From: Candidatus Saccharimonadota bacterium
Lineage (GTDB): Bacteria > Patescibacteriota > Saccharimonadia > Saccharimonadales > UBA4665
Direction: 5' to 3'
NCBI GenBank assembly: GCA_028289245.1
Contig: JAQGGT010000004.1
Coordinates: 186,001-250,000, forward strand
DNA length: 64,000 nt
Within the stretch, counting starts at the first letter, position 1, and the number at the start of each line of letters is the position of its first letter. Shown here piece after piece: positions 1 to 64,000 of the stretch. Both the position numbers and the translations under genes were made by a program. Below the pieces are notes generated by a model that was not told the DNA's origin, searched no databases, and worked only from the letters and a program-made list of their open reading frames with translations.

Positions 1-511
1 CGTCACTGTTGCTGGTGTTGTGCATGATGCCGTGGCGGATGCCGTAGACGACGCCGAGGGCGATCACGTAGCCAGCGACCGAGTACAACAGCACCAGTGG
101 CACTGTTGCGAGGCCTTGCTTCCACGACAACCGGACGTCGTCCTTGACGTTGGAGATGCCGTGGTCGATCTCCCATTTGTCGAACTTGTTGATCGGCTTG
201 AGCTTCTTGTAGCGGTTGCGAACCATGCAGACGCCAAGCAGTCCACCGAGCAGACCTTCCGCTTGGTCGCGGAGGCTGTGACGAACACCGTCCCAGGGAA
301 CGCGGGCATGCCACTGGTGGTTGACCCAGCCGATCTTTTGGAAGATCAGGTAGTACAGGGCCGAGACGATCAGCGTGCCGATGTATGCGAACACGACCGC
401 GTAGAACAGCAGCCAGATCTTGTTCTTGGCGAACTGGATCGGGTGCTTGATCGTGGTGAGCGGGGGCGGGAGGACGGGCTTGGCCTTTCCAGACTGAACA
501 GTGGCTGTCAT
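1..511 (-). CDS. Membrane protein of unknown function, 3' end outside the window
   Basis: An open frame of 170 codons starts at an ATG at 511 and runs off the left edge without a stop. An AGAAGGGA sequence lies 7 bases before the ATG. The product has a short Pro-rich N-terminus, a hydrophobic segment at about residues 28-53, a basic and polar middle part with several Arg/Lys/Asp, and a second hydrophobic segment at about 133-155. I do not recognise the family. Together with the gene at 829-1176 it forms a pair: both are small, membrane-bound and read from the same strand, and both are preceded by nearly the same promoter and a similar leader (TACAC-A/G-AAAGTGAGA). That suggests shared regulation. 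The reading frame is certain; function is unknown. Confidence 0.72.
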   Translation of the reverse strand, partial: MTATVQSGKAKPVLPPPLTTIKHPIQFAKNKIWLLFYAVVFAYIGTLIVSALYYLIFQKIGWVNHQWHARVPWDGVRHSLRDQAEGLLGGLLGVCMVRNRYKKLKPINKFDKWEIDHGISNVKDDVRLSWKQGLATVPLVLLYSVAGYVIALGVVYGIRHGIMHNTSNSD

Positions 512-578
512 GAGACAGTCCCTTCTGTGTCGACTCACTCAACTGTGGTGTTGACGCGCAAACCCGAGTAGTGGATTC

Positions 579-629
579 ACACAAAGTGAGATGCAAAGGC
601 AGAGCGTGCGCTTGCATCTCACTTTGTGT
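579..629. repeat. Perfect 18-bp inverted repeat, 15-nt loop
   Basis: The arms at 579-596 and 612-629 are exact reverse complements (ACACAAAGTGAGATGCAA and its complement), separated by 15 nt. In the transcript of the left gene this would be a very stable hairpin in the leader, ending about 68 nt before the start codon. No U-run follows on either strand, so it is not a standard intrinsic terminator. An operator, RNA-stability element or RNA-binding site are all possible. Confidence 0.85.
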
Positions 630-699
630 AGCGATGTATTCTCTGTTTACTTGTCAAAGTACCTTGGAGTCCGGCCAGAATGGCAGCTCACAAAGTACC

Positions 700-730
700 A
701 TTATAATAACATAAAAATAGAAGAAAACAA
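700..730 (-). promoter_or_regulatory. Promoter of the left membrane-protein gene
   Basis: On the minus strand TTGTTT (725-730) is followed after 19 bp by TATAAT (700-705). The same layout, including the shared block TTATGTTATTATAA, occurs before the gene at 829-1176. The leader to the start codon at 511 would be about 180 nt and contains the 18-bp hairpin. Confidence 0.5.
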
Positions 731-758
731 GCAGATTGCACGATGGGAAGAAGGTCAG

Positions 759-811
759 ACCGAGGCGCGGCTATCCGAGTAGAATCACTCGATGGGCAGC
801 CGCGCCTCGGT
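759..811 (-). terminator. Probable terminator of the gene at 829-1176
   Basis: The arms at 759-772 and 798-811 form a perfect 14-bp GC-rich stem; within the loop CGAGT (776-780) and ACTCG (787-791) can extend it. It begins 18 bp after the stop codon. The bases that follow on the minus strand are pyrimidine-rich (CTGACCTTCTTCCC) but not a pure U-run, so termination strength is uncertain. Confidence 0.6.
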
Positions 812-828
812 TCACTGACCCTGCCGGT

Positions 829-1176
829 TCAGACCTTGGTGAGCTTCTTCTGCCGCCGGCTCTGGTGGAACTGCTGTCCGACCAGGTCTTTGACGAGGAG
901 TAGCGGCCAGCCGAACGCTTGCGCGCTCTTCTTGGAGTCGAGCGTGCCGGCGACGGATCCGAAGAACAGGCGGATGACCACCATGATCAGGTAGACGGTC
1001 GCGGCGATCTTGAACGATGCCAGGAACAGCTTGGCGAAGCACCACACCAGGTAGAAGACCAGTGCGGCGAGGACGACGAGGAAGAGCAACCCGTAGGCGG
1101 CGCGTTCCTTCTTGCTGAGGTTCTTCGGTGGCTTGACGGGCATTCCCTGCTGGTCGATGATCGGCGTGGTTGTCAC
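829..1176 (-). CDS. Small two-helix membrane protein of unknown function
   Basis: This 115-residue protein starts at a GTG at 1176; the upstream sequence has only a weak purine stretch. It has a Pro/Lys-rich N-terminal 25 residues, two hydrophobic segments at about 27-52 and 56-77, and a basic tail rich in Arg, Gln and Lys. No family is recognised. It shares its promoter layout and leader motif with the gene to its left and is enclosed by 16-bp inverted repeats. A GC-rich hairpin follows the stop codon. The two helices and basic tail fit a small inner-membrane protein with its tail in the cytoplasm, but that is inference. Confidence 0.6.
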   Translation of the reverse strand: MTTTPIIDQQGMPVKPPKNLSKKERAAYGLLFLVVLAALVFYLVWCFAKLFLASFKIAATVYLIMVVIRLFFGSVAGTLDSKKSAQAFGWPLLLVKDLVGQQFHQSRRQKKLTKV

Positions 1177-1263
1177 TTCTGTCTCACTTTCGTGTAGGCG
1201 ACATCGGTATAGTGCAATCTGCTTGTTAAATTGCCCTTGTCGAACTCTACGTTACAAGAGAAG

Positions 1264-1294
1264 TTTATAATAACATAATTATAAATATAAACAA
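1264..1294 (-). promoter_or_regulatory. Promoter of the gene at 829-1176
   Basis: On the minus strand TTGTTT (1289-1294) is followed after 19 bp by TATAAA (1264-1269), in a very AT-rich context. The block TTATGTTATTATAA matches the promoter at 700-730, so the promoter appears duplicated. The leader would be about 80 nt. Confidence 0.5.
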
Positions 1295-1321
1295 TAGATC
1301 AAGCCGAGAGTTTCCCAGATA

Positions 1322-1352
1322 AAACGACCCACCTATTTTGGGTGGGTCGTTT
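1322..1352 (-). terminator. Intrinsic terminator after rpoC
   Basis: The arms AAACGACCCACC (1322-1333) and GGTGGGTCGTTT (1341-1352) form a perfect 12-bp stem with a 7-nt loop. It starts 23 bp after the rpoC stop codon. The T and A ends of the stem would let it act in both directions, but only rpoC needs it. Confidence 0.85.
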
Positions 1353-1375
1353 GTGAATGTGTTGGTGTGGGAGGG

Positions 1376-4300
1376 CTAGGCAGCGACTTCTTCGCCGATG
1401 ATCTCGTTGGCTTCAGCCTCGAGTGAATCGGTGGCATCATCGTCGTCGGCCCTCCAACCAGTACCAACCGGGATCTTGCGGCCGAGAATCACGTTCTCTT
1501 TGAGGCCATAGAGGCGGTCGACCTTGCCGGAAGTACTGGCAGCGATCAGCACACGGGTAGTGTCCTGGAAGCTGGCGGCGCTCAGGAAGGAGTCGGTACT
1601 CAGCGAGGCCTTAGTGATGCCGAGTAGCAACTGGCTGTACTGCGCTGGCTCTTTGCCTGCCGCGACGAGGGCATCATTAGCCTCAACGGCAGCGAGCTTG
1701 GAGACTACATCACCGGTTACAAATTCGCTATCACCGGCGTCTTCGATTTGGACGCGGCTGAACATCTGACGCACGATGATTTCCAGGTGCTTGTCAGCGA
1801 TGTTCTGGCCTTGACCGGCGAAGATACCAAGGATCTCGTTCATGATGTAGCGCTGCGTAGCTTCTACACTCTGCAGTACCATCAAGTCTTGGAGGTTCAT
1901 CGAACCGTTGGTCAGGCGCTGACCGGCTATAACCTTGGCACCGTCGGTGACTTGGATCTGCTTAAAGCCGGGGATTTCGTAGCGAACAACGCTCTGCTTG
2001 TTAGGCGAGATGACAACCTGGCGATCAGTAATGTCGATGCGACCGGAAATTGGCGCAACCAATGGCTGCGAATTGTCGTCGAGTGCTGCAATGACGTCGC
2101 CGATGGCAACATCAGAACCGCTCGCCAGTTGTGGCTTGCGCTTGCCTAAGTCCAGAGTGACAACTTCTTTATCGTCGGCCGTAACCTGGACAATGTAGTG
2201 GTCGCCCTCTTCCCAGGTGTTTGCGGTGCCCGAGATTTCTGTCAGGTAGGCTTGACCCTTTGGCGTACGGACTTCGAAGAGCTCTTCAATACGACTCAGA
2301 CCTTGGGCGGTGTCGTCGGCGACGAGCGCACCGGAACGGTGCTTCGAGTCGAGGGATAGCTGGGTACCAGGCTCACCGATACTCTGCGCAGCGATGACGC
2401 CGATCGGGTGGTGGTCGGCCACAATCCGGCCGGTGGCTGGGTCAACACCGTAGGATTTCTGGGAAACGCCACGGACGTTAGTACAGCTAAGCGCACTCAT
2501 GATCTTGACGCCGTCAAGCTTATCATCGGCTTCGACCTTTTCGGCGATTTCCGGCGTAAACAGTTCGCCCTGCTTGATGACACCCTTGATGGTCTCGGCC
2601 GCATAACGACCGGTTAGGCGTGAAGCGTAGCTGACACCGATCTGAGCAGCATCCTCACGGAGCATGGCAAAGCCGGGGTCGCTCGTTTCGTCATCGATAG
2701 TAAAGACGTCTTGGGAAACATCGACCAAGCGACGAGTCAGGTAACCGGCATCAGCCGTCTTGAGGGCGATATCGATCAGAGCCTTACGGGTACCACGGGT
2801 ACCGGTGAAGTACTCAAGTGGGTTTAGACCGGCCACATAGCCAGACTTAATCGGCAACTCGATGGCGTTACCACCGGCATCTTGCATGACACCGAGCATA
2901 CCAACAGCGTTGTTGAGCTGGGTAATGTTACCACGGGCACCAGAGTTGATGGCGATAGCCATGGCGCTGTCCTGACCGACCATTTGTTCGGTCAAGGTGT
3001 CGACCACTTGGCCCTGTACGTTGGACCAGCTATCAACCGTCAAACGGTGACGCTCATCATCGGTAATGAAGCCTTGTTCGTATTGGTCGGCGATGGCCGT
3101 AGCCTTCTCTTCACCCTTGTCGATCAGCTTGTCCATGCCAACAATCGGGTTAAAGTCGCCCATACCCATGCTGAGACCGGACTGAGTGGCGTAGTCGAAA
3201 CCGACGTCCTTCAGCTTATCGGCGATTTCAGCGGTAATTTCTTGGCCATAGCGCTGGTAGATGCTGGCCATTACCTTCTGAAGGCGCTTCTTGGTCATAG
3301 TTTCGTCTTGGAACTCGAAGTCTTCAGGGAACGTCTCGTTAAACAGAACTCGACCGAGCGTGGTTTCGCGGATTTCGCCGCGGAATGGCAAGCGTACAAA
3401 GTTCTGGAGCTTAACGACACCGTTGTCATAGGCCATCAGCGCCTCTTCGAGGCTCGAGAAGGTCTTGATGTCGGCTCGAGCCATGCTCGGACGCTCGTAC
3501 GTAAGGTAGTAACAACCGAGGACGATGTCTTGTTCAATGTGCAAGATTGGCGAACCGTCAGCTGGCTTCAGCAGGTTGCGGTTGGCAGCCATGATGTCGC
3601 GGGCTTCGGCCTGGGCCTCGTCGCTGAGCGGCAAGTGGACGGCCATTTGGTCACCATCGAAGTCGGCGTTGAAGCCCTTACATACCAGCGGGTGCAGCTG
3701 AATAGCCCGTCCTTCGATTAGCACGGGCATGAAGGCCTGGATACTGAGGCGGTGGAGTGACGGCGCACGGTTGAGCAAGACATACTTGCCCTTAATGACC
3801 TCGTCAAGCGCATCCCAAACGACGGTCTCACCCATTTCAATCAGGCGTGAAGCCGAGCGAATGTTGTGGGCGTGCTCGTTAGCAATCAGTTCACCGATGA
3901 CGAAGGGCTTGAATAGTTCCAGGGCCATCATCTTTGGCAGACCACATTGGCTAATCTTGAGCTCAGGACCAGCCACGATAACCGAACGACCGGAGTAGTC
4001 GACGCGTTTACCGAGCAGGTTCTGGCGGAAACGACCCTGCTTACCCTTCAGTAAGTCACTCAAAGACTTCAGGCGGCGGCGTTGGCCGGTAGCGGCAACC
4101 GCACGGCCACTGCGGGCGTTGTTGTTGTCGATCAGGGCGTCAACGGCTTCCTGGAGCATGCGCTGTTCGTTACGGCGAATTACTTCCGGAGCGTTGAGGT
4201 CCATCAGCTTCTTGAGACGGTTATTACGGTTGATGACACGACGGTAAAGATCGTTTAAGTCGGAGGTCGCAAAACGGCCACCAGTTAACTGCACCATGGG

Positions 4301-5227
4301 GCGTAGATCGGGAGGGATAACCGGTAATACTGACAGACACATGCTGCCCGGGCGAATGCCGGCGCGGTCCATGCTCTCGAGGAGGCGCAAGCGCTTCATC
4401 AGCTTCTTGCGGCGCTGGCCCTTGGCTTCTTCAGCTTCGGCGTTCAGCTCAGCAATTAATTGCTTGAGTTCAATGTCGTCGAGCAAGTCCTTGAGAGCGT
4501 CGCCACCCATACCGACCTTGGTAATCGAGCGCAGCTCATCGGGCAAGTTGCGGTAGTCGGTCTCGTTCATCAAGTTGAGCTTAACGAGCATGCTGACCTG
4601 GTTCTTAAAGAGTTCAAACTCTTCGGTAACTTCTTCGGTTTCCTTAGATTGCAGTTCAGCCAGGGCTTTGACGTTCGCATCTTCCGCCTCAGCTTCTTTT
4701 TCGTAGCGGAGCTTGATAGCTTCTTTGGCAGCGGCGAACTCGGCTTCTTTATCGTGCAGGAGCTGGTCGCGCTTTTCGGTGTCGATAGACTTGACGACGT
4801 AGGCGGCAAAGTAGGCAATGCGCTCCAGGTTCTTGACGGTCATGCCGAGCAAGAGGCCCATAGCGCTGGGAGTACCGCGCAGGAACCAGATGTGGGCAAC
4901 CGGAACGGCTAGGCTAATGTGGCCCATGCGCTCACGGCGAACGATACTGCGGGTTACCAGCTCACCGTTTTTATCGGTGGCCGCTTCGCGGGAACGCACG
5001 CCCTTGTACTTGGCATCGTGGGGATTAATATCCTTGACCGGTCCGAAGATACGCTCACAGAACAAACCGTCGCGCTCCGGCTTTTGGGTTCGGTAGTTGA
5101 TGGTTTCTGGTTTGGTAACCTCGCCATAGCTCCACTCGGTAATGTCGGCGGGGCTGGCAACGGCTAAACGGACGGCATCGAAATCAGCGATATCGGTGCC
5201 TGCAGGTGCAAATGGTTGTGGCGTCAT
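1376..5227 (-). CDS. rpoC: DNA-directed RNA polymerase subunit beta'
   Basis: At 1283 residues this is a full-length bacterial beta'. The catalytic Mg-binding loop [12 protein letters not shown] is intact, as are the C-terminal [10 protein letters not shown] segment and most of the core. Three parts are unusual. The N-terminal zinc-binding region (about residues 64-92) has no cysteine. The second zinc site keeps only Cys915 where the family has a Cys cluster. The trigger loop, normally QLTMRTFH, reads QLSLDSKH (residues 956-963), so the near-invariant Met-Arg pair is Leu-Asp; the bridge helix is also altered ([11 protein letters not shown]). The start ATG overlaps the rpoB stop by one base (TAATG), so the two genes are translationally coupled. 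The gene is a bona fide rpoC; the changes are part of a continuous, otherwise conserved frame. Confidence 0.98.
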
Positions 5228-8200
5228 TAGGCTGCCTCCTCCTGGTTATCTTGGTCGTCGTCATTGTCGTCACTTGTGGCGGCGGCAATGGCTACTTCTT
5301 GGTTGTTTTCGTCAATTTGTACGATGGAGTAGTCATCAGCTTCGGATCCGACCGCTTCTTCGGTGACGTCAATATCGGAAATAGATGGCTGAGGGACGTC
5401 AACTTCGATCGGATGCGTCGCTTCTTCGTGGATGTTGGTGGCCAAAACTTCTTCGGCGTCAACAACTTTGTCGGAGTGGACCAAGTCGACCTTCAGGCCG
5501 AGACCTTGGAGCTCCTTAACCAGCACGTTAAAGCTTTCTGGGACCTTTGGACCAACGATAGCGGTCTTCTTGATGATCGACTCGTAGGCCTTGGAGCGTC
5601 CGTAGACGTCGTCGGACTTAATGGTGAGCATTTCTTGCAACGTCGTGGCGGCGCCGTAAGCCTCGAGGGCCCAGACTTCCATTTCGCCGAAGCGCTGACC
5701 ACCGTTTTGAGCCTTACCACCAAGTGGTTGCTGGGTGACCATGGTGTATGGACCAGTCGAGCGGGCGTGGATCTTGTCGGCAACCATGTGGTTCAGCTTA
5801 ATCATGTACATGCTACCGACGGTAGTCATTTCCTTGAAGGCTTCACCGGTGCGGCCATCGAAGAGCTGCTGCTTACCATCTTCGGGGAAGCCGGCTTCTT
5901 TGAGCAATTCGTGGATCTTGTCGATAGAGACACCATTGAACGAGGGGCTAGCAACCTTGATGCCGAGCGCCCGAGCGGCCATACCAAGGTGGGTTTCAAA
6001 CAACTGGCCGATGTTCATACGTGATGGCACGCCGAGCGGGTTTAAGACAATATCGACAGGAGTACCGTCGGCCATGAATGGCATGTCTTCGATGGGCAGA
6101 ATACGGGCAATCACACCCTTGTTACCATGGCGACCACCGAGTTTATCACCGACAGCAATCTTACGCATCTGAGCCACAAAGACCTGGATTTGCATGATGA
6201 CGCCGGCTTTGAGTTCGTGACCGTTTTCGCGGCTGAAGATTTTTACACCGACGACCTTGCCATGCTTGCCGTTAGACATGCGCTGTGAGGTGTCGCGGAC
6301 TTCCTTAGCCTTTTCACCAAAGATGGCGCGCAATAGACGCTCTTCTGAACTGAGCTCTTGCTCACCCTTTGGCGTAATTTTACCGACCAAGATGTCACCG
6401 GGGTGAACCTCGGCGCCGATGCGGACAATACCGTCGTCATCGAGGTGGCGGAGGGTTTCTTCAGAGACGTTTGGAATATCGCGGGTAACGACTTCTGGCC
6501 CGAGCTTGGTCTCGCGGACTTCAATCATGAAGTCGACGATGTGCACGCTGGTTAGCGTGTCGTCTTCGACGAGCTTGCGGCTGATGATGATAGCATCCTC
6601 GAAGTTGTAACCACCCCAAGGCATAAAGGCGGCAATCAGGTCTTTACCGAGCGCAAGTTCACCACCGGAGATCGACATGCCTTCGATTAGGACGTCGCCG
6701 GCCACAACTTTGTCGCCAGTGTTAACGACAACCTTTTGGTTGACGCTAGTACCTTCGTTGGAGCGCAGGAAACGCTGGGGCTCGTAGGTGACGTTGCCGT
6801 CAGCGTACTTAACTACCACAGCTTCGGCAGTAGCCTTGATGACTTCGCCGGCCGCCTCGGCCAAAATAACCTGACCGGTGTTACGAGCGGCTGCAGCTTC
6901 GAGGCCGGTACCGACAACTGGGGACTGCGGCTGGATGAGCGGCACTGCCTGGCGTTGCTGGTTACTACCCATGAGTGAGCGGTAGACGTAGTTCTTTTCG
7001 ATGAATGGAATCAGACCGGCACTCGAGCCAATAATCTGGTTGCGCGAAGCGTCCATGTGCGTAATATCTTCGGCATCGACTTCACCTGATTTCAGGCGGA
7101 AGCGAGCACTAACGCGCTCGTTCACAAATTTCCCATTCTTGTCGAGCTCAATACCACCACCGGCGATCACGGCCGACTCTTCGTCGTAGGCGTCGAGATA
7201 TTCGATCTCGTTGGTGACTTTCATATTAACTACCTTGCGGTACGGGGTTTCGATGAAGCCATAATCGTTGACGCGAGCATAGTTAGCCAGGTTTAGGACC
7301 AGGCCGATGTTAGCACCTTCCGGCGTTTCAACGGCACAGATGCGGCCGTAGTGGGTAGCGTGCGCATCGCGGACTTCAAAGCCGGCGCGTTCACGCGATA
7401 AACCACCAGGACCCATCGAGCTCAAGCGACGCTTGTGGGCGAGCTCAGAAAGCGGGTTAATCTGGTCCATAAACTGCGACAGTTGTGAGCTAGCAAAGAA
7501 TTCACGAACGGCAGCCACAATTGGCCGAGCGTTGATCAGTTGACCAGGGGTGACTGTTTCGATCTCACTCATACTCATGCGATCTTTGGTGTTGCGCTCC
7601 ATGCGCAATAGGCCAATGCGGAACTGGCGCTGGACGAGTTCGCCAACCAATTTAACGCGACGGTTAGCCAGGCTGTCGATGTCGTCGGCTGGTTCCTGCG
7701 TGTTATTGAGGCGGATGATCTCGGCAATGATGGCTTCGATGTCCTCAAGGCGCATGACGCGGTTCTCGATAGTGTTTGGCACATCGAGGTTGAGGCGCTT
7801 GTTGATCTTGTAGCGGCCGACGCGACTAAAATCAAAGCGCTTAAAGTTGTAGAACATGTTTTCGATCAGGCTTTTGGCGTTGTCGACAGTCGCGAGGTCG
7901 CCGGGGCGTAAACGGCGGTAGACCTCAATTAAGGCATCGTTTTGGCCACGGGTTGGGTCTTTTTCGAGGGTAGCTTCGAGGTGGCTGAGCTTACCGGTAT
8001 CGACGTGCTTGAAGTTTTCCTTCATGCGAGCTTCGGTAACACCGAGCGCCCGGAGCAACGTGGTAACGGGGATCTTGCGCTTGCGGTCGATCTTGACGTA
8101 GAGCGCGCCGTTAGCGGCGGTCTCAAACTCCAGCCACGCACCACGGCCAGGAATAACCTTGGCGCCGTACAGGTTGCTCGTACCGTGAAGGTCACTAGTA

Positions 8201-8634
8201 AAGAAGACACCGGCCGAACGAATCAGCTGGCTCACCACGACGCGTTCAGCGCCGTTAATAACGAAGGTACCGCGGCTGGTCATCCATGGGTAGTCACCGA
8301 GGTAGATTTCCTGCTCTTTGACTTCGCCAGTAACTTTGTTCACGAGCTCAACGTTGGCTAGAAGCGGCGCGTCATAGCTCACGTTATTCTCGCGCGCTTC
8401 GGACTCAGTAATTTTTGGATCACCGAAGTGGTAGTCCTTGAATGATAGTGACAGCTTGCCGGCCGTGTAGTCGTCAATTGGGCTAATCTCGGCGAGTAAT
8501 TCACCTAGACCCTCTTCGACGAACCACTGGAACGAACGGTTCTGGTGGTCCACTAAATTTGGTAAATCAAGCGCATCGTCCGTACTCGTGTAAAACACGC
8601 GCTTAGCGCTCTTGGTTGTTGCAGCTTTTGCCAT
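5227..8634 (-). CDS. rpoB: DNA-directed RNA polymerase subunit beta
   Basis: The product (about 1136 residues) carries the conserved beta-subunit blocks: the rifampicin region (QLSQFMDQ, then [19 protein letters not shown]), the [10 protein letters not shown] segment and the C-terminal [20 protein letters not shown]. The positions most often mutated to rifampicin resistance carry the usual sensitive residues. I chose the ATG at 8634 (MAKAATTK). A TTG start at 8676 would add 14 residues and has a well spaced GGAG, while the ATG has AGGGGG at 13 nt, so the start is not settled. It forms an operon with rpoC through a TAATG overlap. rplJ and rplL, the usual upstream neighbours, are absent. Confidence 0.97.
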
Positions 8635-8840
8635 ATTGCAATCAACGCCCCCTATATTATGGTTGATAATTCCCAATCAAAATAGCTCCGTAGCCTAATA
8701 GGCCCAAGACTAATCTGAATTATTTTTGCTGCTCTCGTTTTTGTGTAGGTTTGATTCGGCCGAAGAAAACTAAGAGGCGGATTTTATCACCAACTTACAC
8801 TACTTCTTAGGTTATATTGTGAAGAGTTGATAGAGAATTG

Positions 8841-9548
8841 TCAAGCAGTTTCGTGCGGAACCCAGGCTTCCGCTACCCGTTCGTACAACCGTGCCTTACG
8901 GATGAGCTGCAAGCCGGTGGCCTCACCGTCGTCATAATGTCCTTCTGATCGATAACGGAAGCTGGCGCGCTCCAGTGCATCATGAATCCAGTGGGGGCTG
9001 CCAATTGGTTCAATAGTCCAGGGTGTACTGACGGTTTCGCCGGCTAAAAAGCAGCCGGCAGCCGCATAGGTTGTATCGGCACCACCGCTGACGGGTTCGA
9101 GGAGGTCGTGGTAGGCGCCAAACAGTGTACTCTGCCTAACCTCGCTTGTCGGTACCGTGAATTCGGTCGTCCAGGCACTAACCTCCGGGCCACGTAGATC
9201 TTCCACGAGTTGGCTTTCGCCGCGTTTCTGGCTTATCCGGTGGGGTAAACGGTTGGACTGCAGGCGCAGCGGTAGCTTTGGCAGCACCGTTGCCAACCCA
9301 ATCGGCACCTCCTTCGCATCAAGCAATGCATAGGCTCCCCGACGGCCGGCCGCCATGTCATCCCGGGCTTGCTCAAAGTTAGCATGCGCCGTACGTGGAT
9401 CACTGTAGCGACCGGCTACCTGGAGCAGGCCGCGGCGCCGTAACATCGACTGGACACGCCGCTGTTGCAACAGGCGATTATACTGATTGGACATCGCCCG
9501 GACCTCTTTAAGAGTAGAGAATTCGGTAAAAGGTACGGTATGAGCCAT
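8841..9548 (-). CDS. Unknown protein, possible acyltransferase-like fold
   Basis: This 235-residue protein is not recognised with confidence. The N-terminal half is basic, with an Arg-rich stretch at about 28-40. A segment at about 70-88 (AYALLDAKEVPIGLATVLP) resembles the central strand pair of GNAT acyltransferases, but the Q/RxxGxG/A acetyl-CoA motif is not seen. The C-terminal part has a predicted helix followed by a Tyr-rich stretch. The start ATG lies 2 bp after the clpP stop, so it is probably read from the clpP transcript and may be co-induced with it. Two in-frame ATGs (9548 and 9494) could serve as start. Confidence 0.6.
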   Translation of the reverse strand: MAHTVPFTEFSTLKEVRAMSNQYNRLLQQRRVQSMLRRRGLLQVAGRYSDPRTAHANFEQARDDMAAGRRGAYALLDAKEVPIGLATVLPKLPLRLQSNRLPHRISQKRGESQLVEDLRGPEVSAWTTEFTVPTSEVRQSTLFGAYHDLLEPVSGGADTTYAAAGCFLAGETVSTPWTIEPIGSPHWIHDALERASFRYRSEGHYDDGEATGLQLIRKARLYERVAEAWVPHETA

Positions 9549-9550
9549 AA

Positions 9551-10150
9551 CTACTTACTAACTGGTTTTGGGCTAGTAATGATCTCATCGATTAAGCCGT
9601 AGGCCTTGGCCTCTTCGGAAGTTAGCCACTTATCACGTTCCATATCTTCGTGGATTCGCGATGGTTTTTGGCCGGTATTCTTCGCCATAATGCCTTCCAG
9701 CAATGCCTTAATGCGGAGGCTTTCGCGCAGGTCAATCTCTTGATCGGTCACTTTACCGCGCGTACCGCTGGATGGCTGGTGGATCATAACGGTGGCGTTT
9801 GGCAGGGCGTAACGCTTGCCTTTGGTGCCACTGCTCAGTAAGAAGGCCGCAGCCGAGGCCTGGACGCCAATGCCAAAGGTCTGGATGTCGTTACTTACGA
9901 ACTGCATGGTGTCGTAAATTGCCAAGGCGTCGTAGACGCTGCCACCTGGACTGTTGATATAGAAGTAAATGTCTTTCTTCGGGTCGTCGGCCTGCAGAAA
10001 TAGCAGTTGTGCGACTACGGCGTTCGCACTGGCCTCGTTCACATCGCTGCCCAAGAAAATAATACGGTCTTTTAAAAGACGTGAGTAGATATCGTAGGCA
10101 CGCTCCACGCGGCCATCATTTTCGATTACGGTTGGAATTAATACGGACAT
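9551..10150 (-). CDS. clpP: ATP-dependent Clp protease proteolytic subunit
   Basis: ClpP is the serine peptidase ring that degrades proteins fed by Clp ATPases such as the ClpC encoded at 28484-30958. The 199-residue product has the oxyanion segment [14 protein letters not shown], the catalytic Ser in [11 protein letters not shown] (the family usually has ASM here), the His in VMIHQP and the downstream Asp region (TDQEIDLRE). I chose the ATG at 10150 because AAGGAGG lies just before it; a longer frame starting at 10195 would begin inside the CIRCE element. The promoter overlaps a CIRCE operator, so the gene is probably under heat-shock control by HrcA. The next gene downstream starts 2 bp after the stop. 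Confidence 0.97.
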
Positions 10151-10177
10151 GAGCCTCCTTGCTGTCTTACTGCTACC

Positions 10178-10215
10178 AGTATATGAAATTAGCACTCTAA
10201 GGTCAAGAGTGCTAA
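10178..10215 (-). promoter_or_regulatory. clpP promoter with CIRCE operator
   Basis: The CIRCE inverted repeat TTAGCACTC-N9-GAGTGCTAA, the binding site of the repressor HrcA, is perfect at 10189-10215. On the minus strand the -35 box TTGACC (10201-10206) lies inside the CIRCE spacer and the -10 box TATACT (10178-10183) follows after 17 bp. A bound repressor would therefore cover the -35 box. It lies between the end of tig and clpP, so clpP can be transcribed independently. Confidence 0.93.
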
Positions 10216-10228
10216 TTCAATCTGTTAA

Positions 10229-11515
10229 TTACTTGCTAGCGACTTGCGATTTTACAAAATCGAGGGCTTTTTGGCTCATAATACGGTTGCCAACATCGCG
10301 GCGATTCTCTGGTTTGTCGAGCTCGGCTTGCATAGTTGGATCGGTGTAGCGGGTGCGAAGCTGTGCAATCTGCTCGTCGATCTCGGCCGCTTCGACACGC
10401 AGGCCGTTTTGTTCGGCGATTTCACCGAGAATTAGACCGGCTTTGACGCGCAACTCGGCGCCAGGGCGCTGCTTTTCACGGTGCTGTTCGGCGTTTACGC
10501 CCTCAGCGTCAAGGTGTTCCTGCCAGGTTTGGCCGCGGTACACGATATTACGGCGGTCTTCTTCCTCAATCCGATCAATCTCTTCATCAACCAAGGAGGT
10601 AGGAATATCGATCTTGGATTTGTCGGCGATAAGTTCTAACAGCTCGTTTTCGTACTGGCGTTCTTCTTGTTGTTCCCGCTCGGCGCCAATTTGCTTCTTA
10701 ATGTCGTCCTTGAGCTGGGCGAGGTTATCAAACGGTCCGACGGTCTTCGCGAAGTCGTCGTCAAGTTTCGGTTCAACCATTTTTTGTACCGATTTTACGA
10801 TTACCGTAAAGGTTACTTTTTTATTCTGCAGCTCAGTTGCACCATAATCAGCCGGGAAAACTATGTCAAAAGTTTTGGTAGCATCGGCTTTGAGACCAAC
10901 CAGTTCCTCTTCGAAGCCAGGAATAAAGTTGCCGCTACCGAGTACCAGCGGGTAGTCTTTGCCTTCGGTCCCTGGAATGGCTTGCTTGGATTCGGCGTCG
11001 ACACCGCTAAAATCGATGGTAACTTGGTCACCATCTTTGCTAGCCCGGGTAACGTCTTCTTTGCTGGCCGCGCGAGTGCGCAGGTTGGCGAGGACATCAT
11101 CAACATCTTTGGCTGTGACTTTCTCGGTCTTTTTGGCCAGTTTGAGCTTCGTAAAGTCTGGCAGCACAATCTTGCCGACAACCTCAACTTCATAAACCAC
11201 CTCGAGCGTGTCAAAGGGCACAAACTTGGTGATGGAAACTTGTGGCTGTGAAACCGGGCGCAGGTGCTCTTCTTGAGCGGCATCGACGTAGAGCTGGTTA
11301 ACGGCGTGCTCCAGGAATTCGGATTGTAACAGCTGAGGGTCGAGCTGCTTTTCGATGATATGCAGCGGCGCCTTACCGGCACGGAAGCCTTGGACTTTGG
11401 CATTGCGTCCGAGGTGGCTGACGGCCTCAACTTTTAAGGCATCGATAAATTTCTGATCGGCAGTGACGGTCAGTTTGATACTAGTGGGGGTAAGTGTTTC
11501 ACGAGATATTTGCAT
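10229..11515 (-). CDS. tig: Trigger factor, ribosome-associated chaperone
   Basis: Trigger factor binds the ribosome next to the exit tunnel and shields nascent chains. The 428-residue product has the ribosome-docking signature GFRAGKAP (about 43-50), an FKBP-type prolyl isomerase domain at about 160-245 and the long C-terminal chaperone arms. The length matches the family. A -10 box (TACACT, 11524-11529) sits 8 nt before the ATG with no Shine-Dalgarno sequence, so the mRNA may be nearly leaderless. The gene is followed by clpP, a common tig-clpP order, although clpP has its own CIRCE promoter. Confidence 0.97.
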   Translation of the reverse strand: MQISRETLTPTSIKLTVTADQKFIDALKVEAVSHLGRNAKVQGFRAGKAPLHIIEKQLDPQLLQSEFLEHAVNQLYVDAAQEEHLRPVSQPQVSITKFVPFDTLEVVYEVEVVGKIVLPDFTKLKLAKKTEKVTAKDVDDVLANLRTRAASKEDVTRASKDGDQVTIDFSGVDAESKQAIPGTEGKDYPLVLGSGNFIPGFEEELVGLKADATKTFDIVFPADYGATELQNKKVTFTVIVKSVQKMVEPKLDDDFAKTVGPFDNLAQLKDDIKKQIGAEREQQEERQYENELLELIADKSKIDIPTSLVDEEIDRIEEEDRRNIVYRGQTWQEHLDAEGVNAEQHREKQRPGAELRVKAGLILGEIAEQNGLRVEAAEIDEQIAQLRTRYTDPTMQAELDKPENRRDVGNRIMSQKALDFVKSQVASK

Positions 11516-11549
11516 AGTGACCTAGTGTAACAGATCAAAAAGGCTTTGG

Positions 11550-12002
11550 CTAGACCACTATAAGCGTAAGCAGAGTCAGCCCAGCTGCCGCCCAGACCAC
11601 TTCGACAACGGCACCTATTGGCCGTTCAAACCACTGGATTCTACCATGAAAACGCAACAGCCAGTTGCGATTAGTGATAAAATCCTGGCCTTTACGCGCC
11701 CGCCGGAACTTATTGATCCACATAAAATCGGGTGCAGCCGCGCTGAAGGCGCATACAGCGCCGACCCACCAGTGCTCCGGGCGATTCACTGCTAAAAAGA
11801 CCACCAGCAGAAAACACAACAATGCCTCGACGGCCAATAGCTTTACAAACCATTTGCTGGTAATAGTGTCAGCTCCCTTCGCAAAGTGCGGAATGGCATC
11901 GCAGGCAAAGTGCGAGGCTACCGCTAGCGGCACGGCAAGCCACGGATTACCAACGGCTAACCCGATGAGTGCTCCGGTAATAGCGTGATTGGTTGCTGTC
12001 AT
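11550..12002 (-). CDS. Membrane protein, weakly similar to membrane-bound metal-dependent hydrolases
   Basis: The 150-residue product has about four hydrophobic segments. Conserved-looking polar motifs sit near membrane edges: NHAITGALIG at the N-terminus, SHFACDAIPHF at about 31-41, APDFMW at about 90-95 and FHGRIQWF near 118-125. This arrangement of His and Asp next to helices resembles the YdjM/DUF457 group of membrane-bound metal-dependent hydrolases; the match is from memory and weak. Its ATG overlaps the hisS stop by four bases (ATGA), so it is translated from the hisS transcript. Confidence 0.75.
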   Translation of the reverse strand: MTATNHAITGALIGLAVGNPWLAVPLAVASHFACDAIPHFAKGADTITSKWFVKLLAVEALLCFLLVVFLAVNRPEHWWVGAVCAFSAAAPDFMWINKFRRARKGQDFITNRNWLLRFHGRIQWFERPIGAVVEVVWAAAGLTLLTLIVV

Positions 12003-13279
12003 GCCACCGAGAGCGCCGCCGGAATATCGACCAGTGCAAGTTGCTGCTCCTGCCCGGTTTTGAGATTTTTAAGTGTAAACTGCTGGCTGGTCAGCTCACT
12101 TTCACCCACCGCCAGCGCCCAGGTAATGCCCTTTTTATCGGCGGCTTTAAGTTGGTCACCAACTTTGCGTCCCGAAATATCGACCATGACGTTACAAGCC
12201 CGACGCAGCTCGGCAATTACCGGCTGGGCCGCGGCTGCAACATCACCTATTAAAATGACAGCCAGGTCGATTTCGGTCCGCAGCTCGGGCAGCAAGTTGT
12301 GGCGCTCCAAGAAATTTTCGAGCGTCGCATCGCCCAGGCCGAAGCCGGCTGTCGGTACCGGATCGACACCAAACAAGCCCACCAGGCCGTCATAGCGCCC
12401 GCCGCCCATCATCGAGCGGTTATTTTCAGGGTCGGTGTCGGCAACTTCAAACACAATATCGGTGTAGTAGTCGAAGCCGCGCATAATGGTGATGTCAAAG
12501 CGCGCATTGCTGATGCCGGCTGCCTGCAACTGCGCAAGGACGCTAGTGATACCACTGACAGCGGGCGATGCGCGGAGCGCTTCGGGTAGTTCCGCGAGGG
12601 TGGACGCTGCCAATAAGTTCTTGACTGTCTCCAACTTTTCATGGCCGGCGATGGCAATGGCTTGTTCGTCAAAAGCTTCCGGCGCGAGTTTGTGCATGCG
12701 GTCTATCAACTTCGCCAGGTTGTGCGCTTGTGGCTCGTCGAGTTCGAGATAATCGTGTAAAGCGGTGTCCATTAATTTACGACTATTGATTCGTATTTCA
12801 TACATCTCGGGAGTAGCTCCGAACGACTTATAAATAGCATCGGCCAGTTCGATCAACTCCAGCTCGGCAGCCACCGTAGTTATCCCAAAGATGTCGACGT
12901 TAAGCTGCCAGTGCTCGCGCAGGCGGCCGCGCTGCGGACGTTCATAGCGCCACAAGTTGGGAATGCTATACCAGCGCACCGGATAGCTCAGCTCCTGGCG
13001 CTTAGCAGCGACCATCCGGCTAACCGTCGGGGTCATCTCCGGACGAATAACTACTTGGCGTCCACCCCGGTCAGTAAAGCTATAGGTCTGCTCGTTAACA
13101 ATCTCTTCGCCGGTTTTAGCGGTGTAGAGCTCTAGGGCCTCGAGAATCGGGGCGTCATATTCTTCGTAACCAAAGCGTTCGACGGTTTGGCGCAGTTTAT
13201 TAAACATGTATTTTTGGAGACGTTTATCTTCCGGGTAGAAATCCCGGGCGCCTTTGTAGGGTTGGGTTGAAAGTGCCAT
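11999..13279 (-). CDS. hisS: Histidyl-tRNA synthetase
   Basis: A class II aminoacyl-tRNA synthetase of 426 residues that charges tRNA-His. It shows class II motif 1 to 3 regions, including PEMTPTVSRM (motif 2 region), the histidine-specific segment MGGGRYDGL in the C-terminal third of the catalytic domain, and an anticodon-binding domain at about 330-426. The stop TGA overlaps the next gene's start as ATGA. The gene to its right ends 8 bp upstream, so a polycistronic unit from 13875 to 11550 is likely. Confidence 0.97.
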   Translation of the reverse strand: MALSTQPYKGARDFYPEDKRLQKYMFNKLRQTVERFGYEEYDAPILEALELYTAKTGEEIVNEQTYSFTDRGGRQVVIRPEMTPTVSRMVAAKRQELSYPVRWYSIPNLWRYERPQRGRLREHWQLNVDIFGITTVAAELELIELADAIYKSFGATPEMYEIRINSRKLMDTALHDYLELDEPQAHNLAKLIDRMHKLAPEAFDEQAIAIAGHEKLETVKNLLAASTLAELPEALRASPAVSGITSVLAQLQAAGISNARFDITIMRGFDYYTDIVFEVADTDPENNRSMMGGGRYDGLVGLFGVDPVPTAGFGLGDATLENFLERHNLLPELRTEIDLAVILIGDVAAAAQPVIAELRRACNVMVDISGRKVGDQLKAADKKGITWALAVGESELTSQQFTLKNLKTGQEQQLALVDIPAALSVA

Positions 13280-13287
13280 ATATATCC

Positions 13288-13875
13288 TTATGCAGTCGCT
13301 TGTTTTTTGATGAAGTGGATAAAGGTCGGGGCGCCGAGTACCATCTGCGAGGCGATCGTCGCTAGATGACCAAAGCTGGGCACGATGCGGTTTTTGGCGC
13401 CCGGAATATGGCTATCATGTTTAGGTACTACCATGTCACGCATACCGGATCGCGTCAGGATACGGCTGCGGTCGGCAGGTGTTAGTGAGGCTAATGCGGC
13501 CTGGGAATCGTATGCCGCCGTCAAAAAGGATGGGTTCGGACCGCTATAGCCGCTGCCAATTGCCTGCGGGCGGTTGACCTTGCCGGCGATAAGAACAACA
13601 CCACTGATGACTTTTTTGCGGGCAGCGTAGGCATTGAGCGCCGCGGCCGCACCGGCACTAGACGCTACCAAACCAATTGCAAAGCCGCGGACCACTAGCT
13701 CATCGATACGCTTGAGCAGGCGTTGCAGCTTTGCCGGCCACGGCTCGGAGTCAAACCACCGTACTACAAATAATTCGGGCCGGACGCCGTAGATGCGCCA
13801 TAACTGCACTGCTTTGAGCTGACCGGTGGTGCGCCTGTCGCCAAGTCCGGGGATATATATAACGGCGAGCTTCAT
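13288..13875 (-). CDS. Alpha/beta-hydrolase-like protein
   Basis: The 195-residue product begins with a beta strand and the loop YIPGLGDRR, typical of the oxyanion region of alpha/beta hydrolases. A nucleophile-elbow-like LVASSAGAAAALNAY occurs at about 75-89, with Ser in place of the usual first Gly. A plausible acid lies in MRDMVVPKHD and a His in SFGHLATI near residue 175. The substrate cannot be inferred. It is closely followed by hisS and probably shares its transcript. Confidence 0.7.
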   Translation of the reverse strand: MKLAVIYIPGLGDRRTTGQLKAVQLWRIYGVRPELFVVRWFDSEPWPAKLQRLLKRIDELVVRGFAIGLVASSAGAAAALNAYAARKKVISGVVLIAGKVNRPQAIGSGYSGPNPSFLTAAYDSQAALASLTPADRSRILTRSGMRDMVVPKHDSHIPGAKNRIVPSFGHLATIASQMVLGAPTFIHFIKKQATA

Positions 13876-13897
13876 GTCTCTAGCATATCAGATATGC

Positions 13898-14125
13898 TTA
13901 TGACTTGGCCAAACCGGCGTGCTGTCGCAGCTGCCGGAGCTGCACACTATGGCTGTCGCTCATCGTCATGGTAGCGTCTAGCTTACGCTCAATCCGCTCC
14001 AGGTGGCTATGCAAGCCGCCACACTCTGCCGAACTTCCTGGCTGATGGTCTTCGGGCACCTGGCCGGCAGTATGTTGGATTAATGAGTCCCACTCTTGGT
14101 TGGTTATATGATCTGAATTTGTCAT
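13898..14125 (-). CDS. Small unknown protein with a short coiled coil
   Basis: From the ATG at 14125 the product is 75 residues, polar, with a heptad-like segment HLERIERKLDATMTM near its middle and an Arg/Leu/Gln-rich end. A GTG at 14182 would add 19 mainly basic residues. I prefer the ATG because a -10-like TACTAT lies 7 nt before it, but neither start has a Shine-Dalgarno sequence. No family is recognised. It precedes the hydrolase-like gene by 22 bp. Confidence 0.45.
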   Translation of the reverse strand: MTNSDHITNQEWDSLIQHTAGQVPEDHQPGSSAECGGLHSHLERIERKLDATMTMSDSHSVQLRQLRQHAGLAKS

Positions 14126-14310
14126 GGCCGCTATAGTAGCAGGCTTGTTTTGCCATGTCCTTAACTTTTTCTTAAATTTCACAAAAATATACTACTGGTT
14201 TATGCCGAGGAAGCCGAAACGGTTCTGTAGCCGTCTACTCCACGAAGATTATTAGCTTTCATACTACGCAGCCTCTCGCTCGCTGCTCGGCTGATGCTAC
14301 TATAGAGACA

Positions 14311-16062
14311 ATGCGTCAAGGTTTACGAAAGTACCAGCTCGTCTATGGCCACTTGTGGCGAACCTTTGGATCATCATGGCTGATTCGGACTTCTTATGTC
14401 ATACAATTGCTAACTCGGATATGTAAACTTATTGCGCTGCCAATCGCCCTAAGCCTTATCATCACTCGTTTATCGCGGCACGACTATGGAGGCGCTCAGA
14501 AAGCAGTTTTACTATATGTCAGTTTTTCGGCGTTACTGGGCGCGCTAACACCGTTAGTGAAATACATCGGCATGCGCGGCGAAAACAAAGTCTACCGCAG
14601 CCTCACCGCTGCATATTTCGAAAAACTGGTATCATCCGACCTCGAGTATTTTAATTCCAACCTGTCTGGTTACCTGACGACGGCCACCCGCCAATATGTA
14701 GACGGCTGTGTGCAGTTGGTCCGAAGCCTCCGCGATAGGTATAGCACAACCCTTCTCAGCATCGTTTTCCCGCTCTGCGTAATATTGTGGCTCGACATAC
14801 CGCTGGGTCTGGTCACCTTAGCGCTCAGTGTTCTTAACGCGGCCTACATGATCTGGGCATCGCATACCATCGGGCCGTATCGAACCAGATCCCGGGAGCT
14901 CTACAAACGAAATTCCGGCCGAATGGCCGATATCATCTCGAATATTCTGGCCGTAAAATCTACTGCCCAGGAGGCCAGTTACATCGCCAGAGTCCGTGAT
15001 GGTGCTTGGGCAGAAGCCGCTATATTTAGGGAGCGCTACACCGTGCAGGCTCGGCTGATTGCCGCTCGTGAACTGATCACCGTCACCGTCTTCGCCACTC
15101 TATTCAGCCTAACTATTCATCGGATGAGCGGTGGCCATATCACTATCACGACTGCTGTACTAGTGGTTACCTACGCCACCACCATCCTGACCGGCATTTA
15201 CTCCTTGTCTGATGATCTTGATGAGCATGACGATACGGTTGACCGAATCATCCCCGCCTTCGAGATTTTGGGGCGTGAAAACGTCGTTACAGACCCGGCC
15301 GTCCCGCAGCACTTTACTGATGACCGCGGCAAAATAACCTTCCAAAACGTGTCTTTCTCCTACGAAAAGGGCAGCAGGCAACGCGCAGTCCTGAAAGATT
15401 TTTCGCTGGCGATTCCGCAGGGTCAAAAACTGGGTGTCGTCGGCATTAGCGGCGCCGGCAAGAGCACGCTTACCAAGCTGCTGCTGCGTTTTAATGATGT
15501 GGACGAGGGGCACATTTTACTGGGTGATGTTGATATTCGAACGGTGCTGCAAACGGAACTGAGGAGCCAAATTGCGTACGTTTCCCAGGAACCATTACTA
15601 TTTCATGATAGTATTCGCGAGAATGTGGCCGTAGCAAAACCCGACGCCACTGACGTAGAAATCTTGGCGGCCCTCCGCGCTGCCCACGCGCTGGAGTTTG
15701 TGGATGCCTTGCCCGATGGCCTGGATAGTGTGGTCGGTGAGCGCGGCGTTAAGCTGAGCGGCGGCCAAAAACAGCGCGTGGCCATTGCTCGCGCTGTCTT
15801 GCAACATGCGCCGATCATTGTCCTCGACGAAGCCACCAGCGCCCTGGATAGCGAGAGCGAGCAGATCATCAAAGATTCTTTTGCGGAAGTCCTCAAAAAT
15901 AAGACGGCGATTGTGGTAGCGCACCGCTTGAGCACCCTCTCGGAAATGGACCGAATTATCGTTTTACAACGGGGTAAGCTGGTGGAGGATGGGACACACG
16001 AAGCGCTCCTCAAGCTGCACGGTGTCTACGCCGGACTCTGGAAGCGCCAGCAGCATACATAA
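14311..16062 (+). CDS. ABC-type exporter with fused membrane and ATPase domains
   Basis: The 583-residue product combines six predicted membrane helices (about 20-300) with a C-terminal nucleotide-binding domain. All ATPase motifs are intact: Walker A GISGAGKST (about 377-385), Q-loop YVSQEPLL, signature LSGGQKQR (about 481-488), Walker B IIVLDEATSALD and the switch His in AHRLST. It should work as a homo- or heterodimer exporting a lipid, drug or peptide; the substrate is unknown. An extended -10 (TGCTACTAT) ends 7 nt before the ATG and no Shine-Dalgarno sequence is visible, so it may be leaderless. Confidence 0.92.
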   Translation: MRQGLRKYQLVYGHLWRTFGSSWLIRTSYVIQLLTRICKLIALPIALSLIITRLSRHDYGGAQKAVLLYVSFSALLGALTPLVKYIGMRGENKVYRSLTAAYFEKLVSSDLEYFNSNLSGYLTTATRQYVDGCVQLVRSLRDRYSTTLLSIVFPLCVILWLDIPLGLVTLALSVLNAAYMIWASHTIGPYRTRSRELYKRNSGRMADIISNILAVKSTAQEASYIARVRDGAWAEAAIFRERYTVQARLIAARELITVTVFATLFSLTIHRMSGGHITITTAVLVVTYATTILTGIYSLSDDLDEHDDTVDRIIPAFEILGRENVVTDPAVPQHFTDDRGKITFQNVSFSYEKGSRQRAVLKDFSLAIPQGQKLGVVGISGAGKSTLTKLLLRFNDVDEGHILLGDVDIRTVLQTELRSQIAYVSQEPLLFHDSIRENVAVAKPDATDVEILAALRAAHALEFVDALPDGLDSVVGERGVKLSGGQKQRVAIARAVLQHAPIIVLDEATSALDSESEQIIKDSFAEVLKNKTAIVVAHRLSTLSEMDRIIVLQRGKLVEDGTHEALLKLHGVYAGLWKRQQHT

Positions 16063-16206
16063 CCCGGCCAGCAAGCGCTAGACGACAAAACTTATGGGCA
16101 TGCCGCCATCGATCATGCCACAAAGTCCTTCTCTGACAGCCGGCGAGACCACGACGGCCTGTTTTGTGTATTTGCATTTTTATAGTAACGATTATATGAT
16201 CACGAT

Positions 16207-16917
16207 ATGACGACCCCGGAAGAGCCTGAGTTAACGCTCCTTGAAGAAAATGCCTTACTTGATCTCTCCATTAGCCCGACTAACCTCGCCGAAGAGGTAA
16301 CGGGGGAAGATCTCGATGACCCTGCAACATCAGGATTAGCTTTTGCGTTAGCGCAAATAATGAGCGAACGTCGGAACGCGATGCTGGGTGAGCTTTGTGA
16401 TACGCATCGTGGTATGACGTGGGGAGCTTTCCTAGAGAGCCTGGCTGGCTCACGTTTAGAAATTATTGCTCAAGGCAGTACTCTTGACGCCCATGACCGG
16501 CCTAAGTACACCGTACACGCGGCCGACCAAGAGGATAAATTGCTGGTGGTGGCAAATTCTTACAACATATGCGATGAAGATCGTCTCAATGCTATATCGT
16601 TGAGCGGCTTTATGGACGCCGGAGATGATACAGTTGAGCAGCGTCGTCGATACGGCGTGCTGCTCGATATGCAGGCCTCTATTTTTCCGGTGGGACCCGT
16701 TGAAGGAACGGTCTTTAACTTCTGGGTATCCGCGCTTGATGGGCTGTTCCTAAGACTCGCCGCACTTAAGCGAGCAAAGCTTGCGTTTGTCGATTGGGGA
16801 CCATACATCAAAGACAGACCAATAACTTCAGCTGATGCCGATAGCCGTCGTGCGCAATACGCCCAACTCATAGCACAGTACCCGGATTGGGCTAAGAAGT
16901 TTACCGGCCGACAGTGA
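16207..16917 (+). CDS. Unknown acidic protein
   Basis: This 236-residue protein has an acidic N-terminus and no signal peptide or membrane segment. The middle contains strand-rich sequence (RLEIIAQGSTL, KLLVVANSYNIC), the C-terminal third a predicted helix and a Trp-rich end. No catalytic motif is recognised. It stands alone on the plus strand between the ABC exporter and the tRNA gene. A -10-like TATATG lies shortly before the ATG without a Shine-Dalgarno sequence, matching the other likely leaderless genes here. Confidence 0.6.
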   Translation: MTTPEEPELTLLEENALLDLSISPTNLAEEVTGEDLDDPATSGLAFALAQIMSERRNAMLGELCDTHRGMTWGAFLESLAGSRLEIIAQGSTLDAHDRPKYTVHAADQEDKLLVVANSYNICDEDRLNAISLSGFMDAGDDTVEQRRRYGVLLDMQASIFPVGPVEGTVFNFWVSALDGLFLRLAALKRAKLAFVDWGPYIKDRPITSADADSRRAQYAQLIAQYPDWAKKFTGRQ

Positions 16918-17047
16918 GAGGACTAGCGGGCTGCGCCCTTTATCCGCAGCACCATGCTCGCTGCAAGCAGTTGCGCGTGGCGTTGCTCCAAGACCCTCCC
17001 GTTCGCTGCGCTCACTCGCGAGGTTCTGCGTCCTCTCACCGCTGCCA

Positions 17048-17081
17048 AAAGAAAAGATCCCCATCCGGGGATCTTTTCTTT
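17048..17081 (-). terminator. Terminator of the tRNA-Leu gene
   Basis: The arms at 17048-17062 and 17067-17081 form a perfect 15-bp stem with a 4-nt loop (ATCC); on the minus strand it ends in TTTTCTTT. The upstream arm begins at the last base of the tRNA CCA end, so terminator and tRNA overlap by one base. Confidence 0.9.
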
Positions 17082-17165
17082 GGTGCGGATGAGAGGACTT
17101 GAACCTCCACACCTTACGGCACCAGCTCCTAAAACTAGCGTGTCTACCAATTCCACCACATCCGC
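17081..17165 (-). tRNA. tRNA-Leu (anticodon TAG)
   Basis: The 85-nt sequence folds as a class II tRNA. The acceptor GCGGATG pairs with CATCCGC and is followed by discriminator A and an encoded CCA. The D-arm region has the typical TGGTGGAATTGGTAGACAC. The anticodon loop reads TTTAGGA, giving anticodon TAG for CUN codons. A long variable arm precedes the T-arm with GGTTCAAGTCC. The gene is isolated on the minus strand and followed directly by an intrinsic terminator. Confidence 0.95.
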
Positions 17166-17262
17166 ACATGGAGAACTCGGCTTATTTTACCCTGTTAAAT
17201 ATAAAAATACTAGCCTGTTATGTCGGCCCGGGAGGTGCTAGACTTACAAAAAAGGAGGCCAC

Positions 17263-17451
17263 ATGGAACGAATGAACCAACAACCCGATCAGCCACAAGA
17301 GGAAATCCTTGACGAGCTGCCGACGGAAGTTAATGAGACTACCAGCAAACTGGCGGATGATGTCGATACGCTACTCGATGAAATTGACGATGTCCTTGAA
17401 GAAAACGCCGAAGACTTTGTGAAGGGTTACATCCAAAAAGGCGGCCAGTAG
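17263..17451 (+). CDS. pup: Pup-like prokaryotic ubiquitin-like protein
   Basis: The 62-residue product is highly acidic and ends in the hallmark of Pup, the protein tag that marks substrates for the bacterial proteasome. The last third, from LLDEIDDVLEENAEDF to the end YIQKGGQ, is nearly identical to the helical Mpa/ARC-binding part and C-terminus of mycobacterial Pup as I remember it. The C-terminal Gly-Gly-Gln form would need deamidation by Dop before the ligase PafA could attach it to lysines. The N-terminal part differs and is Gln/Pro-rich. A strong AAAGGAGG lies 4 nt before the ATG. None of dop, pafA, mpa or the proteasome genes is in this window, whereas actinobacterial pup normally sits beside them. 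The stop is one base from the end of the convergent rsmD. Confidence 0.88.
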   Translation: MERMNQQPDQPQEEILDELPTEVNETTSKLADDVDTLLDEIDDVLEENAEDFVKGYIQKGGQ

Positions 17452-17452
17452 G

Positions 17453-17989
17453 TTAGCCCTTGCGGCGCAGTACGCGCAGCATCGCGTCTCCATACACTTT
17501 CTCAACCAGCGGCTCCAGATCGGGGGCCGGTATAAAGCGGGCCTGCGGCGGCAGTGAGACCACAAATACACCGCCAGGCTTGACGCAGGCGCTGGCCATC
17601 TCGGTAGTATCAAGCTGCAGATTGTTATAAGGAGGGTCCACGATCACCACATCGAACTGGTGGGTGCGTTGATTACGTTTCACCCAGCCGCGTAAGCTGG
17701 CCTGGACGACGGTAACTTTATCGGCAATACCAAGCTCGGCAATATTGTTCTGAATGGTTTTTATGGCGTCAACATCATTATCGATGAGCGTACTCGAGGC
17801 GGCGCCGCGGCTAATGGCCTCGAAGCCGATGGCGCCACTGCCGGCATAGGCGTCGAGAATAGTCAGACCATCAATATCCCCGAGAATGTTAAATAGAGCG
17901 CCGCGAATCTTATCGCTCATCGGGTGGGTGGTAAATGAGCGTGGCGAAGCGAATTGGCGGCCGCCGAGTTGGCCACTGATAATCCTCAC
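17453..17989 (-). CDS. rsmD: 16S rRNA (guanine-966 N2) methyltransferase
   Basis: The 178-residue product has the layout of RsmD: an N-terminal MRIISGQLGGRQF, the ribosomal-RNA-contact segment ending in HPMSDKIRGALFNIL, the SAM-binding loop DAYAGSGAIGFEAISRG (about 46-62) and the catalytic DPPY (about 119-122). It methylates a guanine in helix 31 of 16S rRNA. The ATG overlaps the stop of the gene upstream by four bases, so it is the last member of a likely tyrS-to-rsmD transcription unit. Confidence 0.95.
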   Translation of the reverse strand: MRIISGQLGGRQFASPRSFTTHPMSDKIRGALFNILGDIDGLTILDAYAGSGAIGFEAISRGAASSTLIDNDVDAIKTIQNNIAELGIADKVTVVQASLRGWVKRNQRTHQFDVVIVDPPYNNLQLDTTEMASACVKPGGVFVVSLPPQARFIPAPDLEPLVEKVYGDAMLRVLRRKG

Positions 17990-18810
17990 GAGGAGCGTGC
18001 CTGTGTTTGACCGGCTTCACGCGCTGCGGCATACCAGACCAGTGTGACCGAGCGCACAAGAGTTGGTGCCAGCTCCTGGCGTATTTTGCGACTGAGTCGC
18101 GCTGTCCAACCATTGAGGGAGAAGTCATCGTAGAGCTCCTGCTGGGCAATCATTTGGGCGGTGTGGCGGTACCACTCGCCGATACTTGAGCTTTGCACGA
18201 CCTGCAGATCGGCATTGGTCGGCAAGGCATGCATAAAGCGGAGCGGCTTGATGATGGTGGCAATGCCCCACTCAAAGGTGCCGTGAGTCGTAAACAAGCC
18301 TTTGGGGCCCCACATTTTCCAGTTGTTGCTGACCATTTGCGGCGCGGAGTCACCCGGTATCACCAATTTATTCTTAAGATTAGTACGAGTTTCTTTGCCA
18401 AGGCCGCCACGCAGTTCTTGGAGCTTTTCTTCGAATGGGTAATGATGGGCTGGCGTCAGCCCATCGACGATGGCGTGCGCTAGCCAAGAGGCTTCGAAGG
18501 CAGCCCGCACCGAATCGGCTTTGCGCAAGGCGGTCACTAGCAACTTGTAGTGATCTTCGATCAGCTCGATCAACTGGGTGTCACTGAGGTCAAACGGTTG
18601 AAAGTAATGCCATGGCTCATCTTTGGCAGGGCTTTTACGCTTAATGGCATCAGGGCCATTATTGCCCTCGAAGTGCAAGATCGATTTGAGGCTCGGGAAG
18701 GAGCAGCCAGGCGCTAAACGCGTGAGATGCCGATGGGCAACGCGATCGATTTTTTGATGCGCCCCAAGCAAATGACCACTTAGCGACGTAAACGTTGACC
18801 CCGAATACAT
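17986..18810 (-). CDS. Unknown protein resembling zinc-dependent phospholipase C/S1-P1 nuclease folds
   Basis: The 274-residue helical product has several His/Asp pairs spaced like zinc ligands of the phospholipase C/P1 nuclease superfamily: GHLLGAHQKIDRVAHRHL near the N-terminus and WLAHAIVDGLTPAHHYPFEE at about 107-126. No signal peptide is visible. The family assignment is an inference from these motifs. It lies 4 bp after recG and overlaps rsmD, so it is cotranscribed with genes for DNA and rRNA metabolism. Confidence 0.72.
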   Translation of the reverse strand: MYSGSTFTSLSGHLLGAHQKIDRVAHRHLTRLAPGCSFPSLKSILHFEGNNGPDAIKRKSPAKDEPWHYFQPFDLSDTQLIELIEDHYKLLVTALRKADSVRAAFEASWLAHAIVDGLTPAHHYPFEEKLQELRGGLGKETRTNLKNKLVIPGDSAPQMVSNNWKMWGPKGLFTTHGTFEWGIATIIKPLRFMHALPTNADLQVVQSSSIGEWYRHTAQMIAQQELYDDFSLNGWTARLSRKIRQELAPTLVRSVTLVWYAAAREAGQTQARSS

Positions 18811-18814
18811 ACCT

Positions 18815-20851
18815 CTAGTTTAGATTGGTTACGGCTCGAAGTCTAGCAACTTGTGCCTCAAGTAATGGGAACGCCGACAGATCCTGGTGCTCGGCGAGGA
18901 ACTTAGTGGCTGCACTGCGGGCGGCAGCGATCAACGTAGTATCGCTCAGCTTGGCAATCCGTAGGTCCAACTGACCGTGCTGCATACTGCCGTAGATGGC
19001 CCCCGGACCGCGCAGTTCCAGATCAAGTTCAGCCAACCGAAAGCCATCATTAGAGCTTTCCAGCGCCCGTAGGCGCTTACTGGGCGCCTTGGAGTCGCTC
19101 ATCATCAGATAGCAGTAGCCCTGATGATGGCTGCGCCCAACGCGACCGCGCAGTTGGTGGGCTTGGGCTAGACCAAAGCGTTCGGCGCCCTCAATCAGCA
19201 TCACCGTCGCATTGGGAACATCGACACCGACCTCGATGACCGTTGTCGAAACCAAAATATCGAGTTCGTGACGGACAAACCGCTCCATCACGTCATTCTT
19301 ATCGGCAGCCTTCATTTTGCCGTGCAGTAGGCCGATACGGCGGCTCTTGAAGTCTTTCTTACGAAATTCTTCATATACCTGCTCGGCCGAGCGGACCTTG
19401 AGGCTTTCCGATTCGGTGATCAGCGGGCAGACCACAAACATCTGACGGCCAGCGTCAAGCTGGGCGTTAATTGCTTTGTCGAGCTGCGGACGCGAGTTCG
19501 GCGACACGATTTTCGTGATGATCGGTTTTCGGCCGCCGGGCTTCTGGGCCAGTATCGATACATCGAGCTCGCCATACAGCGTCAGCGCCAGCGATCGCGG
19601 GATTGGCGTAGCCGTCAGGCTGAGCACATGGGGCATATGGCCGGCTTTGGCCTGGAGCGATTTACGCTGGTCAACGCCAAAACGGTGCTGCTCATCAATA
19701 ATCACCAGCGCCAGGCGGTCCATATTAACTTTTTCCTGGATCAGGGCCTGGGTACCGACGATAAATGCGGCATCGCCGTCGGCAATTGCCGCCCGGGCAG
19801 CAGTTTTTTGTTTAGCGCTGAGGCTCCCCACCAGTAAGTCAACGGCACTGGCGCTGCCGAGGGGTTCGAGTAATCGGTATAGCGTCTCGGCGTGCTGGCG
19901 GGCTAGGAGCTCGGTTGGCGCCATCAGTGCCACCTGCCAGCCTTCGCGGAGTGCCATCACGGCGGCCATGGCGGCCACGACGGTTTTACCTGACCCGACG
20001 TCCCCCTCCACCAGACGGTTCATTGGTTCTGATTTCTGCAGATCAAGATAAATCTGCCAGACGACTTTACGCTGGTCGTCGGTAAGCGTAAACGGTAAAT
20101 GACTGACGAATTCGCGGGCCAGTCCTTTATCAAAACCGATGGCCACGCCCTTCTCTGTCTGGTGGTCGCGTTTGTTGAGCAAGGCGGCCATACTCAGTCG
20201 AAAGACCTCCTCAAAGCCCAAACGCTTGCGGGCTCGCTCGAGCTGACTGGCGTCAGATGGAAAATGAATGGCCTCCATGGCTTCCGCCAGACTAATCAGT
20301 TTTTGTGACTTGAGAATCTCCGGTGGCAAGCTTTCCGGCAGCGTCCGAATCGTGCCGAGCACTTGCTTGAGTGCCTGACGAATCTGGCGCGAAGTTAGCC
20401 CTTTTGTCTCGCGGTAGACTGGAATAATCCGCGCCGTATTAATCGGAAAATCACCGCTCAACTCCATGCTGGGATTCATAATCGAAAACCGGCCGTTACT
20501 GCGCTCGTATAAACCGGAGATAAAATAGGGCTGATTGTGTTTGATTGCCCCCGCCCGATACGGTTGATTGAACCAGACCAGCCGGACACTGCCGGTGGCG
20601 TCGCTGACCACGGCTTCGGTAATGTGCAGGCCACGCCGGACGTATCGGCCGGTGACCTGCTTAACTTCGGCCTCAATCGTTACGGGGCCAGGCTGAATGT
20701 GGGCCGTCTCAGTGATGACCGAAAAGTCCTCGTAGCGGCGCGGGTAATAATCAATCAGTTCAGCAACAGTATGGAGGCCCAGTAAGGCAAACTTCTTAGC
20801 CAGGGCCTCACCAATGCCCTTGAGCTCAGTGATAGGAGTAGTGTGGTGCAC
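18815..20851 (-). CDS. recG: ATP-dependent DNA helicase RecG
   Basis: RecG remodels stalled forks and Holliday junctions. The 678-residue length is typical. It has an N-terminal HhH start (ITELKGIGEALAKKF), the wedge OB-fold at about 50-150, Walker A EGDVGSGKTVVA (about 280-290), the DEQH box IIDEQHRFGV, SLTATPIPRSLAL, and the C-terminal TLRG-like motif LAQAHQLRGRVGR. The start ATG is 17 bp after the methyltransferase stop, and the next gene starts 4 bp after its stop, which fits an operon. Confidence 0.97.
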   Translation of the reverse strand: MHHTTPITELKGIGEALAKKFALLGLHTVAELIDYYPRRYEDFSVITETAHIQPGPVTIEAEVKQVTGRYVRRGLHITEAVVSDATGSVRLVWFNQPYRAGAIKHNQPYFISGLYERSNGRFSIMNPSMELSGDFPINTARIIPVYRETKGLTSRQIRQALKQVLGTIRTLPESLPPEILKSQKLISLAEAMEAIHFPSDASQLERARKRLGFEEVFRLSMAALLNKRDHQTEKGVAIGFDKGLAREFVSHLPFTLTDDQRKVVWQIYLDLQKSEPMNRLVEGDVGSGKTVVAAMAAVMALREGWQVALMAPTELLARQHAETLYRLLEPLGSASAVDLLVGSLSAKQKTAARAAIADGDAAFIVGTQALIQEKVNMDRLALVIIDEQHRFGVDQRKSLQAKAGHMPHVLSLTATPIPRSLALTLYGELDVSILAQKPGGRKPIITKIVSPNSRPQLDKAINAQLDAGRQMFVVCPLITESESLKVRSAEQVYEEFRKKDFKSRRIGLLHGKMKAADKNDVMERFVRHELDILVSTTVIEVGVDVPNATVMLIEGAERFGLAQAHQLRGRVGRSHHQGYCYLMMSDSKAPSKRLRALESSNDGFRLAELDLELRGPGAIYGSMQHGQLDLRIAKLSDTTLIAAARSAATKFLAEHQDLSAFPLLEAQVARLRAVTNLN

Positions 20852-20868
20852 GGCAGGCGCCTGCGCGC

Positions 20869-21654
20869 TTAGGCGACGTGCTGTTTACGGACGAGGAAGA
20901 AAATACTTGGGCCGAAGTAGACGGCGGATAGCGGACGCTGCAGACCCTTTTCAAAGCCTACCATTACCGACTTTGGCAGCAGTTTTTTAAGTTGAGTACT
21001 GCGCAAGTTAGACACCGACAGCGTGTGCACCACGTGGAGACCAGCGTGCTCCAGCTGGCGGGTAACCGTCTTTGGGTTGTGGTTTACGAAAGGAATTTCA
21101 TCTTCGTTTTTGTGAGCTTCCGAGCGAATATCTACCGGCTTGGCTGGCAATCGCTCGCCACGTAACAGATGCTTGACCCGGTTGCGGGCATGGGCGTAGT
21201 TCGCAACCTCAATGATCGCGTAGCCATCATCACTCAGTGAGCGATAGATTTCTGCGAATTCAGCGGTTGGATCCGGTAAGTGATGCATCACGCGGATCAT
21301 GGTAAATAAGTTCACTGAGCCGTCTTTAAATGGCATGTCGGCAGCCTGGATGAGGCGACGGTCGACTTCGGGGTGGTCTTTTAGAAAATCGGCGGCAATG
21401 TCGAGTTGCTGTTGGCTTGGTTCCGCCAGGGTGACTTTGTCGGCGTATTGCTCGAGGAAGATACACAAACGCCCATAGCCGCCACCGATATCAACGGCGT
21501 GCTTAAAGTGTTTGCCCCGGAGTAGTTTTTTGAGCGCGACTTCTTCGGCGGCGTGTTCGTATTCGCGGCCGTCCCAGTAGCGGAGGTAATTGTGCGTTGG
21601 ATCGTTGTACTGGTCGGCGCGACGAGTCGCCTTGGTCGTGGTGGTTTTTGGCAT
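20869..21654 (-). CDS. SAM-dependent methyltransferase
   Basis: The 261-residue product has a class I methyltransferase fold: motif I AVDIGGGYGRLCIFLEQY (about 53-70), an acidic residue after strand 2 (VTLAEPS), and a post-I block PFKDGSVNLFTMIRVMHHL typical of the ubiE/type 11 group. The C-terminal part is basic. The substrate is unknown. It sits 20 bp downstream of tyrS and 17 bp upstream of recG. Confidence 0.88.
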   Translation of the reverse strand: MPKTTTTKATRRADQYNDPTHNYLRYWDGREYEHAAEEVALKKLLRGKHFKHAVDIGGGYGRLCIFLEQYADKVTLAEPSQQQLDIAADFLKDHPEVDRRLIQAADMPFKDGSVNLFTMIRVMHHLPDPTAEFAEIYRSLSDDGYAIIEVANYAHARNRVKHLLRGERLPAKPVDIRSEAHKNEDEIPFVNHNPKTVTRQLEHAGLHVVHTLSVSNLRSTQLKKLLPKSVMVGFEKGLQRPLSAVYFGPSIFFLVRKQHVA

Positions 21655-21674
21655 ATTATTTTCAGTATAGCTGG

Positions 21675-22922
21675 TTAGCCGCGCTCAACCAAGGCCGAGT
21701 CCTTAAAGGCCTTGCCCCGCCGTAGTAAGAAGCGGCCGTTCACGAAGTATTCCGGCTTAAGCTCTTCGTCTGCTACCTTAGTGCTGTTAACCGAAACCGC
21801 ATTGCCTTGGAGCAGGCGGCGAGCTTCGCTGAGCGAACTAGCCAAGCCGGTTGCCACCAGGGCATCTAAAATCGTGCTGCTGGCCGGCGTAGATATAACG
21901 GGGATTTCTTGGCGCAAAACGGTCAGCAGCTCATCACTGAGCTGATCGATCGGCAGTTTACCGGTGAGCAACCCAGTTACGGTTTCGGCTTGCCGCATGG
22001 CCTCCTGACCATGAATTAAAGCCGTGGCCTCCTGGGCAAGCCGTTGCTGTGCAAAATGCTCTTTGGGCTGGCTGATCTGTTGGCTCATGATGGCGGCAAT
22101 TTCGTCCGGCGACAACAAGGTGTAGATTTTTAGGTAATCCTCGATGCCTTCGTCCTCTCGGGTAACCCAGAACTGGTAGTACTGCGTCGGCGTAGTCTTG
22201 GTCGGATCCAGCCAAATCGCACCATCCTCGGATTTGCCGAACTTTACGCCAGTCGCTTTATTAACAATAAGCGGCGCGGTCCAAATATGCGTTTCGTCAC
22301 CGGTAATGCGACGAATCAAATCGACACCGGCAATGCAGTTACCCCATTGGTCGGCACCAGACACCTGCAGTGATACACCCTTTTCGCGGTGTAGGTGCAA
22401 AAAGTCGTAGCCCTGGATTAGCGAGTAACTGAACTCAGCGTAGCTGATACCGGCCCCTTCATCACCGAGACGGCTCTGTACAAAATCCCGCCCGAGCATG
22501 GTGCGCATGGGAACGTGCTTACCGACATCGCGCAAAAATTCAAGGTAGCCTATGGTTTTAAACCAGTCATAATTATCCACGATCTCAAATGGCTGGCCAT
22601 CGAAAATGGTGTGGTACTGCTTGGTGAGTCCAGCAACGTTATGACGAATTTCATCCAGTGATTTTAGGTCACGTTCTTGGGCCTTGCCATCGGGGTCGCC
22701 AATTAGACCAGTTGCCCCACCGGTCAGCAAAATAGCTTTGTGGCCATGCTTGATAAAGTGGCCGACCATCATAGCAATCGCCAAATTACCGACCGTCATA
22801 GAGTCAGCACTGGGATCGACACCCCAGTAAAAAGTGATTGGGTCGCCGTCGAGGGCAGCGATATCTTTATATGTTGTTTGGTTTACGAAACCACGCCAGG
22901 TTAGTTCTTGAGACAATGTCAT
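21675..22922 (-). CDS. tyrS: Tyrosyl-tRNA synthetase
   Basis: The product (415 residues from the ATG at 22922) matches bacterial TyrRS: the tyrosine pocket around FYWGVDPSADS, a KMSKS-type loop KFGKS, QVSGADQWGNCIAG and a C-terminal S4 domain (about 350-410). The HIGH signature, normally DSLHIGHL, reads DSMTVGNL, so both catalytic His positions are replaced (Thr and Asn). I chose 22922 because a promoter (TTGCGC-N17-TATACT) ends 7 nt before it; upstream in-frame ATGs would lie inside or before the promoter. It heads a probable tyrS-methyltransferase-recG-unknown-rsmD unit. Confidence 0.96.
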   Translation of the reverse strand: MTLSQELTWRGFVNQTTYKDIAALDGDPITFYWGVDPSADSMTVGNLAIAMMVGHFIKHGHKAILLTGGATGLIGDPDGKAQERDLKSLDEIRHNVAGLTKQYHTIFDGQPFEIVDNYDWFKTIGYLEFLRDVGKHVPMRTMLGRDFVQSRLGDEGAGISYAEFSYSLIQGYDFLHLHREKGVSLQVSGADQWGNCIAGVDLIRRITGDETHIWTAPLIVNKATGVKFGKSEDGAIWLDPTKTTPTQYYQFWVTREDEGIEDYLKIYTLLSPDEIAAIMSQQISQPKEHFAQQRLAQEATALIHGQEAMRQAETVTGLLTGKLPIDQLSDELLTVLRQEIPVISTPASSTILDALVATGLASSLSEARRLLQGNAVSVNSTKVADEELKPEYFVNGRFLLRRGKAFKDSALVERG

Positions 22923-22929
22923 ACGCAGT

Positions 22930-22958
22930 AGTATAGCCATCAGCGGTAAGCGGCGCAA
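22930..22958 (-). promoter_or_regulatory. tyrS promoter, leaderless type
   Basis: On the minus strand TTGCGC (22953-22958) is followed after 17 bp by TATACT (22930-22935). The expected transcription start is one base before the tyrS ATG, so the mRNA would be nearly leaderless. No Shine-Dalgarno sequence is present. Confidence 0.72.
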
Positions 22959-23057
22959 ACCTGAATAGTGGCTGTACGCTCTCCCAAAAACATAGGCACT
23001 TTCTCTCAAGCCTTTGCTATAATGAGTCGGAAACCATGAGGAGAAAAAATTAAACCC

Positions 23058-26000
23058 ATGAATGCTGCCAATGGACCAGGGCGTAATCGCCGTACCCGTA
23101 ACACGTTCACCACAAAAAGTGGTAAAAGCATAAAAGTAAACCGGACGATGGGTGATCGGACGAAGGCTCGAAAAGATGCCGCCGCCTCGGCGAAAGCCCT
23201 CTACCTCGCAAGCCTACCTAAAAACCGTTGGAAGCGTTTGCTGTACCGCATGCATCCGAAACGCGTCGCGAAGTACTGGTTTAGCCGTGAGGGCGTTATT
23301 ATGGGCCTCAAGATCACCGGTATCGCGATTATCGCTGCCTTTTTCCTGATTATCGGCATGTTCGCCTACTTCCGCAAAGATTTACCAAAGATTAAAGATA
23401 TTGCCGGCAGTGACGTCGGCGGTAGTATTACGTATTATGATCGCACCGGCCAGACGGTGTTATGGCAGGATTACGACGCCGTTAAGCGTATCCCGGTTGA
23501 AGATGACCAAATCTCCCCCTATGTCAAAGAAGCCACCGTGGCAATTGAAGATAAAGACTTCTTTAAACATGGGGCCTTCGATGTCCAAGGAATTACCCGG
23601 GCCGCGGTTAATAATGTTATTGGTAAGAGTGGCGTCACCGAAGGTGGTTCGACCATTACCCAACAGCTAGTGAAGCTCAACGAGCAGTGGACTAGCAACC
23701 GCACCATCACCCGTAAGGTCAAAGAGCTGATTCTAGCCGTCGAACTAGAGCGTAACTATTCAAAGAAGGATATTCTGACCGGCTATCTCAACATTGCCCC
23801 CTATGGTGGTGTGCAGTATGGGGTAGAAAGTGCGGCCCGCGACTACTTCCATACCAGCGCCAAAGATCTCACGCTCGCCCAGGCCAGCATGCTAGCAGCC
23901 ATTCCGCAGGCTCCGAGTACCTACTCGCCGTACAGTAGCAGCAAATATAACCCGGCCGTGACGAGCGACCTCTTTGACGCCGATGCCTTACTGGGGCGCC
24001 AGCACTATATTCTCGACCAGATGGTCAAGCAAGGCTACATCACTTCCAAACAGGCGAGCGATGCGAAAGCCGTAGATGTGCTGGCCCAAGTTCAGCAGCA
24101 GTCACCGAAGTACCAAGGTATCAAAGCACCGTACTTTGTGCTCGCGGCCAAGCAGGAGCTGGAGCAAAAATATGGTGCCAGCACGGTGCAACGTGGCGGC
24201 TGGAAGGTCATTACCACCCTTAATATGGACCTCCAGAATAAAGCCGAGGAGTTGGTAGCCAACAACCTCAAGAATGTTACTCGCTATGGGGCCGACGAAG
24301 AGGCCACTGTCGGCGAAGATGTCCAGACCGGCCAAATTGTGTCGCTGGTTGGCGGTACCGACTTTACCAACAGCGACCATGGTCAAAACAACTACGCGGC
24401 CGGCATTTTGATCCCGCCAGGCTCTAGTTTTAAGCCGTATGACTACACCACGCTCATTAATAACAATAATAATGTCGGTGCCGGCTCGGTACTCTACGAC
24501 CAACAGGGCGCCCTGCCAGGTTACCCCTGCACCAACAAGCAACGGCCCAAAAACGGCGGTAACTGCCTCTGGGATTACGACTTCGCTTACCCGGGTCCAA
24601 TTACCTTACGTTACGCCCTCGGTGGTTCACGTAACGTCCCAGCCGTCAAAGCCATGCTTGAAGCGACACCAAATGATACGAGTAGCGGTCACGTTACCTC
24701 GATCAATAAGACCATCGCCACCGCTTCGGCCCTCATGGACAACACCTACAATCAATCTAAGAATAAGAGTTCATACAACTGCTACGCCGACGAAGCACTT
24801 TCGGTCACCACACAATGTTATGGTGCTTCTGCCATCGGTGACGGTGCCTTCCTGCGCCTCGACGACCACGTCAACGGCCTGTCGAGCATCGCTCGACTTG
24901 GCAATGCCATCCCCAAAACCTACATTCTGCAAGTCACCGATTCCGCCAACAAACAGCTCTATAAGTGGACCCAGCCAAAAGGCAACCAGGTGGTTAAGCC
25001 GGATGCCGCGTACATCGTGAGCGATATGGCGAGCGATCCGAAAGCTAGCTACTTACCGGGCTCGTGCACGGATACTACCTGTACTACCTTAGCCCGCGGC
25101 GGCTATAAATTCCAACGCTTCAATGGCTGGCACTTTGCCGTCAAAACTGGTACCACCAACGATGGTTACGACGGCTTGATGACCTCGTGGTCGACCAAAT
25201 ACGCTGTCGTCTCATGGGTCGGTAACCACAACCGTAATGTGACGCTTACGGCCTCCATGGAGTCACTCACGGAGCCTCTCACCCGCGGTTGGATGGAATA
25301 TGCCCATACCAATCAAAAACCCGTCAACTGGACGATGCCAGCTGGCATGAAGACCGCGGCGGCCTACGTCGTACGCAACCACGTTGGCCTCGGCAGCTCC
25401 GAACCAAGTCCTTCGAACGATCTGTACCCTAGCTACTATGCCGGCGGCTCGACAACCAAGACCAACACCTCCCAAACTACCGACAAAGTCTCCGGAAAAG
25501 TGGCTACCAGCTGCACGCCAGCCCTCGCTAAGCAGGTGGTCTACAATGCGAACTCCGCTTCGTGGAATATAGACACCTTCGTCAATGGCAAATCGAATAT
25601 TGCCAGTGGTAGTACCGCCAACACAACTACCGGTAGCACGGCTGCTACGGCGACCGACGACGTCCACAACTGTAACGACTCGCCCCCCGTCATTACCCTG
25701 TCTGTACCCGCCGAATGTCTGTCCAGCTGTACCATCAATGCCACCGTTACCCAAGGCACGCACAACCTTTCCGATGACAAGTACCCATCATACCCCGGCA
25801 AGGTGACCTTCCAGCTCAATGGTCAGACCATTAACAGCCAGTACGTTAGCACTTCGCCGAGCACCCTCTCGTTTACCTATACCCCGACGAGTACCGGTAG
25901 TGGTAATCTTACGGCGACCGTCACGGATAGCGTATTGTATCAGGGCAGCGATAGCGCCACGCTCAACTACAGCATACCCGATCCGACCGGCACGGGCACT

Positions 26001-26066
26001 AATACAGGAACCGGCGCAACTAATAACGGCAATGGTACTGGTAACAACGGCCAGCCGTCGCACTAA
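23058..26066 (+). CDS. Class A penicillin-binding protein (transglycosylase/transpeptidase)
   Basis: A bifunctional peptidoglycan synthase of 1002 residues. A basic cytoplasmic tail (1-85) precedes a membrane anchor (about 88-110). The GT51 domain shows EDKDFFKHG (about 164) and GGSTITQQLVK. The transpeptidase has all three motifs: SSFK (about 455), SRN (in GGSRNVPAVK) and KTGTT (about 695). The C-terminus carries a Ser/Thr-rich linker, an Ig-like domain with two Cys pairs (about 870-975) and a Gly/Thr/Asn-rich tail. The Ig-like tail outside the membrane could bind glycan or partner surfaces. A GAGGAG sequence lies 11 nt before the ATG and an extended -10 (TGCTATAAT) precedes it. Confidence 0.95.
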   Translation: MNAANGPGRNRRTRNTFTTKSGKSIKVNRTMGDRTKARKDAAASAKALYLASLPKNRWKRLLYRMHPKRVAKYWFSREGVIMGLKITGIAIIAAFFLIIGMFAYFRKDLPKIKDIAGSDVGGSITYYDRTGQTVLWQDYDAVKRIPVEDDQISPYVKEATVAIEDKDFFKHGAFDVQGITRAAVNNVIGKSGVTEGGSTITQQLVKLNEQWTSNRTITRKVKELILAVELERNYSKKDILTGYLNIAPYGGVQYGVESAARDYFHTSAKDLTLAQASMLAAIPQAPSTYSPYSSSKYNPAVTSDLFDADALLGRQHYILDQMVKQGYITSKQASDAKAVDVLAQVQQQSPKYQGIKAPYFVLAAKQELEQKYGASTVQRGGWKVITTLNMDLQNKAEELVANNLKNVTRYGADEEATVGEDVQTGQIVSLVGGTDFTNSDHGQNNYAAGILIPPGSSFKPYDYTTLINNNNNVGAGSVLYDQQGALPGYPCTNKQRPKNGGNCLWDYDFAYPGPITLRYALGGSRNVPAVKAMLEATPNDTSSGHVTSINKTIATASALMDNTYNQSKNKSSYNCYADEALSVTTQCYGASAIGDGAFLRLDDHVNGLSSIARLGNAIPKTYILQVTDSANKQLYKWTQPKGNQVVKPDAAYIVSDMASDPKASYLPGSCTDTTCTTLARGGYKFQRFNGWHFAVKTGTTNDGYDGLMTSWSTKYAVVSWVGNHNRNVTLTASMESLTEPLTRGWMEYAHTNQKPVNWTMPAGMKTAAAYVVRNHVGLGSSEPSPSNDLYPSYYAGGSTTKTNTSQTTDKVSGKVATSCTPALAKQVVYNANSASWNIDTFVNGKSNIASGSTANTTTGSTAATATDDVHNCNDSPPVITLSVPAECLSSCTINATVTQGTHNLSDDKYPSYPGKVTFQLNGQTINSQYVSTSPSTLSFTYTPTSTGSGNLTATVTDSVLYQGSDSATLNYSIPDPTGTGTNTGTGATNNGNGTGNNGQPSH

Positions 26067-26077
26067 ACAGACGTCAG

Positions 26078-27430
26078 TTAGTCCTTTTCGAGATACTGAT
26101 TGAGGGCACTGCGCACATCCGTCACGCCATACAGCCCGGCGAGCTTTTTACTCGAGGACTTCTGCGCTGGGCCAATGGCACCATCAAAACCGAGCTTCTT
26201 AGCTTCGGCTAGACGCTTTTCGGCGTAGGGCACATGCCGAACCTCACCACTTAATCCAATTTCGCCGAACACAACGGCGTTCTGTTTTAGTTGCAGGCCT
26301 TTGCTGGCTGATCCAATCGCCAAACACACGGCAAGATCAGCCGCCGGTTCGCGGATCTGCATGCCGCCAACGATGTTTATATAAATGTCGTATTCGGCGA
26401 GGCTGAGCTTGGTGCGGCGTTCCAACATAGCTACCAATAAGTTTAGCCGGTTAAGGTCAAAGCCGCTGGCTGCTCGCTTCGGGTAGCCGTAGCTGGTCTT
26501 GTTGACTAAAGCCTGCACTTCTACGAGCAACGGCCGCGTGCCTTCCATCGTCGCTAAGACTACCGAACCGTCACTTATTTGGCGCTCGGCGAGTAACGCC
26601 GCCGAGGGATTAACTACCGGCTGTAGCCCCTGCTCCACCATTTCGAAAATGCCAGTCTCATTCGTAGAACCAAACCGGTTTTTGACCGCCCGCAGCATCT
26701 TAAAACCACCGTAACGATCGCCCTCTAGCTGCAACACCACATCTACGACGTGTTCCAACACTTTTGGCCCGGCGATGTTACCCTCTTTGGTGACATGGCC
26801 AACTAAAATAATTGCCGTGTTGGACTGTTTGGCGGCGGCCGTTAGTAATTGCGTACTGTTAGTAATCTGGGTCACGGTGCCGGCGGCCGATGAGATTGCG
26901 GCCACGGTAACCGTTTGGATGGAATCGACCACGACTAAGTCGTACGAGCCGCTCGCGATAGTAGCAGCGATGTCGTCGGCCGAGCTACTTGTGGCCAACT
27001 GCAGTTCGGGCCTGATAGTACCGAGGCGCTCGGCCCGCAAGCCGATTTGATATGACGATTCCTCGCCGCTCACGTACAGTACCCGAGCGCGCGCGGCCAC
27101 GGCGTAGGCAATCTGCAGTAAGATGGTGCTCTTGCCAATACCCGGTTGCCCGGCGATCAAGTTAACACTGCCAGCCACAATGCCACCGCCAAGCACGTTA
27201 TCCACGTCTGCGATGCCACTAGACAGGCGTGGCTGATCGGCCTGGACCGATTTATCAACAGATTGGGGTTGCAGGATATGGCCGGCGACTACGCTCGCCG
27301 CAATCGCCGTCGTGGTCAGCTGTTCCTGCATGGTATTCCACTCGCCACACTGGGGGCACCGGCCGCTCCAGTTGGTGGTTTGGGCACCACAGTTGGTGCA
27401 TTCATATCGAGTTGCTTGTTGCTTGGCCAT
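26078..27430 (-). CDS. radA: DNA repair protein RadA
   Basis: RadA is a RecA-like branch-migration helicase. The 450-residue product has the N-terminal C4 zinc finger (CTNCGAQ ... CPQCGEW, about 10-30), Walker A GQPGIGKST (about 93-101), the RadA-specific KNRFGSTNE motif and a C-terminal Lon-protease-like domain. The ATG is preceded by GGAGG at 4 nt. It converges with the PBP gene; only 11 bp separate the two stops and no terminator is seen between them. Confidence 0.97.
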   Translation of the reverse strand: MAKQQATRYECTNCGAQTTNWSGRCPQCGEWNTMQEQLTTTAIAASVVAGHILQPQSVDKSVQADQPRLSSGIADVDNVLGGGIVAGSVNLIAGQPGIGKSTILLQIAYAVAARARVLYVSGEESSYQIGLRAERLGTIRPELQLATSSSADDIAATIASGSYDLVVVDSIQTVTVAAISSAAGTVTQITNSTQLLTAAAKQSNTAIILVGHVTKEGNIAGPKVLEHVVDVVLQLEGDRYGGFKMLRAVKNRFGSTNETGIFEMVEQGLQPVVNPSAALLAERQISDGSVVLATMEGTRPLLVEVQALVNKTSYGYPKRAASGFDLNRLNLLVAMLERRTKLSLAEYDIYINIVGGMQIREPAADLAVCLAIGSASKGLQLKQNAVVFGEIGLSGEVRHVPYAEKRLAEAKKLGFDGAIGPAQKSSSKKLAGLYGVTDVRSALNQYLEKD

Positions 27431-27498
27431 AGAACCTCCAAATCAGTTGCGGTCGCCCGGATATACGACCAGTCTATCACCGACAGATTAAATAGTTA

Positions 27499-28503
27499 TT
27501 AATTTATAGTAGTTGCTTGGCTGCTCAGGGCGTTACTGAGCGTGGTAATCTCGGCCGCTACCGCATTGCGGGCCACCACGATTTGGTTGTACTGGTCGAC
27601 CAGAGCCTGGACTTGGTGCACTCCGGCATTATACGTGTTCACCTGCTGATTATAGCCCGGGACACCGGCGTTGTAGGCGGTAATGTTACCGCTACTGCGC
27701 TCGGCGTCGAGCGTCGAGCGCTGCTGGCTAATCTCGGCTTGCTGTGTTGACAGTGATTTTTCCAAATTATCGATCTGTTTCTTAAGAGCTGCTAACTGGG
27801 CATCGTCCTGCTTGATGGCATCCTGCCGACTACTGAACTCCGTCTCGTACTGAGCGGCAAAGCCGGTAACTTTACTGCGATCAGTGAAGTAGCGCTGGTA
27901 ATAGGTCTCGAGGGCCGGTGGTAAATTCGCCACCTCGGTCCCAAAAATGGAGTGCATCTCGTTGACAACGTCATTGGGTTCAGACTTGCGATAGCCGTCG
28001 ATGGTGTCCTTGATGCGTTGATTAGTCAACTTATTTTTGTAATAGTCCAGCAGCAGGCCATCAACATAGTTACGATCGTTGGTGCTTAAGCGGTCGTATT
28101 CGGCGTGCAGCATCTCATGAGCGGCCGTCACTTGTACTACACCATTGAGCCGTGGGTCATCGACACTTAAGAGGACAATGCCGGCCTGGTTACTGTGGTA
28201 ACAACCGAGTACAATCGTCTTTTCAGCCATACCGGCCGGGCATTTTTTGCCAAAGGTAATCTTACTCTCAATAGTCGGCTTGTTGACGTAAAACACATGG
28301 CGCGCATTTTCGGTCATGCCGTCTTGGGTGGCCAGAGTTGCAATCGCCGACGGCGCCGAATAGCCACGCAATGCCAGGTAGTCAAGAATCTGACGTCGCT
28401 GTGAGAGCGCTATACCAAGAATTGCAAACCAGATTACCAGAATGGCTAAACTAGTACGAACACTTATTTTTCCTATTTGCTGTTTATTCAGATGTGGTTG
28501 CAT
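27499..28503 (-). CDS. Membrane-anchored metalloprotease-like protein with coiled coil
   Basis: After a short N-terminal tail comes one membrane helix (about 12-34). A zinc-protease-like HEMLH sits at about 129-133, in TAAHEMLHAEYDRLS, and a possible third ligand in VVNEMHSIFGTE about 60 residues later. A Cys pair (KKCPAGM ... VLGCYH) may form a disulfide outside the cell. The C-terminal 130 residues are a long Gln-rich coiled coil. I do not recognise the family. The start overlaps the clpC stop: ATGs at 28503 and 28518 both lie inside clpC's last codons, so translation is coupled to clpC and the CIRCE promoter probably controls this gene as well. Confidence 0.8.
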   Translation of the reverse strand: MQPHLNKQQIGKISVRTSLAILVIWFAILGIALSQRRQILDYLALRGYSAPSAIATLATQDGMTENARHVFYVNKPTIESKITFGKKCPAGMAEKTIVLGCYHSNQAGIVLLSVDDPRLNGVVQVTAAHEMLHAEYDRLSTNDRNYVDGLLLDYYKNKLTNQRIKDTIDGYRKSEPNDVVNEMHSIFGTEVANLPPALETYYQRYFTDRSKVTGFAAQYETEFSSRQDAIKQDDAQLAALKKQIDNLEKSLSTQQAEISQQRSTLDAERSSGNITAYNAGVPGYNQQVNTYNAGVHQVQALVDQYNQIVVARNAVAAEITTLSNALSSQATTIN

Positions 28504-30958
28504 AGGCCAGGGCGCCATTTTTTGCGGCTACCTGAATAATATCACCTTTCGCGTATTTTTCATCGAGTAAATCGAGGGCCACGTGGTCTTCGATAGTGTC
28601 CTGAATCAAGCGGCGTAGTGGACGAACACCGTTATGCGCATCGTAACCCTTTTCCAGCAGGTACTGCTTGGCAGCAGACGTCAGCTGCACACTCAAGCCC
28701 TTACGCTGCAGGCGGCTCTTTAAGTCATCAACTTGCAAGTCAATAATCTTGAAGATGTCCTTTTGTGTCAGCGCCCGGAAGACAATGGTCTTGTCGATGC
28801 GGTTGAGCAGTTCGGGGCGCAATAGCTTTTTGAGCTGTTCACGGACCAGACTTTCGTTAGCTTCATGCAGCTGATCCAGATCTTTCAGTTCACTACCGCT
28901 CTTGACGTGGAAACCGAAGTTGGCTTCTTTCTGCAGCTTATCGGCGCCGATGTTGCTAGTCATGATGACGATAGTGTTAGTAAAGTCGATCTTGCGGCCC
29001 TTGGCATCGGTTAAGTAGCCATCTTCGAGTAGCTGTAGCAACATGTTAAACACATCCGGGTGGGCTTTTTCAATTTCGTCGAAGAGCACTAGGCTGTAAG
29101 GCTGGCGGCGGATTTTGTCTGTCAGTTGGCCACCTTCGTCATACCCAACGTAGCCGGCCGGCGCACCGACCAAGCGTGAGACGTTGTGGTGCTCGCCGAA
29201 CTCGGACATATCGATCTTAACCAGGTTATTTTCGGAGCCGAAAAACTCACGGGCTAATACGCGGGCCAGCTCGGTTTTACCAACACCGGTCGGACCGAGG
29301 AAAATGAAGGAGCCAATCGGTCGTTTTTCGGAGCCAATACCGCTCCGATTGCGGCGCACGGCGCGGGCTACCGCCTCGACGGCCTCTTCCTGGCCAATCA
29401 CGTATTTGCCGAGCGTCTTCTCGAGGGTTAGTAAATACTTTGCCTCGGAGCGGATAACTTTCTTTACGGGCACGCCAGTCATGCGCGCAACCACATCGGC
29501 GAGGTCTTCGCTGGTGAGCGTTAGGCGCTTGGCTTCTTTGTCTGATTCACGCAGTTTGGCGAGTTCGCCAGCAATCTTACTGGCCTGTGTCTTAAACTGA
29601 GCGGCTCGCTCGTAATCTTCGGCGTCGCCGGCCTCATCCTTTTGGGCATTCGCCAGCTTGAGTTCCTTTTGCAGTTTACGGACTTCAGGACTGGTTTTAC
29701 CCTTGTCGACCCGCAAATGGGCGGCCGACTCATCGATAAGGTCGATGGCCTTATCCGGCATGAACCGATCGTTAATATAGCGCTTTGCCAGCGTTACGGC
29801 ATCTTCTAGGACATCGTCGCTGATTTTGACGCCATGGAAGGCCTCGTAGTGCTTGCGCAAGCCCTTTAAGATGGCCAGGGTTTCTGACGGCGTGGTTTCC
29901 GGTACCTGGATCGGCTGGAAGCGGCGCTCTAGAGCGGCATCTTTCTCAATGTGCTTGGTGTATTCGGCAGTTGTGGTGGCGCCGATGACCTGGATCTTGC
30001 CGCGGGCCAAAGCTGGCTTGAGAATATTGCCGGCATCCATGGCGCCTTCGGCAGCGCCCGCACCAACGATCAGGTGTAGTTCGTCGATAAAGACCACTGT
30101 TTTAGTGTCTTTTTCAAGTTCGCTCATTACTTTTTTAAGGCGCTCTTCGAACTCACCGCGATATTTGGTGCCAGCGATCATGCCAGCTAGATCGAGCATG
30201 ACGATGCGTTTGTCGATCAAGCTATCCGGCACTTCTTCGCTGATAATGCGCTGCGCCAAACCTTCGACGATGGCCGTCTTACCGACGCCTGGTTCGCCAA
30301 TTAAGACCGGGTTGTTCTTCGTGCGGCGATTGAGAATGGTAATTAAGCGGCGAATCTGGTTGTCGCGGCCAACCACCGGGTCGAGCTTGCCAGAGCGGGC
30401 TTGAGCAGTGATATCAGTCCCGTAGAAGTCGAGGGCCGTCTTCTTAGCCTTCTTGTTGCGGCGTTGGCTGGTGGATTCTTCGCTTTCGTCATACTGCTGC
30501 TTGTTTAAGAACTGTTCGAGCTCGCTGGTGAGCGAGTCGACGTCGATGTTCATGTCGCGGAGCAGGATGGTGGCGCGCGCATTTTTCTGAGATAGGATAC
30601 TAAAGAGAATGTGCTCGGTGCCACAGTATTCCTGACTGTAATCCTGGGCGACATCATACGCCATCTTAAGGGTTAGCTTGGCTGTCTCGCTAAACCCTTT
30701 AGCGCCAACATTAATAACCAACGTTTTGGGTGTCATATTAAGTGCCAGGCGAGCCCGGTCAAGCGTCACGCCGGCGCCTTCGAGCACCTTCGCACCCATA
30801 CTGCCCTCTTGAGCCAAGACGCCGAGCAGCAAGTGCTCGGTACCAACATAGGCGCTGCCGAAGCTACTAGCAATAGCATTCGCATGCTTCAAACTCTGCA
30901 AAGCATTGTTCGTTAAATGATTCAAAAATTCTTGGAAGTCTGGTGAATTAGGCATCAT
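28484..30958 (-). CDS. clpC: ATP-dependent Clp protease ATPase subunit ClpC
   Basis: A Hsp100 unfoldase of 824 residues that feeds substrates to ClpP. It has the double Clp N-domain (about 5-145), AAA-1 with [13 protein letters not shown] (about 221), an M-domain with a UVR motif ([18 protein letters not shown], about 430-450), AAA-2 with [13 protein letters not shown] and the ClpP-docking and D2 C-terminal region. The UVR motif marks it as ClpC rather than ClpB. An AAAGGTGG lies upstream of the start. Its promoter contains a CIRCE element like that of clpP, so ClpC and ClpP should be induced together. The membrane metalloprotease-like gene downstream overlaps its end. Confidence 0.97.
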
Positions 30959-31039
30959 ACTTTTTTATACCACCTTTCCGTGTAGTTTAGCTGTGAGTTT
31001 TCTCATTTCAGCTGCAAACCTGCGAGATTTACTAATTCC

Positions 31040-31077
31040 ATAATAATAAATTAGCACTCTCAGGTCAAGAGTGCTAA
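31040..31077 (-). promoter_or_regulatory. clpC promoter with CIRCE operator
   Basis: A perfect CIRCE element TTAGCACTC-N9-GAGTGCTAA lies at 31051-31077. On the minus strand the -35 box TTGACC (31063-31068) is in the CIRCE spacer and the -10 box TATTAT (31040-31045) follows after 17 bp. The geometry is identical to that of the clpP promoter at 10178-10215. Confidence 0.93.
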
Positions 31078-31116
31078 TTACAATAACTTTACTTCGTAAG
31101 ATCAGCTACAAAGAGA

Positions 31117-32331
31117 CTATTCGCCGAAGTCTTCGATGGCTTCGAGCAGACTGTTTTCGAGCTCGCTCTTCTTTTTTAGCTTCGGAGTGATTGGCTTTAC
31201 ACTAGCTTTTTTCTCGGCCGGTGCTGGCTTGGCCGCAACTGGGGCAGCTTCGACGGCCGGCGCGACCGGAGCTTCCTCGACGGGCGCGTGCAGGCGCTCA
31301 GCTTCGATATCCAGCTCATAACCGGTCAGTTTAGAGGCCAAGCGAACATTTTGGCCGCTTTTACCGATGGCAATGCTTAGCTGGTCTTCGGGGACGATGA
31401 CCTTGGCCTTCTTAGCGCCCTCGTCGATCTCGACTTTGGCGACCTTGGTGGGGCTCAAAGCCTCAGCAATGTACTCGGCAGCGTCTTCTTTCCAGACGAT
31501 GATGTCGATTTTTTCCTGCTCACCAACTTCGCTCATGACAGCGTTGACGCGCGTACCGTGACCACCAACGAAGGTGCCAACGGGGTCAACGCCAGGTACG
31601 GTACTGGCGACGGCAATCTTAGAGCGGACACCGGCTTCGCGGGCGATGCCCTTGATTTCGACGGCACCGGACTCCATTTCTGGAACCTCACCGCGGAACA
31701 ACCACTCAATGAATTCTTTATTACCACGAGAGACTACCAGCTGCGGGCCGCGGAAACCGCGTTCCACGTCCTTCAAATAGACCTTGATGCGCTGGCCAGG
31801 GTAGTAACGTTCGCCCTGAATTTGCTCGGAGCGAGGCATGATGCCTTGGGCTTTACCGAGGTCAATGCGGGCAATGTTCCCTTCAACGCGCGCGACCGTA
31901 GCATTAATGACGGTACCAATCTTATCTTCGTACTCGTTCATGACGATCTCGCGCTCGGCTTCGCGCAGGCGCTGCAAAATAACTTGCTTGGCAGTCTGGG
32001 CGGCCACACGGCCAAAGGTCTCAACCTTTTCGTGGATCTCGATCATGTCGCCGATGGCAGCGTTTTTCTTCATGACCTGGGCGTCCTTAAGGCTGATCTC
32101 GTACGCATCTGAGCCAACGCGCTCGACAACTTCCTTAGTGATGTAGGCATCAACTTCGCCGGTATTCAAGTTCATAGTAACCCGAATTTCCTGCTCGCGG
32201 TCGCCGTAGTCACGACGGTAGGCGGCCGCCAGGGCCTGCTCCACGGCTTCTTGCACAACTTCTTCTGGCAAGTTCTTCTCTTCGGCGATGGCCTTGATGG
32301 CCACCCCTAATTGTTTGAAATCTAATTCCAT
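31117..32331 (-). CDS. nusA: Transcription termination/antitermination factor NusA
   Basis: NusA binds RNA polymerase and nascent RNA and modulates pausing and termination. The 404-residue product has an N-terminal polymerase-binding domain, an S1 domain at about 130-200, two KH domains (GVRSKIAV ... GTRVNAVMSEVG and IAIGKSGQNVRLASKLTGYEL) and an Ala/Pro-rich acidic tail instead of extra C-terminal repeats. A clear AAAGGAG lies 5 nt before the ATG. The leader contains a terminator hairpin directly behind a strong promoter, which suggests attenuation. The usual partner genes rimP and infB are not adjacent. Confidence 0.97.
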   Translation of the reverse strand: MELDFKQLGVAIKAIAEEKNLPEEVVQEAVEQALAAAYRRDYGDREQEIRVTMNLNTGEVDAYITKEVVERVGSDAYEISLKDAQVMKKNAAIGDMIEIHEKVETFGRVAAQTAKQVILQRLREAEREIVMNEYEDKIGTVINATVARVEGNIARIDLGKAQGIMPRSEQIQGERYYPGQRIKVYLKDVERGFRGPQLVVSRGNKEFIEWLFRGEVPEMESGAVEIKGIAREAGVRSKIAVASTVPGVDPVGTFVGGHGTRVNAVMSEVGEQEKIDIIVWKEDAAEYIAEALSPTKVAKVEIDEGAKKAKVIVPEDQLSIAIGKSGQNVRLASKLTGYELDIEAERLHAPVEEAPVAPAVEAAPVAAKPAPAEKKASVKPITPKLKKKSELENSLLEAIEDFGE

Positions 32332-32376
32332 AGTTTCTCCTTTTTTAGCTAATCAAGTGTTCAAGTCTCTGATACG

Positions 32377-32400
32377 AAAAAATCCGACCTGCTGGCCGGA
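32377..32400 (-). terminator. Terminator-like hairpin in the nusA leader
   Basis: On the minus strand TCCGGCC (32394-32400) and GGTCGGA (32383-32389) pair over seven positions (one G-U) around a 4-nt AGCA loop, followed by six T (32377-32382). It begins about 7 nt after the predicted transcription start and ends about 45 nt before the nusA ATG. No gene upstream on this strand needs a terminator. Confidence 0.75.
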
Positions 32401-32412
32401 CGGAACACCTTA

Positions 32413-32441
32413 ATCATACGTCAGGACGCCTCAAATGTCAA
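32413..32441 (-). promoter_or_regulatory. nusA promoter
   Basis: On the minus strand a consensus TTGACA (32436-32441) is followed after 17 bp by TATGAT (32413-32418). The predicted transcription start is near 32406, so the mRNA leader contains the hairpin described at 32377-32400 and then the Shine-Dalgarno sequence. Confidence 0.85.
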
Positions 32442-32465
32442 TTGATGGCCCCTTTGATGGACTAT

Positions 32466-32494
32466 TTGTAAATTTGTGCTTTTTATAGTAGAAT
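32466..32494 (+). promoter_or_regulatory. Promoter of the lipoprotein gene at 32501, leaderless type
   Basis: TTGTAA (32466-32471) is followed after 17 bp by TAGAAT (32489-32494); six bases later comes the ATG at 32501. The predicted transcription start coincides with the A of the start codon. Confidence 0.65.
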
Positions 32495-32500
32495 ATATTA

Positions 32501-33028
32501 ATGAAATTATCACCAGACTACGATTCTCAGCACCTCGTCCGCACTACACTAGCCGCCGCTAGCTTCGTCTTACTGGCCGCTGGCTGCGGTGGTGGTACTA
32601 AAGCCGAAGAGGCACCAACCCCTGCTGCTACGGCCGCTGCGCCGACGGCTTCGCCAACCCCAGTGGCATTGCCCTACACCAAAAACCCCGAGTGCAAGCC
32701 CTTCCCGGTCTACGCTCAGAACCGTTGGTTACCGTATGGCACAATCATCCGACGCAGTCCAAGCATCTTAGCTGATAAAATCGGCTCCTATGGGCCCAAT
32801 GAAGTCATTGCCGTCGACGGTGAGTTTACCGGTACAGAAGATGTCTATGCAGACAACCCAGAACCTTGGAATAGCAGGGACTGGTTCCACGTCGCCAATA
32901 ACGGCGGTGGCTATGTTACGTGGGCTGGCGTCCGTGCCACACCTACCGAAAATGATCCTACTCTCAAAGCAGATGGCGGCCCACAAGCCCCAGAGCCGGC
33001 CGAGTGCCGGACTGCGCCTCCGCAATAA
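32501..33028 (+). CDS. Putative lipoprotein with SH3-like segment
   Basis: The 175-residue product has a signal peptide with the lipobox LAAG-Cys (Cys at about 29), followed by a Thr/Ala/Pro-rich linker of about 30 residues. The globular part (about 62-150) has short strands and a SH3-like look (YGTIIRRSPSILADKIGSYGPNEV ... GGGYVTWAGV split by a loop), which is a weak resemblance. It lies divergent to nusA. It should be anchored on the outer face of the cytoplasmic membrane; no enzymatic motif is visible. Confidence 0.8.
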   Translation: MKLSPDYDSQHLVRTTLAAASFVLLAAGCGGGTKAEEAPTPAATAAAPTASPTPVALPYTKNPECKPFPVYAQNRWLPYGTIIRRSPSILADKIGSYGPNEVIAVDGEFTGTEDVYADNPEPWNSRDWFHVANNGGGYVTWAGVRATPTENDPTLKADGGPQAPEPAECRTAPPQ

Positions 33029-33388
33029 TTATTCAAGTTCTTTGGCTGCATCTAATGCGACAAGGCGCGATTCAAGCTCGCTAATGCGGGCTTCAAGGGG
33101 TTGTGTCGCGTATTGGGTCCGTAACTCCGCAGCGCGATCAGAGAGATATGCGCCCACACCTACCATCCCAAGTCCGACGACCACTGAAAGACCATAACAA
33201 ATATTGCTGGCGAGTGTTTCTGTGCCACGGCTCGTCGAGACTGCTTCGACGGTGGTGGCACTTGCTGTAGTCAGGACGCCGGCTATTTTGAACAACATCG
33301 CCGAAGCGCGCGTTAGTTTAACGGTATCTTGCTGCATTTCGGCAAGTAACTGTCCATCTTCATCAGGTACTTCGGGTGTAAGGGCCAT
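33029..33388 (-). CDS. Small membrane protein with coiled-coil tail
   Basis: The 119-residue product has a polar N-terminus, a hydrophobic segment near 30-48, a second at about 62-82 and a C-terminal coiled coil (LEARISELESRLVALDAAKELE, about 98-119, quoted only in part of its heptads). It starts at the ATG at 33388 with AGGAAG about 9 nt upstream. Its stop abuts the end of the convergent lipoprotein gene. No family is recognised. Confidence 0.7.
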   Translation of the reverse strand: MALTPEVPDEDGQLLAEMQQDTVKLTRASAMLFKIAGVLTTASATTVEAVSTSRGTETLASNICYGLSVVVGLGMVGVGAYLSDRAAELRTQYATQPLEARISELESRLVALDAAKELE

Positions 33389-33422
33389 TCGTTTTAACTT
33401 CCTAAGTTATAATTATTTAGAA

Positions 33423-33451
33423 TTTATATATTATATTTGAAAGTTTGTCAA
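33423..33451 (-). promoter_or_regulatory. Promoter of the small membrane protein at 33029-33388
   Basis: On the minus strand TTGACA (33446-33451) is followed after 17 bp by TATAAA (33423-33428). The leader is about 28 nt and carries AGGAAG before the ATG, so this gene is not leaderless. Confidence 0.7.
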
Positions 33452-33452
33452 T

Positions 33453-36155
33453 CTACTTAGGGTACAAATAGCTCTGTGGAATGATCGCCGTCGTGATGCT
33501 CGGGCTGCTCCAGTATAGTTGAATCATCGCCGAACCAGTACCTTCGTAATACTCCAGCTTGATGCTGTAGTACTGGCCAGCGGTCAGGGCAATTTTGCCA
33601 GTATCGGTCTTAGCGGTGTGTTTGGTCCAGTCGTTAATGATCTGCACGCCGTTCACCCACAGCCGCACGCCCTCATCGCTCTTCGTAGAGAAGGTGACCG
33701 TTTCGGTTTTGGCGGCTCGGATACGACCCGTCCAGCGGGCACTGAAATTATCGGATTTTACGGCGGGAGCGGGTGAGCCGGTAGTAAAGTTCCAGTTCAC
33801 CGTTTTTTCAACTCGGCTTAGTGCCTGAGTATTGAAGGCGGTACCGTTGTAGTACACCGCTTGCAAGCCCGTGCCAGCAACGACAGGCGCTGGAGCCACC
33901 ACCAACGATTCGGTGCGGACATTATTGGAGGTATTGTATTCGGTAAAACGATTAGCGTAATTGACGGTGGCCGCGACCGAGTAAGTGCCGGCGACGTTAG
34001 CTTTCCATATTTTGGAGCCAAGCGCACTGGTGGCAGCCGTAATGGTTCGGGATGCTCCCGGTGCCAGACTAGTGGTGCTAGCGTCTGACCAGGTTACCTT
34101 GGTCCCATTAACGGCAAAGCTGACACCAATGATTGTCCCGGCCGGCGTCGGGGCATCGCCACTATTAGTAATGACGGCCGAGAAAGTGACATCATTGCCG
34201 GCGACCACTGAGGTCGGCGACCACGTAATGTCGGTGACTTTCACATCAGGGTACTTGGTGGGCACCGGTACTGGGACCGGTACGGGGACTGGGTCTGGTA
34301 CGGGAGTGGGCGGCGTCGGGACTGGATCGGGTGTGGGCACCGGAACGGGGGTCGGATCAGGAATAGGTGTTGGGTCGGGGACTGGCGTAGGATCGGGAAC
34401 CGGGGTTGGATCCGGAACCGGTACGGGATCAGGTGTGGGCGTTGGATCGGGGACTGGGTCTGGTGTGGGCACGGGCGTCGGGACTGGATCGGGTGTAGGC
34501 ACTGGGTCTGGGGTTGGCGTAGGATCGGGTGTCGGCAGCGGATTCGGATCGGGGACTGGGTCAGGAATGGGCGTTGGATCCGGAATGGGCACCGGATCAG
34601 TCACGACAATCGGGGCGGGCGTCACCACGCCGACACGACCAGAACTTACAAAGCGATAGGTTAAGTCTTGGTTGGGTTGCTGCGCCAATACCGGATACGG
34701 TGAAGTTACGCTGATAGTGCTCAAATCAGCTCGGGTAATCACGGCCGAAATCGTGCCCACGGCCAGCGGGAAAAGTTTGGCATACTGGCCGGCCGGCGCA
34801 TCGTACGTCTGAACCTGACCGCCAATGGTCACGGAGACTGTCGCCGGGGCGGTCAAAAAGGTCAGCGCTTCGACCGTATCCCGCGCTGGGGTGCTGCCCG
34901 AACGTAATGCCATCAGCTTTGTTTGCCCACCTGTCGGCTGGGCAGCGTACGGTTGAATGCGGTGGGACAAGTAGATGGTGTCGCGTTTAATCTCTGGTAG
35001 CGAGCCAGCTTTAAACCACGACAGATAGTATGAAGTCAGATCGAGCAGCGACCAGTTATTATCACGTGAGGGGGCAATCTGAGTATTCTCGGAATAATCA
35101 TTCCAAGTGGGAATTTGGACCCAATCGGCACCACCATTGATGGCAGCTTCCCAGCTAGTTCGATAATTCTCAGAGTTGCCCGCTTCGTCATAAATCGACT
35201 GGTTAGGGCGTTCGTCCTGCGGCGCAACAGGCTGCATCCATATCTTGCCATAGGAATGAGCCGTGGTAATATTGCCCGTCAAATTCGAGTTAGTTGCCAC
35301 GCTGCGGTTGCCCCAGTTGGAAAAACCATAGCTCATCGGGCCGTAGGCGGTGGCCGTGTTAGTGTTAAAGGCCAGAAAACACGGCACAAAAGCCACATCC
35401 ACGCCTTGGTTCTTGAGGGTTGTAATCATTTTGGTCCAAAAGGCCGTGCCATAATCACTCTTACCATTAGTAACGACGGCTTTTGTCTCCGGGTCAAAGG
35501 GAGAAATTACCAGCCGACCATCGTCAAGCCTGTCGAGCGAGCTGCCGTACGTGCCTTTGGCCAAGCCGGCAATCGCATTGGCGAGCGTCACCGGATCGTA
35601 GGTAGCCGAAGCCGTTCCGTCTGGCATGAGCATTAACTTGAAGTTAGGATCAACTTCACTGGCCGCTTGCATCAGATAGGTCAGCCGTGTCCAGTTAGCG
35701 CTGGTGAGGCTCAGCATATCGACCGTAAAACCGTCGAGGCCGGCAGTATCGGCTTGGCTGACTTCGGTTTTTAGGTCTTGCAGCTGCCAGTCGGCGCCCG
35801 TCAACGGTGCGCGGGTCAGGGGTCGGTCGCGTAATAAGCCGCCATACTCGACATGGAGGTAGGGTTTAGTAGCCTTGGTGGCAGCATCAGTATTTTTTTC
35901 GCCGGTGAGGCTCAGGTAATTATTGGTGTAGTAGTCGCTACTGGCGTCTTTATTATCAATCGAGATCGGATACGGCGTGAAATAGTGGGCAAAGACCTTC
36001 TTATTTGAACTTTTAAGTTCCGCTTGCGTGGGGAGATCATTGGGCAGCGGGTTGGTAGTATCGGTAGTATCGGCCTGCGCTGGCAGGGACGGCAGGCTTA
36101 TTGCCGCCAAAAACATTATGCTTGTTATGATGGCGGACAATTTTTTGCGGTTCAT
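33453..36155 (-). CDS. Secreted GH71-type alpha-1,3-glucanase with CARDB and PA14 modules
   Basis: The 900-residue product starts with a signal peptide (about 1-28, ending LPAQA). The N-terminal catalytic region (about 48-395) matches glycoside hydrolase family 71, whose members cut alpha-1,3-glucan: KVFAHYFTPYPIS, LRDRPLTRAPL, AAGLDGFTVDML-like DGFTVDML and VQIPTWNDYSE. A beta domain follows. A Pro-Asp-rich linker spans about 510-632, then a CARDB domain (about 635-755; VTDITWSPTSVVAGNDVTFS) and a PA14 domain (about 758-900; DEGVRLWVNGVQIIND). CARDB and PA14 are common in adhesive or carbohydrate-binding proteins. No LPXTG or surface-anchor motif is seen, so the protein is probably released or held by its own binding domains. 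The similarity I remember best is to actinobacterial enzymes. Confidence 0.88.
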   Translation of the reverse strand: MNRKKLSAIITSIMFLAAISLPSLPAQADTTDTTNPLPNDLPTQAELKSSNKKVFAHYFTPYPISIDNKDASSDYYTNNYLSLTGEKNTDAATKATKPYLHVEYGGLLRDRPLTRAPLTGADWQLQDLKTEVSQADTAGLDGFTVDMLSLTSANWTRLTYLMQAASEVDPNFKLMLMPDGTASATYDPVTLANAIAGLAKGTYGSSLDRLDDGRLVISPFDPETKAVVTNGKSDYGTAFWTKMITTLKNQGVDVAFVPCFLAFNTNTATAYGPMSYGFSNWGNRSVATNSNLTGNITTAHSYGKIWMQPVAPQDERPNQSIYDEAGNSENYRTSWEAAINGGADWVQIPTWNDYSENTQIAPSRDNNWSLLDLTSYYLSWFKAGSLPEIKRDTIYLSHRIQPYAAQPTGGQTKLMALRSGSTPARDTVEALTFLTAPATVSVTIGGQVQTYDAPAGQYAKLFPLAVGTISAVITRADLSTISVTSPYPVLAQQPNQDLTYRFVSSGRVGVVTPAPIVVTDPVPIPDPTPIPDPVPDPNPLPTPDPTPTPDPVPTPDPVPTPVPTPDPVPDPTPTPDPVPVPDPTPVPDPTPVPDPTPIPDPTPVPVPTPDPVPTPPTPVPDPVPVPVPVPVPTKYPDVKVTDITWSPTSVVAGNDVTFSAVITNSGDAPTPAGTIIGVSFAVNGTKVTWSDASTTSLAPGASRTITAATSALGSKIWKANVAGTYSVAATVNYANRFTEYNTSNNVRTESLVVAPAPVVAGTGLQAVYYNGTAFNTQALSRVEKTVNWNFTTGSPAPAVKSDNFSARWTGRIRAAKTETVTFSTKSDEGVRLWVNGVQIINDWTKHTAKTDTGKIALTAGQYYSIKLEYYEGTGSAMIQLYWSSPSITTAIIPQSYLYPK
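34259..34625 (-). repeat. Pro-Asp repeat linker in the GH71 gene
   Basis: About 120 codons repeat short units of the type PDPTP, PDPVP or PVPTP. At the DNA level this gives imperfect tandem repeats of 12-24 bp that on the plus strand read as Gly-Thr/Gly-Ser frames. The units are irregular, as expected for a protein linker that can lengthen or shorten by slippage. Confidence 0.9.
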
Positions 36156-36199
36156 GGCTTGGCGTAACTCCCGTTTGCAAATCCCAGTAAATATGGTTG

Positions 36200-36228
36200 A
36201 TCATAACACCGAAATTTAGTCTCGTCAA
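36200..36228 (-). promoter_or_regulatory. Promoter of the GH71 gene
   Basis: On the minus strand TTGACG (36223-36228) is followed after 17 bp by TATGAT (36200-36205). The leader of about 37 nt has GGGAG 12 nt before the ATG. Confidence 0.7.
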
Positions 36229-36297
36229 AGTACTGGTTGCCACTGGCTTGGCCCAGCTTTGGCTGATACACTGAGAGGACAGAACTTGGAGGTACTA

Positions 36298-38877
36298 ATG
36301 AAATCAGTCAGTCGGCTCTATGAGCAGTTCCAACCCGCGAACTACCTACTACACCTCAACCCCGATCCGAAGGCCATGACCTTCACCGGCACGGTCACCA
36401 TCCGCGGTACAAAGGCCGGTCGACCATCTCAGCGCCTCACCTTCCATCAGAAAGGCCTCAAAATCACTAGCGCCCGTATTATCAAGCACGATAAAAAGGG
36501 CGACCAGCCCGTTGAGATCGTTCGGATTAATAATCAAGACTCCTTCGACGAAGTGCGGCTACACGCCGCAGGCCCGCTCTACCCTGGTGACTACTCGGTA
36601 ACGATGGCCTTTGAGGGGACGATTACCAAACCGATGCACGGCATTTATCCCTGTTATTTCACCCAAGATGGCACCGACAAAATGCTGATTGCCACCCAGT
36701 TCGAGAGTCACCACGCCCGCGAGGCTTTTCCTTGTGTCGATGAGCCCGAAGCCAAGGCTACCTTCGACCTGTCGCTCACCAGCCCGGTCGGCCAGACGGC
36801 CATCGCCAACACCCCGGTCAAAGACCAGCATAATGAAGGCGACCAGACCGTCACCAGCTTCGAGACCACCCCTAAAATGTCGACCTACCTCCTGGCCTTT
36901 ATCTTCGGCGATCTAGGCTACCTCGAAGCCACCACCAAAAATGGCGTTTTGGTCCGTACGTACGCTACGCCAGACCACGTCCAAGAGACCGCGCATAGCC
37001 TCGCAGTAGCCGTCAAAGTCCTAGAGTTTTTCGACGATTACTTCGGCATCCCCTACCCGCTCCCCAAACTCGATATGGCCGCCCTACCTGATTTCAGTTC
37101 CGGCGCGATGGAAAACTGGGGCCTCGTCACCTACCGTGAGGTCGCTATGTTGCTCGACGACAAGAACGGCACGATCGAGAGCAAGCAGTACATCGCTACC
37201 GTCGTCGCCCATGAGCTGTCGCATCAGTGGTTTGGGAACCTTGTCACTATGAAATGGTGGGACGATCTCTGGCTCAACGAAAGTTTTGCCACACTTATGG
37301 AGTATCGCGCCGTCGACGCTATCTATCCGGAATGGCACATCTGGGAGCAGTTTATCAGTCACGAAGCTGCCAGTGCCAAGCGCCGGGACAGCTTAGTTGA
37401 CGTCCAGCCGATCCGCTGCGAAGTTAACCACCCCGATGAAATCTCCAGTTTATTCGACCCGAGCATCGTCTACGCCAAGGGTGGCACCGTCCTGCACATG
37501 CTGATGCATCACATCGGTGAGGACGCCTTTCGCACCGGCCTGCGCGCCTACTTCGAAAAGCATCGCTACGGTAACACCCGCGCCAGTGACCTCTGGGAAG
37601 CCTTTAGCGCTAGTAGCGGTCAAGATATCGCCGCCTTCATGGCCGACTGGATCAACAAGCCCGGCTATCCGATGGTCTCGGTCGACTGGACGCCTGGCAG
37701 CGGTAAGGCAGCCCTCAGCCAGCAGCGCTTTTTGAGTGACCCGGCTGCCAGCATAGAAGCCGGCGATCTCTGGCAAACACCCTTGGCCGCAACCGCCGAG
37801 CTCGGTACACCGGTCCTCAGCCTGGCGAAAGATGAAGTGGCCGTCCCTACCAGTAATGTACCGTTCTTACTCAACCACGACGGCCACAGCTACTTCGTAC
37901 CGCGCTACGAGAACGCTGCGCACCGCCAGAGCCTCGTCCAAGGCATTGCTGACGGTCAAATCGACACCATTGACCGCCTACTGCTACTCGACAACTTCAC
38001 CATGCTGCAACGCGGCGGCTTTATTAGCACCGTCGACGCCCTTGAGCTATTGGCCGCCTATGAAGGCGAGCAAGCCGAGAGCGTGTGGGGTGCCATAGCC
38101 ATGCCGATCGCCGAGGCCCGTCGCCTGATCGAAGGCCACGAGCCAAGCGAGGCACCGCTTAACCGGCTCATCAGCAAACTGACCGCACCGCTCGTGGCCA
38201 AGCTGGGCTGGGATGACGCCCCCGATGACGATGCCAGCACACTGCGCCTGCGCGGCCTGGTCATCTCGCTCGCTGTCGGCGCCAAGACACCCGAACTGCT
38301 CGAGGAAGGCCGCAAGCGCTTTGCCAGCTTCACCAAGCCTGAGGAATTATCCCCCAGCACTCGCTCAGTCGTTTACTTCGTCGGTGCTCGCCACGGCTCC
38401 AAAGCTGATTTTGACAAACTGATCGCCCTCCACAATACCTCAACCAGCGCCGATGAGCGCGACGAAATCGCCAGTGCCTTGACCTCGACGCAAGAACCGG
38501 CCAACCACAGCCAACTCCTAGAAATGCTCACCGGCGATGACATTCGCCGCCAAGATCTAATGCACTGGTGGGTCTGGCTACTACGCAACCGCTTCGCCCG
38601 TGACGCCTCCTGGGACTGGCTGGTCAGCCACTGGGGCTGGATTGAGAAAGAATTCGCCAGTGACAAGAGCTACAGTTATTTCGCTCGCTACGCCAGCAAT
38701 ATCTACAGCACCGATGCCGAATTCCAGAAATTCCAGGACTTTTTCGGTCCCAAAAAGAGCCAGCTCGGCTTGGCCCGCGACATCATCCTCGGTGAGCAAG
38801 AAATCACTAGCCGCATCGCCTGGCGCCAGCGCAACGAAACGGACGTCAAGGCCTGGCTGGCCAAGCGCGTACCTTAA
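36298..38877 (+). CDS. pepN: M1-family aminopeptidase (aminopeptidase N-like)
   Basis: A zinc aminopeptidase of 859 residues that removes N-terminal residues from peptides. The exopeptidase motif GAMENWG (about 269) and the zinc site HELSHQWFGN plus downstream NESFA (about 304-330) are intact. The N-terminal beta domain and the C-terminal helical ERAP1-like part are both present. No signal peptide is visible, so it probably acts in the cytoplasm. I chose the ATG at 36298 because GGAGGT lies 4 nt upstream; an earlier ATG at 36259 has no such signal. For an organism that must import amino acids, a peptidase like this would help use host peptides. Confidence 0.95.
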   Translation: MKSVSRLYEQFQPANYLLHLNPDPKAMTFTGTVTIRGTKAGRPSQRLTFHQKGLKITSARIIKHDKKGDQPVEIVRINNQDSFDEVRLHAAGPLYPGDYSVTMAFEGTITKPMHGIYPCYFTQDGTDKMLIATQFESHHAREAFPCVDEPEAKATFDLSLTSPVGQTAIANTPVKDQHNEGDQTVTSFETTPKMSTYLLAFIFGDLGYLEATTKNGVLVRTYATPDHVQETAHSLAVAVKVLEFFDDYFGIPYPLPKLDMAALPDFSSGAMENWGLVTYREVAMLLDDKNGTIESKQYIATVVAHELSHQWFGNLVTMKWWDDLWLNESFATLMEYRAVDAIYPEWHIWEQFISHEAASAKRRDSLVDVQPIRCEVNHPDEISSLFDPSIVYAKGGTVLHMLMHHIGEDAFRTGLRAYFEKHRYGNTRASDLWEAFSASSGQDIAAFMADWINKPGYPMVSVDWTPGSGKAALSQQRFLSDPAASIEAGDLWQTPLAATAELGTPVLSLAKDEVAVPTSNVPFLLNHDGHSYFVPRYENAAHRQSLVQGIADGQIDTIDRLLLLDNFTMLQRGGFISTVDALELLAAYEGEQAESVWGAIAMPIAEARRLIEGHEPSEAPLNRLISKLTAPLVAKLGWDDAPDDDASTLRLRGLVISLAVGAKTPELLEEGRKRFASFTKPEELSPSTRSVVYFVGARHGSKADFDKLIALHNTSTSADERDEIASALTSTQEPANHSQLLEMLTGDDIRRQDLMHWWVWLLRNRFARDASWDWLVSHWGWIEKEFASDKSYSYFARYASNIYSTDAEFQKFQDFFGPKKSQLGLARDIILGEQEITSRIAWRQRNETDVKAWLAKRVP

Positions 38878-38888
38878 ACACTTCAGGT

Positions 38889-39674
38889 ATGATTCAAACA
38901 GAACGTGTAATTGCCTCTGAAGCGCTTCGTTTCTTACGAAAAGACCCTTCTAAGGTGGCTCTCACCGTAGGCCTTTACGCATTAACTCTTCGAGATGCAA
39001 AAGCCGCAAAAACATTACGTGCTTCATATTTTTTTGCGCGCCATTTAGACGATCTACTCGACGGCGAGCTGATATCACCGCATCAACCGGATACCTATGC
39101 CGAAGGGCTCATACAACAAATTGCCACTAGCAAGTATGATCCAGATTGTCGCATGGCACGTCTGATTCAATACGCACTCCCAAGACTTCAAGCTGTCGCT
39201 TTGCCAGAAGACAACCCCAAACAAGAATTCATAACTCTAATAAATTCCCTGGTTTTTGACTATCATCGGCGCCAATCACGTCAAACATTACCGACAAGCA
39301 TGCTCTATAGCCACTATGAGAACACGGTTAACCCTAGCCTCAATCTGCTATCTACTACACTGCATGGTACGCTGCGGGCCAAAGATATACCGACCTACGC
39401 TACGAACTTGAGTCGTCTTTACAGTATCCGGGATCTGTCTAAAGACTGGCATTTGGGCATAGTGAATATCCCCGAGCATGTATTAGGCGAAGCGAGCCTA
39501 TCTACAAACGCGGCTTTTGACCAAGTTGTTTCTAATTCTGTTGTTCGTACCTGGGCACAGGAGGAGCTTTGTGCTGCTACTGATGAGCTGCAAGTAGTCT
39601 CAAAACAGCTTGCTGACATGCCCCCAGAACTTCCTAATAGGATTATAAGCTCAATGATCAAGAAGGCCAGTTAG
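38889..39674 (+). CDS. Squalene/phytoene-synthase-like protein
   Basis: The 261-residue product resembles head-to-head prenyl synthases. The first Asp-rich motif appears as ARHLDDLLDGE (about 52-62) and the second as SIRDLSKDWHLGIVNIP (about 178-194), close to the family pattern RDVxEDxxxGRxYxP, but with Lys-Asp-Trp-His where Glu-Asp-xx-Arg is usual. Most others in the family are 280-330 residues, so this is slightly short. The start follows the pepN stop by 11 bp, with only a weak CAGG before it. Its codons are visibly more AT-rich than those of pepN, which may reflect transfer. No other isoprenoid gene is in the window, so the product is unknown. Confidence 0.75.
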   Translation: MIQTERVIASEALRFLRKDPSKVALTVGLYALTLRDAKAAKTLRASYFFARHLDDLLDGELISPHQPDTYAEGLIQQIATSKYDPDCRMARLIQYALPRLQAVALPEDNPKQEFITLINSLVFDYHRRQSRQTLPTSMLYSHYENTVNPSLNLLSTTLHGTLRAKDIPTYATNLSRLYSIRDLSKDWHLGIVNIPEHVLGEASLSTNAAFDQVVSNSVVRTWAQEELCAATDELQVVSKQLADMPPELPNRIISSMIKKAS

Positions 39675-40015
39675 TAAGCGTTTTCGATAAAGCCGGTGAT
39701 CTGAAAGTTCGGCTCCGAGACTTCGACAGCCGATAGCACGTATTCGCCGGCCCATTTGGTTTCGGTCACCCAGACTTCGGCGCCGTAGCGCATCTTTTTG
39801 AGTTTGCTCGCCGTGATGGCGTCGTAACCGCCACCTTGGTCGTCGCTCGCGCGGTATTTTACCTCGACCAGATGCACCGTGTTGTCTTTACGGGCCACGA
39901 TGTCGATCTCAGTGTTCGGCCGGCGAAAGTTTTGTTCGAGAATTTGGAAGCCACGCATCTCCAGATACGTCCGGGCGGCTTGTTCGGCCTTGCGGCCAAT
40001 TTGCGTGCTATTCAT
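39671..40015 (-). CDS. yraN: YraN/UPF0102 family nuclease-like protein
   Basis: The 114-residue product matches the UPF0102 family with a restriction-endonuclease-like fold: an N-terminal GRKAEQAARTYLEMRGFQIL and the catalytic-type residues in NTEIDIVARKDNTVHLVEVK (E-ID...EVK). The cellular role is not established. The gene overlaps rnhB upstream by eight bases, the frequent rnhB-yraN pairing in bacteria, and its 3' end overlaps the convergent synthase gene by four bases. Confidence 0.93.
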   Translation of the reverse strand: MNSTQIGRKAEQAARTYLEMRGFQILEQNFRRPNTEIDIVARKDNTVHLVEVKYRASDDQGGGYDAITASKLKKMRYGAEVWVTETKWAGEYVLSAVEVSEPNFQITGFIENAY

Positions 40016-40607
40016 CCGTTAATTGTACCAGAGCTTTGACCGGTTTGACGGATAGCCGGTGCAACTCGCAGATGCCGTGCTCGGCGAGCGCCGCCCGGTG
40101 CAGCGCCGTGCCATAGCCGACATGCTTCTCAAAGCCATATTCCGGAAAGGCCCGGCTAGCCAGGCTCATGTGCTCGTCACGGGCTACTTTTGCAATAATA
40201 CTAGCGGCGCTGACGGCCGGCACGGTGGCGTCGGCCTTAATCAGTGTCGAAATTTTATAACCGCCACCGTCAAGGTGCTGTAAGAAGTTAAAATTGCCGT
40301 CGATCACCACTTCGGCGCTCGTCTGGCCGCTAGCGTTGAGGGCTTCCTCCATGGCCATGCGCACCGCCGCCGTCAGGCCATAAAAGTCGATCCGCGCGGC
40401 TGACACCCAGCCAATACCAATGGCCACCGCGTGCTGGCGAATTTCGGCGGCCAACTTTGTGCGCTGCGCCCGGCTCAACATTTTAGAGTCGCGCAGCGCG
40501 GCCAGCAGGCTCGCGTTACTATCATTTACATCCGGCAAGGCTACGGCCGCAGCCACCAGCGGCCCAGCCCAGCACCCCCGCCCCACCTCATCGATACCAA
40601 TTATCAT
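40008..40607 (-). CDS. rnhB: Ribonuclease HII
   Basis: RNase HII cuts RNA-DNA hybrids and removes single ribonucleotides from DNA. From the ATG at 40607 the product is 199 residues, starting GIDEVGRGCWAGPLVAAAV with the Asp-Glu catalytic pair and GRG signature; further Asp residues lie in VVIDGNFNF and AKVARDEHM. A much longer in-frame extension upstream is antisense to rplS and is not coding. Its end overlaps yraN by eight bases. Confidence 0.95.
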   Translation of the reverse strand: MIIGIDEVGRGCWAGPLVAAAVALPDVNDSNASLLAALRDSKMLSRAQRTKLAAEIRQHAVAIGIGWVSAARIDFYGLTAAVRMAMEEALNASGQTSAEVVIDGNFNFLQHLDGGGYKISTLIKADATVPAVSAASIIAKVARDEHMSLASRAFPEYGFEKHVGYGTALHRAALAEHGICELHRLSVKPVKALVQLTDE

Positions 40608-40628
40608 GCTCTCATTGTAACGCGGTAA

Positions 40629-40658
40629 CAAAAAAATACCGTCATTCCTGACGGTATT
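40629..40658 (-). terminator. Terminator after rplS
   Basis: The arms at 40635-40644 and 40649-40658 form a 10-bp stem (AATACCGTCA) around a TTCC loop, followed on the minus strand by a T-run (40629-40636 region). It lies 19 bp after the rplS stop and separates it from rnhB. Confidence 0.88.
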
Positions 40659-40677
40659 ATAGAGAGGCGAAATTGTT

Positions 40678-41127
40678 TTAAACTTCGGCGGAAGCAGCTT
40701 CAGTGTCGGCAGCCAGTTCGGCGTCAACCTCAGCCACAGGAGCTTCGACCTCGGGGAGGCTGTTAACGGCACGGCGGTCAAAGTCCAGGCCTTGGAGACG
40801 AGCGGCTTTACCGGTACGGGCGCGCATGTAGGTGAGGTAGTTGCGGCGGACCTTGCTACGCTTGGTAACTTCGATCTCGACGACCAAGGGGCTGTGGAGC
40901 AAGAAGCTCTTTTCGACACCGATGCCGCTCGTGATGCGGCGGACGGTGATACGGCTCAGGTGGCTGCCTTTTTTGCCGGTGCGGATAACCAGGCCCTGGA
41001 AGACCTGCACACGCTCTTTGTTACCTTCGCGAATCTTCTGGTGCACGCGAACGGTGTCGCCAGACTTGACGTCAACGACGGCTGGTTTTTGGTATTTAGC
41101 TTCGATTTTCTGAATCACACTTTGCAT
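40678..41127 (-). CDS. rplS: 50S ribosomal protein L19
   Basis: The first 115 residues match L19, a subunit-interface protein: GDTVRVHQKIREGNKERVQVF, RTGKKG and the Arg-rich VRRITSGIGVEKSF block. The total of 149 residues is longer than usual because of an acidic, Ala/Glu-rich C-terminal extension (about 118-149). A promoter ends 9 nt before the ATG and there is no Shine-Dalgarno sequence, so even this ribosomal protein mRNA may be leaderless. A terminator follows the gene. Confidence 0.96.
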   Translation of the reverse strand: MQSVIQKIEAKYQKPAVVDVKSGDTVRVHQKIREGNKERVQVFQGLVIRTGKKGSHLSRITVRRITSGIGVEKSFLLHSPLVVEIEVTKRSKVRRNYLTYMRARTGKAARLQGLDFDRRAVNSLPEVEAPVAEVDAELAADTEAASAEV

Positions 41128-41136
41128 ATCTGTACG

Positions 41137-41165
41137 ATTCTACCTCAAAAGGTGCAGTATTGCAA
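41137..41165 (-). promoter_or_regulatory. rplS promoter, near-leaderless type
   Basis: On the minus strand TTGCAA (41160-41165) is followed after 17 bp by TAGAAT (41137-41142); the ATG follows nine bases later, giving a predicted leader of about 3 nt. Confidence 0.7.
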
Positions 41166-41205
41166 GCCTTTTACAGATCAGCCACTGCATTTTGCTCGCG
41201 AGCAG

Positions 41206-42018
41206 CTATTTACGGGCTTTTAGTAATCCAGGTACCCGCGACAGCCCGTTGAGGGCCAACGCTCGGTCGTATTGGTGGCCCCAAGCGCCAATTGACCAGC
41301 GACGTAGCTCCAGGAGCGTACGGCCAAAATGGGCCTTGTTCGACAGTGAATCTAAACCGATGGTGACCGAGTAGACGATAGTGGTCATCCCTAATGGCAA
41401 GGTATCTAGACCAGCTACACCCTGGCTGATATCGTAACCAAAGAGCCCAAGACTGCACGGTACATACCCCATGTAAAAGATATCTAGGGCCTTATTAAGC
41501 ATATCGAGGCGTTCACGCCGCGGTGGCACCAAAAAACGAATGCCCGCGGTCCGGACTGATCCGCGCAGCTCGGAATCAAGGAGCTGAGCCCAGGCTTTTT
41601 CAGGTGTGGTACCCTCACGGATTTTGTCGGTGATCTGGCTAGCCATTTCGGCGCGGTTTATGGCGTGGTCAGCGGTGATTGTGTCGTAGTGCGCCGGCAG
41701 TATGTCATGGTCACGGCTCGAGCCGGTATTACGGGTTTGGGCTTTCGTTACCGAGACAGCCCGCGAAGCCATGGCCGTGCCATCTGCGTTAACGCCGCCA
41801 ATACCCGGCGTGTACTGCGAGACGTCACCTTGATACCCGCGCACAACGTTGCTACCGATACCACCAATACGGCTCAGCATGTCGAGTCGACTAATGTTAA
41901 GCTGAATCCGCTCTGTATCCACCGACGGCGGCATGGCAAAGTGCCAGTCAACATCATAGGGGGACTCCTCTTGAGCGGTCGCCTCGGCCAAATCGCTGAG
42001 CGAAACATATTCGGCCAT
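41206..42018 (-). CDS. Unknown protein
   Basis: The 270-residue product has a polar first half with Gly/Ser-rich stretches and a mildly hydrophobic region near 185-225 that may be membrane-associated (YMGYVPCSLGLFGYDISQG ...). It ends in a basic segment. No family or catalytic motif is recognised. The ATG at 42018 is preceded by GAGGAC about 6 nt upstream. It stands between rplS and a lipoprotein gene and has no close operon partner. Confidence 0.65.
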   Translation of the reverse strand: MAEYVSLSDLAEATAQEESPYDVDWHFAMPPSVDTERIQLNISRLDMLSRIGGIGSNVVRGYQGDVSQYTPGIGGVNADGTAMASRAVSVTKAQTRNTGSSRDHDILPAHYDTITADHAINRAEMASQITDKIREGTTPEKAWAQLLDSELRGSVRTAGIRFLVPPRRERLDMLNKALDIFYMGYVPCSLGLFGYDISQGVAGLDTLPLGMTTIVYSVTIGLDSLSNKAHFGRTLLELRRWSIGAWGHQYDRALALNGLSRVPGLLKARK

Positions 42019-42086
42019 CTTAGTCCTCGTTTCTCTGATTCATCATTGTATTACAGCACATTGAGAGCAGCTTGTCATCTGTCTAA

Positions 42087-42115
42087 TTGACTTTTGATAG
42101 TACTTGTGCTATAAT
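42087..42115 (+). promoter_or_regulatory. Promoter of the lipoprotein gene at 42124, near-leaderless
   Basis: TTGACT (42087-42092) is followed after 17 bp by a consensus TATAAT (42110-42115). The ATG at 42124 lies eight bases further, giving a predicted leader of about 2 nt. Confidence 0.82.
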
Positions 42116-42123
42116 GCTACTAT

Positions 42124-42696
42124 ATGAAGTACGGCAAGGACTACGCCCCTAGTCTCGTTCTAGCGGCAACGCTGGCCAGTGGCATTGGGCTAACGGCCTG
42201 TGGCGGCCCCGCCGAAACGCCCCCTCGTCCGACAACCAACACCGTTGCGTGTGCGTACATGCACGGCTTATCTGAAACTGACCCGCTCTGCCCAGCATTT
42301 AAACCAACACCGGCTCCTGCCATTACCGGACATTCGGCGCTACTTAACCACTACTTGGTAATGCAAAAATATCCCGATAGCGCTTTGATCACTCTGCCAG
42401 CCGGCGAAGGCATTTCCGTTAGCCCGACGGACACCGAGGGTAACCCGACGGCCAATGTTATGAGCTTCGACCCCGGTGATATTGCCCAAGCCTGTAGCGA
42501 CACCGTCGAAAACCAAACTTCGTTCCAACTGTATGTTCAAAAGCACCGTTCGGTCGGCCAATCTGTCGTTACCACTGTGAGCGAACTCGAAGTCGTGGCG
42601 CTTGGCCCTGATGCCCAAGCGCACTTCCTCAGCACGCTGGACGTGCCGAAGTGTCCTCCACCCGTCGTTGATCACACCCCAGTTCTGAGTGCCTAG
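42124..42696 (+). CDS. Putative lipoprotein of unknown function
   Basis: The 190-residue product has a signal sequence with lipobox LTA-Cys (Cys at about 23), a Pro/Thr-rich segment, and a globular part of about 120 residues without a recognised fold. It has five Cys residues, several of which could pair outside the membrane. It should be membrane-anchored and face outwards. It converges with pilB, whose stop is directly adjacent. Confidence 0.78.
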   Translation: MKYGKDYAPSLVLAATLASGIGLTACGGPAETPPRPTTNTVACAYMHGLSETDPLCPAFKPTPAPAITGHSALLNHYLVMQKYPDSALITLPAGEGISVSPTDTEGNPTANVMSFDPGDIAQACSDTVENQTSFQLYVQKHRSVGQSVVTTVSELEVVALGPDAQAHFLSTLDVPKCPPPVVDHTPVLSA

Positions 42697-44304
42697 TTAG
42701 CCGACGACGCGGAAGAGTTCTTCCATAGTGGTCTCACCAGCGATAACTTTGAGCATACCGTCCTGCATCATAGTGCGCATGCCACTGGCGGCCGCGGCTG
42801 CCTCGATAGTCTGAGCCGACAGGACGGTTTTAGGCTCTTCGAGGAGATCGCGCAGCTTGTCGGTCATAGTAAATTGCTCACGGATGGCGATCTGACCCTG
42901 GAAGCCATAGGGATTCTCGGCCGAAGCCCCGGGTTTATATAATTGCAGCCCCTCGAGGTTAGGCCGCTCAACTCCCGGCGGCAGTGTATCCAACACTTCG
43001 GTGATGTGCTGCCATTCGGCCTGACTTGGCTCGTAGGGTTGTTTAAGGGCGTCATCCAGTTTACGGACCAAGCGCTGGGCCATTACGAGGCGAATCGCCG
43101 ACACGAATAGCGGGTTCTGACCGATGATATCGCTCAGACGGGTCAGCGCCGCGGCGGCTGAACTGGCGTGGAAGGTGCTGAGGACGAGGTGGCCAGTCAG
43201 GGCCGCTTGGAGTGCTGTCTTGGCAGTGTCCATGTCGCGTATCTCGCCGACCATGACGATATCGGGGTCAAGACGCAGCACGGCTCGAAGTTTGTCGGCA
43301 AAACTGCCATCGTTACCGCCTTCTTGACTCGTCACAGAAATCTGGGTAATACCCGGGAACTGATACTCAACCGGATCCTCAATAGTGATAATCTTGCGCT
43401 GCTCGTTGTTTAACGTGTTAAGCATTGAGTAGAGGGTGGTGGTTTTACCAGAACCGGTCGGGCCGACCACCATCACGAGGCCGCTCGGCTTGCTAATAAT
43501 CCCATCGACCACTGCCCGTTCTTTGTCGCTTAAGCCCAGGCGGTCGAGGGTGTACATGCTGGCATCCATGTTAAATAGGCGCATCACGCAGTCCATGCCG
43601 TTGATGGTGGGCACGGTTTCCAGACGGACGTTGACGTCCACCGCCTTGCCATCGGCCATAGCGACGCGCTGGGCAATGTGGCCTTGCTGGGCCTCCTTAG
43701 ATGAGGTGGAGACGTTGCCGGCGCTGGCAATGGCAGCAATCAGTACCCGGTACTTATCGGGTTCCAGGGTGGCTATGGGATGCAGCACGCCATCAATGCG
43801 CAAGCGAATCCGGACGTTATCACGCTGCGTCTCGATGTGAATATCCGAGGCAGCCAGCCGGTGAGCTTGCTCCACAAGGTAGGCCAGCATGTCATCGGCC
43901 CGAACTTGGTCGAGGAGCACCGAGATCTGCTGCACTTCATTGGCCGAGCCGGCTTCATTGAGCTCAATGTCATGGTAGACAACCTGCTGTGGGGGGTCAT
44001 AGAGCATCATATAGTCGGTAAAGCCGGTATCGGAGATGATGGCGAATTCGACGCGCTGATCTTGGAAATCGCGCCGGATGTTGCTCATGGTCTGCTGCGA
44101 CGTCGTGGTAGTCACGCCAAACAGAATGTTGTGTTCGTCGGCCCGTAAAGGAATAATCCTCAGCTCCCGCAGCTTGGGGATGGTGAAGACATCTTTGTAG
44201 AGAACTTTATTTTCGATGGACGAAGTGTCGACGTAATTCATGCCCAGCACACGGGCGCGGCGCTGGGTTGCCTGTTCTTCGTCAAAACGGGCGTCTTGAC
44301 TCAT
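42697..44304 (-). CDS. pilB: Type IV pilus assembly ATPase PilB/GspE-like
   Basis: A hexameric secretion ATPase of 535 residues that powers pilin polymerisation. It has an N1-like domain, Walker A GPTGSGKTTT (about 280), the Asp box ITIEDPVEYQ, Walker B GEIRD (about 351) and the His box TGHLVLSTFHAS. The tetracysteine zinc motif of many GspE/PilB proteins is absent. I chose the ATG at 44304 because TATACT lies 7 nt before it; the ATG at 44310 would be too close to the promoter. Type IV pili are known in Saccharibacteria for motility and host contact; other pilus genes are not in this window. Confidence 0.93.
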   Translation of the reverse strand: MSQDARFDEEQATQRRARVLGMNYVDTSSIENKVLYKDVFTIPKLRELRIIPLRADEHNILFGVTTTTSQQTMSNIRRDFQDQRVEFAIISDTGFTDYMMLYDPPQQVVYHDIELNEAGSANEVQQISVLLDQVRADDMLAYLVEQAHRLAASDIHIETQRDNVRIRLRIDGVLHPIATLEPDKYRVLIAAIASAGNVSTSSKEAQQGHIAQRVAMADGKAVDVNVRLETVPTINGMDCVMRLFNMDASMYTLDRLGLSDKERAVVDGIISKPSGLVMVVGPTGSGKTTTLYSMLNTLNNEQRKIITIEDPVEYQFPGITQISVTSQEGGNDGSFADKLRAVLRLDPDIVMVGEIRDMDTAKTALQAALTGHLVLSTFHASSAAAALTRLSDIIGQNPLFVSAIRLVMAQRLVRKLDDALKQPYEPSQAEWQHITEVLDTLPPGVERPNLEGLQLYKPGASAENPYGFQGQIAIREQFTMTDKLRDLLEEPKTVLSAQTIEAAAAASGMRTMMQDGMLKVIAGETTMEELFRVVG

Positions 44305-44370
44305 AAGCATAAGTATAAAGGGTTAGGCGTTAATTTTGTAGTCTTCGCTGCCATAAATGCAGTTTCGCGC

Positions 44371-44376
44371 TACAAT
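44371..44376 (+). promoter_or_regulatory. -10 box of the SPOUT methyltransferase gene, leaderless type
   Basis: TACAAT (44371-44376) ends six bases before the ATG at 44383, so transcription should begin at the start codon. A partial -35 (CTGCCA) lies 17 bp upstream. Confidence 0.6.
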
Positions 44377-44382
44377 GTGGCC

Positions 44383-44877
44383 ATGACAGAACTGGTTCTG
44401 ATCGCCCACAACTTACGGAGCACCCATAACGTCGGCTCATTGTTACGCACTGCTGAAGGTCTCGGCGTCCGCCACGTGTACCTTACCGGTTATACGCCCT
44501 ACCCGGCCGCCCCAGCAGATGCCCGCTTACCGCACCTAGCTCAAAAAATGGATCGAGCCATCTCAAAAACCGCTCTCGGCGCCGAAAAAACTCAAGCCTG
44601 GACCCATGACGACAGCATATTTGAAGTGCTAGAAACCCTGCGAGCCGAAAATTACATCATAGCCGCCATTGAGCAAACGCCGAATGCTATTAAATTGCCC
44701 GATTACCGGCCGCCCCGCAAGCTCGCCTTGATCGTCGGCCGTGAGGTCGAGGGCATTGAGCCCGAAGTCCTGAGCGTCTGCGATGAGGCCGTGGAAATCC
44801 CGATGTTTGGCAAAAAGGAATCTTTTAACGTCGTCCAGGCTGCCGCCATGGCCCTCTACCATTGCCGGCTGATGTGA
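44383..44877 (+). CDS. TrmH/SpoU family RNA methyltransferase
   Basis: The 164-residue product matches SPOUT-class 2'-O-methyltransferases: motif 1 HNLRSTHNVGSLLRTAEG near the N-terminus, motif 2 LIVGREVEGIEPEVL (about 113-127) and motif 3 IPMFGKKESFNVVQAAAMAL. It lacks the N-terminal RNA-binding extension of TrmH/RlmB, so the RNA substrate is uncertain. The start at 44383 fits the first strand ELVLIAHN; upstream frame extension overlaps the divergent pilB gene. Confidence 0.92.
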   Translation: MTELVLIAHNLRSTHNVGSLLRTAEGLGVRHVYLTGYTPYPAAPADARLPHLAQKMDRAISKTALGAEKTQAWTHDDSIFEVLETLRAENYIIAAIEQTPNAIKLPDYRPPRKLALIVGREVEGIEPEVLSVCDEAVEIPMFGKKESFNVVQAAAMALYHCRLM

Positions 44878-44909
44878 TACACTAGTCGTAAGCCATAAAA
44901 AACAAAGCT

Positions 44910-45830
44910 ATGCCACTCGCAGAAAAATCCAAAAAAACGACTAGACCCGCGGCGCATCATAAAAAACGCGTTGCCGCGCACCATAAAAAGAACAAAGACT
45001 ACCTCAAGCACTATTGGCCCTACATTCCAATGTTGCTAGTAGTCGTCGTTGGTTTGGCCGTGAACTCACTATGGTCGAGCGCCGGTGGCGTTTTGGGCGC
45101 TAGCAGCGACTTTAGCGCCGATAGCCTACTCGCCAGCACCAATAGCCAACGTCTGGCTGACCACGAATCCGGCCTTACCCTGAACGCGCAGCTGACGAGC
45201 GCCGCCCAGACCAAAGCCAATGACATGGTGGCCCGCAACTACTGGTCGCACAATACGCCCGACGGCAAGGCTCCCTGGACATTTATTATCGCCAGCGGCT
45301 ATAACTACGAAAAAGCCGGCGAAAATCTGGCCTATGGCTTTGATGGCGCCAGCCAAACTATTACTGGCTGGATGAATAGCCCCGAGCACCGGGCCAACAT
45401 CTTGAACGCCGGTTACAAAAACGTCGGCTTCGGGGTGGCCGAATCGCCCAGCTTCCAGGGCAAGCCTAACACCACCGTGGTGGTAGCTATGTATGCCTCG
45501 CCCGGCAATAGCGTCTCGCATATTAGTTTCTCCGTACCCGAGACGACCAGCAATAGTGTCCTCGGTGACAAAACCGAAGAGCTCAATGCCCAACCGGTCT
45601 CCCGAATTCAAATTCTGAGTGGCGGCGGTGCAGCCTGGACCAGCCTGGCGGTTTCGGCTCTTGCCGGCATCGCACTGGTGGTATTTATGATCCGCCATGG
45701 CTACCGAGTCCAACGCCTCGTCACGCGTGGTGAGTTCCTAATTGTGAGCCATCCCTACGTCGATATTGGCATCGTTGTCTTGTTCACCCTCGGCTTCATC
45801 CTGACGCGCACCAGCGGCATCATCCGCTAA
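44910..45830 (+). CDS. Membrane-anchored CAP/SCP-domain protein
   Basis: The 306-residue product has a very basic, His/Lys-rich N-terminus (1-35), a membrane helix (about 37-57), then a CAP domain (about 75-210) with the expected HNTPDGKAP, GENLAYGF and WMNSPEHRANILNAGYKNVG signatures. Two further membrane helices lie near 240-260 and 280-300. CAP proteins act outside the cell and several bind lipids or cleave peptides; the role here is not known. The basic His-rich tail faces the cytoplasm by the positive-inside rule. It is isolated between the methyltransferase and dnaE. Confidence 0.9.
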   Translation: MPLAEKSKKTTRPAAHHKKRVAAHHKKNKDYLKHYWPYIPMLLVVVVGLAVNSLWSSAGGVLGASSDFSADSLLASTNSQRLADHESGLTLNAQLTSAAQTKANDMVARNYWSHNTPDGKAPWTFIIASGYNYEKAGENLAYGFDGASQTITGWMNSPEHRANILNAGYKNVGFGVAESPSFQGKPNTTVVVAMYASPGNSVSHISFSVPETTSNSVLGDKTEELNAQPVSRIQILSGGGAAWTSLAVSALAGIALVVFMIRHGYRVQRLVTRGEFLIVSHPYVDIGIVVLFTLGFILTRTSGIIR

Positions 45831-45878
45831 GCACAGCTCCGGTTGCTTCCGTCTCGCTTTTCATGCCTACCAGCTTCC

Positions 45879-48800
45879 TTACTGGAGCTTGATGTTATCG
45901 GCCCCGACAAGTTCGCGGAGCTGCTCGACGGCAGTGCTAGCCCGGTCGACACCGGCCGGCAGCTTGATGGCTTGGCGAGCTTCGGCGTCGCCAAGAACTA
46001 GGATAACTTCGGTCGAGCCGCGGTTGGCATCTAAAGTTTGCTTGAGAGACAGCAGCATCGCTTGGTCTTTACTGCTGGCGACGCGGATATAGAGCTTCTG
46101 GTCTTCGGGAGTTTTTTCAGTGATGGCTTTGGCGCCAGGACCGACCATGGAGCTGACTTTGATCTTGGGCACCTTCAAGGTTTTATTGCGGCCAGTAGCC
46201 TGATATGAGGTGGCTTGCTGGGTGGTAATTTCGCGGGCGTCATCGGCCAGAATCTTGACATCGTTGCTAAGATTGCCGTCGCGATCTTTAGCGTTAACTT
46301 TGCCGCGAATTAGCACGATCCGGTCGCGCTCCCAAAGTCCAACGGTTTGCATGAAGGTGTTAGGAAACAGGATGACTTCCATTTCGCCGGAGGTATCCTC
46401 CAGTTTTACAAAGGCCATTTTCTTGCCATTTTTTGTGGTGATCTCGCGAAAATCGACAATAGCACCACCAACGGTGACGTTTTTGCCGTCGTGACCAGCT
46501 TTGATAGTGTTGAGCGGCACGGTTTGTTCGCTGAGGTAATCTTTGAAGATCTCTAGCGGGTGTTGGCTCAGGTAAAGCCCTAGCAGTTCGCGCTCCCAGA
46601 TGAGCTGTTCGCGTTTGTCGACAGGTGTAGTGGGCGGTTGGAGGTCTAGCTTCGGTGCTTCAAACACCTGCTCATCACCGCTGCTCATACCGAAAATGTC
46701 AGTTTGGCCGCTGCTAACCTGCTTCTGGACCCTTTGCGCAAAGGCGAGCAAGGTGTCCATGTTGTGCAGCAAGGTCGAGCGCTCGCCGTAGCGATCGAAG
46801 GCACCGGCTTTGATAAGACTTTCAATGGCCTTTTTATTGACTACGCGGCAGTTAACACGGCTCAAGAAATCTTCGATGGTCGTAAATTTGCCCTCGGTGC
46901 GGGCCCGCAAAATCTCTTCGACGGCGCCGGTACCCACGTTTTTGATGGCCGCCATACCGAAACGGATTTGGTTGGTTTCTTTGACGACGGCGAACTCTAC
47001 GAAGGACTCGTTGACGTCCGGCGGCAAAACCTTCAGTCCCATGTGAGTACACTCGGCGATTTCAATGGCCAGGCGATCGGTGTCGTCGTAATCGCTGGTC
47101 ATCAGGGCGGCCATAAAGGCGGCCGGGTAGTGCGCTTTAAGGTAGGCAGTCTGGTAGGAAATCATCCCGTAACAGGCGGAGTGCGACTTGTTAAAACAGT
47201 AATCTGCAAAGCCTAGCAGATCCTTCCAGAACTTTTCGATCACCGGTCGCGGTACGCCGTTGGCGACGGCGCCGTCGACGAATTTGACCTGCATTTTATT
47301 CATCACATCGACTTTTTTCTTACCGATGGCTTTACGCAGCGTATCGGCCTCACCACCGGTGAAGCCACAGACGTCGCGACTGATCTGCATCACCTGCTCT
47401 TGGTAGACCAGGACGCCAAAGGTAGTCTCCAGGGCACCCTGCATCAGCGGGTGGGCGTAGGCCACATCCTCGAGTCCGTTCTTACGCTTAATGAAGCTGT
47501 CGGTCAGGCCAGCACTTAACGGCCCGGGGCGATACAGCGCACCCATCGCGATCACATCGTCGAATTCGGTGGCCTTTAGCTCACGGAGGTAACGCTTCAT
47601 ACCGCTCGATTCGAACTGGAAGACGCCGGTAGTGTCGCCGCGCTGTAGCAGCTCGTAGGTAAGGTCATCATCGAGCGGCAGGTTGTTAATATCGATTTCT
47701 TCGCCGTACACGCGGCGGATAATACGCAGGGTGTTATTGATTACGGTTAAGTTAGAGAGGCCAAGAAAGTCCATCTTGAGCAATCCGAGCTCTTCGACCG
47801 GGTCTTTGGGGTATTGGGTGGCGACGACGCCCTTTTGGGCCATTTCCAGCGGCGCAAATTTGACGATATCATCAGGGGCAATCACCACGCCAGCAGCGTG
47901 GATACCGTGTGAGCGAATCGTGCCTTCAACGCGCACGGCTAGATCAAAGACTTCGCGCGCTTTGTCGTTAGTCTCGTACTCGTGCTTGAGGTCTGGGTCT
48001 TTTTTGAGCGAAGTCTCTAGTGGGATGTGACGGCCCTGCACCGGCGCCGGAATCATCTTCGACCAGCGATCAGCCTCGGCGTAGGGAACCTGGAGCACGC
48101 GAGCCACATCTCGGACGGCGTTACGCGCAGCCATCGTGCCAAAGGTAACGATGTTAGCGACGCGCTCCTGGCCATATTTGTCAGCGCAATATTGGATGAC
48201 TTCGTCACGGCGAGTATCCTGGATATCGATATCAACATCCGGCATTGAGATACGGTCGGGGTTCAGGAAGCGCTCAAAAAGTAGGTCGTACTTCAGCGGA
48301 TCGAGCTCGGTGATCTTTAGGGCATAAGAAATAATCGAGCCGGCCGCTGAGCCACGGCCCGGGCCAAAGACAATGCCCTGGTCCTTCCCCCAGTTCATAA
48401 AGTCGGCAATAATCAAGAAGTAGCCGTTAAAGCCCATTTGCTCGATGACCCCAAGCTCATACTCAGCGCGGTCCAGAACGGCCGGCGCCAGCACCGCCTT
48501 GATTGCGTCGATGGTCATAGTTTTTGATACGTCTTCGGCCACGCCGCCATAGCGCCAGGCCAAGCCTTGGTAAGTCAGCTTATCAAGATACGATTTTTCG
48601 TCCTCGCCTGCTGGAACCGGGAATTTGGGGATCAAAATCTTACCCAGCTCAATTTCGAGGTTACAGCGATCGGCAATGGCCTTGGTGTTAGTGATCACCT
48701 CCGGGTGTGCGCTGCCCCAGCGCTCGATCAGCTCCAGCGGCGGCACAACATGCAGCGGGTAGTCTTTGAGAGACATGCGCTTCTCATCGGCCAGGAAGGC

Positions 48801-49523
48801 GCCGGTACCCACACAGAGTAGAATTTCGTGGGCATCTTGATCTTCGTGCTTGAGGTAGTGGGCATCACAAGTCAGCGCCACCGGGATATCGAGCTCGGCA
48901 CCGAGTTTGAGCACTTGCTCGTTAATTGCACCTTGCTCGGCACTGTAGAGCGGATTTTGGGGGTGGCCGTGATCTTGGATCTCCAGGTAGTAGCGGTCGC
49001 CGAACACGCTTTTGTACCAGCTGGCGACCTCCTTGGCTTGGTCGTACTGCCCATTACGCAGGGCGTCACCAACCTCGCCACCCATACAGGCGCTCAGGGC
49101 GATGATGCCTTCGTTATATTTCTCGAGCAGCTCGTGGTCGACGCGGGGGTAGTAATAATAGCCGTCAAGGTTGGCCGTTGTCGACAGCTGCATCAAGTTC
49201 TGATAGCCCTGATGGTTCATGGCCAGTAAGATCAGGTGAAAACGCTGCTTATCCTTTTGCGGGTCTTTGTCGGTGTGCTTGCGGGCCGCCACATACGTTT
49301 CGATGCCGATAATCGGCTTCACACCGGCCTCATGGCCTTTCTTGTAAAAATCGATGGCACCGGAGAGCGTACCGTGATCGGTCATGGCCACGGCTTCCAT
49401 CCCAGTCTCTTTGGCAAAATTAAACAGCGCCGGCAGTTTGGTCAGACCATCAAGCAAGCTATATTGTGTATGATTGTGCAGATGAACGTAATCGCTCGCC
49501 TGTAACTGTGCCTGGGACGACAT
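45879..49523 (-). CDS. dnaE: DNA polymerase III subunit alpha
   Basis: The replicative polymerase, 1214 residues. The N-terminal PHP domain (about 10-290) retains metal-ligand motifs HLHNHTQYS and MTDHG. The catalytic palm has PDVDIDIQD (about 425-433) and the GRGSAAGSI loop just before it. Tandem HhH and a C-terminal OB fold (VTVGGAIVDFREI ..., about 1000-1080) follow. A -10-like TATAAT lies upstream and GGGGGAG precedes the ATG at 11 nt. Confidence 0.97.
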   Translation of the reverse strand: MSSQAQLQASDYVHLHNHTQYSLLDGLTKLPALFNFAKETGMEAVAMTDHGTLSGAIDFYKKGHEAGVKPIIGIETYVAARKHTDKDPQKDKQRFHLILLAMNHQGYQNLMQLSTTANLDGYYYYPRVDHELLEKYNEGIIALSACMGGEVGDALRNGQYDQAKEVASWYKSVFGDRYYLEIQDHGHPQNPLYSAEQGAINEQVLKLGAELDIPVALTCDAHYLKHEDQDAHEILLCVGTGAFLADEKRMSLKDYPLHVVPPLELIERWGSAHPEVITNTKAIADRCNLEIELGKILIPKFPVPAGEDEKSYLDKLTYQGLAWRYGGVAEDVSKTMTIDAIKAVLAPAVLDRAEYELGVIEQMGFNGYFLIIADFMNWGKDQGIVFGPGRGSAAGSIISYALKITELDPLKYDLLFERFLNPDRISMPDVDIDIQDTRRDEVIQYCADKYGQERVANIVTFGTMAARNAVRDVARVLQVPYAEADRWSKMIPAPVQGRHIPLETSLKKDPDLKHEYETNDKAREVFDLAVRVEGTIRSHGIHAAGVVIAPDDIVKFAPLEMAQKGVVATQYPKDPVEELGLLKMDFLGLSNLTVINNTLRIIRRVYGEEIDINNLPLDDDLTYELLQRGDTTGVFQFESSGMKRYLRELKATEFDDVIAMGALYRPGPLSAGLTDSFIKRKNGLEDVAYAHPLMQGALETTFGVLVYQEQVMQISRDVCGFTGGEADTLRKAIGKKKVDVMNKMQVKFVDGAVANGVPRPVIEKFWKDLLGFADYCFNKSHSACYGMISYQTAYLKAHYPAAFMAALMTSDYDDTDRLAIEIAECTHMGLKVLPPDVNESFVEFAVVKETNQIRFGMAAIKNVGTGAVEEILRARTEGKFTTIEDFLSRVNCRVVNKKAIESLIKAGAFDRYGERSTLLHNMDTLLAFAQRVQKQVSSGQTDIFGMSSGDEQVFEAPKLDLQPPTTPVDKREQLIWERELLGLYLSQHPLEIFKDYLSEQTVPLNTIKAGHDGKNVTVGGAIVDFREITTKNGKKMAFVKLEDTSGEMEVILFPNTFMQTVGLWERDRIVLIRGKVNAKDRDGNLSNDVKILADDAREITTQQATSYQATGRNKTLKVPKIKVSSMVGPGAKAITEKTPEDQKLYIRVASSKDQAMLLSLKQTLDANRGSTEVILVLGDAEARQAIKLPAGVDRASTAVEQLRELVGADNIKLQ

Positions 49524-49720
49524 TGCTGCTAGTGCTCCCCCGTGATGTTTTACCCCTAATAATTGCTTATCCTAATTATACTGCCAGCAACGGCATTTTG
49601 CTAAGCCCCGGGCCAAGTTTTACAACACAATTAACGGCCCGTAGAATCAACGGACAAGACCTGACAAGGCTGCCAGTACGTCAGTCACCTCACGGGTACT
49701 GGGGGCCGGATAGAGGCCGG
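49524..49720. other. Intergenic region between dnaE and the YtxH-like gene
   Basis: These 197 bases hold the dnaE promoter region (TATAAT on the minus strand near 49575) and a short GC-rich inverted repeat (GGCCGG near 49705-49722) just after the stop of the YtxH-like gene. The repeat has no T-run, so it is only a weak terminator candidate. No RNA gene was recognised. Confidence 0.5.
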
Positions 49721-50131
49721 CTACTTCTGGAGGAAATCTTTGATGTGGTCGATGGCGTGGCGGGCGTCTTTGATGGCCTTTTTAAGGTCTTTGTCGCTCG
49801 CGTCACCTTTTTTGGCAAGCTTGGCCAGTTCGGAGAGTTTATCCTTGCTGTCTTTGGCGACGCCAACCAGCTTGTCGAGTTCCTTTTGCGCCTTGCCGCT
49901 CATATCACCGCCTTTATCTTTGGCCTCACCGACGAAGTGGTCGAGTTCTTTGTGCACTCCCTTGAGCTGCTTCTCAACTTCCGAGATTCCATCATCGACG
50001 GCATCTTTGAGTTCGGCACGGGTTTGCTTACCGCTCTTAGGTGCGGTGAGAATACCGGCGATATAGCCAGCCGCCCCGGCCACCGCGGCCCCGATGGCCA
50101 ATTTTTTGAGTTTCTTGGTAGCCTTACCCAT
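49721..50131 (-). CDS. YtxH-like membrane protein
   Basis: The 136-residue product has a basic start, one hydrophobic segment (about 11-29, AIGAAVAGAAGYIAGILTA) and the PKSGKQTRAEL that follows it in YtxH-type proteins. The rest is a highly charged Lys/Asp/Glu helical region likely to form a coiled coil. YtxH-like proteins are stress- or envelope-associated, but their function is unknown. It starts 8 bp after the next small membrane gene with a strong AGGAGG, so the two are cotranscribed. Confidence 0.8.
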   Translation of the reverse strand: MGKATKKLKKLAIGAAVAGAAGYIAGILTAPKSGKQTRAELKDAVDDGISEVEKQLKGVHKELDHFVGEAKDKGGDMSGKAQKELDKLVGVAKDSKDKLSELAKLAKKGDASDKDLKKAIKDARHAIDHIKDFLQK

Positions 50132-50139
50132 AGCGCCTC

Positions 50140-50391
50140 CTATTTCTTAACCTTATTGACCATGTCGACAATATTTTTAATAACCTTAAATGCCGCCAGC
50201 GGACCGGAGGCATTCTTGACGACATCGGCGGCAGATTCCACCGAATCAACCACCGATTCGGCTTTGGCGACGATTTGCTTAACACTTTTTACGAGCTTAA
50301 TAATGAGGATAGCAGCGGTGATTGCTAGTAACAGGAACAGTGCCAGAAACACAGATAGGATAATAAGTAGGACATCTTCAGTAGTATTCAT
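50140..50391 (-). CDS. Small single-helix membrane protein
   Basis: The 83-residue product has one long N-terminal hydrophobic helix (about 7-32) and an amphipathic helical tail with Ala/Val/Lys heptads, a layout seen in DUF948-like proteins, though this assignment is weak. It is followed after 8 bp by the YtxH-like gene; YtxH and DUF948 genes are often neighbours in other bacteria, which supports the pairing. Confidence 0.7.
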   Translation of the reverse strand: MNTTEDVLLIILSVFLALFLLLAITAAILIIKLVKSVKQIVAKAESVVDSVESAADVVKNASGPLAAFKVIKNIVDMVNKVKK

Positions 50392-50419
50392 ACCCCCACT
50401 GTAGCGTACTTTTTAATAA

Positions 50420-51322
50420 TTACTGTAACTTTTTTCGCAGAAAGTCTTTGAGGGCCGGGCCGACGTCTTCACGGTCCAAGGCAAAATCAAAGACGGTTTT
50501 GAGGTATTCCAGTTTGTCACCGGTGTCGTAATAGCGGCTATCCTTGATTTTGCAACCAAAAAATTCTTTACCGGCCTGAATCATTGGCTCGAGTACATAG
50601 GTGGTGAGGTAAAACTCTTGATCATCAGGCAAGGTGGCGCGGGCACCATCGAGATAACTGAGTACATCGGGCGTCAACAGATAGCCGCCAACACTAGCAA
50701 AGTTTGACGGCGCGGCGGCTTTGCCGGGCTTTTCGACTAGCTTGGTCATTTTGAGTACGTCGTCGCTCACTGTTTCACCGGCTACCACACCATACCGTTC
50801 AAACTCCGCCTCCGACTCAATTTCGATGCACGGAAAAATACTGCCACCGAGCTGCTCGTAGAGGCTAATCATCTGACTAAAACGGTTCGGTGCAGCGGTG
50901 ATCAGGTCGTCGGCATAGGTGTAAATAAAAGGTTCATCACCGATGAGATGGGCGGCGTTCATGATCGGCGTCGCGGATCCGTAAGGGCCCTTTTGGCGCA
51001 CAAAAGCAAAGTTGGCCAGATTGGCAATCTCGTTAATCTGATCAAGATACGGTTGCTTCTTCGGTCCACCAGCCAGTAAGTTAGCGACCAGATCTTGGTT
51101 TGGAGCATCAAAATGATCTTCAATTGCCCGCTTAGAATAATTGCTGACGATAATAATATCTTTAATGCCCGCCTCGACAAGCTGTTCTACTACATACTGG
51201 ATGATTGGTTTATCGACCAGTGGCAGCATTTCCTTCGGCATGGCCTTGGTCTGCGGCAAAAAGCGCGTGCCAAACCCGGCGGCAGCTATCACAGCTTTGG
51301 TTACGGTCGTGTTTGTTGCCAT
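50420..51322 (-). CDS. galU: UTP-glucose-1-phosphate uridylyltransferase
   Basis: Makes UDP-glucose from UTP and glucose-1-phosphate, a precursor of surface glycans. The 300-residue product has the nucleotide-binding signature AAGFGTRFLPQTKAMPKEML at the N-terminus, the PLVDKPIIQYVVEQ segment, and the conserved VEKP and GDKLEYLK blocks further on. The length is typical. AGGAGG precedes the ATG. It is upstream of the two small membrane-protein genes and may share a transcript with them. Confidence 0.96.
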   Translation of the reverse strand: MATNTTVTKAVIAAAGFGTRFLPQTKAMPKEMLPLVDKPIIQYVVEQLVEAGIKDIIIVSNYSKRAIEDHFDAPNQDLVANLLAGGPKKQPYLDQINEIANLANFAFVRQKGPYGSATPIMNAAHLIGDEPFIYTYADDLITAAPNRFSQMISLYEQLGGSIFPCIEIESEAEFERYGVVAGETVSDDVLKMTKLVEKPGKAAAPSNFASVGGYLLTPDVLSYLDGARATLPDDQEFYLTTYVLEPMIQAGKEFFGCKIKDSRYYDTGDKLEYLKTVFDFALDREDVGPALKDFLRKKLQ

Positions 51323-51471
51323 GTGCCTCCTCTAAAAACACATCGTACTACAGATGCGGAGCGCTGCCAATTAAATTACCGGCAGGCTTGACTAATATAT
51401 TGAGGGGTGTCATTGTAAAGCCAGTTTCTAGCCAGAAACCAGCACCTTTCTACCCATTGAGAGGAATTACC

Positions 51472-51936
51472 ATGCCCTTCGACTACGCCGTAAGGACGCG
51501 GTCATACATCGATCTCAGCCAGGCTACGCCTGAAGACCGCATCAAGGTAACGCTCTCTGACCAGCAGATCATCACTCTGCGTATGCAGAAAGAGAGCCAA
51601 CAGCGTTCCGGCCGCCTGGTGGTGGACCTCGAGCACACTACCTCAAGCATCTTGGAGGCCTTGTACCAGTCAATCATCGCCAACGAGCGCCGGCATCAGC
51701 GCGGGTGGTTTGGCAATTCGGTTCCCTCGCTCGACAAAGTGCGTGCCACCGCGCGGCTCGAAGTGAGCATCAACGCCAGCGGCGATGCTTTTGACGACTC
51801 ACCACGTCCCGGAGAGCGCCTGTGCATCATGGCAACGCTTCCCGGGCGTGGTGGCAGTGGCTGGCACACACCGCAAGAGGTCGCGAAGGTCGAGTTCTAC
51901 ACCCTCCATGCGGTCCCGACCAGCAATTCAGGCTAG
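51472..51936 (+). CDS. Unknown orphan protein
   Basis: The 154-residue product starts at the ATG at 51472, preceded by GAGAGGA at 8 nt. A longer in-frame extension upstream is antisense to galU and not coding. It is moderately charged, with a helical middle (RLVVDLEHTTSSILEALYQ) and a Gly/Arg-rich C-terminal half containing a strand (RLCIMATLPGRG). No membrane segment or family is recognised. It is a single-gene unit with its own strong terminator, which suggests a stand-alone function. Confidence 0.7.
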   Translation: MPFDYAVRTRSYIDLSQATPEDRIKVTLSDQQIITLRMQKESQQRSGRLVVDLEHTTSSILEALYQSIIANERRHQRGWFGNSVPSLDKVRATARLEVSINASGDAFDDSPRPGERLCIMATLPGRGGSGWHTPQEVAKVEFYTLHAVPTSNSG

Positions 51937-51942
51937 GGCTCT

Positions 51943-51997
51943 ACCGCACGAGCAGGTGCAGATGATGACTATTGTCATCGCTCCCTGCTCGTGCGGT
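51943..51997 (+). terminator. Strong terminator of the orphan gene
   Basis: The arms at 51943-51955 (ACCGCACGAGCAG) and 51985-51997 form a perfect 13-bp stem, with a nested GATGAC/GTCATC stem inside, followed by TTTTTAC. It starts six bases after the stop codon of the gene at 51472-51936. Confidence 0.9.
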
Positions 51998-52060
51998 TTT
52001 TACTAATAGCAGCCACTAGTAATCATACTAAAGCTTATAATTGTCAATGTCTGCCCCTTG

Positions 52061-53530
52061 CTAGACGCCGAGCTGTTGCCGGATGAGCTGACCGGCCAGT
52101 GCCGGGTTGGCCTTGCCCTGGGATAACTTCATAACTTGGCCCGTTAAGAAGCCGATAGCCTTCATTTCGCCAGCTTTGACGTCTTCAGCAGCTTTCGGAT
52201 TGTCGGCAATGACTTGGCTCACGATGGCGGCAATCGCGCCTTCATCGGATTCCTGGATGTAGCCCTTATCGGTCGCGAAGGCTTCGATGTTGGCCGGTAG
52301 ACTGGCCGCGCCAAGCAGGTCAATAATCAGCGCTTTGGCATTGGTGGAGCTCAGTTTATTGGCACTAACCAGCGCCGCCACGGCGCGGTACAGTGTGAGG
52401 CGCTCGATGGGCTGACGCTCGCCGGATTGCTCTCTGACAAACGGCACGTCGACATTTACCAGCCAGGTGGCCAGCTGCTTGGCCAGTGGACCTTCGTCGA
52501 TAACCGCCTCGAGTAGCTCCAAGTAATGCTCATCGGCAAAGTCGACATGGGCATCAATGAGCGTTTCGGTCTGGGCGGTATCGAGGCCGAGCGAGCTCAG
52601 TCGTTGGCGCCAGACATCAGGCATGACGGGCATGCCAGCTTTAATCTCAGCAATATAGTCCTCACTCAGCACTACTGGCGGAATGTCCGGATCTGGCATG
52701 TAGCGATAATCGTCGGCATTCTCTTTGGAGCGCTGGCTGAAGGTGCGCTGTTTGGCGTCATCCCAGCCGCGGGTTTCCTGGACGATAGCCTCACCCTTTT
52801 CGAGGCGTTCGATCTGGCGGTTAACCTCGTATTCGATGGCTTTTTCAACCGACCGGAAGCTGTTGAGATTTTTGGTCTCCGAACGGGTACCAAGCTGACT
52901 GGTTTTCGAGACGCTGACGTTAACGTCAAAGCGCATGTTGCCGTAGTACAAGTTGGCGTCGGAGACATCGGCGTAGCGCATGCGCAAGTAGAGCTCGCGG
53001 GCGTAGGCTTTGGCCTCAGCCGCCGAATGCATGTCCGGTTCACTGACGATCTCTAACAGCGGCGTACCGGCCCGGTTAAGGTCGACCAGGCTGTAATCTT
53101 TGCCGGCCGGGTGGGTGCTCTTACCAGCGTCTTCTTCCATATGCGCCCGAGTGATACCGATTGTCCTTACTTCACCGTCAATGGTAATTTGCAGGCTACC
53201 CTTGCCGATGATAGGCTCGTCGTACTGGCTGATCTGGTAGCCCTTGGGCAAATCAGGATAAAAGTAGTGTTTGCGATCGAATTTGCTAAATCGCTCCGGC
53301 TCAGTACCCAGCGCAAAAGCCGCTTTAACAGCCAGGCGGAGCGCTTCTTGGTTGAGTACCGGCAGTGCGCCGGGCATACCAAAATCGATGTGGCTCACCA
53401 GGGTGTTAGCCGGCGCCTCGCGGGCATCATTACCGACAGCCGAGAAGAGTTTAGTCTGGGTCTTGAGCTGGACATGGCACTCGATACCGATGGTGGTGGT
53501 GTACTGGTCGCGAACTTCTGGCTTGAGCAT
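52061..53530 (-). CDS. gatB: Aspartyl/glutamyl-tRNA amidotransferase subunit B
   Basis: GatB binds mischarged Glu-tRNA-Gln or Asp-tRNA-Asn and activates its side chain for amidation. The 489-residue product has IGIECHVQLKTQTKLF, the HxDxxxPG region (IDFGMPGALPVLN), PKGYQISQYDEP, the kinase-like core and the C-terminal YqeY-like tail (MKAIGFLTGQVMKLSQGKANP). Its ATG overlaps the stop of the membrane protein upstream by one base (TAATG), so it is translationally coupled inside the gatCAB operon. Confidence 0.97.
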   Translation of the reverse strand: MLKPEVRDQYTTTIGIECHVQLKTQTKLFSAVGNDAREAPANTLVSHIDFGMPGALPVLNQEALRLAVKAAFALGTEPERFSKFDRKHYFYPDLPKGYQISQYDEPIIGKGSLQITIDGEVRTIGITRAHMEEDAGKSTHPAGKDYSLVDLNRAGTPLLEIVSEPDMHSAAEAKAYARELYLRMRYADVSDANLYYGNMRFDVNVSVSKTSQLGTRSETKNLNSFRSVEKAIEYEVNRQIERLEKGEAIVQETRGWDDAKQRTFSQRSKENADDYRYMPDPDIPPVVLSEDYIAEIKAGMPVMPDVWRQRLSSLGLDTAQTETLIDAHVDFADEHYLELLEAVIDEGPLAKQLATWLVNVDVPFVREQSGERQPIERLTLYRAVAALVSANKLSSTNAKALIIDLLGAASLPANIEAFATDKGYIQESDEGAIAAIVSQVIADNPKAAEDVKAGEMKAIGFLTGQVMKLSQGKANPALAGQLIRQQLGV

Positions 53531-54114
53531 TACAGGATCTTCCCTTTTGGCAGTTTACGAGGTTTGGCGGGCGCTTTGGCGGCTACGGGCCGTTTAGTGG
53601 CTGAACGGGGCACTTTCTTGGTAGCCGGCTTGACAAGGGCAACATCGGGGGCCCCGGGAGCAACAATTTTCACCGGGTCGGTGGTCTCAGCAACCACTTT
53701 GCGTTCACTCAGGGCGCCAAGATCTTTCAGCGCCTGGCGAAAGCCACCCAGTGCTTCAAGCGTATCTTGCTTGCTAACTTTTTTAAGGCTTTCGGCTTCA
53801 ATACGATTGCGCAGTTTGTGGCCAAACCAAACACCTTCGTTATTGGTAAGATCGTGCTGGGCAGTAACCAGCCGCTCGCCCGTTGTCTTGCCCTTGTAGT
53901 GGCGGCGCTTCAGGACGTCATCCAGCAGTTTGTCGGCTTCGGCGATAGCCTGTGGCCAGGTACCTTTGTCGGCGCACCGCTTCTGGACGGCCTGCCAGCG
54001 TTTAGTGCAACTGTCGACGTTAACTTTACGCGGGCGGCGCTTGAACACCACGATAGCTATCAGCAAAACAATAACCGCCGCCGCAATCAGTATGGCTATC
54101 AGCTCGCTGTTCAT
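53530..54114 (-). CDS. Membrane-anchored basic protein inside the gatCAB operon
   Basis: The 194-residue product begins with one membrane helix (about 4-23), then a cytoplasmic helical domain (about 30-140) with conserved-looking Trp and Arg (KRWQAVQKRCADKGTWPQAI, LVTAQHDLTNNEGVWFGHKL) and a Lys/Pro/Ala-rich basic tail (about 155-194). No family is recognised, although similar genes occur near gatA in other Saccharibacteria as far as I recall. It overlaps gatA by four bases and gatB by one base, so it is expressed with the amidotransferase. Confidence 0.85.
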   Translation of the reverse strand: MNSELIAILIAAAVIVLLIAIVVFKRRPRKVNVDSCTKRWQAVQKRCADKGTWPQAIAEADKLLDDVLKRRHYKGKTTGERLVTAQHDLTNNEGVWFGHKLRNRIEAESLKKVSKQDTLEALGGFRQALKDLGALSERKVVAETTDPVKIVAPGAPDVALVKPATKKVPRSATKRPVAAKAPAKPRKLPKGKIL

Positions 54115-55520
54115 ACGAGCAGCCCCTCGACTTCTTTAGCAAAACCGAGCAGCTGACGGTCGTGGCGTTGGGCTGCCATAATTTGGAGCCCGACCGGCAT
54201 ATCGTGCGCAGTACCGGCGGGGATACTAATTGACGGCACGCCTACCAAGTTAGCTGCCACTGTCAGGATGTCGGTGAGATACATCTTGAGCGGGTCATCG
54301 ATGTTCTCGCCGATCTTAAAGGCAATATCCGGGGCCGTCGGCCCGAGCAAGAAGTCCACTGACTGCAATGCTTCGTTGAACTCGTTGATCAGCTTAGTGC
54401 GAACAGTTTGGGCTTTTTTGTAATACGCGTCATAGTAACCGCTGCTCAAAACATAGGTGCCGATCATGATGCGACGCTTGGCCTCTTTGCCAAAACCGGT
54501 CGAGCGCGACTTCTTATAGCTTTCTTCGAGGCTGGTGGCATCAGCATAAGAATGACCGAAACGCTGGCCATCATATCTGCTGAGATTGCTGCTTACTTCT
54601 GCCGGACAGATGATGTAGTAGACCGCCAAGGCCGACGGCAAACTCGGCAAACTGACCTCAACAACTGCAGCACCAGCAGCTTTTATTGTAGCGATGGCCG
54701 CTTCGATCTGGGCTTTAACCTCAGGCGCTACGCCTTCAGCCATATACTCCTTAATAACACCGACTTTTTTACCGGCCAACGACTTCTCCAGCTCGGCATA
54801 GCCAGCCGGGTCGGCGTCGATAGTCGTGCCGTCCAGGTCATCGCGGCCGCTCATAACGTCTAGTACCAGTGCGGCGTCAGCGACAGTTTTGGTGATTGGC
54901 CCAATCACGTCCGTGCTGCTCGCCATTGCCACTACGCCCGAGCGACTGACGAGGCCGTACGTCGGCTTATAGCCGACGGCGCCACAGTAGCTAGCCGGCA
55001 AACGGATCGAGCCACCGGTGTCCGTGCCAAGCGCAAACGGCGCCATATCGAGCATAACGGCTGCCGCCGAACCGCCGGAACTGCCGCCCGGCACGCGGCT
55101 GGTGTCGTAGGGGTTCTTGGTAGTCATAAAATCGCTATTTTCGGTACTAGAACCATGGGCAAAGGCATCTAAATTGGCCTTGGCGACGCAAATGGCACCC
55201 TCCGCCTCGAGCCGCTCAATAGCCGTGGCCTGGTAGGGAGCCTCGAAACCACGCAAAATATTACTAGCAGCCGTGGTATCGGCACCAAAAACTAAGAAGT
55301 TATCTTTGGCAATAAATGGTACACCAGCCAGGCGACCGGTCGGCTGGGCATCGATAGCCATGGCTCGCTCGCGGGCTCGAGCCTCCAGCGTGACGATAAT
55401 GGCGTTATAATCTTGTTTTTCGCTAATAGTAGCCAAGGCCTGCTCGACTAAATCCACCGCTTTTAGCTCGCCGGTCTGCACCAGGCGGGCAATCTCTGAA
55501 ATCGGCAACCAAGCCGACAT
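54111..55520 (-). CDS. gatA: Aspartyl/glutamyl-tRNA amidotransferase subunit A
   Basis: GatA releases ammonia from glutamine for GatB. The 469-residue product has the amidase signature with catalytic Lys (GVPFIAKDNF) and the Ser pair in PGGSSGGSAAAV, plus GTDTGGSIRLPASYCG. The length is normal. Its ATG overlaps the gatC stop by one base and its stop overlaps the next gene by four bases. The window has no other glutamine- or asparagine-tRNA supply gene, so this indirect route is probably needed for Gln- or Asn-tRNA. Confidence 0.97.
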   Translation of the reverse strand: MSAWLPISEIARLVQTGELKAVDLVEQALATISEKQDYNAIIVTLEARARERAMAIDAQPTGRLAGVPFIAKDNFLVFGADTTAASNILRGFEAPYQATAIERLEAEGAICVAKANLDAFAHGSSTENSDFMTTKNPYDTSRVPGGSSGGSAAAVMLDMAPFALGTDTGGSIRLPASYCGAVGYKPTYGLVSRSGVVAMASSTDVIGPITKTVADAALVLDVMSGRDDLDGTTIDADPAGYAELEKSLAGKKVGVIKEYMAEGVAPEVKAQIEAAIATIKAAGAAVVEVSLPSLPSALAVYYIICPAEVSSNLSRYDGQRFGHSYADATSLEESYKKSRSTGFGKEAKRRIMIGTYVLSSGYYDAYYKKAQTVRTKLINEFNEALQSVDFLLGPTAPDIAFKIGENIDDPLKMYLTDILTVAANLVGVPSISIPAGTAHDMPVGLQIMAAQRHDRQLLGFAKEVEGLLV

Positions 55521-55813
55521 CAGCCGATCATCCGTTTAACTTTAATTTGACCTTCATACTGGTCGGGGAGGTTTTTACGCAGATCATCGATGGCATAGCC
55601 GTAATCTTTAATAACGTCATCACGGGTGATATTAGTGAGGCCGGTCACTTGATTGGTTGGTTTTAGGTCACCAACATCGACAGCCTGCAGCATCTCAACG
55701 TACTGCAGTATCTCGCTGAGTTCGCTGGAGTACTCGGCTATCTCGTCCTCGGTGAGTTCAAGGCGGGCAAGTTGAGCCAATTTTAAGATATCTTCGCGGG
55801 TTAGGTTGCTCAT
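55520..55813 (-). CDS. gatC: Aspartyl/glutamyl-tRNA amidotransferase subunit C
   Basis: The 97-residue product matches the small subunit GatC that stabilises the GatAB complex: N-terminal LTREDILKLAQLARLELTED and the VDVGDLKPTNQV segment, which wraps around GatA. The ATG lies 11 nt after a -10-like TACAAT with no Shine-Dalgarno sequence. It heads the gatC-gatA-orf-gatB operon. Confidence 0.96.
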   Translation of the reverse strand: MSNLTREDILKLAQLARLELTEDEIAEYSSELSEILQYVEMLQAVDVGDLKPTNQVTGLTNITRDDVIKDYGYAIDDLRKNLPDQYEGQIKVKRMIG

Positions 55814-55970
55814 TGCTGTCTACGATTGTACCAAATTGAGAGGGGTCTGTCTCGTGTAATACGACTGCGAACTGCATTTGCAATCGGCAGTGGTCTTGCT
55901 TTTTTAGGAGAATATGTCTTTACTTTTTTTACTTTTAGTGGTATAATGTGCGCTAGTTAAGCATTTTGTA

Positions 55971-56798
55971 ATGAATAACCCCTTACCAGCAGTCGAAGTA
56001 GGCCCTCAGCCGTTGACTGAAGCGGCCCAAGAGCGGACCGCCGTTGCCGATGATGGCATGCACCTCCGTTACACCGTGGAAGGTGGGGCGGACGGCGATA
56101 CGGCAACACTAATTGCCCAGGGTTTTTACGGTATACAAAGCGCCTATGCCGGCTTCCGCAGTGCCCTCGCAACCCCCGAAACCGCTGCGGTGACCGTCCG
56201 CGAACAAAGAACTCATAGCCTGGCCGACGCTTTATTTCACGTCGCCGAGGATTTATCGGAACGTGATGGCATCACTAATTTTCGAATCGTCGGCCACTCG
56301 CTGGGCGGTCCTGCCGCCGCCAAAGCCGGTGAACTCATTATTGGCCGCCGTCCCGATCTAAACATCGAATCTCTAACCATTATGGCCTCAGCCTGTATTA
56401 CCAGCGCTTACAATATCAAGGCTTTAACCCGGCTCAGTACCGAGTTACTGGTCAGCCAGCTCACGGCGAACCAACGGCTCAGCCCGACAGCCCTGCGAGA
56501 AATAGTCAGCTACACCCTGCGACCGCAAATCGCCGTCGAACTTTTCAGCGTCGGCCACTGCAATCTGCTGCAAATGCTCGATCGGCTGCGGCGCGGCCAC
56601 GATGTGCCGACAGCGGCTATATCGTTTGTTGCTGACGGGCTCTTCCCACCTAAGGAAGCCGCTCGCAAAATTGGACGCGCCGTTAATCTTTTTACCGTTA
56701 TGAAGACACCACGGCAAGCTGGGCACTTGGCCCCCAATGTCTTCCCCGTCGAGACTGCCCACACCTACGAAGAGACGCGACTGGCACTAGCTGCCTAA
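55971..56798 (+). CDS. Alpha/beta hydrolase
   Basis: The 275-residue product has the nucleophile elbow GHSLGG (about 107-112) in FRIVGHSLGGPAAAKAGEL, a preceding strand/loop YTVEGGADGDTATLIAQGF, and an acid and His late in the chain (FVADGLFPP and TPRQAGHLAPN). The substrate is unknown. No signal peptide is visible, so it probably acts in the cytoplasm. A TATAAT at 55941-55946 lies about 25 nt before the ATG with a TTTACT -35-like box. Confidence 0.82.
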   Translation: MNNPLPAVEVGPQPLTEAAQERTAVADDGMHLRYTVEGGADGDTATLIAQGFYGIQSAYAGFRSALATPETAAVTVREQRTHSLADALFHVAEDLSERDGITNFRIVGHSLGGPAAAKAGELIIGRRPDLNIESLTIMASACITSAYNIKALTRLSTELLVSQLTANQRLSPTALREIVSYTLRPQIAVELFSVGHCNLLQMLDRLRRGHDVPTAAISFVADGLFPPKEAARKIGRAVNLFTVMKTPRQAGHLAPNVFPVETAHTYEETRLALAA

Positions 56799-56846
56799 CC
56801 TGCTGTGGCACACTATACGTATATGGGTCCGACGCCGGCCACTCTG

Positions 56847-57827
56847 CTAGCTGGTCGCCTGAACGGCGACTAGGTACTTCGGTTGGCTGGCGTTCTTGGC
56901 AACTGGTTGATCTTTGATACAGATGTCGATGTCGCCGTTGGCGGCTACCGACGCGAGGGCCTGCTCGTTGGGTGCATTGGTGACCAAGCGAACTGACTGG
57001 CCGAGGCCTACTGTCCCAATCTGGGTACATGGGCCAGCCGATACAGAACGCTCGCGCGGCGTGGGGGCCAGCGTATCCTTAAGCTTTGGCACATAGCCAT
57101 CAAAGAAATCCGGCTGCGAGACGATGAAAGCAGCGGCTCCATGCGCGATAGCCGCAGTGTCTAATGATGGATGGCTAGCATCATAGGCGGCAATTTTCTG
57201 TTGCTCCCGCGCTAGCGCCGCTTGCTGATGGTCGTGATGGCGGTCGATCCCGAAAAATGTCAGCCCGGTTGCCGCACCACCAATCGCGAGGAGGCTCGTG
57301 AGTACCCCATAGGTTACGTGACGGTCGTGTTTAATTCTTTCTTTTTCAGACTGAGCCCGTTTAAGCGTATCAGCTCGTTTGCTAGCGACCTCTCTGAGAC
57401 CCTGCATAATATCGGTAATTTGATCGTCATTGAGACTGGTTCCATCGGGAAGTAACAAGCCATCGCTAAAGGCATCAAACTGTAGTTGAGGGTTGATATA
57501 GTTTCCATTGACGATCAGGTAAAGCGGAGCACCCTTTTGGTATTTGAGCTTGCCTTTTTTATCTACTCGGCAGGCCACGTGAAAGTTATTCCCTGCGAGG
57601 CCGTCGGAAGAGAGTTTACTATTATCTCCGCGAGCATCACGGGCAGGATAAAATCCTGGAGTGACCAAGAATTTGTTATCATTATCAATCTCAAGGAGCA
57701 CCGGCACCTCAGCATTCTCGCCGGTAAACAGGTCGCGTGCCTGGGCAAGCAGTTCTGCGCCGCGTTGCTCGGGGCTGTTAATAACATCTTGGAGGCGGCG
57801 CTCCGAAGGATCTCCTGGTTGATTCAT
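56847..57827 (-). CDS. Membrane protein, tandem paralog A
   Basis: The 326-residue product has a 165-residue N-terminal part, one membrane helix (about 172-192) preceded by many Lys/Arg, and a C-terminal part of about 130 residues. By the positive-inside rule the N-terminal part is cytoplasmic and the C-terminal part outside. It aligns over most of its length with the next gene (57876-58874): shared blocks include LVTPGFYPARD, PLYLIVNGNY and a C-terminal Cys pair (GPCTQIGTVG ... DICIKD). No known family is recognised. The promoter places the transcription start at the ATG. Confidence 0.82.
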   Translation of the reverse strand: MNQPGDPSERRLQDVINSPEQRGAELLAQARDLFTGENAEVPVLLEIDNDNKFLVTPGFYPARDARGDNSKLSSDGLAGNNFHVACRVDKKGKLKYQKGAPLYLIVNGNYINPQLQFDAFSDGLLLPDGTSLNDDQITDIMQGLREVASKRADTLKRAQSEKERIKHDRHVTYGVLTSLLAIGGAATGLTFFGIDRHHDHQQAALAREQQKIAAYDASHPSLDTAAIAHGAAAFIVSQPDFFDGYVPKLKDTLAPTPRERSVSAGPCTQIGTVGLGQSVRLVTNAPNEQALASVAANGDIDICIKDQPVAKNASQPKYLVAVQATS

Positions 57828-57833
57828 CGATTC

Positions 57834-57862
57834 ACAATATCCTGTTGTTGTAGGTCTGTCAA
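57834..57862 (-). promoter_or_regulatory. Promoter of paralog A, leaderless
   Basis: On the minus strand TTGACA (57857-57862) is followed after 17 bp by TATTGT (57834-57839) and, after exactly six bases, by the ATG at 57827. The predicted transcription start is the A of the ATG. Confidence 0.82.
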
Positions 57863-57875
57863 TTTTAACTTAGGC

Positions 57876-58874
57876 TTAGTCGGCTAGCTCAACCGCCACT
57901 TGGTAGCTCGGTTGTATCTTGTCGCCGTGATCGTTGTGAATCGGTGGCTGACCGAAGACGCACACCTCGACAGTGCCGGTACCGGAAACCGATGCTAGCA
58001 TCTGCTGATACGGCGCGTCGGTCGTTAGCAAGACTGACTTGCCAGCAGCAACGTTACCAACGTTAGTACACGTCCCGCCATCAACCGAGAGCTTACGGGG
58101 GGACGCCACAATACCCTTGTCTGGTTTGGCATGTAGCGGGGGAATGTAATTGCTAAAGAAGAGCGGCTGCGTGGGGACGAACTGTGGGGTGGCCACAGAA
58201 ACCTCCGGCACATCTGCAATGACATGCCCTGCGGCATCATAGGCTTGCCTCCGCTGCGCCTCACGCGCCTGCGACTGGTGCTGGTGGACGTGATGATTGT
58301 GGACGAGGGCCGTGATGCCGGTAACGACACCGCCCAAGGCCAGCACGCCAGTTCCCACGTAACCGGCAACTCTGAGCCGCCACATATTTTCGGCATGTCT
58401 CGTCTGACGTTTCTGGCGTTCTTGATTGATAACGGTGGTGATTTTGCTGTTAATTCCAGCCATAATCACATCAACAGAGTTGTCATCGACGGATTCGTAG
58501 CCATTGCCACGTTCCAAGCCATTGGCCGTCATACTAAAGCTAAGCTGCGGGTTATGGTATTTCCCGTCGACGATGAGATAGAGCGGATTACCCTTGCGTG
58601 ACCTGCCTGCGCGAGTCGAATCAATTTGGCAGGCAACGCTATAGCTTCGTGACGCTATGGCCCTATCGATATTATGGCTGTACAGGTCGCGATGCGGCGA
58701 AAAACTGGGCGTCACTAACATAGTGGTGTCGTCGTCAACTTTTACAGTGGTCAAGGCGGCATCATTATCGTGAGAAAACATTTGTTGGGCAAGGTAGTGT
58801 AGTTCGGCACCGCGGTCGGATGGCGCAGCGAGGACTTCAAGGAGAGGGGTAATGGGGAGATTTTGTTCTGGCAT
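57876..58874 (-). CDS. Membrane protein, tandem paralog B
   Basis: The 332-residue product has the same layout as its neighbour: a cytoplasmic N-terminal part, a membrane helix at about 166-188 preceded by basic residues, then a His/Gln-rich segment and an external C-terminal part. Matching blocks are GAELHYLAQQMF, LVTPSFSPHRD, PLYLIVDGKY and a C-terminal Cys pair (GGTCTNVGNVAAGKSV ... EVCVFG). The two conserved Cys suggest a disulfide outside the cell. It has its own promoter with the same layout as paralog A, so the two copies are separately transcribed. Function is unknown. Confidence 0.82.
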   Translation of the reverse strand: MPEQNLPITPLLEVLAAPSDRGAELHYLAQQMFSHDNDAALTTVKVDDDTTMLVTPSFSPHRDLYSHNIDRAIASRSYSVACQIDSTRAGRSRKGNPLYLIVDGKYHNPQLSFSMTANGLERGNGYESVDDNSVDVIMAGINSKITTVINQERQKRQTRHAENMWRLRVAGYVGTGVLALGGVVTGITALVHNHHVHQHQSQAREAQRRQAYDAAGHVIADVPEVSVATPQFVPTQPLFFSNYIPPLHAKPDKGIVASPRKLSVDGGTCTNVGNVAAGKSVLLTTDAPYQQMLASVSGTGTVEVCVFGQPPIHNDHGDKIQPSYQVAVELAD

Positions 58875-58880
58875 TAGATT

Positions 58881-58909
58881 ACAATATATCTTTTTTGTAA
58901 TATCGTCAA
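58881..58909 (-). promoter_or_regulatory. Promoter of paralog B, leaderless
   Basis: On the minus strand TTGACG (58904-58909) is followed after 17 bp by TATTGT (58881-58886) and, after exactly six bases, by the ATG at 58874. The -35 box touches the uvrB stop codon. Confidence 0.82.
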
Positions 58910-60877
58910 TTAGGTTTGTTTGGCTTTGATTTGATCGATTAAGTCGCGCAGCTCAGCAGCGTTCTCAAACTGTAAGTTGGCGGCCGCCAGTTCCATTTGA
59001 CCGGTCAGTTCTTTGATTAACGAACCGTATTCATCCTTAGGGATCTTCTTAAGATCGAGCTTGGCGCGTTTGGCGTCCTCCGGCATGTCAGGGCGCATGC
59101 CCTCTTCGACCGCCCGGCTAATGCCAGTGGGGGTAATGCCGTGCTCGACGTTATAGGCTTCCTGAATGCCGCGGCGACGGGTCGTTTCGTCGATAGTAGC
59201 CTGCATGCTGCGGGTGACGGTATTGGCGTACATAATTACTCGGCCCTCGACGTGGCGAGCCGCCCGCCCAACCGTTTGTACGAGTGCCTGTTCGGAGCGC
59301 AAAAAGCCCTCTTTATCGGCATCGAGGATAGCCACCAACGATACTTCGGGCAGGTCGAGGCCCTCCCGGAGCAGGTTAATGCCAATCAGCACATCATAGA
59401 CGCCAAGGCGAAGGTCGCGCAGGATGTCAGTGCGATCGAGAGTATCGACATCGGAATGGAGATAGGCCACTTTCATGTTGAGCTCTTGCAGGTATTCGGT
59501 TAAATCCTCACTCATGCGCTTAGTGAGCGTGGTTACCAGCACGCGTTGGTGCTTGGCGATAGTGTCGCGGATCTCGGCAATCAGATCGTCAACCTGGCCG
59601 TCGACCGGTCGGACCTCAATCGGCGGATCGAGCAAACCGGTCGGGCGGATAACCTGTTCGGCCGGAGCCGGCGAGCGGCTCAGCTCGTACTCGGCTGGCG
59701 TTGCCGAGACGTAGACTGCTTGGTTAACGTGGCGCTCAAACTCGGTAAAGGTCAGCGGCCGGTTATCGAGTGCACTCGGCAGCCGGAAGCCATGCTCCAC
59801 CAGGGTCTCCTTGCGGGCTCGGTCGCCATTATACATACCGCGAATTTGCGGCATTGTCATGTGTGACTCATCGACCAGTAACAGGTAATCATCTGGGAAA
59901 TAGTCCATGAGTGTCGCCGGCTGCTCGCCAGCCTCACGATTAGTAAGGTAGCGGCTATAGTTCTCAATACCTTTTACAAAGCCGGTTTCCTCAAGCATCT
60001 CGAGATCGTAGCTAGTACGCTGCTCGATGCGCTGCGCCTCGATCAACTGGCCGTTCATTTTGAACTGGGCGATCCGCTCTTGCAGTTCTTCACGAATCAG
60101 TGAAATGGCGTTTTTGAGCTTATCGAATGGCGTTACGTAGTGCGAGCTTGGGAAAATTCGCAGTTTATTGAGGGTGGCCAAGATCTCGCCGGTGAGCGGG
60201 TCGATTTTGGTGATGCGTTCGATTTCGTCACCAAAGAAGTCCAGCCGATAAGCCACTTCCTCACCGGACGGAAAAATGTCCACCACATCGCCGCGGACCC
60301 GGAAAGTACCCCGATGAAAGTCGATATCATTGCGTTGGTACTGCATGTCCGTCATGTGGCGTAGTAGCTTGTCGCGCTTGCGGGTCTCGCCCTGCTCGAT
60401 CTCCAGTGACATACCGCCGTAGTCTTCCTTGGAACCAATGCCGTAGATACACGAAACACTGGCCACGATGATCACATCGCGGCGACTAAGCAGCGCATCG
60501 GTGGCGGCGTGGCGCAAGCGGTCGATCTCTTCGTTGATCTGGCTATCTTTTTCAATAAAGGTATCTGAACGGGCGATATAGGCTTCCGGCTGATAGTAGT
60601 CGAAGTAGCTGACGAAGTAGTGCACGGCATTATCCGGAAAGAAATTTTTGAACTCGCCATACAGCTGCGCCGCCAAGGTCTTGTTGTGACTTAGCACCAG
60701 CGTGGGCTTTTGGGTGTTCTGGATCAGATTGGCCATGGTAAACGTCTTACCGGAACCAGTAACACCGAGTAAGGTTTGCTCTTTTAGGCCACTCTTCAAG
60801 CCTTCGGTTAGCTGCTTGATGGCAGCCGGCTGATCGCCGGTGGGCTCAAATTTAGCTTTGATCTCGAGTTTTGGCAT
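58910..60877 (-). CDS. uvrB: Excinuclease ABC subunit B
   Basis: UvrB verifies damage and opens DNA in nucleotide excision repair. The 655-residue product has Walker [14 protein letters not shown] (about 37-49), the beta-hairpin region [18 protein letters not shown], the helicase motifs including [23 protein letters not shown] and the C-terminal UVR motif ([23 protein letters not shown] is the region, about 620-645). A -10 box TACAAT (60884-60889) ends exactly six bases before the ATG and no Shine-Dalgarno sequence is visible. Confidence 0.97.
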
Positions 60878-60921
60878 TCAACTATTGTAGCAAGTTCAGC
60901 AGCTGCGCAAAGTAATCTAGC

Positions 60922-61488
60922 TTACTGGTACAGATGTTTGTACTTGGCATGCTCGATGTCGAGGTGGTCGGTGAGCTCTTTAATAAGGGCGTCGGGATTA
61001 TCGTTAAAGGTCACCATGGCGCCGGTCCGCAACGGGTGAGCCAAGCTCATCAGGGTCTGAATCTGCTCACTAATGCCGCCGGCGCCTTGCAGAAAGCCGA
61101 TCGGCGTGTCAGTTTCCATGGCGATGGTAAACTCGTGCAGCGTGCCGAGCCGGCCCCCAATCGATACCACGGCATCGCTGGAGGTGATCAACAGCGTGTC
61201 GCGGCCGACGTAGTGTAGACCGGTGTAGAGAATGCTGTCGTAAGCCTTGACCGGTAGGCGGTATTTCATGACATGCTCCACCTTGCTCGAGGCAGGGCTA
61301 ATACCGATACTCATCGTGCCACCGGCTTTTTTGTAGGCCTCCGCCGCATAGTTTGGCAAGCCGATGGTAGCACCGGTCAGCAAACTGTGTCCGGCTTTGG
61401 CAATCGCTACTCCAAGGGCTTCAGCAAGCTGTTTGCCCTCTTCGACGCTATCGCCGCGTGCGGCTCCGGATACACAAATCTGATACAT
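60922..61488 (-). CDS. LOG-like Rossmann-fold protein
   Basis: The 188-residue product has the features of the LOG/SLOG superfamily: an N-terminal strand and loop ICVSGAARGD, a TGATIGLPNYAAEAY motif, and the signature GGRLGTLHEF (about 112-121), matching the family's GGxGTxxE. Members release free cytokinins or cleave nucleotide-linked substrates in bacteria, but this fold also includes nucleotide sensors. AAGGAAG lies just before the ATG. No partner is evident. Confidence 0.85.
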   Translation of the reverse strand: MYQICVSGAARGDSVEEGKQLAEALGVAIAKAGHSLLTGATIGLPNYAAEAYKKAGGTMSIGISPASSKVEHVMKYRLPVKAYDSILYTGLHYVGRDTLLITSSDAVVSIGGRLGTLHEFTIAMETDTPIGFLQGAGGISEQIQTLMSLAHPLRTGAMVTFNDNPDALIKELTDHLDIEHAKYKHLYQ

Positions 61489-61500
61489 AAACTTCCTTCC

Positions 61501-62748
61501 TTAATTGGCCGCTACTGGTGAAAATGCGAGCTGGGGATGCAGTTCGGCGAGCACCGTCGCTTCGACGGTGTCATCATGCAGATATCGCAGCATCAGCTCG
61601 TGCCATAATGATGTTTTGAAATACTGATTGATGCGCTGCTCAAATGGCAGTTGATTACAGAGGTTGAGCGCGGCGTCGACTAGGTTCAGTGATACCGCCT
61701 GCCGGCCGTGGGCCAGCGCTAAATGCGGCGTGCCCTGCCAAAAATGCATGGTCGGCTCAATTAAGCTCAGCGAATGCTCGACATTGTGCCACGACAAATC
61801 GCTCAGGCTGATATGCGGTTCGAACAGATCGTCGCGGAAGGCCTGCTGCATGCGGGCATAATAGCGCTGGATGAGCTGCCACGGCACCGAGCGATCGAGC
61901 AAGTGCGTCTGTAGCTTTGGCTCTTCGGTAGCGATAGTCTGGACGATAGCACCGAAGTCTGGCCGGACTTGGCATAACTTGAGGAAGGTACTACTGGCCT
62001 TTATCTCGTTGAGTCCGTGGAGTGCCAGGACCAGGCTAGCGGTCACGGCGCCGGCCGGCGCCGCTTGTGGTAGCGGCAAGAGTACCACCGCACCCAGTTC
62101 GGGTAATGACAATATATTATGGTGCCGCTCGGCGACACTACTATGGCCCAGCTTCTGCCAGCGCTTAGAAGCCGGATAGCTGATCGACAGCGTGCGCATC
62201 TCGAAGTCGGTCGGGCTGAGCTTTTTATAGCGCTCGGTCAGACTTTTGTACCAGCTTGGCGCTTCGCAGAGCTGGGCGGCCGCCATGATACTGGCCATTG
62301 GTTCATGCTTCAGCATCGAATCGAGCGAGCGGTAGCCAAGCTGTTTCATGGCCTTCTTGGGGGGCTGCTTTTTGATGAGGGCCTTTAAGCTGGCCGGCTT
62401 GAGTGCGTAGCACTGCGTATCTATCGGCAGGTGCTGAAGGGCGTGCACCATACCGGCAACGACATCGGCCTCGAGTGATATATGGGTGGCGGCAATCGTC
62501 CGTAAGCGCTTAACCAGGCGGGCGTCATCAGCCCGTACCCTTTCTTGGAGGGCATGATATAACTCCTCGGGAGTGGTATCGTGCGGGTCAAGCCCCATGA
62601 GCGGCAATTTGCCTCGAACTAGCCGTTGCACCTCGGTGCTGAGCCGAATATCTTGACTGGGATTGCCATGGGCCTGTTCCAAGCGCTTGAGTGCCGACCG
62701 AAAGAACGGTTCCGGGGCTTGCAGCGATTCTGAGAGGAAGCGGGTCAT
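61501..62748 (-). CDS. Unknown mainly helical protein
   Basis: The 415-residue product is Leu/Ala-rich, mainly helical, with no signal peptide. It has several His-rich positions (GHSSVAERHHNILSLP at about 200-215, SLSDLSWHNVEHSLSLIEP near 320-338) and a Lys/Pro stretch KKQPPKKAMKQLGY in the middle. No catalytic signature or family is recognised. A weak AAGG precedes the ATG. It is followed after 12 bp by the LOG-like gene, so the two could be cotranscribed. Confidence 0.68.
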   Translation of the reverse strand: MTRFLSESLQAPEPFFRSALKRLEQAHGNPSQDIRLSTEVQRLVRGKLPLMGLDPHDTTPEELYHALQERVRADDARLVKRLRTIAATHISLEADVVAGMVHALQHLPIDTQCYALKPASLKALIKKQPPKKAMKQLGYRSLDSMLKHEPMASIMAAAQLCEAPSWYKSLTERYKKLSPTDFEMRTLSISYPASKRWQKLGHSSVAERHHNILSLPELGAVVLLPLPQAAPAGAVTASLVLALHGLNEIKASSTFLKLCQVRPDFGAIVQTIATEEPKLQTHLLDRSVPWQLIQRYYARMQQAFRDDLFEPHISLSDLSWHNVEHSLSLIEPTMHFWQGTPHLALAHGRQAVSLNLVDAALNLCNQLPFEQRINQYFKTSLWHELMLRYLHDDTVEATVLAELHPQLAFSPVAAN

Positions 62749-62820
62749 CCTTACACCTTGTTTTTGTTACATAGAGCTACTGCTTATAGAGTAGCATAAG
62801 CACTGGCGGTTTGGCCATGC

Positions 62821-63825
62821 CTACTGCATTGGCGTCGGGTGGTACCAATCCGGTGAATCGCGCAGTAATTCCTCAATTTTGCGCTCCGTGAGCAGACCGT
62901 TTTGCGCCCCCACATGCTGGACAACATTCATTGAGTTGATGGGTGCCCATTGCAGTGCACCCTCCAGAGTGTTGCCCTTGGCAAGCGCGGCCACGAACGT
63001 CGAGGCAAAAGCATCCCCGGCTCCTGTTCGTTCAATCGGGGGACCCGGATCGGGATAGAGCGGCATTTGCAGGCGCTGAGTGCCATCTGAGGCATAGGCG
63101 CCATTCGGGCCGTCAGTAATCACGACAGTCTTGGGGCCAAGCGCGTGCAGCTTATCAAGTAGGCCATGAAGGTCATGGTAATCGCCGCCGCTGACAAAAA
63201 CAGCTTCTTCGCGGTTGAGCACTAGAACTTCGGTGTGTTCGTAGATTTTTGCCAGGCGCTCGGTACCGGCTTGCATCTGAAACGTGCCAGGCTGAAAGGC
63301 TAACTTAACGTCAGAATGCTTCTCTAGCCACTTGGCGACTTGGTCGTGGTAAGGCATGGCGTGCTCCGAAATTGAACTGAAATACAGCCAGCGAGGAATT
63401 TCTGCAGGCGCAAATGACGGCCAGTGATAATCATACTCTTCGTGTTTGATGAGGATGGTCCGCTCTTCCTTGTACCACAAGACGTAGTGGTAATTGCTGT
63501 TTTTACCCGGGTTGATACGTACAAACCGGTGGTCGATATGCTCTTTCTCGAGTGCAGTGATCATGTCGCGACCGGCCTGATCGCCGCCAACATTCGTGAC
63601 AAAGGCCGTCTTAAGGCCTAGCCGAGAGAATGCGGTGGCGGCATTAGCGGCATTGCCGACGGCGTTAAGCACTTCCACGTGGTCAAAAGGAATTTTAGTG
63701 CCGAACTGCATGGCCAACCACTTACCATGCTCATTAGAGTAAGCGTGCGCTTGGTCATCGAATAACTTAATAAAAGCATCGGTTACGATATCACCGACAC
63801 TTACCACATCTAGTTTCTGCGCCAT
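62821..63825 (-). CDS. PfkB-family carbohydrate/nucleoside kinase
   Basis: The 334-residue product has both PfkB signatures: an N-terminal substrate-binding region VSVGDIVTDAF with a following GNAANAATAFSRLG (about 55-68), and the C-terminal GAGDAFASTF that holds the catalytic Asp (about 266-275). It phosphorylates a sugar or nucleoside; the substrate cannot be inferred. I chose the ATG at 63825, with AAAAGGG five bases upstream; a GTG at 63831 overlaps that signal. Confidence 0.92.
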   Translation of the reverse strand: MAQKLDVVSVGDIVTDAFIKLFDDQAHAYSNEHGKWLAMQFGTKIPFDHVEVLNAVGNAANAATAFSRLGLKTAFVTNVGGDQAGRDMITALEKEHIDHRFVRINPGKNSNYHYVLWYKEERTILIKHEEYDYHWPSFAPAEIPRWLYFSSISEHAMPYHDQVAKWLEKHSDVKLAFQPGTFQMQAGTERLAKIYEHTEVLVLNREEAVFVSGGDYHDLHGLLDKLHALGPKTVVITDGPNGAYASDGTQRLQMPLYPDPGPPIERTGAGDAFASTFVAALAKGNTLEGALQWAPINSMNVVQHVGAQNGLLTERKIEELLRDSPDWYHPTPMQ

Positions 63826-63890
63826 TACCACCCTTTTCTGTTATATATGCTTAGCTCTATTCTCCCAAAAGCGTAAGCAGATTGCAAGAT

Positions 63891-64000
63891 TTAGTCCAGA
63901 TAGACTCCCGAATGGCGAAACGAGCTGGCTTCTAGTCGCATGACCCGGGCTTCGAGATCGCCAGAAAATAGCCTCACTTCCTCGCAATCGTCATCATGAC
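63891..64000 (-). CDS. C-terminal end of a gene entering from the right
   Basis: An open frame of 35 codons reads from the right edge to a TAA at 63891-63893. The fragment is acidic at first (HDDDCEEVRLF) and then amphipathic, ending HSGVYLD. It is too short to identify. The other two minus-strand frames close quickly, so this one is most plausible. Confidence 0.5.
   Translation of the reverse strand, partial: HDDDCEEVRLFSGDLEARVMRLEASSFRHSGVYLD

Follow-up and report, generated by a model that had tools for sequence, protein, structure and literature searches.

Leader-mediated control of nusA in other bacteria

Autoregulation by NusA is known by experiment in very few bacteria. In E. coli, NusA represses its own operon, metY-nusA-infB, the leader of which is long and complex and includes metY and rimP. 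The rimP-leader family (RF01770; Naville & Gautheret 2010) is a short, highly conserved terminator without an antiterminator, found before the nusA-holding operon at a stem-to-gene distance of 4-130 nt, and NusA was named as its best candidate effector (PMC2965389). In B. subtilis, where rimP is the first gene and the leader is ~180 nt long (PMC2965389), NusA autoregulates via leader termination, according to the account of Mondal et al. (2016) given in PMC12288461. RNA-seq of the S. agalactiae genes gbs0413-gbs0418 (rimP-nusA-infB) shows intrinsic termination 31 nt after the start site, and feedback by NusA was proposed (PMC4448216). With the rimP-leader, NusA autoregulation in B. subtilis, and the S. 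agalactiae terminator at +31 as precedents, the idea itself is known; what is new in the nusA leader described here is the clade, the signature of the stem in sequence and structure, its conserved non-canonical centre, the rimP-less setting, and the strict anchoring to the promoter. The element is probably a transcription attenuator of nusA that gives rise to an aborted RNA of ~30 nt; both the termination and its likeliest effector, NusA itself, we infer from sequence.

The nusA leader of a Saccharibacteria genome

The window (the whole 64-kb stretch of DNA that was analysed) belongs to a Ca. Saccharibacteria genome with a total size of 1.22 Mb, and contains the following features in and around the nusA leader:

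32436..32441, minus strand: -35 element TTGACA of the nusA promoter (from the sequence; TTGACA-like in 85/92 relatives)
32413..32418, minus strand: -10 element TATGAT of the nusA promoter, after a 17-nt spacer (from the sequence and relatives)
32402..32406, minus strand: short unpaired 5' tail of the predicted nusA transcript (placed by the -10 position; the -10-to-stem distance is constant in relatives)
32382..32401, minus strand: putative terminator hairpin GTCCGGCC-AGCA-GGTCGGAT with a central G.U pair (folding, covariation in 91 sequences, covariance model R1)
32377..32382, minus strand: U6 tract, predicted 3' end of the ~30-nt attenuated RNA (from the sequence)
32332..32376, minus strand: remainder of the nusA leader with the Shine-Dalgarno sequence AAGGAG (length and sequence not conserved)
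31117..32331, minus strand: nusA, 404 aa, with NusA_N, S1, and KH domains (Pfam and NCBIfam TIGR01953, E 2e-113)
33029-33388 and 33453-36155, minus strand: ORFs upstream of nusA

Read along the minus strand, the order is TTGACA-N17-TATGAT-N11-GTCCGGCC-AGCA-GGTCGGAT-TTTTTC, then AAGGAG and ATG, which bears out the succession of consensus promoter, hairpin, six U, Shine-Dalgarno sequence, and nusA start codon described by an earlier sequence-only reading. The promoter agrees with the consensus at 11 of 12 positions, and its +1 is predicted near 32406, 7 nt past the -10. The hairpin does lie close behind the predicted start, as had been claimed: its stem of 8 pairs, including the G.U pair and a 7-bp core, begins 5-6 nt past the predicted +1. 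When folded in isolation, it reaches -12.8 kcal/mol (z = -3.7), which was equalled by 0/200 shuffles, and termination at the end of the U-tract is predicted to leave an RNA of ~30 nt. Rfam riboswitches and leaders gave no match in the window at the gathering score, tRNA excepted, and the weak matches in the nusA leader were all far below the cut-off.

The nusA leader holds the only strict pair of promoter and terminator in the 64-kb window. Over all 1.22 Mb of the genome, lenient criteria gave 17 pairs among 810 promoter-like sites; nusA alone has a near-consensus promoter together with a T-run free of interruptions and a long ORF right behind. At L315:12310-12396 (G000 contig C1), TTGACA-N18-TATAAT stands ahead of a strong terminator that leads into no ORF; this site would yield an orphan RNA of ~45 nt, or shares the terminator of a convergent gene (12390-12992).

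Conservation and spacing among relatives

In the GTDB collection, 38 related genomes and 80 contigs supplied nusA leaders, of which 92 distinct ones were left after removal of duplicates. The signature [C/T]CG[A/G]C[C/A]-loop-G[T/C]CG[G/A] followed by a U-run is present in 92/92, in short form [C/T]CGGCC-loop-GGTCG[G/A] plus U-tract, and a promoter with at least 8 of 12 consensus positions stands ahead of it in 85/92; the sequence-only reading had set conservation of the hairpin in relatives as a test, and the hairpin is conserved together with its promoter-proximal place. A stricter pattern failed on a few leaders, whose loops are longer, whose U-run is broken, or whose hairpin lies farther away. 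Across the 92 leaders, the stem keeps a nearly constant distance from the -10 (13.3 +/- 1.4 nt, range 10-17) but a free one from the ATG (58.9 +/- 30.6 nt, range 20-201), so the position of the element follows the promoter rather than the site of translation initiation. The hairpin is able to abut the Shine-Dalgarno sequence. In genus g51, the U-tract is often interrupted (NNUUUU), which would mean weak termination. A GAGAC motif occurs shortly 3' of the U-tract in 14/92 leaders, and ACAATTTAGA in 6 (near relatives, e.g. L004, L006, L008); these shared motifs could perhaps reflect common ancestry.

Protective 5' stem-loops typically sit 5-10 nt from the mRNA 5' end, and the hairpin likewise lies 5-10 nt from the predicted 5' end, as would suit a stabiliser or a translational-repressor site of the nusA mRNA that acts with no termination. 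This is decidedly unlikely: a translational operator would not be expected to tolerate such variation in its distance from the Shine-Dalgarno sequence and ATG, and the U-run directly after the stem is kept phylum-wide while stem sequences turn over.

Gene neighbourhood

In 66/71 relatives, nusA is flanked directly by a divergent pepN, and in 73/75 by clpC. No rimP was detectable in the window genome, and PF02576 was found in 0/16 relatives versus 10/14 control genomes. The window genome has a three-ORF insertion (32501-36155) between nusA and pepN, comprising a possible lipoprotein, a 119-aa ORF, and a GH71/PA14/CARDB protein. The predicted start of a promoter-like TTGTAA-N17-TAGAAT (32466-32501, plus strand) coincides with the ATG at 32501, which suggests that the mRNA of the possible lipoprotein is leaderless. 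Two CIRCE elements (TTAGCACTC-N9-GAGTGCTAA), at 31051-31077 between nusA and clpC and at 10189-10215, are also present in relatives and suggest that HrcA controls clpC in Saccharibacteria.

The sequence-only reading stated that no upstream gene on the same strand needs a terminator. Such genes do exist in the window genome (33029-33388 and 33453-36155), but they end ~590 nt before the nusA -35, and because of this gap and of the divergent pepN in 66/71 relatives, the hairpin is not needed to end another gene. That the hairpin is an ordinary terminator of upstream transcription, or has arisen by chance, with nusA starting downstream of it, is scarcely credible: all that speaks for it is the presence of same-strand upstream genes in this one genome (33029-36155), and shuffled leaders produce the promoter-hairpin pair in 0.2-1.2% of cases. 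A start downstream of the hairpin, the outcome that the sequence-only reading had named as counting against it, is implausible in 39/92 leaders, in which the stem is 20-45 nt from the ATG and leaves no room for a second promoter; in the leader of the window, no second promoter-like site was found.

Covariation and stability of the stem

In an alignment of 91 sequences, 96.4% of stem cells pair, and 40 cells are changed on both sides versus 16.4 +/- 2.7 in shuffles; the covariation score is 0.252 versus at most 0.071 for slid registers, with 0/500 shuffles equally good. The basal pairs covary (UA to GC on both sides in 28 sequences, the next pair being CG, UG, or UA), while two GC pairs farther in never change. 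At the centre, 83 of the 92 leaders have G.U, 7 have A-U, 1 has G-C, and 1 has A.C, and practically every leader of genus g51 has an A.C, A.G, G.A, or G.G mismatch, or G.U, at this position. These leaders thus retain, very consistently, a predicted weak spot at mid-stem.

The inverted repeat just behind the promoter, at about +6 to +25, might be viewed as an imperfect palindrome in DNA to which a repressor binds, and a known palindromic operator, CIRCE, precedes the next gene, clpC. The covariation and the U-tract pattern argue strongly against such an operator and make it very improbable: a G.U or mismatch at the centre spoils the palindrome of the two arms, the conserved U-tract is on one side only, and the loop varies from 3 to 14 nt among the leaders, which would break operator phasing.

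The sequence-only reading had also implied a weak, NusA-dependent hairpin, and in this it is not backed by energy: leader hairpins and gene-end terminators of the same genomes are equally stable (median -12.0 vs -11.7 kcal/mol, p = 0.95), and the idea of a weak hairpin was rejected as to energy. The B. subtilis rules for NusA-dependent terminators ask for a suboptimal hairpin or an interrupted U-tract; the leader hairpins are like gene-end terminators in energy, yet the weak central pair is kept and the U-tract of g51 is often broken. Neither a competing antiterminator nor a conserved downstream element was found in the nusA leaders, and the helix between tail and downstream sequence had a length of 5.14 versus 5.24 in shuffles. 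The window leader can form an extended 8-bp stem (AGGUGUUC with GAACACUU), which was dismissed as a coincidence of this species because it is not conserved, and across the 92 leaders helices of this sort do not exceed in length those of shuffled sequences.

Specificity for nusA and distribution in the Patescibacteria

A strict pattern (CGGCC-N3..8-GGTCGRN-T5) was searched for in 40 genomes, with the reversed pattern as a control. It occurs in 32/40 genomes with 36 matches, 32 of them in the nusA leader, and the reversed control matched once. Of the four others, none stands ahead of another regulatory gene: they fall inside ORFs, follow a tRNA, or have no clear gene after them. Covariance model R1 found matches in 139/295 genomes of the class at E <= 0.001, nearly always one each, and the best 30 of these, which were inspected, are all 20-100 nt ahead of nusA. 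By these searches, the hairpin is essentially nusA-specific.

The rest of the class Saccharimonadia was sampled, and the layout is kept with diverged stems in genus g51 and other orders, a promoter, hairpin, and U-run being present in 40/50 nusA leaders of other Saccharimonadia. The initial transcribed sequence TATACAGAT between the -10 and the hairpin is conserved in many g51 leaders (L149-L168), and ATACAG occurs there in nusA leaders of some other orders. Under a lenient automatic rule, other classes of Patescibacteria have the layout in 50/71 nusA leaders versus 11/355 shuffles; some of the misses are due to uncertain start codons, and several look positive by eye (e.g. L241, L268, L272). 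The stems in these classes are unrelated (e.g. AAGTG..CACTT, AGGTGA..TCACTT) or have in common an AGTCGG 5' arm only. Control genes with intergenic upstream regions gave 0/148 strict and 3/148 lenient matches, all three being CIRCE operators before clpC; the control set had been cleared of nusA by tblastn, before which 14-46% matched. Few shuffled leaders (about 1-3%) reproduce the order of promoter, hairpin, and U-run. The layout apparently extends to most of the wider phylum. In some genomes of other classes, a same-strand gene lies just upstream of the nusA hairpin, which could there also end that gene.

Across Saccharimonadales, the stem sequence is nearly invariant and its centre non-Watson-Crick, a degree of conservation beyond the needs of a generic terminator. 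This might mean that the attenuator answers to another effector, such as NusG, a ribosomal protein, or an RNA-binding protein, which would recognise the stem CCG-R.N-CC / GG-N-CGG and so control termination or antitermination; NusG of B. subtilis also works at intrinsic terminators (PMC8060035). We consider a different effector unlikely, as the sole gene under the element is nusA in genome after genome, and other classes keep the layout with unrelated stems, so that sequence-specific binding cannot explain the element in general.

Proposed mechanism and implications

By sequence, a predicted intrinsic terminator stands between the promoter and the nusA transcription unit, as in NusA-autoregulated leader attenuators. 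In a NusA-sensing attenuator of this kind, RNA polymerase would start at the strong sigma-70-type promoter and, after ~30 nt, would have the hairpin folded in the nascent RNA and the U6 tract in its active site, where some polymerases would release the ~30-nt RNA and others would read through into nusA. Because there is no alternative (antiterminator) structure and the hairpin-ATG spacing is dispensable, read-through would be set by a trans-acting factor. The likeliest factor would be NusA, which at high levels would stabilise the pause and help the stem to close fully, so that less NusA is made, with the conserved weak central pair as a plausible brake on stem completion. Feedback by NusA is the most economical reading because the terminator is conserved, no antiterminator accompanies it, its spacing from the gene is free, and that gene is nusA; the rimP-leader was interpreted along similar lines. 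The near-invariant stem may leave room for a binder more specific than the general effect of NusA. A literature search for start-site maps or transcript data of Saccharibacteria, related organisms included, returned nothing usable. More tentatively, the leaders may constitute a new, phylum-spanning family of ~30-nt attenuator RNAs, in which the non-Watson-Crick centre of the Saccharimonadia is a NusA-sensing kinetic brake and the nearness of the start site obliges NusA to act at or just after sigma release.

The phylum-wide occurrence of so minimal a form (promoter, ~20-nt hairpin, U-run, gene) in reduced, rimP-less genomes suggests that the feedback is ancient or repeatedly re-invented, the Patescibacteria having retained the layout while the stem sequences turned over. 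The leader would be a very small natural system for the action of NusA at a terminator ~30 nt from the start, with sigma perhaps still bound, and for the effect of a mid-stem wobble or mismatch on factor-dependent termination. The searched literature describes no earlier regulatory RNA element of such a kind in Saccharibacteria, so this would be the first.

Comparison with known systems

The element resembles the rimP-leader in its conserved terminator, its lack of an antiterminator, its free distance to the gene, and NusA as candidate effector. By sequence, it is not a member of RF01770: the covariance model gave no match in the window leader even at E up to 10, and 0/87 Patescibacteria genomes were above the cut-off. 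The rimP-leader stem GGGc(...)gCCC is found in 0/92 Saccharibacteria leaders, in which the 5' arm is C-rich and the centre non-Watson-Crick, and the operon that begins with rimP in the known family here begins with nusA. The E. coli operon is alike in its repression by NusA but different in that its leader is not a single promoter-proximal hairpin, and the rimP-led B. subtilis operon has its ~180-nt leader where the Saccharibacteria terminator starts 5-10 nt past the predicted start site. S. agalactiae is alike in its compact geometry, with a terminator at +31, and in the proposal of feedback. It differs in being a Firmicute with a rimP-led operon and no described conserved stem signature; the present element is conserved across a class and up to the phylum, and the gene after nusA is clpC, separately marked by CIRCE.
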